This document shows, one piece after another, positions 1-35,955 of a stretch of 35,955 nucleotides of DNA. The DNA is from Deltaproteobacteria bacterium (GTDB taxonomy: Bacteria; Desulfobacterota; Binatia; HRBIN30; JACQVA1), in contig JACQVA010000145.1 of the NCBI GenBank assembly GCA_016210005.1, positions 1 through 35,955 of the forward strand, in the 5' to 3' direction. Each line of letters begins with the position of its first letter. Position 1 is the first letter of the stretch. The notes under the pieces are model-generated. The model saw nothing but the letters and a program-made list of their open reading frames with translations, was not told the DNA's origin and did not search any database. The position numbers and the translations under genes were made by a program.

Positions 1-17
1 ACAGTACACAGTACTGT
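1..17. repeat. short perfect inverted repeat at window edge
   Basis: ACAGTAC and GTACTGT form a perfect 7-bp inverted repeat around a 3-nt ACA spacer. It lies at the extreme left edge, so its context is cut off. It could be an operator half of a neighbouring gene or chance. No function is assigned. Confidence 0.3.
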
Positions 18-124
18 CAGACTGGTGAGGATTTGCCCGGTCGGCTGCACGTTACCCACAGACTTGTCGCACACCCTAGTCGGAGCGACAATCAGCCCCA
101 AGGCGCGCAGGTTTGCCGGAACGA

Positions 125-143
125 TGCGGGCGGGCCGCCCGCA
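125..143. other. GC-rich stem-loop downstream of the PMT-family gene
   Basis: TGCGGGCG and CGCCCGCA form a perfect 8-bp stem around a GGC loop. It lies about 75 bp past the stop codon of the minus-strand glycosyltransferase gene. In that orientation no T tract follows, so it is not a canonical intrinsic terminator. It may still slow polymerase or protect the 3' end of the transcript. Confidence 0.35.
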
Positions 144-216
144 CTTCCGGCGCTGCCGGGTCCGGGGCGAGGTGGGGTCGCAGGCAAGATCCGTCCACGG
201 GTCACAAGTTGTGGAC

Positions 217-2877
217 TCAGCCGTTGGGTTCCGGCTCTTCTTGCCACTCCTGACGCCCGACGGCGGCGGCCCGCGCCGGGGTGACTTTTTCGAAGGCCGC
301 AGTGTCGCGCCGGCCTTTGACGAGGAACCACGACTCCGGATAGCCGCTCGAGTGCGCCACCCGTAGTTCCAACGGCTCACCCGGCCGGATCGCCGCCGCC
401 GGCACGGTCAGATAAATCACGCCGGAGTTGCCGTGGATGATCTGCTTGGAGACGAACACCAAGCGGTAACCGCCGCGCTCGGCTACGTGCGTCCCCGGCC
501 GGTCATCGGTGTCGAAGCTGAGCGCGTAATCGCCGTTGACGTACAGATCGGCGGTGCCGGCGGGCTCGCCCAGCGAGGCGGTGAAGACCAGCACGGTGGT
601 CTTACGCGCCGGACACGGGGCCGTGCGCCACACCAGCTCGCCGTCTTCGTCGCGGAAATACTCACGCCAGCCTTCGCCGCTGTCGCCGCGATAGTCCGTG
701 TAGGTGGCGTGGGCCTCGGGGAAACGCACGATTTCGTCGAACCCCTCGACCACTTGCAGGTCCACGCGCTCTTCCTTGGCCGGGGCCACCGGCGCGGCCG
801 CCGGCGGAAACTCCGCGCGCCCGTCAACGCCCGGCAAATCATGCCCGGCGGCGTCGGTGAGGCGGGCCACGAACACCCACTCACCGGCGGTCTCGCAGCT
901 TTGCAGCAGCAGCCCGTTGTCGCCGGCTTGCAGCTCGACCGGGCGCCGCTTGAGCCGCTCGCTCAGCAGCAACGGCTCGCTGGTGAGCAGGCGGCCGTTG
1001 AGCCAAATGCGCATGAAGTCGTCGGAGCCCATCAGCTCCAAGAAGGCCGGTTGCGCCTGCGGCGAGTGGACGGTGGTGTAGTTGTAGGCGCACGCATATT
1101 CCGGGTTGCCGAGGTGGTCGCGATCGTTGCGGGAGTAGAACTGGTTGAGATCGACGCGCAGGTAGGTTTGCTGAATCTGCCGCCAGTAGACGTCGCCGTA
1201 CTTGCCGGCAAAGCGGCCCTTGTGCACGTCGGCTGGGGTTATGTCATCGCGGCGGATGCCGCTCTGGCCGGCGTTGTCGAACAGGCCGAGGCTGAGCCAG
1301 CGGGTCAAGAAGGTCTTGCGCCCGCGCACCTCAGCGATGACGAATTCGGTTTGCCCACCGGGTGCCACGATGCGCTTCTTCACCGTGTAGTCGCTGAAGT
1401 AGCGCAGCTCCGGTTCGCGCACCGCGTAGAGCACGGGCCGGTCCAGCGAGTACCGCGCGACCTCGGCCGGATCGAGTATGGTGTACCCCAGATCGGTACC
1501 GCGGTGATGTTGGCTGGGGTCGAGCGGGCGATAGAAGAGGGCGAAGACTTGCGGCTGATTCACTTCGGTGGCGGTCATCAGCAGCTGGGCATAGTTGCCG
1601 CGCTCGCTTTCCATGTACCGGATCATGTCACGGTAGCCGTACTGGAAGCCGCCGTAAGTCGGGGCCGAGTAGCGCACGTACTCGTTGAAATAGAGATGGA
1701 GATAGCGCTGCACCTGGGGAATCAACACGTAAGCGCCCGCGGCCAACGCCGCCCCTTGGAGCGCCAGCGCCACCGGCCGGTAGCGGATGGCCCAGGCGAT
1801 CGCCCACAGCACACTGCCCGCGCCGAGCGCGGCCAGGATGCACAACGGCACCACGCCGATGAATCCGCGCGAGGCGCTGGGGATCTCGGTCATCAAGCTG
1901 GCCCCGCATGGATAGAGCACCAGCCACAGCAGGATCAGCTTCGAAGCACGGTCGCGTCGCAGCAGCGCCACCGCACCGCCGAGCAACAGCAGCGGCAGAA
2001 AGGCCGGGTACAGCTCCCCGTGCCCGCGCACCGCATGGCGGACGATTTCGTCACCCTCGGTGAAGAGAAAGCGATTCGAGAAGAACTGGCGGTAGTTGGC
2101 GACGAAGCGGTTGCCCGCTTCCTGAGCCGTCATGTCCGGCTCCAGAAAGGTGGTGTTGCGGAAGTACTGCTGGGTTTGCGCCCGGTGCGCCAGGTTGAAC
2201 TGGATGAGCGGGGCCACCGTCGCCAGCATCACCACCAGTGCCAGCAACGTCTGCCGCCAGCGTTGCCACAGCAGGTCCTTGAGATAGAGCAGGCCGAAGC
2301 CGACGACGAACAGCGGCACGAACAAGTTGGAGATGGCGTAGGTATACGGGCAGGCAGCAAAGAAGAAGAACGCCGCCGGCAGGGTGCGCCGCCCTTGGGT
2401 GTAGCGCACCAGCAAGGTGGCGCCGATCGTGAATAGAAACGGGAACGAGATCAGCTCGAAGGCGATGCGGCTGAAGTGCAGGTGCCACGGGCAGAGGGCG
2501 AGCAGCAATGCCGCCAGCAGACCCACGCCGACCGAAAACAATGCCCGGCACAAGAAGAACACCGCGACGATGGTGCCCAAGCCGAAGGCCACCGAGGTCA
2601 GGCGCAGGCTGAACTCATCGAGCCCGAGCAACGCGATCGGCACAATCGCGCTATAGATGTAAACGGGGTTCTTGTAGCTAACGCCGAACGACCACACGAA
2701 CAGGGGGAAGCGCGTCCCGTTTTCGTCGCGGCCGGTCTGCCACAGCGAGTAGGCGTTGTAGCCTAGCCCGGCTTCGTCGCAGTACAACCCCGCCGGCAGG
2801 TCGCGCAGGTTGTAAACCCGCAGCACACCGGCCAGCACCACGATCGCCAACAAAGCAACTTTGGCCGTCCGCCTCAT
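217..2877 (-). CDS. PMT/ArnT-like (GT39-type) membrane glycosyltransferase with C-terminal beta-rich domain
   Basis: An 886-residue integral membrane protein. The N-terminal half has many hydrophobic helices and the PMT-family acidic pair at D34-E35 (YCDEAG) in the first extracytoplasmic loop, which in the family binds the lipid-phosphate sugar donor. It is expected to move a sugar from a polyprenyl-phosphate donor to an acceptor on the outer face of the membrane; the acceptor cannot be read from sequence. From about residue 540 the protein becomes soluble and beta-rich, with a PA14/carbohydrate-binding-like segment (ELMGSDDFMRIWLNGRL) and then a second sandwich-like region. This makes it longer than ordinary ArnT-type enzymes. 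The ATG at 2877 is preceded by GGAGGA. It diverges from an Agl23-like gene, and both probably serve cell-surface glycosylation. Confidence 0.8.
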   Translation of the reverse strand: MRRTAKVALLAIVVLAGVLRVYNLRDLPAGLYCDEAGLGYNAYSLWQTGRDENGTRFPLFVWSFGVSYKNPVYIYSAIVPIALLGLDEFSLRLTSVAFGLGTIVAVFFLCRALFSVGVGLLAALLLALCPWHLHFSRIAFELISFPFLFTIGATLLVRYTQGRRTLPAAFFFFAACPYTYAISNLFVPLFVVGFGLLYLKDLLWQRWRQTLLALVVMLATVAPLIQFNLAHRAQTQQYFRNTTFLEPDMTAQEAGNRFVANYRQFFSNRFLFTEGDEIVRHAVRGHGELYPAFLPLLLLGGAVALLRRDRASKLILLWLVLYPCGASLMTEIPSASRGFIGVVPLCILAALGAGSVLWAIAWAIRYRPVALALQGAALAAGAYVLIPQVQRYLHLYFNEYVRYSAPTYGGFQYGYRDMIRYMESERGNYAQLLMTATEVNQPQVFALFYRPLDPSQHHRGTDLGYTILDPAEVARYSLDRPVLYAVREPELRYFSDYTVKKRIVAPGGQTEFVIAEVRGRKTFLTRWLSLGLFDNAGQSGIRRDDITPADVHKGRFAGKYGDVYWRQIQQTYLRVDLNQFYSRNDRDHLGNPEYACAYNYTTVHSPQAQPAFLELMGSDDFMRIWLNGRLLTSEPLLLSERLKRRPVELQAGDNGLLLQSCETAGEWVFVARLTDAAGHDLPGVDGRAEFPPAAAPVAPAKEERVDLQVVEGFDEIVRFPEAHATYTDYRGDSGEGWREYFRDEDGELVWRTAPCPARKTTVLVFTASLGEPAGTADLYVNGDYALSFDTDDRPGTHVAERGGYRLVFVSKQIIHGNSGVIYLTVPAAAIRPGEPLELRVAHSSGYPESWFLVKGRRDTAAFEKVTPARAAAVGRQEWQEEPEPNG

Positions 2878-3046
2878 GCCGGTGGCGTCCTCCGCCGTAG
2901 CCCGGAACCTGCCGGCAACTCACCCCACCACCCGCCGCCTGCTCGCATGGCCGCACTCGAACTTCGGTTGGACCCTGACTGCGCTCGAACGATCGTCAAC
3001 GCCAAGGCCCCGTTGGGCAGCGGCGGGCGGGTGCGGGGACGTTCGG

Positions 3047-3075
3047 TTGACAACCTTTGGGACGCCAGATAGAGA
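3047..3075 (+). promoter_or_regulatory. possible sigma70-type promoter for the Agl23-like gene
   Basis: A perfect TTGACA (3047-3052) is followed after 17 nt by TAGAGA (3070-3075), a weak -10 match. Transcription would start near 3082 and leave a leader of about 44 nt before the ATG at 3126. It lies in the 248-bp divergent gap between the two glycosyltransferase-type genes. It also argues against the in-frame TTG at 3057, which would sit inside the promoter. Confidence 0.4.
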
Positions 3076-3125
3076 CCATCGCCTTTACGAGAAACCTCCG
3101 CGTAAACGCGGCACTGGCGAATTCT

Positions 3126-5816
3126 ATGACAGAGACTGCCCTTGATCGCAAACTCGTTGGCCGGCTGACGGCCGAGCAGTGCCTGTACATAGGCATCCTC
3201 GTACTTGCCACCTTGCTGCGGCTATACATCCTCGGGGTGCGTCCCTACCACCACGACGAATCCATCCACGCCTTCTTCTCGTGGAAGATCATGCAGCAAG
3301 GCGTCGGCGACTACCAGTACGACCCGGTCTATCACGGCCCGGTGCTCTATTACTCGACGGCGCTGGTGATGTGGCTGCTGGGGGACAATGACTTCACCGG
3401 CCGCCTAAGTGCGGTCCTGTTCGGGCTCGGCATTCTCGGCTTCGCCTGGCCGTTGCGGCGCTACCTGGGCCGGACCGCGGCGCTGGCTTTTCTGGTGTTG
3501 GCCAGCTTCTCGCCCTCGTTCACCTATTTCACCCGCTTCGTGCGCCACGACATCTATCTCGCGCTGTGCAACCTGATGGCGGTCTACTTCGCCTTCCGCT
3601 ACGCCGAGACCCTGGTGGCGCGCCATCTCTACCTCAGCGGCGCCGGGCTGGCGCTGGCCTTCTGCACCAAAGAAGACATGTACGTGGTCGGACCGGTGAT
3701 GATCTTTGCCGCCGTGCTGATGCTGGTGTGGGAGGTGGTGCACGGCAGCCGCACGCTCGGCGAAGTGTGGCAGGAGGGCAGCGCGCTGCTGCGGCGCGCG
3801 TTGCTGCCGCTGCTGACCACGGTCATCATCTTTGCGGCAATTTGGTTGACGCTCTACACCTCGCTGTTCTCGCACCCGAAGAACTGGAACGGCGTCACCC
3901 GCGCGTTGACGTACTGGTGGGGCCAGCACTCGATCAAGCGCATCGGCGGGCCGTGGTGGTACTACATGCCGCAGCTGACGCTGTACGATCCACTGATCTT
4001 CTTCCCCGCAGCCATGCTCATGCTGGCGCCGTTTTTCCAACCGACACCGGCCGGCGCCAAGCCCGACCCGGTGCTGCGAGTAATGCGCTACGCGGGCTTG
4101 GCAGGTTTGGTGGCCTTCGTCGTGTTGCTGTACCGCGGCTCGTGGCTCGCGGCGATTGTGGCGGTAGGGTTGCTCGGGGTGGCGCAGATCGGGGTGGCGC
4201 GGGTGTGGTTGCCGGATCGGTTCACGCGCTACATGATCCTGTGGTCACTCGGCTGCCTGTGCTTCTACGGCTGGGCCCAGGAGAAGGTACCGTGGCTGCT
4301 GGTGCCGCAGGTGATGCCGCTGGCCATCGTCGCCGCGATCTGGTTCCGCCAGCTGCTCGAGAGCGGGGCCTGGAAACGGCCGGCCACCGCGCTGCCGCTG
4401 GCGGCGGTCGGCGCACTGACGATTTGGATTCTGATTGCATCCAACTACCTCTACGACGCGCCACGCTACGCCGATGAGCCCAAGGAACGGCAGCACGCCG
4501 AGCTGCTGGCCTACGTGCAGTCGACCTACGACGTCGCCAAGCTCATGAAGCGGGTCGAAGACGTCGGCATGACCCTCGGCACCGGCAAGCAAACACGGCT
4601 GGCGGTGTCCGGCGACGCCACCTGGCCGCTGAGCTGGTACCTGCGCCACTACCCGGTGAATTGGGCCGCCGACGTCCGCAACGTCGATACCCCGGTGGTC
4701 GTGGTCAACAAGGACATCACCAACTCACTCGATCAGCCGCTGGGCGACAAGTACGAGAAGATTCCCTTCCAGATCCGCGGCTGGTGGGAGCCAAATTGGG
4801 CGCAGGCCAACTTGCCGAAGTTCATGCGCTGGCTGTTCACCCGCGAAGTCTGGAGCCCGACCGGCAGCAGCGACGCGGTGATGTACGTCGCCAAGGACAT
4901 CGTGCCGGGGATGAGCTTCGCCGCCATCCCGGTCAACCCCCCGCCCGCGGCCCGGGGCTACTCACAGCAGCCGCAACTGCTGAGCGCCGCCGCCATCTGG
5001 GGCAGACAGGGCAACGGCGCCGGCGAGTTCAATGAGCCACGCGGCCTGGCGCTGGACCGCAATGGCAACCTGTTCGTCATCGACAGCAAGAACAATCGCG
5101 TGCAGAAGTTGGCCCCCGACGGCAGCGCCGTGCGCAGTTGGGGCCAAGAAGGCGCCGAGCCCGGCCAGTTCAAAGACCCCTGCGGCATTGCCACCGGGCC
5201 GGACGGCTCGGTGTATGTAGCAGACACCTGGAATCACCGCGTCCAGAAGTTCGACGGCGACGGCCGCTTCCTGCTGGAATGGAAAGAAGATAACCCGGGG
5301 CTCTGGGGGCCGCGCGGGATCGCAGTCGGGCCGGACGGCAGCGTGTACGTAACCGACACCGGCAACAAGCGCGTGCTCGCCTACACGGCCGACGGCAAAC
5401 AGAAGGCGGTGTGGGGTAAGGACGGCTCGAAGCCCGGTGAGTTCATCGAGCCCGTCGGCATCGCCGTGGCCGCCGGCGGCAATGTCTTCGTCGCCGATAC
5501 CGGCAACCACCGGGTGCAGGTGTTCGACGCCGGCGGGGCTTTCAAGGAAGAGTTTCCGGTTTTCGGCTGGGAGGAGTTCTACACCGAGCCTTACATTGCG
5601 GTCGGCGGCGACGATCTCTATGCCACCGATTCCAACAACCAGCGCGTCGCCCGTTACACCAACAAGCAACTCACCGCGGTGTGGGGCAAGAGCGGCTCCG
5701 GTAGCGGCGACTTCAACCGCCCGATCGGCGTCGCCGTCGACGCGCAAGGAATGGTGTACGTTTCCGACACCATGAACCACCGCCTCCAGAAGTTCGCCGC
5801 ACCGCCGCGGCAGTAA
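3126..5816 (+). CDS. Agl23-like (TIGR03663-type) membrane protein fused to NHL-repeat beta-propeller
   Basis: An 896-residue protein from the ATG at 3126; an upstream in-frame TTG at 3057 would add 23 poorly membrane-like residues. The N-terminal 450 or so residues are polytopic, with PYHHDESIHAFFSW near residues 40-53. D44-E45 match the acidic pair in the first loop of PMT/Agl23-type glycosyltransferases (flippase activity-associated family). A soluble linker follows. From about residue 645 to the end there are around six NHL-type repeats, each with a pattern like GNLFVIDSKNNRVQKL or GSVYVADTWNHRVQKF, which should close into a beta-propeller outside the membrane. The predicted role is sugar transfer or handling on the periplasmic face, with the propeller binding protein or glycan. 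The substrate is unknown. It diverges from the PMT-like gene. Confidence 0.75.
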   Translation: MTETALDRKLVGRLTAEQCLYIGILVLATLLRLYILGVRPYHHDESIHAFFSWKIMQQGVGDYQYDPVYHGPVLYYSTALVMWLLGDNDFTGRLSAVLFGLGILGFAWPLRRYLGRTAALAFLVLASFSPSFTYFTRFVRHDIYLALCNLMAVYFAFRYAETLVARHLYLSGAGLALAFCTKEDMYVVGPVMIFAAVLMLVWEVVHGSRTLGEVWQEGSALLRRALLPLLTTVIIFAAIWLTLYTSLFSHPKNWNGVTRALTYWWGQHSIKRIGGPWWYYMPQLTLYDPLIFFPAAMLMLAPFFQPTPAGAKPDPVLRVMRYAGLAGLVAFVVLLYRGSWLAAIVAVGLLGVAQIGVARVWLPDRFTRYMILWSLGCLCFYGWAQEKVPWLLVPQVMPLAIVAAIWFRQLLESGAWKRPATALPLAAVGALTIWILIASNYLYDAPRYADEPKERQHAELLAYVQSTYDVAKLMKRVEDVGMTLGTGKQTRLAVSGDATWPLSWYLRHYPVNWAADVRNVDTPVVVVNKDITNSLDQPLGDKYEKIPFQIRGWWEPNWAQANLPKFMRWLFTREVWSPTGSSDAVMYVAKDIVPGMSFAAIPVNPPPAARGYSQQPQLLSAAAIWGRQGNGAGEFNEPRGLALDRNGNLFVIDSKNNRVQKLAPDGSAVRSWGQEGAEPGQFKDPCGIATGPDGSVYVADTWNHRVQKFDGDGRFLLEWKEDNPGLWGPRGIAVGPDGSVYVTDTGNKRVLAYTADGKQKAVWGKDGSKPGEFIEPVGIAVAAGGNVFVADTGNHRVQVFDAGGAFKEEFPVFGWEEFYTEPYIAVGGDDLYATDSNNQRVARYTNKQLTAVWGKSGSGSGDFNRPIGVAVDAQGMVYVSDTMNHRLQKFAAPPRQ

Positions 5817-5996
5817 GAGAGCTGGCGGGGCGACTCGAACTACTGCGCGCGCAACTCTCGCAGAACGGCGCGGTCGCAGGGGTAATCCGGCCGATCCGGA
5901 CAAGCGACAACGCCCCCAAGTCAGGAGCGCATGCCGGCCGTTGCATCTGACGCCGTCCTGTCTACCCTGTCGCTGCCCTTGCAGCCCGGGGGTGTG

Positions 5997-6013
5997 GATG
6001 CTATGCGAGCATC
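5997..6013. promoter_or_regulatory. small inverted repeat just upstream of rpmE start
   Basis: GATGCT and AGCATC flank a 5-nt ATGCG loop and end 3 nt before the rpmE ATG, where a ribosome binding site would normally be. It could be a hairpin or operator controlling L31 synthesis. No obvious purine-rich Shine-Dalgarno sequence lies elsewhere. The arms are short, so chance is possible. Confidence 0.25.
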
Positions 6014-6016
6014 GTT

Positions 6017-6235
6017 ATGAAAGAGGGTATTCATCCCAAGTACGGTCCCGCCCGCATCATTTGTTCGTGCGGCCATGTCATCGCGACGCAGTCCACGCTG
6101 CCGGAGATCCATGTTGAGATCTGCTCCAGCTGCCACCCGTTCTTCACCGGCCAGCAGAAGCTGCTCGATACGGCGGGCCGCGTCGAGAAGTTCCGTCGCA
6201 AGTACGGTATCACCAAGCCAGCCGAAGCCCAGTAG
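6017..6235 (+). CDS. rpmE: 50S ribosomal protein L31 (zinc-binding type)
   Basis: A 72-residue protein with the L31 start ([18 protein letters not shown]) and the four zinc-ligand cysteines at C16, C18, C36 and C39, so it is the zinc-ribbon (C+) form rather than the cysteine-free paralogue. It binds at the central protuberance of the 50S subunit. Length and the [21 protein letters not shown] tail fit the family. It is followed 41 bp later by a strong intrinsic terminator and then by prfA, a common neighbour. A small inverted repeat sits just before the start codon. Confidence 0.95.
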
Positions 6236-6276
6236 CGGCACGGGGGCGGTCGCCCTCGAACTCTGGCGGCAGGATA

Positions 6277-6311
6277 AGGGCGAGGGGCCAGGCCCCTGCG
6301 CCCTTTTTTTT
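6277..6311 (+). terminator. rho-independent terminator after rpmE
   Basis: AGGGCG-AGGGGCC pairs with GGCCCCT-GCGCCCT, with one bulged C. This forms a long GC stem with a tiny loop, followed directly by eight T residues (6304-6311). It is the clearest intrinsic terminator in the window. It separates rpmE from prfA, so the prfA-prmC-his genes need readthrough or a promoter of their own in the short gap. Confidence 0.9.
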
Positions 6312-6328
6312 GGCGAGTAACCCGACCC

Positions 6329-7393
6329 ATGTTGCAGAAACTCGAAGATGTAGAGCGGCGCTACGTCGAGTTGGAGCGCAGGCTCGTCGACCCGGAGGTC
6401 ATCGCCAACCGCAGGGAATACGCGCGGCTGGGCAAGGAACGTGCGGATCTCGAACCGATCGTCTCCTGCTACCGCGAGTGGCGCAAAGCCGGCGAAGAGA
6501 TCGAGGGGCACCGGGCCCTGCTGGACGAAGACGACCCTGACATCCGCGAGCTGGCCAAGGCCGAGCTGCCGGCTCTGCGCGAGCGCCTCGATGGCTTGCA
6601 AGCGCGGCTGCGGGTGCTGCTGTTGCCGCAAGACCCCAATGACGAAAAGAACGTCCTGCTCGAAATCCGGGCGGGGCCCGGCGGGGAAGAGGCCAGCCTG
6701 TTCGCCGCCGCGCTCTTTCGCATGTACAGCCGCTTCGCAGAAGGGCGCGGCTGGCGCGTCGAGGTGATGAGCGCCAACCCCACCGGGCTGGGCGGCTACA
6801 AGGAAATCATCACCTTACTCGAAGGGCGCGGGGCGTACAGCCAGCTCAAGTTCGAGGGCGGCGTGCACCGGGTGCAGCGGGTGCCGGTGACGGAAGCGTC
6901 CGGCCGCATTCACACCTCGACCGCCACGGTGGCGGTGCTGCCGGAAGCCGACGAGGTCGACGTGCAAATCGACGAGGCCAAGGAGTTGCGCATCGACGTG
7001 TTCCGCTCCTCCGGTCCGGGCGGGCAGAGCGTCAACACCACCGACTCGGCAGTGCGCGTGACCCACTTGCCGAGCGGCTTGGTGGTGGCCTGCCAGGATG
7101 AGAAGTCACAGCACAAGAACAAGGCCAAGGCGATCAAGATCCTCCGCGCCCGCTTGCTCGAACGCGCGCAGCAGGCGCAGCAGGAGAAGGAAGCCGCCAA
7201 CCGGCGCAGCATGGTCGGCACCGGCGAGCGCTCGGAGCGCATTCGCACCTACAACTTCCCGCAGGGGCGCGTCACCGATCACCGCCTCAACCTCACCCTC
7301 CACCAGATCGACCGGATCATGGACGGCGAGCTGGCCCCGCTCATCGATGCGCTGATCACGCACTACCAGGCCGAGGCGCTGAAGAACGCATGA
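6329..7393 (+). CDS. prfA: peptide chain release factor 1
   Basis: A 354-residue class I release factor. The catalytic GGQ is at residues 231-233 ([17 protein letters not shown]) and triggers peptidyl-tRNA hydrolysis. The stop-codon reading tripeptide is PVT at 186-188, the PxT form typical of RF1, which reads UAA and UAG; RF2 would carry SPF. The length matches the family. The ATG lies 17 bp past the terminator T tract. Its 3' end overlaps prmC by 4 bp (ATGA), so it is translationally coupled to the methyltransferase that modifies its GGQ glutamine. Confidence 0.97.
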
Positions 7394-8337
7394 CGGTCGC
7401 AACCGAACAGATGCCGGCCAGCGCCGGCGCAGTGCTGCAGCGCGCCACCGCCAGGCTGCGCCGGGCCGGTATTGATACCGCCCGGCTCGATGCCGAGGTG
7501 TTGCTGGCGCACGCAAGCGGGATGACCCGCACGCGCTTAATGGCGCTTGACGGCGCGCCGCTATCGGACAGCGCGCTGAGCGCATTCGAGGCCGGCTTGG
7601 TGCGCCGCGTCCGTCGCGAACCGCTGGCCTACGTCATCGGCCGACAGGAATTCTGGTCGCTCGACTTCGAGGTCACACCCGCGGTGCTGATCCCGCGCCC
7701 CGAGACCGAGCGAGTGGTGGAGACCGCGCTATCGCTGGTCAGTGCTCGAATTGCCGAGGCGGGGCAAGCCGGCTCTGCGGCCGCCAGCGCTACGGCAGTG
7801 CGAGTGGCCGACGCCGGCACCGGCTCGGGCTGCATCGCCATCGCCCTAGCCCATGAACTGCCCGGCGCCGCCGTTTGGGCTACGGATGCCAGCGCGGCGG
7901 CCTTAGTAATCGCACGGCGCAACGCCGTGAGGCTCGGTGTTGCGGATCACATCCAGTTTGCTCGAGGCGATCTACTGGCCCCGATCGCGGCGGCGGCGCC
8001 GTTCGATCTGATTTGCTCCAACCCGCCCTACGTGGCCGAGGCGCAGATGGGCTCGCTGCAGCCGGAGTTGAGTTACGAGCCGGCGGCGGCACTGTTCGCT
8101 GCGAACGACGGCCTGGCAGTAATCCGCCGGCTGATCAACCAGGCCCCAGCGTTGTTGGCGCCCACTGGCTGGCTGCTGGTTGAGATCGGCTGCGGCCAGG
8201 CCAGCGAGGTAAGCGGGTTGGCACGGGCAGCTGGCTTTGCTCATGTCGAGCTGCGCGACGACTACGCCGGCATTGCGCGCGTGCTGGTGGCCGGCAACCG
8301 CCGCCCGCCAACGGGCGAGAGGGGAGGCGAGGGCTAG
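7390..8337 (+). CDS. prmC: release factor glutamine N5-methyltransferase
   Basis: A 315-residue protein with SAM-binding motif I at 141-147 (DAGTGSG) and the N5-glutamine methyltransferase signature NPPY at 211-214, which positions the amide nitrogen of the substrate. It methylates the GGQ glutamine of release factors and raises termination efficiency. The N-terminal helical domain (residues 1-85) fits the family's substrate-binding region. The start overlaps the prfA stop in an ATGA arrangement, and hisD begins 3 bp after its stop. The C-terminal 15 residues are Arg/Gly rich and probably disordered. Confidence 0.95.
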
Positions 8338-8340
8338 GCG

Positions 8341-9651
8341 ATGGCCGAACTCATACCCATACTGAGCACGGCCGAGCCGGACTTCGAGCGGCGCTTTGCG
8401 GTGATTCGCCAGCGCAGCGCCGTTGCCAGCCCGGCGGTGGAGGAACAGGCCCGCCGCATAGTCGCAGACGTCAGGCGGCGCGGCGATCGCGCGCTGATCG
8501 AATACACCCGCCGCTACGACGGCGTTCGCCTCTCACCCGAGGAGCTGGAGGTCGACCCCGACGAGATGACGGCGGCGACGCGGTCGCTGCGGCCGGCCGA
8601 GTTGCGCGCACTCAAGCTCGCCGCCCGCCGGATCGAAGCCTTTCATCGCCGCCAAGTACAGCGCTCGTGGCGCTATCGCGACCGCGCCGGCTTGACCTTG
8701 GGCCAGCGGGTCATACCGCTGCGGCGCGTCGGGGTGTACGTCCCGGGCGGTCACGGTTCGTATCCATCGTCGGTATTGATGAACGCCATCCCGGCGCTGG
8801 TGGCGGGCGTGAACGAAGTGATCATGGTGTCGCCGGTGACGGCGGCGGGGTACAGCCCCGCGGTGCTGGCGGCGGCGGACATCGTCGGGGTGAGCGCGAT
8901 GTTTCGCGTCGGCGGCGCGCAGGCGGTGGCCGCGCTGGCGTACGGCACCGAGAGAGTGCCCGCGGTCGACAAGATCGTCGGGCCCGGCAACGCTTGGGTG
9001 CAAGCCGCCAAACGCCAGGTCTACGGCCACGTCGACATCGACAAGATCGCCGGCCCCAGCGAAATCGTGGTCATTACCGACGGTAGCGTGCCGCCGAGTT
9101 ACGCCGCCGCCGACCTGCTGGCGCAGGCCGAGCACGGCAGTGGCGAGGAGTGCGCCGTGTTGCTGACACCGTCGCGGGCGGTTGCGGAAGCGGTGCGGGC
9201 GGCCATCGCCGTACAGCTGCAGAGCTTGCCGCGGCGTGCCGCGATCGCCCGCGTGCTGCGCCGGCGCGGGGCTCTGGTGGTGGTGCGCGGCATGATCGAG
9301 GCGGTCGGACTCGCCGAGCAGATTGCGCCGGAGCACCTCGAATTATTGGTGGCCGACGCCGGCCGCTGGCCGAACAGCATACGCAACGCTGGGGCGATCT
9401 TCGTCGGCCCGCACTCCTGCGCTCCGCTGGGAGACTACGCCGCCGGACCCAATCACGTGTTGCCCACCGGCGGCACGGCGCGCTTCTCCTCGCCGCTGGG
9501 CGTTTACGACTTCGTCAAGCGCACCAGCGTGGTGCGCGCCAGCCCGCGCGCGCTGCGCACGCTCGCCCCGGCAATCACCACACTCGCCGAGTTGGAAGGC
9601 TACCAGGCGCACGCCGCTGCCGTACGCGTGCGCCTCAAGGGAGGTCGCTGA
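8341..9651 (+). CDS. hisD: histidinol dehydrogenase
   Basis: A 436-residue protein of normal length. It catalyses the last two steps of histidine synthesis, oxidising L-histidinol to L-histidine with two NAD+ and zinc. The zinc ligands can be aligned as Q262, H265 ([10 protein letters not shown]), D365 and H424. The catalytic Glu-His pair is E331-H332 in IAPEHLEL. The glycine-rich VGVYVPGG segment is at 130-137. It follows prmC after 3 bp and overlaps hisB by one base (TGATG), so it belongs to the same transcription unit. Confidence 0.96.
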
Positions 9652-10274
9652 TGGCCGTTGCATCCGGGCGCAAGCCCAAAGCTAAGATGACCCGCTCCGC
9701 CCGTGTCAGCCGCGTCACCAAGGAGACCGAAATCACCGTCGCGCTCACGCTCGACGGCGCCGGGCGCACGGAGGTGGAAACCGGCGTGCCGTTCATGGAT
9801 CACATGCTGGAGATCTTCGCCCGCCACGGCTTCTTCGACCTGACGGTACGCGCCCGCGGTGATCTCGCCGTCGATCAGCACCACACGGTCGAAGACATCG
9901 GGCTGGCGCTGGGCGAGGCCCTGCGCACCGCCTTGGGCAACAAGGCCGGCATCCGCCGCTTTGGCGAAGCTGCCTGCCCGCTCGATGAGGCACTGGTGAG
10001 CGCCGTGGTCGACCTCAGCGGGCGCCCGTACCTGGCTTACAACCTCAAGATCAGACAGGCGCGCGTCGGCGACTTCGACACCGAGTTGGTGCACGACTTC
10101 CTGCTCGCGTTCACCAACCAAGCGGCGATGAACTTGCACCTCACCATGGCTCAGGGCCGCAACCCGCACCACATCATCGAAGCCGGCTTCAAGGCCCTGG
10201 CGCGAGCGCTCGATATCGCCACGCAGCGTGATCCGCGGTTGCGCGGCGTGCTCTCGACCAAGGGCTCGCTCTAG
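9651..10274 (+). CDS. hisB: imidazoleglycerol-phosphate dehydratase (monofunctional)
   Basis: A 207-residue single-domain IGPD with no fused histidinol-phosphatase, unlike the E. coli protein. Family metal-binding and active-site motifs are visible: MDHM at 49-52, DQHHTVED at 75-82 and NPHHIIE at 171-177. It dehydrates imidazole-glycerol phosphate to imidazole-acetol phosphate. I chose the ATG at 9651, which overlaps the hisD stop. A second ATG at residue 13 (9687) is also possible because the first 12 residues are basic and not conserved-looking. A separate histidinol phosphatase must be encoded elsewhere. Confidence 0.95.
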
Positions 10275-10295
10275 CCCGGCGGTGCGGCCAGCCAT

Positions 10296-10916
10296 ATGTC
10301 GGAGATCGCCATCATCGACTACGGCATGGGGAACCTGCGCAGCGTGCAAAAGGCGCTGGCGCGGGTGGGGGCCACTGCCGCCATCACACGTGAGCCGGCG
10401 CGCATCGCCGCCGCCGCCGGCGTGGTACTGCCGGGCGTGGGCGCCTTCGGCGCGTGCATGGACAACTTGCGGGCCTTCAACCTGGTCGAGCCGATCACCC
10501 GAGTGATTGCACAGCACACGCCGTTTCTCGGTATCTGCCTCGGCATGCAGCTGCTCTTCGACGAGAGCGAGGAGTTCGGCCCGGTGCCCGGCCTCGGCAT
10601 CTTCCGCGGCCGGGTCGTGCGCTTCACCGATCCCAACCTCAAGATCCCGCACATGGGTTGGAATCAGATCCGTAAGACCCAAGCGCTGCCGCACCTGGCC
10701 GGCATTCCCGACGGGGCGTTCGTCTACTTCGTGCACTCCTACTACGTGGTGCCGGCCGATCCGGCGCTGGCGGCCACCACCACCGAATACGGCTTGCCGT
10801 TCGCCTCGGCCATCGCCCGCGACAACGTGTTCGCCTGCCAGTATCACCCGGAGAAGAGCCAGGATGTCGGCTTGGCGATCTTGCGCAACTTCGCCGCTGT
10901 GGTGGCGGGGCGCTAG
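10296..10916 (+). CDS. hisH: imidazole glycerol phosphate synthase, glutamine amidotransferase subunit
   Basis: A 206-residue class I glutaminase. The catalytic triad is visible: nucleophile C81 in FLGICLGMQLLF, and H184 and E186 in CQYHPEKS. It releases ammonia from glutamine and channels it to HisF, encoded 0.8 kb downstream, with which it forms the IGP synthase heterodimer. The start lies 21 bp after hisB, and hisA begins 3 bp after its stop. No strong Shine-Dalgarno sequence is visible. Confidence 0.96.
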   Translation: MSEIAIIDYGMGNLRSVQKALARVGATAAITREPARIAAAAGVVLPGVGAFGACMDNLRAFNLVEPITRVIAQHTPFLGICLGMQLLFDESEEFGPVPGLGIFRGRVVRFTDPNLKIPHMGWNQIRKTQALPHLAGIPDGAFVYFVHSYYVVPADPALAATTTEYGLPFASAIARDNVFACQYHPEKSQDVGLAILRNFAAVVAGR

Positions 10917-10919
10917 CCC

Positions 10920-11663
10920 ATGCTCGTCATTCCTGCCATCGACCTCAAAGGCGGCCGTTGCGTGCGCCTGCTGCGCGGCGAAATGAATGACGAGACCGTT
11001 TACGGCGATGACCCGCTCGCCATGGGCCGGCGCTGGGTCGACGAAGGGGCGGAATACTTGCACGTGGTCGACCTCGACGGCGCGGTTTCGGGTCGACCGG
11101 TGAACGGAGCCGCCATCGGCGCCTTGTGTCGGGCGCTGCCGATTCCGCTCGAGGTCGGCGGCGGCGTGCGCACTCTCGAACGCGCCGCCGAGTTGTTGGC
11201 GCTCGGAGCAGACCGGGTGATCTTTGGAACCGCGGCATTGGCGGACCCGCAAGTTGTCGCGGCCGCCTGCCGGAGTTTTCCCGGCCGCGTCGCCGTCGGC
11301 ATCGACGCCCGCGACGGCAAGGTGGCGGTGCAGGGCTGGACGCAGACCAGCAACATCACCGCCATCGACCTCGCCCGCCGGGTCGAGCAATTGGGCGCGG
11401 CGCGCGTGATCTACACCGACATCAGCCGCGACGGCACACAGCAGGGGGTCAACGTCGAGGCCACGCGCGCCGTGGCCGAGGCCATTTCCATACCCGTGAT
11501 CGCCTCGGGCGGGGTCGGCTCGCTGGCCGACATCAGCGCCTTGCTGCCGTGCGCGGCCGCGGGCGTCGACGCGGTAATCGTCGGCCGGGCGCTCTACACC
11601 GGCGCGGTGCAACTGCCGGCAGCCATCGCGCTGGCGCGCGGCGATCGCGCCAGCCATCCGTGA
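10920..11663 (+). CDS. hisA: ProFAR isomerase (1-(5-phosphoribosyl)-5-ProFAR aminoimidazole carboxamide isomerase)
   Basis: A 247-residue (beta/alpha)8 barrel. The two catalytic aspartates of the HisA/HisF family are D8 (MLVIPAIDLKGG) and D129 (GIDARDGK), and the phosphate-binding EVGGGVR and SGGVGS loops mark the two half-barrels. It performs the Amadori rearrangement of ProFAR to PRFAR. It lacks hallmarks of the dual-substrate PriA enzyme that I can recognise, but PriA activity cannot be excluded by eye. It lies between hisH and hisF, with a 39-bp gap before hisF. Confidence 0.94.
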   Translation: MLVIPAIDLKGGRCVRLLRGEMNDETVYGDDPLAMGRRWVDEGAEYLHVVDLDGAVSGRPVNGAAIGALCRALPIPLEVGGGVRTLERAAELLALGADRVIFGTAALADPQVVAAACRSFPGRVAVGIDARDGKVAVQGWTQTSNITAIDLARRVEQLGAARVIYTDISRDGTQQGVNVEATRAVAEAISIPVIASGGVGSLADISALLPCAAAGVDAVIVGRALYTGAVQLPAAIALARGDRASHP

Positions 11664-11702
11664 AGCGCAGCGGTGTGATTTCGCGCTAAGGTCAATCCGC
11701 TT

Positions 11703-12467
11703 ATGCTGGCCAAACGCATCATCCCTTGCCTCGACGTCAAAGCTGGCCGCGTCGTCAAAGGCGTCAACTTCGTCGGCCTGCGCGATGCCGGCGACCCGGT
11801 CGAGATCGCCCAGCGTTACGACAGCGAGGGTGCCGACGAGCTGTGCTTCCTCGACATCACCGCCTCGCACGAACAGCGCAAGATCATTCTCGAGGTGGTC
11901 GCCCGCACCGCCGAGACGGTCTTCATGCCGCTGACCGTCGGCGGCGGTGTGCGCGAACTGCAAGACGTGCGCGACCTGCTCAACGCCGGCGCCGACAAGG
12001 TCTCCATCAATACCGCTGCGGTGCAAGCTCCCGACTTCGTGCGCGCCGCCGCCGAGAAGTTCGGCAGCCAGTGCATCGTCGTGGCGATCGATGCCAAGCA
12101 GGTCAGCAGTGCGCCGGAGCGCTGGCAGGTGTTCACCCACGGCGGGCGCAACCCCGCCGGTCTCGACGCCATCGAGTGGGCACAGCGGATGGAAGCGTAC
12201 GGCGCCGGTGAGATTCTGTTGACCAGCATGGATCGGGACGGAACCAAGGCCGGCTACGACATCGCCCTGACGCGAGCAATAGCCGGCGCCGTGCGCGTGC
12301 CGGTGATCGCCTCGGGCGGCGTCGGCACGCTCGCACACATCTACGAAGGCTTGAGCGCCGGCGGCGCAACCGCGGCCCTGGCCGCCTCCATCTTCCACTA
12401 CCGCGAGTACACCATCCGCCAGTGCAAGGAATACTTGGCCGAGCGCGGCGTGCCGGTGCGCCTGTGA
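11703..12467 (+). CDS. hisF: imidazole glycerol phosphate synthase, cyclase subunit
   Basis: A 254-residue (beta/alpha)8 barrel that cyclises PRFAR with ammonia from HisH to give IGP and AICAR. Catalytic aspartates D11 ([15 protein letters not shown]) and D130 (VVAIDAK) are present, as are LTVGGGVR and IASGGVGT phosphate loops. The length matches the family. AAGGT lies upstream of the ATG. It is the last recognisable his gene in the cluster: no hisI or hisE follows, and a stem-loop starts at its stop codon. Confidence 0.96.
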
Positions 12468-12489
12468 GCGCGCGGGCTGGTCGCGCTCA
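12465..12489 (+). terminator. stem-loop at the hisF stop codon (possible terminator)
   Basis: TGAGCGCG, which includes the hisF stop, pairs perfectly with CGCGCTCA across a 9-nt loop. There is no T tract, so this is at most a weak or factor-dependent terminator. It is placed at the end of the his genes and before the uncharacterised operon. Confidence 0.4.
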
Positions 12490-12585
12490 TTGACCGCTGC
12501 GGCGGCATCGAGTATGCGCCCGGCGTGATACGACGACTGCGCCTGAGATGCAGCCGCCGAGGACGACAACTGACAGGGGGCGACC

Positions 12586-13263
12586 ATGCCGGACCACGCC
12601 GATCTTCTCAACGAGGCCCGCGAGGCGATGCTCGATACCGCCGCGCTGCAGCTGCGGTTGTTTCATGAATGGAAGCAGGGCCGAGCCGCACCAAGCGAGC
12701 GCGCAACCGCTCCCGCGCCGCCGCCCCCGGCAGCGGCGGCCGCAATCCCCGATCTCGTTTTCGACCTCGCCCGGCTCTCGCTGCAAAGCTACCAGCAGTG
12801 GCTGAAGATCACATCGAAACACCTCGACGGCATCGTGGGACAACTGCGCGGCGCCACCGCCGCGCACACCGCCGAGGCTCCGCTGCTGCCACGCATCGTC
12901 CTCGAGGTCTCGGGCAAGCCGGGGGAAGCGGTTACGACGGTGCCATTTCGCGTTGCCAACCCTTTTCGGGAACCGATCGACGTATCGTTCGGCAGCCCGG
13001 GGTTTCGCCGGATTGGGGATGCGGGCGAATCCGCCGAGCCGTTCTACGCCGCCATCGAGTACTTGCGCGCGGCCGACCCGCCGCCGGCGCCGCTGCGGCC
13101 GGGCGAGAACGCCCGCCTGGCGCCGGCCGAGCAAGTCACGTTACAGGCGCGAATCCCGCTGAGCGGGCAGTTCCAGAGCGGGCAGCAGTACTTGGGCGAA
13201 GCCTACGTGCTGTCGAAGGGCCGCGCCTCGGGAATCGTGCGCATCAAAGTCGCGGTCCTGTGA
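12586..13263 (+). CDS. unrecognised protein: helical N-terminus, Pro/Ala linker, C-terminal Ig-like beta domain
   Basis: A 225-residue protein I do not recognise. Residues 1-30 form an amphipathic helix (NEAREAMLDTAALQLRLFHEW) and residues 35-53 a Pro/Ala linker. Residues 54-90 form a second amphipathic helix (DLARLSLQSYQQWLKITSKH). From about 100 to the end is a beta-rich domain resembling an Ig-like or NEW3-like sandwich (RIVLEVSGKPGEAVTTVPF). No signal peptide is seen, so it is probably cytoplasmic. A good Shine-Dalgarno sequence (AGGGGG) precedes the ATG. The paired helices are reminiscent of surface-coating phasin-like proteins, but that is only a guess. Its stop overlaps the next gene by 4 bp (GTGA), so the two are translationally coupled. 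Confidence 0.75.
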   Translation: MPDHADLLNEAREAMLDTAALQLRLFHEWKQGRAAPSERATAPAPPPPAAAAAIPDLVFDLARLSLQSYQQWLKITSKHLDGIVGQLRGATAAHTAEAPLLPRIVLEVSGKPGEAVTTVPFRVANPFREPIDVSFGSPGFRRIGDAGESAEPFYAAIEYLRAADPPPAPLRPGENARLAPAEQVTLQARIPLSGQFQSGQQYLGEAYVLSKGRASGIVRIKVAVL

Positions 13264-13676
13264 GCCGACCACGCCGCAGCACGCGCCGCGCCTCGCCGGC
13301 GAGGCCGCCGGATGAAGCCCCGTGCCTGGTCTTGAGCCCGCCGGACGATCCGGTCATCCGCGTCCTGCGTCATGCAGCGTTGTTGCTGGTGAAGCACCCG
13401 GTTGCCGCGCAAGCCGCGTTTACCGCGCTGGTGGCTGAAGGACGTCGCTTTGCCGCAACGCCGGAAGGAGGCCGATGGAAAGCGGCGCTGGCGCATTCGG
13501 AACTGGTCCGCCGCGGCCACGCGCTCTGGGAAGGCTCGCTGCTGAAGACGCTCGAAGAGGGTGCCGAGACACCGATCCCGACGGCGATCCTCGAGGCCAT
13601 CATTCAGGCGGCGTGCCACCCCGACACGACCGCGCTGCTGCAACGGGTCCTGAGCCATGACCGCACCGATTCATGA
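13260..13676 (+). CDS. unrecognised small helical protein
   Basis: A 138-residue protein beginning at a GTG that overlaps the previous stop codon (GTGA). The first 20 residues are basic and low-complexity. The remainder is predicted helical, with segments such as DDPVIRVLRHAALLLVKHPVAAQ and PTAILEAIIQAA. It has no signal peptide, no cysteine motif and no enzyme motif. The frame is open upstream of 13260 too, but the upstream part runs antiparallel to no known domain and overlaps the first gene of the operon, so I take the coupled GTG. Its end overlaps the next gene by 20 bp. The function is unknown and must be judged with its neighbours. Confidence 0.6.
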   Translation: MSRPRRSTRRASPARPPDEAPCLVLSPPDDPVIRVLRHAALLLVKHPVAAQAAFTALVAEGRRFAATPEGGRWKAALAHSELVRRGHALWEGSLLKTLEEGAETPIPTAILEAIIQAACHPDTTALLQRVLSHDRTDS

Positions 13677-14061
13677 GCTGCACAACGCCTTCGACGAGCG
13701 CAACATGTTCTTGCAGGTTGCCCTCGGGCTGATTTCGTTCTGCCGGCAAATCGAGGCAGGCGTGGCCATGCAGGCCTCGTTGCTGAGCCGCGTTGAAGGT
13801 TCGCCCATGCCCTCAGCGGGCGAGCTCATTGCCGACAGCACTCTCGAGACCGCCGGCGCGGCCGACCCTGCGTGTGTCCGTACGCCTGCGGGGGAACTGG
13901 CGCCACCCGCAGGAGAAAGCCCGGTGCTGGCAGCGGTGCTCGGCCTGGTGGCGTTCTCGCAGCAGCTCCTGCTGCACGCCGAGCGGGCGAGCCGAGAGCC
14001 GGCCCCGGCGCCGCGGGCAACGCGCGCGCGACGTCCTCGCTTGCGGAGACTGCTTGCGTAG
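13657..14061 (+). CDS. unrecognised small helical protein with internal duplication
   Basis: A 134-residue protein starting at an ATG inside the end of the previous gene. Two similar hydrophobic helical segments are visible: VALGLISFCRQIEAG near residues 21-35 and AVLGLVAFSQQLLLH near 92-106. Both fit an (A/V)LGL(I/V)xFxxQ pattern and are joined by a Pro/Ala-rich linker. The tail is Arg-rich. This looks like an ancient internal repeat making two membrane- or surface-associated helices. I know no family with this layout. The next gene begins immediately after or overlapping its stop codon, completing a four-gene coupled unit. Confidence 0.6.
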   Translation: MTAPIHELHNAFDERNMFLQVALGLISFCRQIEAGVAMQASLLSRVEGSPMPSAGELIADSTLETAGAADPACVRTPAGELAPPAGESPVLAAVLGLVAFSQQLLLHAERASREPAPAPRATRARRPRLRRLLA

Positions 14062-14083
14062 TATCGCGCTCAGCGGAGGCGGA

Positions 14084-15154
14084 GTGTCCGCAGACCGCTG
14101 CGTGCAGCCGGCGGCGTCAGCCATAGCGGCTGCCATCGCCGCCACCGATTATACGCGCCGCTCGCCGCTGGCCATCGGTGGGCGGGGTGGTCACAAGGAG
14201 TGGCAGCACTTCGTGATTCTGGCATCCGGGATGGACCTGCTGGTCAACTTCAGCCTCTGCGATGACACGCGCGGCGTTGCGGCACCCGGCTCTGAGCTTC
14301 CGCGCATCGTGCTCATCGTCAACGACGGCGAGTGGGACGGTGACGTGGAGACCTTCGCCGCCAACGAAGTGATGGTCCGCGGCGGCGGCATCGACTTCGC
14401 CTTTGCGCGCAACCGGCTGGTCTTTGACCGCGGCCGCTTTCGCTTGTCGGTGGCCTTGCGCCAGCGACCGGTGGTGCTCGATCTCGAACTGACGCCGGTG
14501 ACCTACCCAGCCCACATCCCCAGCATTGCGATGCTCGATGGGCCGCCGCTGCACTGGACGGTAGTGCCACGACTGCGCGCCAGCGGCACCGTGACGGTCA
14601 ACGGGCGCACCCACGAGCTGCACGACGAGCCCGCGTACCACGACCACAACTGGGGCCATTTCCTGTGGGGGCACGACATCTCGTGGGAGTGGAGCTTCGT
14701 GCTGCCGGACGACTCAGCGGTGCCTTGGAGCCTGACCTTCTTGCGTCTATCCGATCGCGTGCGCGGTACGGCCCTGGCACAGGACATCCTGGTGTGGCGA
14801 GGTAAGCACTTGATCGAGGTCTTCCGCGAGCGGGACGTTGTCTTCGACACTGCCCTGGCGCACCTGCGCTCCGAGCCGCTCTTCAAGATACCGCGGGTGA
14901 TGGCGCTGCTCGCGCCCGAGTCGGCTGCCGATATCCCGGCGCGCTTCGCCGTGCGCGGCCGCACTTGGCGCGATTGGATCGAGTGCGCCAGCACGCCGCA
15001 GGCGGTGGCGCAGGTGCTGATTCCGAACGACACCAACCTCGGCGTGACCATCTTCAACGAGGTGTCCGCGCACAGTCAGGTGCGCGGGTGCATTGCCGGC
15101 GAAGAGATCTGCTTCAGCGGCCGCTCGACGATGGAGTTCATCCGCCACGTCTAG
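14084..15154 (+). CDS. CrtC/AttH-like lipocalin-fold protein (carotenoid hydratase-related family)
   Basis: A 356-residue protein from the GTG at 14084, which has GGAGG four bases upstream. A TTG at 14054 overlapping the previous stop is an alternative. It contains the hallmark YHDHNWGH (in DEPAYHDHNWGHFLWGHD), which I associate with the CrtC/AttH (hydroxyneurosporene synthase-like) double-lipocalin family. An N-terminal sandwich holds WQHFVILASGMDLLVNFSL and a C-terminal one holds GVTIFNEVSAHSQVRG. CrtC enzymes add water to carotenoid double bonds, but many relatives act on other lipids or are uncharacterised, and no carotenoid genes are nearby. It probably binds a hydrophobic ligand. It ends the four-gene unit and converges on the HIT gene 35 bp away. 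Confidence 0.65.
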   Translation: MSADRCVQPAASAIAAAIAATDYTRRSPLAIGGRGGHKEWQHFVILASGMDLLVNFSLCDDTRGVAAPGSELPRIVLIVNDGEWDGDVETFAANEVMVRGGGIDFAFARNRLVFDRGRFRLSVALRQRPVVLDLELTPVTYPAHIPSIAMLDGPPLHWTVVPRLRASGTVTVNGRTHELHDEPAYHDHNWGHFLWGHDISWEWSFVLPDDSAVPWSLTFLRLSDRVRGTALAQDILVWRGKHLIEVFRERDVVFDTALAHLRSEPLFKIPRVMALLAPESAADIPARFAVRGRTWRDWIECASTPQAVAQVLIPNDTNLGVTIFNEVSAHSQVRGCIAGEEICFSGRSTMEFIRHV

Positions 15155-15189
15155 AGCAGAGCGCGGCCGCAGTTCGTAGGTGCGTTGGG

Positions 15190-15690
15190 CTAGCGCGCAC
15201 TCGGCTGGGCGAGCGCTGCGAAGTGAGGCTGCAGCTTGTCGTACGCTGCCAGCAGGTGCTCGGGCATGACCCGCACCTCGGCAATCATGGGCATGAAGTT
15301 GGTGTCGCCAACCCAGCGGGGCACCAGGTGCCAGTGCAGGTGATCAGCCACACCGGCGCCGGCGGCGCGGCCGAGGTTCATGCCGAGATTCATGCCCTCG
15401 GGTTGCAGGACCTGTTCGAGGATGCGCACGGCCCGGCGCAGGGTCTCCATCAGCTCGCCGTACTGGGTAACGCTAAGCGCGTTGAGATCGGCGCAGTGAG
15501 CGCGCGGCGCCACCATCACGTGACCGCTAGTGTAGGGGAAGCGGTTGAGCATGATCACGGCCGCGGGCGTGGTAGCCAGCACCAAGGCCTCGCGCGGGTC
15601 GGGTTCGTCGGGGAGGGTGCAGAAGATGCACCCGGCGGTTTTCGGTCCGGCCACGTACGCCATGCGCCACGGGGCCCAGAGCGTCTGCAT
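15190..15690 (-). CDS. HIT-family hydrolase/phosphorylase (Ap4A phosphorylase-like)
   Basis: A 166-residue HIT protein. The histidine triad is H117-L-H119-W-H121 (DHLHWHLVPRW), followed by the family's PRW. CIFC at 21-24 and the start MQTLWAPWRMAYV are typical of the diadenosine-tetraphosphate phosphorylase-like branch, where the cysteines may bind metal. It likely cleaves dinucleoside polyphosphates or nucleotide adducts. It is the last gene of the minus-strand aromatic/rpsA unit, 7 bp after ihfB. Confidence 0.88.
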   Translation of the reverse strand: MQTLWAPWRMAYVAGPKTAGCIFCTLPDEPDPREALVLATTPAAVIMLNRFPYTSGHVMVAPRAHCADLNALSVTQYGELMETLRRAVRILEQVLQPEGMNLGMNLGRAAGAGVADHLHWHLVPRWVGDTNFMPMIAEVRVMPEHLLAAYDKLQPHFAALAQPSAR

Positions 15691-15697
15691 GGCCGAC

Positions 15698-16003
15698 TCA
15701 GCCGGCCGCCGGCCCGGCGGATGCTTGGTGGTCGACGCGCTGTTTGAGTTCCTTGCCGACTTTGAAGAAGGGCACGCGCTTGGCCGCTACGTCGACGAGG
15801 TTGCCGGTCTTGGGGTTACGCCCCAGGCGGGCTTGGCGCGACTTGACCACGAAGCTGCCAAAGCCACGGATCTCGATGCGGTCACCCCGCTGCATCGCCT
15901 CGGCCATGCTGTCGAAGACGGCGTTGACCATGAGCTCGGCATCGCGGCGTGAGAACTGCGGATACAGCCGGCCGACCTCTTCGATGAGATCGCGCTTGGT
16001 CAT
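15698..16003 (-). CDS. ihfB: integration host factor beta-like HU/IHF-family DNA-bending protein
   Basis: A 101-residue HU/IHF-family protein. It contains the DNA-binding arm signature RGFGSFVVKSRQARLGRNPKTG, with the intercalating proline in RNPKTG, and the N-terminal dimerisation helices (MTKRDLIEEVGRLYPQFSRRDAE). The rpsA-ihfB order is widely conserved and supports the beta-subunit call, although a homodimeric HU-like role cannot be excluded by sequence alone. The C-terminal tail (HQASAGPAAG) is a short low-complexity extension. It starts 9 bp after the rpsA stop. Confidence 0.88.
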   Translation of the reverse strand: MTKRDLIEEVGRLYPQFSRRDAELMVNAVFDSMAEAMQRGDRIEIRGFGSFVVKSRQARLGRNPKTGNLVDVAAKRVPFFKVGKELKQRVDHQASAGPAAG

Positions 16004-16012
16004 GGCCGCGGC

Positions 16013-17761
16013 TCAGCTGCGTTCTTTGTCGCGGTCGAGGCGCAACTCTTCGTTGAGGATGTCTTCAAACGAAAAGCGCGCGCCTTCGCGCTCCCGCTTC
16101 ATGTAGGACTCGACTTCCTCGCGCTCCTCGCTGCGACGCAGCGCTTTGATGCTGAGGCCGATCTTGCGCTCGCGGCCATCGATCTGCGTGACTTCCGCCT
16201 CGACCTCCTGGCCGGGCTGGAACAGCTGCTGTGGTTTGTCGACCCGCTCGGTGCTGAGTTGCGAGACGTGAATCAGTCCCTCGACGCCTTCCTCCAACTC
16301 GACGAACACACCGAAGTCAGTCACGCTAGTTACCTTGCCCTTCACGCGGGTGCCGACCGGATGGCGCCGCGCCATCGTCTGCCAGGGGTCTTCGGCGACT
16401 TGCTTGACGCCGAGCGAGACGCGCTCGTTGTCGACGTCGATGCCGAGCACCACCGCCTCGATGTCGTCACCCTTCTTGTACACCTCCGATGGGTGCTTGA
16501 TCTTCTTGGTCCAGTGCAGATCCGAGACATGCACCAGGCCGTCGATGCCCCCCTCGATACCGACGAAGACGCCGAAGTCGGTGACGTTCTTGACCTTGCC
16601 CACAACGCGGCTGCCGACGGGGTGATTTATACGCATCATCTCCCACGGATTCGGTTCGGCCTGCTTCAGGCCCAACGAGATGCGGCAGTTCGCCGCATCG
16701 ACATCGAGCACGACGACTTCCACCTCTTGCCCGACTTCGACCACCTTTGAGGGGTGGGTGACGCGCTTGGACCACGACATTTCGGAGACGTGCACCAGCC
16801 CCTCGATGCCCGGCTCCAGCTCCACGAACGCGCCGTAGTCGGTGATGCTGACCACTTTGCCGCGTACGCGCAGCCCCACCGGGAAGCGGTCGCCGGCGCT
16901 GCTCCAGGGGTCCGGCAGGATTTGCTTCATGCCCAGCGACACGCGGCCGCGGTCAGGGTCGTACTTGAGCACCACCACCTTGACGTGTTCGCCGACCTGC
17001 ACCACATCCGCCGGTTTGTTCACCCGGCCCCAGGACATGTCGGTAACATGCAGCAGGCCGTCAATGCCGCCGAGATCCACGAACGCGCCGTAGTCGGTGA
17101 TGTTCTTGACCGTGCCTTCGAGCACGATACCCGGTTCGAGCACCTTGAGCGTCTCTTCCTTGAGCGACTCGCGTTCGCGTTCGAGCACGGCGCGGCGGGA
17201 GACGACCACGTTACCGCGGGCGCGATTGAACTTGAGCACGGCAAAGCGGCCGCGCTGGCCGATGTAGCGATCGAGGTTGCGGGCGGGCCGGATATCGGCA
17301 TGCGAGCCCGGCAGGAATGCCGGCACGCCGACATCGACCTTCAGGCCGCCTTTGACTTTGCCGACGACGGTGCCCTCGACGGCGCCGTTGCTTTCGAAGG
17401 CCTCTTCGATGTCGCGCCAGACTTTGAACTGTTCGGCCTTGGCCCGTGACAGAACAATGCCGCCAGCTTCGCCTTCGGCGGTGTCGAAGTACACATCGAT
17501 GTCTTCGCCCTCTTGGACGCAGACGTTGCCGTCGCGATCCAAGAACTCGCGGATGGGAATGTGGCCTTCGGACTTGTAGCCGATGTCGACGGTGACCGCG
17601 TCACGCGTTACTAGCACGACGCGGCCGCGTACAACTCCGCCCGGGCGTACCGAGCGCAAGCTTTGTTCAAACAGGCGGCCAAAATCGTCTTGGCCGCCGC
17701 CCGCGGCTGCTCTGCTCTGCTGATCCATGTTAGGTTTACCCCCTGAAGCGGATGTGGTCAT
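16013..17761 (-). CDS. rpsA: 30S ribosomal protein S1
   Basis: A 582-residue protein with six S1 (OB-fold) repeats starting near residues 42, 127, 212, 298, 385 and 472. The last four are nearly identical, with cores such as ITDYGAFVELEPGIEGLVHVSEMSW and VTDFGVFVGIEGGIDGLVHVSDLHW. S1 binds mRNA and recruits it to the 30S subunit. The first two repeats are more divergent and dock to the ribosome, as usual. The ATG at 17761 has AAGGA close upstream; M12 (17728) is an alternative start. The C-terminal 50 residues are charged and helical. It follows cmk by 28 bp, and the cmk-rpsA-ihfB order is conserved. Confidence 0.97.
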   Translation of the reverse strand: MTTSASGGKPNMDQQSRAAAGGGQDDFGRLFEQSLRSVRPGGVVRGRVVLVTRDAVTVDIGYKSEGHIPIREFLDRDGNVCVQEGEDIDVYFDTAEGEAGGIVLSRAKAEQFKVWRDIEEAFESNGAVEGTVVGKVKGGLKVDVGVPAFLPGSHADIRPARNLDRYIGQRGRFAVLKFNRARGNVVVSRRAVLERERESLKEETLKVLEPGIVLEGTVKNITDYGAFVDLGGIDGLLHVTDMSWGRVNKPADVVQVGEHVKVVVLKYDPDRGRVSLGMKQILPDPWSSAGDRFPVGLRVRGKVVSITDYGAFVELEPGIEGLVHVSEMSWSKRVTHPSKVVEVGQEVEVVVLDVDAANCRISLGLKQAEPNPWEMMRINHPVGSRVVGKVKNVTDFGVFVGIEGGIDGLVHVSDLHWTKKIKHPSEVYKKGDDIEAVVLGIDVDNERVSLGVKQVAEDPWQTMARRHPVGTRVKGKVTSVTDFGVFVELEEGVEGLIHVSQLSTERVDKPQQLFQPGQEVEAEVTQIDGRERKIGLSIKALRRSEEREEVESYMKREREGARFSFEDILNEELRLDRDKERS

Positions 17762-17789
17762 GATTCCTTATCGCCCTCAGCTGTGACTT

Positions 17790-18464
17790 TCAAGCCCTTT
17801 CGAGGCCGCGTGCCAGGGCCGCCAGCTCGGTAACGATCTCGTCGATGGCGCGCCCGGTGCTGTCGATCACCCGTGCATCCGGGGCCGGCCGCAGCGGCGC
17901 GTGCGCCCGGGTGCGATCGCGGGTGTCGCGCTCAGCTATTTCGCGTTCCATCGCCGCCACGTCCACCACCTCGCCCCGAGCCTTCAGCTCCGCCGCCCGC
18001 CGGCGCGCGCGCTCTGCGGGTGAAGCATCGAGGAATATCTTCAGCGGCGCCTGCGGAAACACCACGGTGCCGATGTCGCGCCCCTCCATCACCACGCCCC
18101 CGCCCGCTCCCAGGGCGCGCTGCTGCGCCACCAGGCGTTCGCGCACCGCCGCAACGGTGGATACCTTCGAGGCCAGTTGGCCGGCCGCTCCGCTGCGGAT
18201 CAGCTCGGAGAGGTTGCGGCCGTCCGCCATCGTTCTGACGCCGTCGTTCTCGGCCTCGAAACGGATCGTCACGGCATCGCAGAGCGCCGCCAATGCCGGC
18301 GCATCGTCCAGCTCGATGCCGCGCTCGGCCGCGAGCACACCAACCACACGATACATCGCACCGCTGTCAACGTAGCCATAACCCAGCTGCGCTGCCAAGT
18401 GGCGGCTGACGGTGCTCTTGCCGGCGCCCGCGGGGCCGTCGACGGTGATGATGATCCGCTTCAT
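17790..18464 (-). CDS. cmk: cytidylate kinase
   Basis: A 224-residue protein with the P-loop GPAGAGKST at residues 10-18 and the CMP-binding segment YVDSGAMYRV. It phosphorylates CMP and dCMP to the diphosphates using ATP. DGRNLSELIRSGA and MEGRDIGTVVFP are further family signatures. The length is typical. The start overlaps the aroA stop by 4 bp (ATGA), so the two are translationally coupled. Confidence 0.97.
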   Translation of the reverse strand: MKRIIITVDGPAGAGKSTVSRHLAAQLGYGYVDSGAMYRVVGVLAAERGIELDDAPALAALCDAVTIRFEAENDGVRTMADGRNLSELIRSGAAGQLASKVSTVAAVRERLVAQQRALGAGGGVVMEGRDIGTVVFPQAPLKIFLDASPAERARRRAAELKARGEVVDVAAMEREIAERDTRDRTRAHAPLRPAPDARVIDSTGRAIDEIVTELAALARGLERA

Positions 18465-19774
18465 TGCCGCAATTGCTCCAGGCGCGCGAAGTAGTCCGGA
18501 AAAGTCTTGGCGACGCAGGCCGGATCCGCGATCCGCACGCCGCGCACCCGCAGGCCGATCAAGGCGAACGCCATCGCCACGCGGTGATCGTTATAGGTCT
18601 CAACCGTCGCGGGCTGTACGGTGCCGGGGCGAATCTCCAGACCGTCTTGAAGTTCGCTCACGCTCACACCCAAGCGCTGCAGCTCGGTGGCAGCCACGTG
18701 CAGCCGATCGCTCTCCTGCAGCCGGATATGGGCGACGTTGCGGATGCGCACGGGCGTGCGCGCGAATGGAGCCAGGGCCGCCAGCGTCAGCACGGTGTCG
18801 GAGATGTCATTCATGTCGACATCGACGCCCTTGAGCTCGGCTGGGCCGCACACCTCGATGAAGTCCGGCGCCCGCTTCACCGTTGCCCCCATCGCCGCCA
18901 GGATCTCGGCGAAGCGGACATCGCCTTGCATCGAGTGGGTGCCCAAACCATTGATGCGCACGCGGCCGCCGCTCAGTGCGGCGGCGGCCAAGAAGTAGTG
19001 CGCGGCCGAGGCGTCGGGCTCGATTGTGTAAGCCCGCCCCTGGTAGCGGCGCCCGGCCCGGATGGTGAAGTGGCGGTCGCCGGCGCGCTCGCAGTGCACG
19101 CCGAAGTCAGCCATCACGCCCAGTGTCATATCGACGTACGGCCGCGCGATCAGGGCGCCGCGGATCACGATGGTCACGTCGGCACGCGCATACGGTGCCG
19201 CCAGCAAGAGCGCCGAAAGGAATTGGCTGCTCTTGTCCCCGGCCACCGTGGCGGTGCCGCCGGCCAGCCCCTCAGCCTCGATGACAACCGGCGGGCAGCC
19301 GTTGTCGTGCTCGCAGTACACCCGCGCCCCGAGTTGGGCGAGAGCCTCGAGCAGGTCCTGAATCGGCCGCTGGCGCATGCGGGCGTCGCCGTCGAGCCGA
19401 TAGCGGCCGCGGCCGGCGCACAGCGCGGCGCTCAGGAAGCGCATCGCCGTGCCGGCCCCGCGGACATTGAGGTCGGCGGCATCCACCGGCCAGCTCCCGC
19501 CTTGACCGTCGACGACGAAGCGGGCGGCGGCGCGATCTTCTGCGACGCTGATCCCCAGCGTGCGCCACGCACTCGCCATCGCATCGGTGTCATCGCTGAA
19601 CAGGGCCCCCACCAGCGTCGAGCGGCCCTGCGCCAGAGCCGCGATCAGCAACGCACGATTGGTGATGCTCTTCGACCCCGGCACCGCGATGACCGCGTCG
19701 GGAGCACGCTCGAGCGGGCGGATTTCGATGGCCGCGCTCATGCCGGCATCCTCGCCGCTCGCACCGATGGGCAC
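18461..19774 (-). CDS. aroA: 3-phosphoshikimate 1-carboxyvinyltransferase (EPSP synthase)
   Basis: A 437-residue protein that joins PEP to shikimate-3-phosphate in the chorismate pathway. Conserved segments are PGSKSITNRALL, RGAGTAMRFLSAAL (the PEP/inhibitor-binding loop), DKSSQFLSALLLAAPYA, ESDRLHVAATELQRLG and YNDHRVAMAFAL. The loop reads GAGTAMRF where many class I enzymes have NAGTAMRP, so the residue after Arg differs from the usual proline. An internal ATG at 19741 (MSAAIEIRPLE), with GAGGA upstream, is probably the true start because the first 11 residues are not family-like. It sits between tyrA and cmk. Confidence 0.95.
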   Translation of the reverse strand: MPIGASGEDAGMSAAIEIRPLERAPDAVIAVPGSKSITNRALLIAALAQGRSTLVGALFSDDTDAMASAWRTLGISVAEDRAAARFVVDGQGGSWPVDAADLNVRGAGTAMRFLSAALCAGRGRYRLDGDARMRQRPIQDLLEALAQLGARVYCEHDNGCPPVVIEAEGLAGGTATVAGDKSSQFLSALLLAAPYARADVTIVIRGALIARPYVDMTLGVMADFGVHCERAGDRHFTIRAGRRYQGRAYTIEPDASAAHYFLAAAALSGGRVRINGLGTHSMQGDVRFAEILAAMGATVKRAPDFIEVCGPAELKGVDVDMNDISDTVLTLAALAPFARTPVRIRNVAHIRLQESDRLHVAATELQRLGVSVSELQDGLEIRPGTVQPATVETYNDHRVAMAFALIGLRVRGVRIADPACVAKTFPDYFARLEQLRQ

Positions 19775-19817
19775 GATGCTGCAACACCCGAGCGGTTGCC
19801 GGCGGGAGTTCTCGCTC

Positions 19818-20681
19818 TCATGATTCTCGGCTCCAGCCGCGGCGCTCGGCGCTCGCTCTCACCAGCAGCCGCACCAGCTCCGCTTCGTCGCCCCGGCGCA
19901 ACGCGCCGCGCAGGCGTTCGAGTTCGGCGCTGAAGCGCGCCAGCGCTGCGTCTACCGCCGCCGCGTTGGTGAGCAAGATGTCGCGCCACATCTCGACCGA
20001 GCTCGACGCCACTCGTGTGGCATCGCGCAGGCTGCCGCCACGGTAGCGCGGCAAGTCCCCGCCGGCGGCGACCACGGCATTGACCAGGGCGAAGGCAATG
20101 ACATGGGGCAGATGACTGACGGCCGCGAGGATGTCGTCATGACGCTCGGGCGACATCCGTTCCACCCGCATGCCGACGCCTTCCCACAATGCCTGGATGC
20201 GGCCGGCGGCGGCCGCGTCGGTTTGTGCACTAGGTGTGATGATACAGAGCTGGTGGCGGAAGAGGTCGGGGTCGGCGGCAGCGGGGCCTTGCTCTTCGGT
20301 GCCGGCGATCGGATGGGCGCCAACGAACGGTTGGCCGGGCGGCATCAACGCCTCCAGCTCGCGCACGATCGGCGCCTTCACGCTGCCGGCATCCGTGACC
20401 ACGCAGCCTGGGGCCAGCACCGGCAGGCACTGTCGCGCCACCGTAGCGATCGCCCGCACCGGCACGGCCAGCACCAGCAAGTTGGCGCCGCGTGCGGCGT
20501 CCAAAGGATCGCTGCTGGCACGATCGACGATGCCGCGGCGGCGGGCCTCGGCCAGCGTTTCGGCGCTACGCGCCAGCCCGACCACCTCACCGACAAGGCC
20601 GGCCGCGCGCGCGGCCAGCGCCAACGAGCCGCCGATCAACCCCGGGCCGGCGATGGTCACCCGCTCAAAAAGGTGCGCCAC
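19818..20681 (-). CDS. tyrA: prephenate/arogenate dehydrogenase
   Basis: A 287-residue NAD(P)-dependent enzyme that oxidatively decarboxylates prephenate, or arogenate, on the way to tyrosine. The dinucleotide-binding GPGLIGGS is at 12-19. The family motifs TDAGSVK and GAHPIAGTEEQG, and the helix LPHVIAFALVNAV, are present. There is no fused chorismate mutase and no ACT domain, so feedback control by tyrosine through ACT is not expected. I chose the GTG at 20681, which has GGGAGAAG upstream and overlaps the end of hisC by 17 bp. The gap of 43 bp to aroA keeps it in the same unit. Confidence 0.92.
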   Translation of the reverse strand: MAHLFERVTIAGPGLIGGSLALAARAAGLVGEVVGLARSAETLAEARRRGIVDRASSDPLDAARGANLLVLAVPVRAIATVARQCLPVLAPGCVVTDAGSVKAPIVRELEALMPPGQPFVGAHPIAGTEEQGPAAADPDLFRHQLCIITPSAQTDAAAAGRIQALWEGVGMRVERMSPERHDDILAAVSHLPHVIAFALVNAVVAAGGDLPRYRGGSLRDATRVASSSVEMWRDILLTNAAAVDAALARFSAELERLRGALRRGDEAELVRLLVRASAERRGWSRES

Positions 20682-21801
20682 TCGCTTCTCCCAGCGCCAG
20701 CACTTTCTCCAGCGCCTTGACCAAGCGCTCGTTCTCGGCGGGTAAGCCGACGGTGACGCGCACGTATTCGGGCAGGCCGTAAAAACCCATCGGCCGCACG
20801 ATGACCCCCGCCCGCAGCAGCCGCTCGTAGACCTGCGCGCCGTTGCCCACTTTGATGAGCAGGAAGTTCGCCCAACTCGGCACATAGCTGAGCCCGAGGC
20901 GCTCGCACGCGGCCCGCAAATAGGCCAACCCTTCGCGATTGGTGCGCAGCGTCGCCGCCACGTGCTCGTTATCATCCAGCGCGGCCAGCGCCGCTACCTG
21001 CGCCAGGGTACCGACATTGAACGGCTGCCGCACGCGATCGACCAACTCGATCAGCTCCGGGGGGCCGACACCAAACCCGATGCGCAAGGCAGCCAAACCG
21101 TAGACCTTCGAAAAGGTCCGCAGCACCACCAACAACCGCTCCGCGCCGAGGTCGGCGAGCGAGTCCGGATAGTCCTGGTCTTCAACAAACTCGGCGTAAG
21201 CCTCGTCCAAGACGATCACTACCCGTGGGGGCACGGCGGCGAGGAACTCGCGCCACTGGGCGCGAAAGAAGATCGTTCCAGTGGGGTTGTTGGGGTTGGC
21301 GAGGAAGACCATCCGGGTGGCCGGGGTGATGGCATCTGCGATGGCTTCGAGGTCGTGGGTGAACTTTCGCAGCGGCACCAGGGTGCTGTGGCCACCGGCG
21401 GCTTGCACCACCATGCGGTAGATCACGAACGCCTGATCAGCCATCACCGCGTGATCGCCCCGGCTCAGGAAGGTGCGCACCAACAGCTCGATGATCTCGT
21501 TGGAGCCGTTGCCGAAGATGAGCGCTTCGGGCACCACGCCCAAGCGCTGCGCCAGCGCGCGCCGCAGATAATAGCAGCCACCGTCGGGGTAGCGGTGCAC
21601 CTGCGGCAGGGCTTTCATCATCGCCGCCAGCGCTTTGGGTGACGGACCGAGCGGGTTCTCGTTCGAGGCCAGCTTGATCGAATCGTAGATGCCGTACTCG
21701 CGTTCGAGTTCTTCAATGGGCATCCCCGGGGGATAAGCTTCCAGGGTCCGAATCCATTCCGGGACGAGCTGCGTCAGGTCCATAAGAACGCGAGTCCTCA
21801 C
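20665..21801 (-). CDS. hisC: histidinol-phosphate/aromatic aminotransferase
   Basis: A 378-residue fold-type I PLP aminotransferase. The PLP lysine is K232 in FSKVYGLAALR. SNENPLGPSPKA, ANPNNPTGTI and LDEAYAEF are typical of HisC. It makes histidinol phosphate from imidazole-acetol phosphate, but its place between pheA and tyrA suggests it also, or mainly, transaminates aromatic keto acids. The GTG start at 21801 overlaps the pheA stop (GTGA). An ATG at 21783 (MDLTQLVPEW) fits the family start better but has a distant Shine-Dalgarno sequence. It is the only histidine-type gene outside the his cluster in this window. Confidence 0.93.
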   Translation of the reverse strand: MRTRVLMDLTQLVPEWIRTLEAYPPGMPIEELEREYGIYDSIKLASNENPLGPSPKALAAMMKALPQVHRYPDGGCYYLRRALAQRLGVVPEALIFGNGSNEIIELLVRTFLSRGDHAVMADQAFVIYRMVVQAAGGHSTLVPLRKFTHDLEAIADAITPATRMVFLANPNNPTGTIFFRAQWREFLAAVPPRVVIVLDEAYAEFVEDQDYPDSLADLGAERLLVVLRTFSKVYGLAALRIGFGVGPPELIELVDRVRQPFNVGTLAQVAALAALDDNEHVAATLRTNREGLAYLRAACERLGLSYVPSWANFLLIKVGNGAQVYERLLRAGVIVRPMGFYGLPEYVRVTVGLPAENERLVKALEKVLALGEASGAPF

Positions 21802-22931
21802 ACCGGCTGCCTGGCGGCGGCGTAGGAGCCGAGCACACGGCAGGTCAGCGCCTGCTTCTGCAGGGCACGTAAGGCGCGGGCGGCGCGGCGATCACGGGCG
21901 TGGCCCTCGAAGTCGATGAAGAAGAAGTACTCCCACGGCCGGCCGGTGAGTGGACGCGATTCGATGCTGGTCAGATTCACGCCGTTGTCGGCGAACGGCT
22001 TGAGCAGGTGGAACAATACTCCGGCCTGATGCCGCACCGAGAACACCACCGTGGTCTTGTCGTCGCCGGTGGGAGCACCGATGCCGTCGCTACCGATGAC
22101 GAAGAAGCGGGTCAGATTCTCGGCCTGATCCTGGATGTGGGCGGCGATGATCTTCAAATTGTAGTGATCCGCCGCCAAGCGGCCGGCAATCGCCGCCGTC
22201 CCCGGCTCGCGCGCGGCTTCGGCTGCGGCTTTGGCGTTGCTCGACACCTCTTCGAGCGACACGGCGGGGAGATGCTCAGCCAGCCAGTGGCGGCACTGCC
22301 CGAACGACTGCGCGTGCGAGATGATGCGCTGCACCTGGTCGGCCCGGCCGCTGCGCGAGAGCAGGTAGTGGTCGATGCGCAGCAGGACTTCGGCTTTGAT
22401 CGTAAGCGGTGAGGCCACGAAGCGGTCGAGCGTTTGCGCCACCACACCTTGGGTGGAGTTCTCCACCGGCACCACCCCATAATCAGCCCGCCCGTGTTCC
22501 ACCTCCTCGAACACGCCCGGGATGGAGTCGGCCGGGACCAGTTCAGCCCGCGAGCCGAACTGGTGCAAGGCCGCGAGGTGGGAGAAGGTGGCTTCCGGCC
22601 CGAGGTAGGCGATGCGCAGCGGTTGCTGCAGCGTCAGGCAGCCGGAGATGATCTCGCGGAAGATGGCGCGAACACTCTCGGCCGGCAGCGGTCCTTTATT
22701 GAGCGCGTTCAGCCGCTGGTAGATGCGTTTCTCGCGCCCCGGGGCGTAGGCGCTGGCGTGCCCGCTGGCGCGCTTGCGCTCACCGATCTCTCGTGCCAGG
22801 CGCGCCCGCTCGTTGAGCAAGGCCAGGAGCTGTTCGTCGAGGCGGTCGATATGCGCTCGCAGTGCATCAAGCCCGGTGTGGCTGGTACGCGGCAAAGCCG
22901 TCTCCCGCGGGCCCTCTCCGGACGGTGACAA
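21798..22931 (-). CDS. pheA: bifunctional chorismate mutase/prephenate dehydratase
   Basis: A 377-residue fusion. Residues 20-100 form an AroQ-type chorismate mutase (LRAHIDRLDEQLLALLNERARLA). Residues 105-285 form prephenate dehydratase, with GPEATFS at 111-117, VENS at 156-159 and the catalytic TRF at 274-276. Residues 295-370 form an ACT domain with ESRP at 324-327, the phenylalanine feedback site. It converts chorismate to phenylpyruvate. The start is uncertain: TTG at 22931 gives the full frame, and TTG at 22895 with GGGAG upstream also keeps all domains. It is the first gene of the pheA-hisC-tyrA-aroA-cmk-rpsA-ihfB unit. Confidence 0.95.
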   Translation of the reverse strand: MSPSGEGPRETALPRTSHTGLDALRAHIDRLDEQLLALLNERARLAREIGERKRASGHASAYAPGREKRIYQRLNALNKGPLPAESVRAIFREIISGCLTLQQPLRIAYLGPEATFSHLAALHQFGSRAELVPADSIPGVFEEVEHGRADYGVVPVENSTQGVVAQTLDRFVASPLTIKAEVLLRIDHYLLSRSGRADQVQRIISHAQSFGQCRHWLAEHLPAVSLEEVSSNAKAAAEAAREPGTAAIAGRLAADHYNLKIIAAHIQDQAENLTRFFVIGSDGIGAPTGDDKTTVVFSVRHQAGVLFHLLKPFADNGVNLTSIESRPLTGRPWEYFFFIDFEGHARDRRAARALRALQKQALTCRVLGSYAAARQPV

Positions 22932-23233
22932 CTGCCGGCGCCAACCGCTCCGAATACCTAATCAGGAAGTGCCCGCTCATGGATTCGCTGGAAGCGCAGG
23001 ACTGCTAGCGCAGCCCTGCGCGGATTGCAAACCCTAGGAACACCTCTCCAACACGGTGACGGTTGCACCGGCTCCCGTCGGAGTTCATCGGCGCGATCCG
23101 GGCGCGATCTGAGGCGTGCCCTCACGCCGGCCGTCCGCCGCCGAGCTATCACCCCACCGGGCTGAGGGCAGCCCGGCTCCAGCTCCTCACCCCGGAGCCG
23201 AGTCTGGATCTCCGCCAATCGCGCGTTGACGGC
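22932..23233. other. intergenic region upstream of pheA
   Basis: About 300 bp without a gene, between two minus-strand genes. It must hold the promoter for the long pheA-to-HIT unit, but I cannot point to convincing -35/-10 boxes. CGGCTCC (23174-23180) and GGAGCCG (23194-23200) form a 7-bp stem 34 bp past the MFS stop, possibly a weak terminator for that gene; no T tract follows. No T-box or leader peptide rich in Phe or His codons was found by eye. Confidence 0.4.
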
Positions 23234-24472
23234 TCAGCTCAGTGCGACTGAAGCGACATTGGCCGCGGCCGCGCTTGCCGGTGAGGCGCCGGGGCGCCGG
23301 ACCAGACGCGCCAGGGCAAAGAATCCGGGCGCCGTCAGCACGAGCATGGCCGCTGAGACGACCCAGGCGGCTTGGATGCCTAGATCACGCGCGATCAGGC
23401 CGATGCACGCCAGTCCGATCCCGCCGCCGAGGGTGAAGCTCATCGCGCGCACAGAGAGAATGGTGGCCCGCTGTTCCCGCCCGATGTGATCGTTCATCCA
23501 GGCCTGAATCAGCGGCTCGCCGAAGCCGAAGCACAGCTCGAAGGCCAGCAACCCGAGCAGCGCCGGGTAGACCGAGCTGGCCAGCGCTGCCACCGCCAAC
23601 ATGGCGCCGCGGCACAGGGTTACCACCCCGAGCGCATGCTCGCGCGCCCATGGCGTGCTGGCCCGTGCAATCAGCGCACTGCCGGCAATGGCGGCAACGT
23701 TGATCAGCGCCCAGATCCAGCCCATCAGCCACGCGCCCTCGCCCGTCAGCTGTTGAAAACGCGGCTGCCACATCATGTGCACGGGCATGATGCCGAACGC
23801 AGCGGTCCCCGTCAGCACACACATCAGCAGCAGAGCCGGCGCTTGCCGCACGATGCGCAAGCCGGCTCGCATGGTTTGCGCCACCGAGCCCACCGGCTCC
23901 GTGGCGCGCTCCGGCCGCAGCCCGTCGCGCATCCACACCTGCGCCACCAGCGCGGTGACGGCAAAGCCAGCGGCCGCCACCGGCCATGTCAGTGCCAGGT
24001 CGTGCTCGCCCAGGTAGCCGCCCGCCAAGCCGCCGGCGATCATCAAAGTGCGGGCAATCATCTGCGCGCGCGCGAAGAAACGGTCCGCCGGCCGGCGATT
24101 GCCCTCCGCGTGCATACCGTCGACCGCCCAGGCATCGAGTGCGCCGTTGGCCAGCGTCGTGCCCAGCGCATCGCAGGCCTCGGCGATCAAACAATCGGTG
24201 AAGCTGTCGGCAAACCAGTACAACACGAACGCCCCCGCGCGGATGATGCAGCTCAGCAAGAAGGCCCGCTTGCGGCCGAAGCGATCGGCGAGCGCGCCGG
24301 TCGGCACTTCAAACAAGAACGACGTGAGCAGATAGGTTGCCAGGACGAGGTTGATCTGCAGCAGATCCAACCCGCGACTGAGCAAGAACAGCGGATACAC
24401 CGGCGCGATCAGCGACCACGAGACGCAGTACAGGCCAAAGACGAGATAATAGGTACGTTCGGTTCGGGTCAT
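23234..24472 (-). CDS. major facilitator superfamily transporter
   Basis: A 412-residue polytopic protein from the ATG at 24472 (MTRTERTYYLVFGLYC), with about 12 hydrophobic segments. The MFS loop 2-3 signature is recognisable as GALADRFGRKRAF, and a related segment in the middle loop separates the two six-helix halves. The substrate cannot be inferred; the family includes drug and metabolite exporters. The frame is open to a GTG at 24538 and an ATG at 24493, but those extensions are not membrane-like. The gene is monocistronic in appearance. Confidence 0.85.
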   Translation of the reverse strand: MTRTERTYYLVFGLYCVSWSLIAPVYPLFLLSRGLDLLQINLVLATYLLTSFLFEVPTGALADRFGRKRAFLLSCIIRAGAFVLYWFADSFTDCLIAEACDALGTTLANGALDAWAVDGMHAEGNRRPADRFFARAQMIARTLMIAGGLAGGYLGEHDLALTWPVAAAGFAVTALVAQVWMRDGLRPERATEPVGSVAQTMRAGLRIVRQAPALLLMCVLTGTAAFGIMPVHMMWQPRFQQLTGEGAWLMGWIWALINVAAIAGSALIARASTPWAREHALGVVTLCRGAMLAVAALASSVYPALLGLLAFELCFGFGEPLIQAWMNDHIGREQRATILSVRAMSFTLGGGIGLACIGLIARDLGIQAAWVVSAAMLVLTAPGFFALARLVRRPGASPASAAAANVASVALS

Positions 24473-25057
24473 GCCACATCGCGGGAGGCTCATTCGTATC
24501 CCGGGCCCGGGGCACAACACAATGCGGGCAACCTCCACGGCCGTTGAAAGCCCGCGGGCCTGGAGCCGGTTGAAGAACCGCCCATGCTTCGAGACGCGCC
24601 TGGCGGCGCTCCTCAGCGTGAGCGGTTCTTCCTTCTGCCACTACACTTTTCCGCTCGCCCTGAACTACTATGGCCGAAAGCCTTGGCGTCGCGCGCAGAT
24701 TTCCCTCCGTCATTCCCGCGAAGGCGGGAATCCATCCGGAGCCCCACCGCCCTGGATGCCCGCTTAAGGAGTGCGGGCATGACGGAATACCCCCGGTCGA
24801 GCTTTGGGTTGCGGGCGCCAGCCCGCGCTAGGGAGCTGCGAAGCAGCGTCTCGAAGGGCATCGCCGTCTTTCAACGGGCTGCTAGAGCCGGCCCGCCCCA
24901 CACCGCTGCCGCAATTGGCATCAGCCGGTCCGCAGCTGGCGCGAACAGGGGTATGGGGTCAGGGCACCCCGACCCTCTCCCCGCGAAGACATGCGGGGCA
25001 TCGCTCTCCCGGAAGAAATGAACCAGTGTACTGAGCGGCTGCTGACTGACTTCGCGC
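24473..25057. other. non-coding interval with palindromic repeat
   Basis: About 585 bp without a convincing gene, between the divergent MFS and VTT genes. It holds the palindromic element at 24707-24785, a second small hairpin (CCCCGC / GCGGGG, 24979-24998) and GC-rich filler. Short open frames cross it in several phases, but none has a ribosome binding site or a recognisable product. Both flanking genes need promoters here; none is clear. Confidence 0.5.
24707..24785. repeat. full palindromic (REP/MITE-like) element
   Basis: The outer arms CCGTCAT (24707-24713) and ATGACGG (24779-24785) enclose two hairpins. The left one is TTCCCGC-GAAG-GCGGGAA (24713-24730), and the right one is ATGCCCGC / GCGGGCAT (24756-24763 with 24773-24780). 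TCCA (24731-24734) also pairs with TGGA (24753-24756). The whole can fold into a branched, cruciform-like structure about 79 bp long. The left hairpin recurs at 35755-35782 beside a GIY-YIG gene. Repeats of this CGTCATTCCCGC type are common dispersed elements in high-GC bacterial genomes. Confidence 0.8.
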
Positions 25058-25783
25058 TTGCCTCCGCGGGGCGGCATCGCTACTGAAGAGCCAGTGCCAA
25101 GTCATCGTGCTGCCACCCGTGCCGGACTGCGTTTTGCGCTCTTGATCGGCTTTGTTGTCACCACCGGCGTTGTCGCGCTGTGGCAGGCGCGTCACGGCAT
25201 ACCGCTGACGCCTGAAGCCGTGCGCGAGTTCATCGCTGACTGGGGCCTACTGGCGCCCCTGGTCTTCATCGCGGCTTGGGCGCTGCGGCCGCTGGTGTTC
25301 TTCCCGACCATCCTGCTGTTCGTCGGCGGTGGGCTCGCTTTCGGCGCGCTCTGGGGCACGCTCTACTCCACCATCGGCGGCACCCTGGCGGGCATGCTCA
25401 CCTTCGGCATCGCGCGCGCTCTCGGCCGGGAATTCGTGCAGGCGCACATCCGCGACCGCTTCCCGCACCTGCACGAGGAGCGCTGGGGGCCCGGGCTGGT
25501 GTTCGCGCTCAATCTGGTGCCGATCGTTCCGGTCACGGCCATCAACTACGGCGCCGGGGTGTCGCGCATCGGGCTTGCACCATTCACTCTGGCGGTGCTC
25601 GCCGGCCTGACGCCGCGGGCTTTTGCTTACAGCTTCTTCGGCAGCTCGATGCTTGACGCTGGTTCTTGGGAGTTCGCGCTGGCGATCGGCTTACTGGTAA
25701 TCATGGTCCTGGTACCCACCTGGCTGCGCCAGCGCTTCGTTCGCCGCGCCCGGCGCAACCGCAAGTTGAACCCAGAACGCTGA
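25058..25783 (+). CDS. VTT/DedA-like (TVP38/TMEM64-type) membrane protein
   Basis: A 241-residue protein with an N-terminal helix (FALLIGFVVTTGVVALW), a central VTT domain (about residues 65-190) and a final C-terminal helix (FALAIGLLVIMVLVPTW). The domain core FVGGGLAFGALWGTLYSTIGGTLAGMLTFGIARALGRE and the later NLVPIVPVTAINYGAG are characteristic of the SNARE-associated/TVP38 family. Members are implicated in lipid scrambling or membrane homeostasis. The full frame starts at TTG 25058; GTG 25094, with GAAGAG close upstream, is at least as likely. Its stop abuts the stop of the convergent small gene. Confidence 0.85.
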   Translation: MPPRGGIATEEPVPSHRAATRAGLRFALLIGFVVTTGVVALWQARHGIPLTPEAVREFIADWGLLAPLVFIAAWALRPLVFFPTILLFVGGGLAFGALWGTLYSTIGGTLAGMLTFGIARALGREFVQAHIRDRFPHLHEERWGPGLVFALNLVPIVPVTAINYGAGVSRIGLAPFTLAVLAGLTPRAFAYSFFGSSMLDAGSWEFALAIGLLVIMVLVPTWLRQRFVRRARRNRKLNPER

Positions 25784-25975
25784 CTAGCGGTGCCGCCGCC
25801 ACAGCCGGCGCCAATACACGCTGAGAGCGATCGCCGCCACCGCTGCGGCCGCCGCCGGCACTACCGCCGCCGTTTGAGCGCTGTTGGCGTACTGGCGGAT
25901 CTCCCAGGCGGAGTAACCGGCGAAACAGAGCACCGCGGCGGCGATGAAGATCTTGTGTGTCGTCAGCAGTGACAT
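25784..25975 (-). CDS. small two-helix membrane protein
   Basis: A 63-residue frame from an ATG, with GGAGG about 12 bp upstream. Two hydrophobic helices (about residues 7-25 and 36-54) are separated by a short polar turn (EIRQYANSAQ), and the tail is very basic (YWRRLWRRHR), which suggests a cytoplasmic C-terminus by the positive-inside rule. It ends exactly where the VTT gene ends, on the opposite strand. No family is recognised. It could be a chance frame, but the membrane pattern and ribosome binding site favour a gene. Confidence 0.55.
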   Translation of the reverse strand: MSLLTTHKIFIAAAVLCFAGYSAWEIRQYANSAQTAAVVPAAAAAVAAIALSVYWRRLWRRHR

Positions 25976-26094
25976 GGCAACGATATGCCTCCACTACGGG
26001 GGAAGCTCAGGTTGGTCAAGACACTCGCCTGCCAAAGAATGCGCTTGACGAGGCCGGGGGCCTGCCGTAGCCTTCGTGCGGCAACGGAGGCGAC

Positions 26095-26736
26095 ATGAAC
26101 GCGCGACAGCTGGTGGTGACGGTGGCGTTATTGGCGGCACCCACGGTGACGGGGGCGCTCGGACCGGAGCTGCGGCGAGTGACGCCGCCAAATCGGCCCT
26201 ATATCGTCGAGCTGGGCGAACCGCGCCCGATGAGTTCACAGGGGCTCGACCGCGAGCGCAAGCTCAATAGCGACCTGAATCTGTACCTCGAGTACTACGG
26301 CTGGCCCGACTACGTTGAGGTCCAGGACATCGCGCCGCAAGACCCGTGGGCAGCGTACGAGGTCCGATTGTATTACCTGCAGCGTGAGATCGAGATGGCG
26401 TTCGGGCGGGCCTTCATCGCCCCGACCATCACGGACTTCGGCGTCATCAAGTACCAGGGCCACATCGAGCCGGGCACGCGCGACCGCATTGTCGCCCTGG
26501 TCGCACCGCCGCGCGCCGAGTTCGACGAGCCCGAGCCGGTCGAGTTCAAGCCCGTTGCAGCGGCCGCGCCGGCGCCCGCGCCTGCACCTCCGAGTGACAT
26601 AGAGGCACTGATCGCCCGCGTCGAAGCTGCCGCCGAGCGCGCCTCGCTGGCCGCCGAGCGCGCCGCCGCCGCCAGCGATGCCGCCACGGTGGCAGCCGAC
26701 CGTGCGGCCAACATCTTCGCCAAAATCTCCGAGTAG
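26095..26736 (+). CDS. exported protein of unknown function with C-terminal Ala-rich coiled coil
   Basis: A 213-residue protein with a strong Shine-Dalgarno sequence (GGAGG five bases before the ATG) and a signal-peptide-like N-terminus (about residues 1-21, ending near TVTGALG). Residues 30-140 form a compact domain (NLYLEYYGWPDYVEVQDIAP). Residues 140-166 are a Glu/Pro/Ala linker. The C-terminus (167-213) is an Ala-rich helix (AERASLAAERAAAASDAA) resembling Lpp-type coiled coils that pack as bundles or against peptidoglycan. It is likely periplasmic or envelope-associated. I do not recognise the family. The linker and helix suggest a tethered or oligomeric arrangement. Confidence 0.75.
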   Translation: MNARQLVVTVALLAAPTVTGALGPELRRVTPPNRPYIVELGEPRPMSSQGLDRERKLNSDLNLYLEYYGWPDYVEVQDIAPQDPWAAYEVRLYYLQREIEMAFGRAFIAPTITDFGVIKYQGHIEPGTRDRIVALVAPPRAEFDEPEPVEFKPVAAAAPAPAPAPPSDIEALIARVEAAAERASLAAERAAAASDAATVAADRAANIFAKISE

Positions 26737-26868
26737 CAGCGCCGCTGGCACACGGTGGCGAACGAGGCGGCCGGCCCGATAGTGTCCTGAAGTCGCGCTA
26801 CTGCACTCCGACAGGTTAGGTCCCGCTGAGTTGGTGCGCCAGATTAGGCGACCCCGGCGCCAGCACGC

Positions 26869-29385
26869 ATGACACGACGCGAGGAGTTGCTGGCCGCGAT
26901 CGCGAATGAGGAGGCACGGCTTGCCGCCCTGCGGGCCGAGACCGCAGAGCGGACTTCTCACCTGATCGCGCTCCACGACGAAATCGCCGCACTTGCGCCC
27001 GAGCCAACGGTCATCCCGCCCCCGGCGGCCGCGCTATTGCCGGCGGTGCCGACAACGAACCCGGCGAAGCTCGCCCTCTTTCGCACGCTTTTCCGAGGCC
27101 GCGAGGACGTCTTCCCTCGCCGCTGGGAGAACGCCAGGAGTGGCAAGTCCGGCTACTCACCCGCGTGCGCCAATGAATGGGAGTACGGCGTTTGCGAGAA
27201 GAAGGCGGCGGGCCGCCGCGTCACTTGCCGTGAGTGTACGAATCAAGCCTTCACCCCGGTCTCCGACGCAGAGGTCGCCAAGCACTTGCGCGGCGACCAG
27301 GTCATCGGCGTATATCCGCTTCTCCCCAACGAGACCTGCTGGTTTCTGGCCGCCGACTTCGACAAGAAGACGTGGCGGGATGACATCGCGGCGTTCGTGG
27401 AAACGTGCCACGCCCACGGCGTACCCGTGGCGGTCGAGCGCTCGCGTTCGGGGAACGGCGCCCACGCGTGGTTCTTCTTCGCCTCGCCGGTGCCGGCGGT
27501 CGCAGCGCGCAAGTTCGGCTGCTTCCTCATCACCGAGACCATGGCAGGCAGGCATCAGCTCTCGCTGGAGTCCTACGACCGGCTCTTCCCCAATCAAGAC
27601 ACCATGCCCAAGGGCGGCTTCGGCAACCTCATTGCGCTGCCGCTCCAGCGGCCCGCGCGCGACCAAGGCAACTCGGTCTTCGTTGACGGCTCGTTCACCC
27701 CCTGGCCCGACCAGTGGGCCTTCTTGGCCAGCATCAGACGGCTAGCCCCGGCCTTCGTGCACACTCTGGCCGAGGAAGCCAGCCGCCGCGGTCTAGTAAT
27801 CGGCGTCCGTATGGGCGACACGCTTGACGAAGACGGCCGAACACCGTGGGCCCGGCCACCCTCAGGTCGCCCGCATAAGACCGTGATCAGCGAGCCGTTG
27901 CCACCGAAGGTGAAGGCGATTCTCTGCCAACGCCTCTTCATCGAGAAGGCAGGCCTTCCATCGCCGCTGCTCAACCAGCTCAAACGGTTGGCCGCCTTCC
28001 AGAACCCGGAGTTCTACAAGAAGCAGAACCTGCGACTGGCGACCGCGCTGACACCCCGGGTCATTGCCTGCGCCGAGGAGCTTGCGGAGCACATCGCCCT
28101 TCCGCGCGGCTGCCTGGCCGCGGCAGAGCCGCTCTTGCATGAATACGGCGTCACCCTCGATGTTGACGACAAACGGGAAGACGGCATCGCAACCGAGTTC
28201 TCGTTTCACGGCAGCCTGACGCCGCTCCAAGAGCAGGCCGTGAGCGCCCTGCTCGCGCACGACACCGGCGTGTTAGTCGCACCGCCGGGCATCGGGAAGA
28301 CCGTGATCGGCACGTATCTCATCGCGGCTCGCGGCAGAAGCACGCTGATTCTCGTTCACCGCAAGCCGTTGCTCGACCAGTGGATCGGCCAACTCGCGCT
28401 CTTCCTCGGCATTGAGCCCAAGGACATCGGTCAGATCGGGGCGGGCAAGTGGAAGCCGAACGGCCGCCTCGATGTCGCGATGGTGCAGAGTCTGGTGCGC
28501 AGGGGGGCGGTCGCGGACCTAGTAGCCGGCTACGGCCAAGTCATCCAAGACGAGGCCCACCACGCGCCGGCGGTGAGCTTCGAGCGCGTGCTCGCGGAAG
28601 TGAAGGCCCGCTACGTGGTCGGTCTCACGGCCACTCCCCAGCGTCGCGACGGACATGACCCGATCCTCCCCATGCAACTCGGCCCCGTGCGGTTCGCGGT
28701 CGACGCAAAGAGTCGGGCCGCTCAGCGTCCGTTCGATCACAAGCTGATCGTGCGCGAGACCGGCTTCGTCGCCACCGATCTCGGCAGCAACGCCGGCATT
28801 CAGGAATTCTACGCGGCGCTGGCGGCCGACCAGCGGCGTAACGATCTCATCTTCGATGATGTCGTGCGTGCGCTCGAGGAAAAGCGCTCGCCGGTCCTGC
28901 TGACCGAGCGGCGGGATCACCTCGAGCACTTCGCCGAACGGCTACGGAACTTCACGCGTAACCTGGTCGTGCTCCACGGCGGCATGAAGCCCAAGGATCG
29001 AAGGAGCGCGCTCGCACAGCTCGCCGCAATTACCGGCGGCGAAGAGCGTCTGCTGATAGCCACAGGCCGGTACATCGGCGAGGGCTTCGATGATGCGCGG
29101 CTCGACACCTTGTTTCTGGCGCTGCCGGTGTCGTGGAAGGGCACACTGATTCAGTACACCGGCCGGCTGCACCGCCTGCACCCGGGCAAGACCGAGGTCC
29201 GGATCTACGACTATGTCGACCGCGCCGTGCCGATGCTGATGAAGATGTTTCAGAGGCGGTTGCGTGGCTACCGGGCAATCGGCTACGCCCGGGGCGAGGC
29301 ACCGCTTGGTTTACAGGAGGTCGAGGGCGAGGCGGTCGTGGAGTATGACGAGGCGGCCGTGCGTCATTTCGAGGAGGAGACGTAG
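26869..29385 (+). CDS. TOTE-type archaeo-eukaryotic primase-like domain fused to superfamily 2 helicase
   Basis: An 838-residue protein. Residues 1-45 are a coiled coil. C100, C109, C120 and C123 make a likely zinc knuckle. A primase-like domain follows at about 145-300, with the acidic DFD at 163-165, SRSGNGAHAW at 192-201 (active-site His 199) and GFGNLIALPLQ at 250-260. An SF2 helicase occupies 450-790: Walker A APPGIGKT 471-478, DEAH 561-564, TATP 587-590, and motif VI QYTGRLHR 762-769. This layout matches proteins labelled as the TOTE conflict-system primase/helicase, thought to act in defence or mobile-element conflict by making or unwinding nucleic acid primers. No nuclease or effector partner is adjacent, so its role here is open. 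It converges on purB. Confidence 0.85.
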   Translation: MTRREELLAAIANEEARLAALRAETAERTSHLIALHDEIAALAPEPTVIPPPAAALLPAVPTTNPAKLALFRTLFRGREDVFPRRWENARSGKSGYSPACANEWEYGVCEKKAAGRRVTCRECTNQAFTPVSDAEVAKHLRGDQVIGVYPLLPNETCWFLAADFDKKTWRDDIAAFVETCHAHGVPVAVERSRSGNGAHAWFFFASPVPAVAARKFGCFLITETMAGRHQLSLESYDRLFPNQDTMPKGGFGNLIALPLQRPARDQGNSVFVDGSFTPWPDQWAFLASIRRLAPAFVHTLAEEASRRGLVIGVRMGDTLDEDGRTPWARPPSGRPHKTVISEPLPPKVKAILCQRLFIEKAGLPSPLLNQLKRLAAFQNPEFYKKQNLRLATALTPRVIACAEELAEHIALPRGCLAAAEPLLHEYGVTLDVDDKREDGIATEFSFHGSLTPLQEQAVSALLAHDTGVLVAPPGIGKTVIGTYLIAARGRSTLILVHRKPLLDQWIGQLALFLGIEPKDIGQIGAGKWKPNGRLDVAMVQSLVRRGAVADLVAGYGQVIQDEAHHAPAVSFERVLAEVKARYVVGLTATPQRRDGHDPILPMQLGPVRFAVDAKSRAAQRPFDHKLIVRETGFVATDLGSNAGIQEFYAALAADQRRNDLIFDDVVRALEEKRSPVLLTERRDHLEHFAERLRNFTRNLVVLHGGMKPKDRRSALAQLAAITGGEERLLIATGRYIGEGFDDARLDTLFLALPVSWKGTLIQYTGRLHRLHPGKTEVRIYDYVDRAVPMLMKMFQRRLRGYRAIGYARGEAPLGLQEVEGEAVVEYDEAAVRHFEEET

Positions 29386-29653
29386 GGACCACCGGGGATA
29401 GAGCTGTAAGGCCGGCGCCTTGCGCAAGCCATCAGCCAGGTCAGGCGCAACCGCAAGCGCAAGGATCATCCTATGAGTCGTGTCCGAGGAGGAAGGTGCG
29501 ACTGGGTCGAAGGCGAAGGCTATCTCTTGTCAACTTCGAGGTTCAACAACCGATCATTTGCTCGCCGTTCGACGGGTAGGAGCATTGACGCATCGTCGAG
29601 GGCGAGGAGCCGTTCACTTCCTCCCGTGGATCGAAGATCGCCGCTGCCCACTG

Positions 29654-31081
29654 TCAGAGGATCTCCCGCGGTACGTACGTCTTGGCCTCAGGAATCTGCT
29701 CACTCAGTGTCTCGACCGCGGCGACGAAGGTGTCGGCTTGTTCGCGGGCGGCACCGACGAAGGCGTTCTCGGCTGCGAGTAGCGTGTTTAACTCCACCCG
29801 GCTCAGACCGATGCGCGCATCGGCGGCTAAACGGTCGAGCAAATCGTTGACCGGAGAGCCCGCGCGCAGTGCGCGAGCGGCGGCTTGGGCGTGCTCCTGG
29901 ATGGCCGCGTGTGCGCTCTCACGACCGGCGCCGCGGCGCACGGCCTCCATCAGAATGGTGGTGGTGGCGAGAAACGGCAGGTGGCGCTGGCGCTCGGCCG
30001 CTATGACTCCGGGAAAGATCGCGAGTTCGTCGAGTATCGTCAGGAACGTCTCCAGCAGTCCGTCGGTTGCCAGCATCGCGCCCGGCAACGCCACCCGGCG
30101 GACCACCGAGCACGAGACGTCACCCTCGTTCCACTGATCGCCCGCCAGCCCCATCACCATGTTCACGTAACCACGCAGAACAACGTGCAAGCCGTTGAGC
30201 CGCTCGCAGCTGCGCGCGTTCATCTTGTGCGGCATCGCCGACGAGCCCACTTGCCCTTCCTTGAATCCCTCCGAGGCCAACTCCGCGCCGCTCATCAAGC
30301 GCCAGGTCTTGGCGAAGCTGCTCGGACCGGCGCCGAGCTGATAGAGCGCGCTGACCACCTCGAAGTCGAGGCTGCGCGGATACACCTGACCGCTAGCGCC
30401 GAGAACATGCGTAAAGCCAAGGTGCCGGACGATGGCGGCTTCGAGCGCGGCGACTTTGGCCGGGTCGCCGTTGAACAGCGTGAGCTGATCGAGCTGGGTT
30501 CCGACTGGTCCTTTCAGCCCGCGCAAGGGATAGCGCGCGCACACGGCCTCGAGCTGGCGCAACGCGCACAGCATCTCCTCGCCGAACATCGCCAGCCGGC
30601 GGCCCACGGTCGTCGGCTGCGCCGCGACGTTATGGCTGCGGCCGGTAAGCACGACCTCGCGGAATTCCTGCACTCGGCGAGACAGCCGCCGCAGACAGGC
30701 TGCATATTTGGTGCGCAGCAGCTCCAGCGCGCGCCGGATCTGTAACTGCTCGACGTTCTCCGTCAGGTCGCGGCTGGTCAGGCCCTTGTGGATGTGCTCG
30801 TGCCCGGCCAGGGCACAGAACTCCTCGATGCGGGCTTTGACGTCGTGGCGCGTGACGCGCTCGCGGGCGCGGATGCTGGCGAGATACACCTGGCCTTTGA
30901 CGCGCTCGTAGGCCGCGATTGCCGCTGCCGGAATATCCAAGCCTAGCTCGCGCTGGGCGCGCATGACGGCGATCCAGAACTCACGCTCGAGGATGATCTT
31001 GCCCGCTGCCGACCACAGCGCCGCCATCGCCGGGCCGGCATAGCGCTCGGCCAACACATCGGTCGGGGCTTCATTCGACAC
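29654..31081 (-). CDS. purB: adenylosuccinate lyase (actinobacterial-type)
   Basis: A 475-residue fumarase/aspartase-superfamily lyase that releases fumarate from SAICAR and from adenylosuccinate in purine synthesis. Signatures are RHDV 78-81, TSRDLTENVEQ 102-112, the His loop GRSHNVAAQ 147-155 and the catalytic-serine loop GSSAMPHKMN 279-288. The GRSHNVAAQ form, and long stretches such as GQVYPRSLD and AGDQWNEGDVSCSVVRRVALP, closely recall actinobacterial PurB from memory. I chose the GTG at 31081, with AGGGGG nine bases upstream; a GTG at 31105 extends it by eight residues. No other purine genes are adjacent. Confidence 0.93.
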   Translation of the reverse strand: MSNEAPTDVLAERYAGPAMAALWSAAGKIILEREFWIAVMRAQRELGLDIPAAAIAAYERVKGQVYLASIRARERVTRHDVKARIEEFCALAGHEHIHKGLTSRDLTENVEQLQIRRALELLRTKYAACLRRLSRRVQEFREVVLTGRSHNVAAQPTTVGRRLAMFGEEMLCALRQLEAVCARYPLRGLKGPVGTQLDQLTLFNGDPAKVAALEAAIVRHLGFTHVLGASGQVYPRSLDFEVVSALYQLGAGPSSFAKTWRLMSGAELASEGFKEGQVGSSAMPHKMNARSCERLNGLHVVLRGYVNMVMGLAGDQWNEGDVSCSVVRRVALPGAMLATDGLLETFLTILDELAIFPGVIAAERQRHLPFLATTTILMEAVRRGAGRESAHAAIQEHAQAAARALRAGSPVNDLLDRLAADARIGLSRVELNTLLAAENAFVGAAREQADTFVAAVETLSEQIPEAKTYVPREIL

Positions 31082-31198
31082 GCGCGTTGTACCCCCTGCA
31101 ATCACGGCCGGAGTATCGCCAGGTCTGCCCGGCAGCGCAAGCCCGCCGAGTGCCGGCTCGGCCCGCGTGCCCGTAGCGGGCCATCCGCCCCGGCCGCC

Positions 31199-32239
31199 TC
31201 ACACGTGCCAGACGCGGGCGTAGATCTGTTCGGAGCCGTAAGCGCCGGAGTTGTAATAGATCCGTGCCCGCTCGTCGGGCAGCACAAACAGGTAGTGTCG
31301 CCAGAAGTTGTGGCCTTCCCCATGTTGTTTGGCGACCTGCGGGAGCTGGGCGGGCAGCTCGATCGGACTGTGCTTGAGATCGAATTTCCAGCCTGCAACC
31401 GGAAACTCATCATCGCAACGAGCCCAGCCGCCAACGCTGGGGTCGGGCTCGCCATGCCCCTCGTACACCGGGGTAGCAGAGCCGTTGACGAGTGCTACCC
31501 ACTGGTGGTTGGCGGTGGGCAGAAGTTGCAGGCCGCCGATCCAACCATTGCACCAGTGTCGGGCATGGCTGCCGGGGCGCAGAATCGGCCCGAGCTTCTC
31601 CGCCTTCGCAGCGCCGGGGTCAAGCACAGCCGCCGCCTGACACGGGCCCAGCGGCGAGATCGGCTGGTCTGCTTGCGGCTCAGCCGGGTAGGCCATGTAG
31701 TAGAGCAGAATCCGGCCGCGGTCGGCGAACCAGTACGCGGTGGGCGCGTCTGCCCCCCGAGCATCAAAGGCGCCGGCCGTGCCGTTGGGCACAACCGGCT
31801 CGGCGTCGGTGTGCCAGGGCCCGGCGAGATGGCGCGCGCGCGCGCGCCCGACGATCTTGGCCCCGGCCTGAAACGCGGCGAAGAAGCCGACGTACTCCGT
31901 GCCCAGGCGCACGGCTTGGCCCGGCCGGCGCGGATCCATCAGAATCCAAAACTTATGGGCGTTCTCCGCCAGCGGACCCAGCAGCGGCAGGCGGCCGGTC
32001 TTGATCCAGTCACCGCTGTCCACGCGTGACGGCGTGCGGGCGACCGCCACGCCGGTGCCGACGAAGCTCTCGCCCAATGCGAAGTAGAACATACGCCAGT
32101 TGCCGAGGTCTTCATCCCAGACAATACAGGGATCGCCGACAATGCCGCTGTCAAACGCTCCGGCCGGCCCGCGCGGCAAAATCACCGGACCGAGGTGCCG
32201 CCAGCGTGCACCGCCGGCGACCAAGTTGGCGCAATTCAC
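31199..32239 (-). CDS. five-bladed beta-propeller glycosidase-like protein (GH32/43/130-like fold)
   Basis: A 346-residue protein starting at a GTG with GGAGGG seven bases upstream. Blade-like repeats contain patterns typical of five-bladed propellers: FDSGIVGDPCIVWDED with the first acidic residue, RMFYFALGESFVGTGVAVA, RILLYYMAYP and ARIYYNSGAYG. The early Asp in GDPCIVW and later Glu/Asp residues could be catalytic, but I cannot assign a family or substrate. There is no signal peptide, so it is probably cytoplasmic. It contains an unusual GC dinucleotide run (31832-31845) encoding RARAR. It may act on a glycoside or a sugar phosphate. Confidence 0.6.
   Translation of the reverse strand: MNCANLVAGGARWRHLGPVILPRGPAGAFDSGIVGDPCIVWDEDLGNWRMFYFALGESFVGTGVAVARTPSRVDSGDWIKTGRLPLLGPLAENAHKFWILMDPRRPGQAVRLGTEYVGFFAAFQAGAKIVGRARARHLAGPWHTDAEPVVPNGTAGAFDARGADAPTAYWFADRGRILLYYMAYPAEPQADQPISPLGPCQAAAVLDPGAAKAEKLGPILRPGSHARHWCNGWIGGLQLLPTANHQWVALVNGSATPVYEGHGEPDPSVGGWARCDDEFPVAGWKFDLKHSPIELPAQLPQVAKQHGEGHNFWRHYLFVLPDERARIYYNSGAYGSEQIYARVWHV
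31832..31845. repeat. GC dinucleotide run inside the propeller gene
   Basis: Seven consecutive GC dinucleotides lie inside the coding region and encode an RARAR-type stretch on the minus strand. Such alternating GC tracts can slip during replication or adopt Z-form DNA. A change of one unit would shift the reading frame. Confidence 0.6.
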
Positions 32240-32609
32240 TGCAAGCCCTCCAACAACACTATTCCACGGTTCGAAGCAGGACGCCCGCGGGCTGCGGCAA
32301 TACTAGTTACTATCCATGATATGTAGATGACAGATGCGATTGGCACTCGTATCATTACCACAAGACTTGACAACCTGGCAGTGGCTGCGAATCGCTGCTC
32401 GCTTCCTAAAGCGGGCCCGCCGCGCCACGGCTCCCGCGCTATCCGTGGCTTCACCCATAGCGCAGCCCCGCGCGGCTGCGCAAGCGAATTCCTGGTCACG
32501 ATGACGGGGGCTGCCTGCCGGCACATGCTATGTCGTTTGTGCCGGGCAGTGCTCCGACTGCACGGCATGGACTCGACTCTGGCGCCGGCGGCTGTCCGGT
32601 GTCCTGTGG
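32240..32609. other. intergenic region between propeller gene and crotonase gene
   Basis: About 370 bp without a convincing gene. The segment 32296-32372 is unusually AT-rich for this window and is the likeliest place for the promoter of the minus-strand propeller gene, but no good -35/-10 pair can be named. GCGCAGCC (32460-32467) and GGCTGCGC (32474-32481) form a perfect 8-bp stem with a 6-nt loop, about 130 bp past the crotonase stop. It has no T tract and is a possible weak terminator. Confidence 0.5.
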
Positions 32610-33410
32610 TCATGAGCCCGCAAACCGCGGCCGGCGCTTGGCGAGGAAGGCAGCCACGCCCTCTTGGTAGTCGGCGCTGTTGAAGCAACGCGCCATCGCC
32701 GCGCGCACAGCGGCCCGGTCCTGTTGCCCCGCCGGCTTTAGCAGCTCGTGTATCGCCAGCTTATGCGCCGCTAGCGTCAGCGGCGCGTTGTCGGCCATGC
32801 GCAGGGCGTAGTCGCGCGTCCAAGCCTCGATCTCATTACGGGCGACAATCTGGTTGACCAACCCGACGCCGAGGGCCTCGCCGGCATCGAGTGTACGAGC
32901 TGACAGCAGAATCTCGGCGGCGGCGCCGGGGCCGACCACCTGCAACAGGCGCGCGATGGCTTCCAGCGGATAAGCCAGCCCCAGCCGTGCGGCCGGAACG
33001 GCAAAACGGGCGTGCTCGGCGGCAAAGCGCAGATCGCATGCCACCGCCACCGAGCAGCCGCCGCCGAAGCAGAGGCCGTTGATCATGGCGATCACCGGCT
33101 GCGGTAGCGCGGCAATGGCCAGCCAGGCGGCGGCCGTGACCTGATCGTACTGCGCCGTCATCGCGGCATCGGCGCGAATGGCCGGAAACTCCGAGATGTC
33201 GGCGCCGGAAATGAAGGCCTCGTCACCCGCCCCGCGTATGATCACAACCCGGATGGCGGGATCGGACCCGAGCGCCGGCAGCTGCTCGGCCAGCCCCTGC
33301 CAGACCGCCCGCGTCATCGCGTTGCGCGCTTGCGGCCGGTTGATGATTACCCACGCCAGCGGCGGCTCCCGCTGCACCAACAATTCATCGTTCGCTGTTG
33401 CCACGCGCAC
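32610..33410 (-). CDS. enoyl-CoA hydratase/isomerase (crotonase) family protein, atypical active site
   Basis: A 266-residue crotonase-fold protein. The oxyanion-hole segments AFISGADISEF (about 65-75) and NGLCFGGGCSVAVACD (111-126) are intact, so it should bind an acyl-CoA thioester. The two glutamates of classical hydratases are replaced: S120 sits where GGGCE normally has Glu, and A140 sits where the P-E pair is expected (FAVPAARLGL). Hydration is therefore unlikely, and a decarboxylase, isomerase, hydrolase or other crotonase chemistry is more plausible. A start at GTG 33404, with GAGG upstream, is equally good. It is followed upstream by the sulfatase-like gene in the same direction. Confidence 0.85.
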   Translation of the reverse strand: MRVATANDELLVQREPPLAWVIINRPQARNAMTRAVWQGLAEQLPALGSDPAIRVVIIRGAGDEAFISGADISEFPAIRADAAMTAQYDQVTAAAWLAIAALPQPVIAMINGLCFGGGCSVAVACDLRFAAEHARFAVPAARLGLAYPLEAIARLLQVVGPGAAAEILLSARTLDAGEALGVGLVNQIVARNEIEAWTRDYALRMADNAPLTLAAHKLAIHELLKPAGQQDRAAVRAAMARCFNSADYQEGVAAFLAKRRPRFAGS

Positions 33411-33475
33411 CTCGAAGCAACCCGCTTCTAGCGACGGGCCCAGGCCTTTGCAACGGACCGGATGGCCGCGGCGAG

Positions 33476-35635
33476 CTACTGCGCCGGCGGCACCTCGTAG
33501 CCCAAGGCGCGCAACCGCTGGCGCGTCTGCTCGTCGAGCTCCACCGCGCCCGCCGCGCTTGCCGGCCCCGCGGCGGCCTGCAGCTGTTGGCGTACGGCTT
33601 GGGATTCGAGATCGTGCGCGCGCATTACCTTGAGTGCTTGCTGCGCTGCCGGAGCGCCGTCGATGGTCGTGACCGGCGCGCTTTCACCGGCATCGGCACC
33701 CAAGCGGTAGAACTCGAAGCGCGGCCCGCCGCCCTTGGTGGTCCGGATCAACTTGTCGCCCTGGGCCCGGACCGCCCGCAGATGATCGCCGATCTCCCCG
33801 ACTATCGGCCGGGGCTCGCCGCCGTCGCTCCCCAGCATCAGGTTGCCGACGGAGCGTCCTTGTACCGGCTCGGGCGGCGCCAGCCGCAACAAGTCGAGAA
33901 TCGTCGGGCCGAGATCGATCAGACTGACCGGTGTGGCCACTCTGCGGCCGGCGGCAATCACCCCCGGGCACGAGAAGATCAACGGCACGCGCAGCGCCGG
34001 CTCGTAGAGCGTTTGCCCGTGGCCGAACACGCCGTGCTCGTAAAATTCCTCGCCATGATCCGATGTAACTACTAGTAATGTCCGCCGGGTCAGGTTCAAC
34101 TCAGCGAGCGTGCGCACAAAACCGCCCAGCGCCTCGTCGGTATAGGCAATGGCAGCGTCGTAGTTGGCGACGAAGCCGTTGGCGTCGGTGATCGGCGGCT
34201 GGGCCTGATCGCCGACGAAGCTCTGGCGCAAGCGCTCGTAGTCGGCGCCGGGGGCGTTGCGCTGGTGGATCTGGTAGGTGTGCAGGAACAGAAAAAAGCG
34301 CTCGTGGCGACGGCGCCGCAGCCACTCGGCCCCGGTTTCGAACACTGCTTTCGCCTCGCCGGTGATGACGCGGGCCACCGGCTGCCCGTCGATAGGATGC
34401 GCCCCGCCCGGTGCGAATTCACCGGCGTTCCGCGCCGCCCGAAACTCGCGGTAGTCATCGAAGCCGCGGGCAAAACCGGCGCTCGTCAGCAACATGCCAT
34501 CCTCGGTCACCGCAGCGGTGACGAAGCCGGCGCGGCGCAAGACCTCGGCCAGCGTCGGAATCCGCGCCGGCAACAGCCGCGGGCCCCACACGCTCACGCC
34601 GATTCCGTGTACTGACGGGTACAGCCCCGTAAACATGGTCATGTGCGAGGCCGAGGTCTCCGGCCAGACCGCGGCAGCCTGCTCGAACAGCGTGCCGCCG
34701 GCGGCTATCCGGTCGAGAGTTGGGCTAACCCGGCGGCGATAGCCGTAGGCACCCAGGTGATCGGCCCGCAGCGTGTCGAGTGAGATTAGGATCACGTTAA
34801 GTGAAGGGACCGGCGCGGCAGCAGCGGGCGGCGCCAGCAGCACCGGCGCGCTGATCACCACCCTCGGGGCCATCTTGTTCCGCGACGGCGGGCGCGACGA
34901 GGGCGCTGCTTCCGCGGCGGCCTCAAACCTAACCCGCACGCGCTGCCCGGCGTACTCTGCCAGTGATAGTGCAACATCATGCCAGCGGCGCTCTTCCGCA
35001 GCCGCGGGCGGTTCGACCGCACGCTCATCGATCGTGAACTCACCCGCCGTCGTCTGAACCGTCACACGGATGCTTCCATGAATCGGCTCATCGTCGGGCA
35101 TCACTGCCAAGCCGAATCGCAACTGGGCCTTTGCCGGCACCGCCACCTCGGCCGTCACGACATCCATCTCGACGGGGGGCGCCCAGCCCGTGACCGCCAC
35201 TGCCATCGTCTGGCCGACGTCACCAGCGCCGAACTCTACCGCCACCCGGCGGTTAGCCACGCTGCCCTGTAACGATGCCTTGCGCGGTTGCCACGGCCCA
35301 TCACCGCTGCGCACGGCGGCGGCCACTGCCGGCCACAAGACCTCGACGCGGTTGAGATCAGGTGCGCGAAACTCCTGCGCGCCCGGCTCGCTAATCGTGG
35401 TCGCGTCCACGTGGGCGAGGGTCTGCGGTTGCGTGACCAGCGGGCGGATTTCGCTGGCGACTGAAACGGTCAGCAATCCCGCGGTCGATATAGCTCCGCT
35501 CTCGGCCGCGGGTCCGAGCAACTCGTTGAAGCGATGATTCACATGCAGGACGGCAGGCTCTGAGCGGCACCCGCCGCCCATCACGGCCGCCAGGCAGAGC
35601 ACGGCCGAGAAGAGCGCGCGACGAGCCGGCTTCAT
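33476..35635 (-). CDS. sulfatase-fold (alkaline phosphatase superfamily) exported protein without the formylglycine motif
   Basis: A 719-residue protein from the ATG at 35635, with a signal peptide (ALFSAVLCLAAVMGGGC) whose C23 may be a lipobox Cys, although GGG before it is not a classic lipobox. Residues 45-245 are beta-sandwich-like. The sulfatase-type domain runs from about 279, with metal ligands in ISLDTLRADH (284-293) and TSDHGEEF (524-531). Where canonical sulfatases carry CxPxR, this one reads TSASH (327-331), leaving T327 as the candidate nucleophile. That favours a phosphoryl- or phosphonate-type transferase/hydrolase over a sulfatase. It ends with the common tail motif RLRALGYE. 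The 42 upstream in-frame residues are not signal-like. Confidence 0.8.
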   Translation of the reverse strand: MKPARRALFSAVLCLAAVMGGGCRSEPAVLHVNHRFNELLGPAAESGAISTAGLLTVSVASEIRPLVTQPQTLAHVDATTISEPGAQEFRAPDLNRVEVLWPAVAAAVRSGDGPWQPRKASLQGSVANRRVAVEFGAGDVGQTMAVAVTGWAPPVEMDVVTAEVAVPAKAQLRFGLAVMPDDEPIHGSIRVTVQTTAGEFTIDERAVEPPAAAEERRWHDVALSLAEYAGQRVRVRFEAAAEAAPSSRPPSRNKMAPRVVISAPVLLAPPAAAAPVPSLNVILISLDTLRADHLGAYGYRRRVSPTLDRIAAGGTLFEQAAAVWPETSASHMTMFTGLYPSVHGIGVSVWGPRLLPARIPTLAEVLRRAGFVTAAVTEDGMLLTSAGFARGFDDYREFRAARNAGEFAPGGAHPIDGQPVARVITGEAKAVFETGAEWLRRRRHERFFLFLHTYQIHQRNAPGADYERLRQSFVGDQAQPPITDANGFVANYDAAIAYTDEALGGFVRTLAELNLTRRTLLVVTSDHGEEFYEHGVFGHGQTLYEPALRVPLIFSCPGVIAAGRRVATPVSLIDLGPTILDLLRLAPPEPVQGRSVGNLMLGSDGGEPRPIVGEIGDHLRAVRAQGDKLIRTTKGGGPRFEFYRLGADAGESAPVTTIDGAPAAQQALKVMRAHDLESQAVRQQLQAAAGPASAAGAVELDEQTRQRLRALGYEVPPAQ

Positions 35636-35754
35636 TGGTCTGCTTGTGGAAGCAACCCGGCGACAAGTCAAGCCACACCGCCAACGGGCGTGGTCCCGGC
35701 GCGGCGCCGGAGGGTGCGCGGCAAATTTGTGGGTAACGTGGTTCGGTGTTATGG

Positions 35755-35782
35755 CCGTCATTCCCGCGAAAGCGGGAATCCA
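35755..35782. repeat. half copy of the palindromic repeat next to a GIY-YIG gene
   Basis: CCGTCA, then TTCCCGC-GAAA-GCGGGAA (35761-35778), then TCCA. This matches the left hairpin of the 24707-24785 element almost base for base, with loop GAAA in place of GAAG. No right half or outer closing arm follows; instead the GIY-YIG start codon comes 17 bp later. It may form the gene's leader or be the border of a mobile unit truncated by the window. Confidence 0.8.
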
Positions 35783-35799
35783 ATTTGGCGTTTGGCGCT

Positions 35800-35955
35800 A
35801 TGGACAAGCAGTTCTGCGTTTGCATCCTGGCCAGCAAACGGAACGGCACGCTGTACATTGGGGTGACCTCACAGCTGGCAACGCGGGTGTGGCAGCATAA
35901 GAGCAAGGTAGTGGAGGGTTTTTCGGCCAAGTACGGCGTTGACAAGCTGGTCTAC
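35800..35955 (+). CDS. GIY-YIG nuclease family protein, partial (cut by window end)
   Basis: The first 52 codons of an open frame starting at ATG 35800 and running off the window. The sequence follows the small GIY-YIG family: a CVxILASKRNGTLYIGVTS core, the conserved Arg (R29) and QHK, then EGFSAKYGVDKLVY. The YIG element is at residues 19-21. The first motif, normally CVY, reads CVC (residues 6-8), so the first catalytic tyrosine is cysteine here. The usual product is about 90-100 residues. A palindromic repeat lies 17 bp upstream. The call rests on motif spacing only. Confidence 0.8.
   Translation, partial: MDKQFCVCILASKRNGTLYIGVTSQLATRVWQHKSKVVEGFSAKYGVDKLVY

Follow-up and report, generated by a model that had tools for sequence, protein, structure and literature searches.

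Carotenoid 1,2-hydratases (CrtC; PF07143 and PF17186) are lipocalin-type enzymes of isoprenoid metabolism, in which the Tyr266-x-Asp268 pair of RgCrtC is essential (PMC4717167). Some conversion of C20 geranylgeraniol by CrtCs has also been described (PMC6013536). Other described systems to which the present locus shows partial likeness are the tocopherol cyclases (PF14249), the GGPP synthases, the terpene systems of family 2 encapsulins, and the TOMM kinase/cyclase STAND regulators (TIGR03903). The window analysed here, a stretch of 35,955 bp, contains four genes that together duplicate part of a longer operon. Our preferred reading, held with moderate confidence, is that this longer operon is an undescribed isoprenoid operon in which three small proteins form a scaffold and a CrtC-like protein acts on a C20 prenyl substrate.

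The four genes begin 118 bp beyond the end of hisF (position 12467), and are annotated as follows.

12586..13263, + strand: P1, 225 aa, with two long helices predicted ahead of a PapD/Ig-like beta-sandwich; it matches no known family
13260..13676, + strand: P2, 138 aa, predicted to be all-helical and used as the marker gene of the operon; no family or fold match
13657..14061, + strand: P3, 134 aa, with a helical motif occurring twice (like FLxxALGLxSFxxQ); no known family
14072..14079, + strand: Shine-Dalgarno-like sequence AGCGGAGG preceding the GTG start of the CrtC-like gene
14084..15154, + strand: CrtC-like protein, 356 aa, with an invariant YHDHNWG motif; distant homologue within the CrtC/AttH lipocalin superfamily

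All four reading frames proposed in the first-pass annotation are open, with the reported overlaps of 4 and 20 bp between the small genes and the CrtC-like gene directly after them. The start codon of P2 is the GTG at 13260, which forms a GTGA overlap with P1, and P3 overlaps P2 by 20 bp. The best start of the CrtC-like gene is the GTG at 14084, located behind GGAGG (AGCGGAGG) and 22 bp past the stop codon of P3. A scan for promoter-like and terminator-like sites around the four genes gave none beyond chance. P1, P2 and P3, previously described as unrecognised, have no match above the cut-off in Pfam, NCBIfam or PADLOC, and neither they nor the CrtC-like protein match the PADLOC anti-phage defence models. 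The paralogous set in the same genome, the dN/dS ratios and the recurrence of the same order in several phyla, all described below, indicate that the four are genes and not chance open reading frames.

Searching the window genome (5.9 Mb, 97.6% complete) with this region revealed the longer paralogous set on contig C127. It consists of genes for a polyprenyl synthase, P1, P2, P3, the CrtC-like protein, an SCP2-like protein and an FAD oxidoreductase of 771 aa, arranged nearly without gaps in one direction. The window and C127 proteins are 36% (P1), 57% (P2), 51% (P3) and 57% (CrtC-like) identical, and on the tree of CrtC-like proteins the two copies are sisters with 100/100 support. Genes for the synthase, the SCP2-like protein and the FAD oxidoreductase are lacking from the window copy, which must depend on the C127 set or on other enzymes for those steps. 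Its satellite position relative to a full isoprenoid operon is not visible from the window alone.

The same gene order is found well beyond this genome. A scan of genome contigs with the two CrtC-like proteins yielded 80 loci. In nearly all of these CrtC-seeded loci tblastn placed P2 next to the CrtC-like gene; most also have, in fixed order, the synthase before this pair and the SCP2-like and FAD genes after it. This order recurs in Myxococcota, Actinomycetota (mostly Mycobacterium), a Binatia MAG and some Pseudomonadota, so the four genes are neighbours in other genomes, as the first-pass annotation would require. An Anaerolineae MAG has the same set with the FAD gene not detected, and this gene was likewise not found in alphaproteobacterial-type, Sorangium and UBA981 loci, while some loci add repeat-rich, structural-looking proteins. 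The operon comprises about seven to eight genes, is present in several phyla and includes three families for which neither Pfam nor NCBIfam has a model.

Because a scan seeded in this way favours the CrtC-like gene, P2 was then used as the only query. It was detected in 8 of 235 sampled genomes from the phylum of Sorangium and, for the Mycobacterium genus group, in 22 of 148; all 23 P2-seeded loci (L120-L142), the first of which had already been met in an earlier search, carry both the CrtC-like gene and the synthase. Within the phylum of the window genome only that genome itself, out of 395 sampled, contained P2, and P2 was not found in 57 nearer relatives; these absences are approximate, as only a few candidates in each genome were scored in the large scans. 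The rarity of P2 in its own phylum and its absence from the relatives suggest horizontal acquisition. Overlaps of 4 bp (NTGA) lead into P2 at 64 of 79 junctions, connect P2 with P3 at 58 of 79 and P3 with the CrtC-like gene at 64 of 79, counts that are not independent because many of the loci are mycobacterial. Their frequency across loci shows that translational coupling is itself conserved.

The nature of the partner enzymes points to the kind of compound involved. The C127 synthase belongs to the trans-polyprenyl synthases (PF00348, E 3.1e-59), and the FAD protein is also named by Pfam. The synthase profile is nearest to solved GGPP synthases (1wmw, E 1.3e-71, followed by 1wy0), and both Asp-rich regions are kept, with the sequence NAFLIHDD upstream. 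In mutants of avian FPP synthase, an Ala-Phe pattern before the first Asp-rich motif gives C20 products, and the Ala-Phe pair before the first motif of the operon synthase matches this pattern. The enzyme thus shares with GGPP synthases the two Asp motifs and a GGPS-like profile, although it scores below every NCBIfam equivalog cut-off and has no counterpart in the window copy. The SCP2-like protein reaches 13.2 bits with PF02036 (cut-off 21.3), and its best solved relative is an SCP2 domain at E 0.056; with scores below the cut-off it is labelled SCP2-like only. The conservation of this gene set beside these three partners, the last of them resembling a lipid carrier, indicates that the operon probably makes or handles an isoprenoid lipid. 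The link to an apolar metabolite, suggested at first from the four genes, is strengthened by the full operon with its GGPP-type synthase, SCP2-like protein and FAD oxidoreductase.

Neither the window CrtC-like protein nor any of 34 relatives reaches the gathering cut-off of PF07143, and a search of the window genome with this model gave no match, the control being silent there as well, though the model detects proteins in another search. A pairwise comparison of the CrtC-like profile with PF07143/PF17186 proteins aligned 234 columns (hhalign 95%, E 3.5e-8); all five comparison proteins came from a PF07143 search, and the PF07143 identity of three was checked. The earlier CrtC/AttH-like label is therefore borne out at the level of superfamily homology. 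The alignment places the Asp of YHDHNWG on the invariant Asp of the PF07143/PF17186 proteins. Tyr and Asp of the Y-x-D pair are invariant in the 34 relatives, and all 105 loci contain YHDHNWG, this motif having itself played a part in selecting those that were CrtC-seeded. Judged from motif spacing and profile alignment, in which no real carotenoid hydratase was included, the Y-x-D pair is the counterpart of Tyr266-x-Asp268 of RgCrtC. For the His239-x-Trp241 pair of carotenoid hydratases, the 34 relatives, aligned without a carotenoid CrtC, have an invariant Trp 27 residues before the Tyr and no conserved His two positions before that Trp.

The likeness to CrtC consists of profile homology and the Y-x-D motif. 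In other respects the CrtC-like protein differs: it is below PF07143 detection, has no evident counterpart of His239, and has a GGPP-type synthase as neighbour in a genome where phytoene synthase was not detected. Weak Pfam matches are to the tocopherol cyclase family and DUF2804. The former, PF14249, is the best sub-threshold match, found for 8 of the 34 members (best 5.7e-5), and in the window genome it sits around the motif AYHDHNWG; it is nevertheless below the Pfam cut-off in both the window protein and its paralogue, and the operon contains no recognised homogentisate prenyltransferase. The CrtC-like profile had no match among PDB sequences and is unrelated to the SCP2-like profile, and no CrtC-like protein was found among plasmids. 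We propose that the CrtC-like protein is an acid catalyst or a carrier for a C20 prenyl substrate, so that the CrtC lipocalin fold may have a new use on such substrates.

These observations are consistent with the following working model. The synthase would supply GGPP, which we infer to be its physiological product. The CrtC-like lipocalin would protonate a terminal double bond through the aspartate of Y-x-D, yielding a prenyl product that is hydrated or cyclised. The FAD enzyme would then alter the saturation of this product, and the SCP2-like protein would carry it. P1, with its long helices and sandwich, P2 and P3 could be made in coupled amounts through their overlapping genes and might form a complex, a scaffold holding the enzymes and what they produce on a membrane or a lipid surface. 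The window copy may contribute additional or modified scaffold proteins and CrtC-like subunits to the full C127 set.

The three small proteins are the least familiar part of the operon. The AlphaFold model of P1 has a mean pLDDT of 80.5, with most blocks of the sandwich at about 90 or above, predicted helices at residues 4-33 and 50-92, and fold matches only to generic PapD/Ig-like sandwiches (PapD/ASH/Ig-like), which supports the helices and beta-sandwich assigned to it before. The model of P2 is a seven-helix protein (pLDDT 77) with no fold match in the PDB (a single match at E 7.4; VIA none), and relatives of P2 are also without a match above the cut-off in the Pfam and NCBIfam scans. In a search of PDB sequences with the P2 profile, vinculin and a flap endonuclease appeared at E 0.004-0.06 and were taken as chance helical matches. 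The paired motif of P3 is centred on LGLxS, and the P1 and P2 profiles are unrelated to each other. P1 is weakly conserved; mycobacteria and Sorangium lack it or have a replacement for it, which makes a universal scaffold role uncertain.

A more far-reaching version of the preferred reading, which we offer tentatively, is that P1, P2 and P3 are three undescribed families building a hitherto unknown, signal-controlled bacterial assembly that makes C20 isoprenoids of a new class, be it a scaffold, a filament or a compartment. Such an assembly would range from myxobacteria to mycobacteria, with a second copy in the present genome. The operon itself is best placed among those for isoprenoid biosynthesis, and there is a genuine chance that its assembly is of a new kind.

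Another possibility, which we regard as unlikely although it fares best among the rival explanations, is that P1-P3 form a phasin-like coat on an apolar inclusion, made of isoprenoid or some other neutral lipid, and that the CrtC-like protein binds a ligand and is not an enzyme. The small helical proteins, the long helices of P1 and the setting of isoprenoid and SCP2-like genes would all suit a coat. Tocopherol cyclase, whose Pfam family is the nearest to the CrtC-like protein, is a component of plant plastoglobules. These plastoglobules also contain fibrillins (PMC12419240), a likeness that serves by analogy only. However, no phasin or other inclusion-protein family was matched in the Pfam and NCBIfam scans, the invariant aspartate of Y-x-D suits catalysis, and the hydrophobic moments of the helices are mostly not above those of shuffled sequences. 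With P1-P3 also having no clear transmembrane segment, the first-pass description of these proteins as dominated by amphipathic helices is not borne out; its conserved neighbourhood, apolar metabolite and new families stand.

Less probable still is that the window copy is decaying and has no function, leaving C127 as the only working set. It lacks the three enzyme and carrier genes, its P1 is strongly diverged, and P2 was found in none of the 57 near relatives; but all four frames are intact, and comparison with C127 gives dN/dS of 0.39 for P2, 0.26 for P3 and 0.42 for the CrtC-like gene against 1.06-2.15 in shifted frames, values that are rough because dS between the copies is high. Purifying selection, which the first reading had called for in each small gene, is accordingly seen for P2, P3 and the CrtC-like gene and is weaker for P1 (0.64 versus 0.85-1.2 in shifted frames). 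The conserved residues of P2 and of the CrtC-like protein, the overlaps and the ribosome-binding site are all retained, and Plesiocystis likewise has two P2-CrtC modules, one of them apart from the enzyme genes. The selection signal makes a dead duplicate unlikely, and the window copy is probably a functional paralogue under purifying selection.

Doubtful, too, is a carotenoid module, with the CrtC-like protein working as 1,2-hydratase and the FAD protein as desaturase on carotenoids. Besides the remote CrtC homology, it can draw on the N-terminus of the FAD protein, which resembles HpnE, CrtD and zeta-carotene desaturases, and on phytoene/squalene synthase (PF00494), which is above the cut-off in 26 of 29 other cluster genomes, where a link to C30/C40 isoprenoids is therefore possible. 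Yet the FAD likeness is confined to the dinucleotide-binding end, the CrtC-like protein lies below Pfam CrtC detection, no phytoene synthase was recognised within the operons, and PF00494 has no match in two other cluster genomes or in the window genome, where seven controls were positive. This last result indicates that the window genome probably does not turn GGPP into carotenoids or squalene, and makes a carotenoid role unlikely there. Searches of the same genome with PF19307 and PF19086 were empty, their controls being likewise silent.

Least probable is that terpene synthesis takes place in a nanocompartment or filament whose protein shell is built from P1 and lineage-specific structural proteins and takes up the synthase as cargo. 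In its favour, the synthase has its best NCBIfam match in the polyprenyl transferase cargo of family 2 encapsulins, P1 has a modelled sandwich fold and is present twice in one locus, and some loci encode the repeat-rich proteins. Against it, the cargo score is far below the cut-off (190.7 of 450 bits), no SrpI-like shell was found in the window genome (the control genomes being silent too), no capsid-like fold was seen, and P1 is not universal.

Relative to described systems, then, what appears to be new is the three small families and the gene combination, the superfamilies of the enzymes being known. The first-pass statement that no described system has this composition agrees with the absence of the three families from Pfam and NCBIfam and with a search of the open-access literature, in which neither this combination nor a published description of the operon was found. 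A paper on M. marinum idsB2 concerns a mevalonate operon, different from the one described here. The preferred reading, an isoprenoid operon with a P1-P3 scaffold, predicts an isoprenoid lipid or an assembly, and is testable in culturable myxobacteria and non-pathogenic mycobacteria.

Many of the operons also stand beside kinase-AAA_16 or AAA_16-GAF-cyclase proteins resembling the TOMM kinase/cyclase STAND regulators, but with a score of 162.9 against the TIGR03903 cut-off of 705.75, and none is found beside either the window or the C127 copy. Such kinases are common in myxobacteria, and some may be chance neighbours, though their position is regular. Of 45 mycobacterial loci, 44 have a STAND regulator no more than 6 kb away, as do 19 of 37 others, these 37 including both copies of the window genome and several loci cut by contig ends. 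It takes two forms: a large Ser/Thr kinase-AAA_16 protein, often convergent just after the FAD gene, and, in mycobacteria, an AAA_16-GAF-guanylate cyclase encoded just upstream of the operon.

The genome from which the window comes carries the complete seven-gene form of the operon on a second contig, C127 (locus L005), and for experiments this complete copy is a better target than that in the window. The FAD oxidoreductase gene is followed there by one for a 145-aa protein, for which a Pfam scan gave no match.
L005:4165-10634, complete seven-gene operon
L005:3707-4144, gene for the 145-aa protein

In the genome of locus L024, a true CrtC/AttH protein (PF07143/PF17186; L149:1039-2157) immediately follows the operon's FAD gene.

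In mycobacterial operons, the place directly upstream of the synthase gene is taken by a protein family starting MYLSAERVA, of 261-269 aa where complete, which may stand in for the small protein P1. A Pfam/NCBIfam scan of the L050 member returned no match.
L050:7376-8161, family member
L027:7305-8114, family member
L078:7785-8117, 110-aa frame only

The L078 / L113 operon, of Mycobacterium lepraemurium, looks like a pseudogene, with two stops inside the P2 match and a shortened CrtC-like match.

Alphaproteobacterial-type and Anaerolineae loci encode additional upstream proteins, among them repeat-rich and more sandwich-like ones.
L072:6507-8589, GGMRTELA repeats
L073:6343-7715, GGMRTELA repeats
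L084:3191-4529, repeat-rich, Ser/Asn/Asp-rich
L026:5173-7201, repeat-rich, Ser/Asn/Asp-rich

The Anaerolineae P1 (L026:8301-9242) ends C-terminally in a helix-hairpin-helix-like segment (DDLTRLKGVGPQFAAKLAQAGI), and in the Sorangium P3 (L013:9141-9974) numerous tandem APATQPGLG-like repeats separate the two helical motifs.
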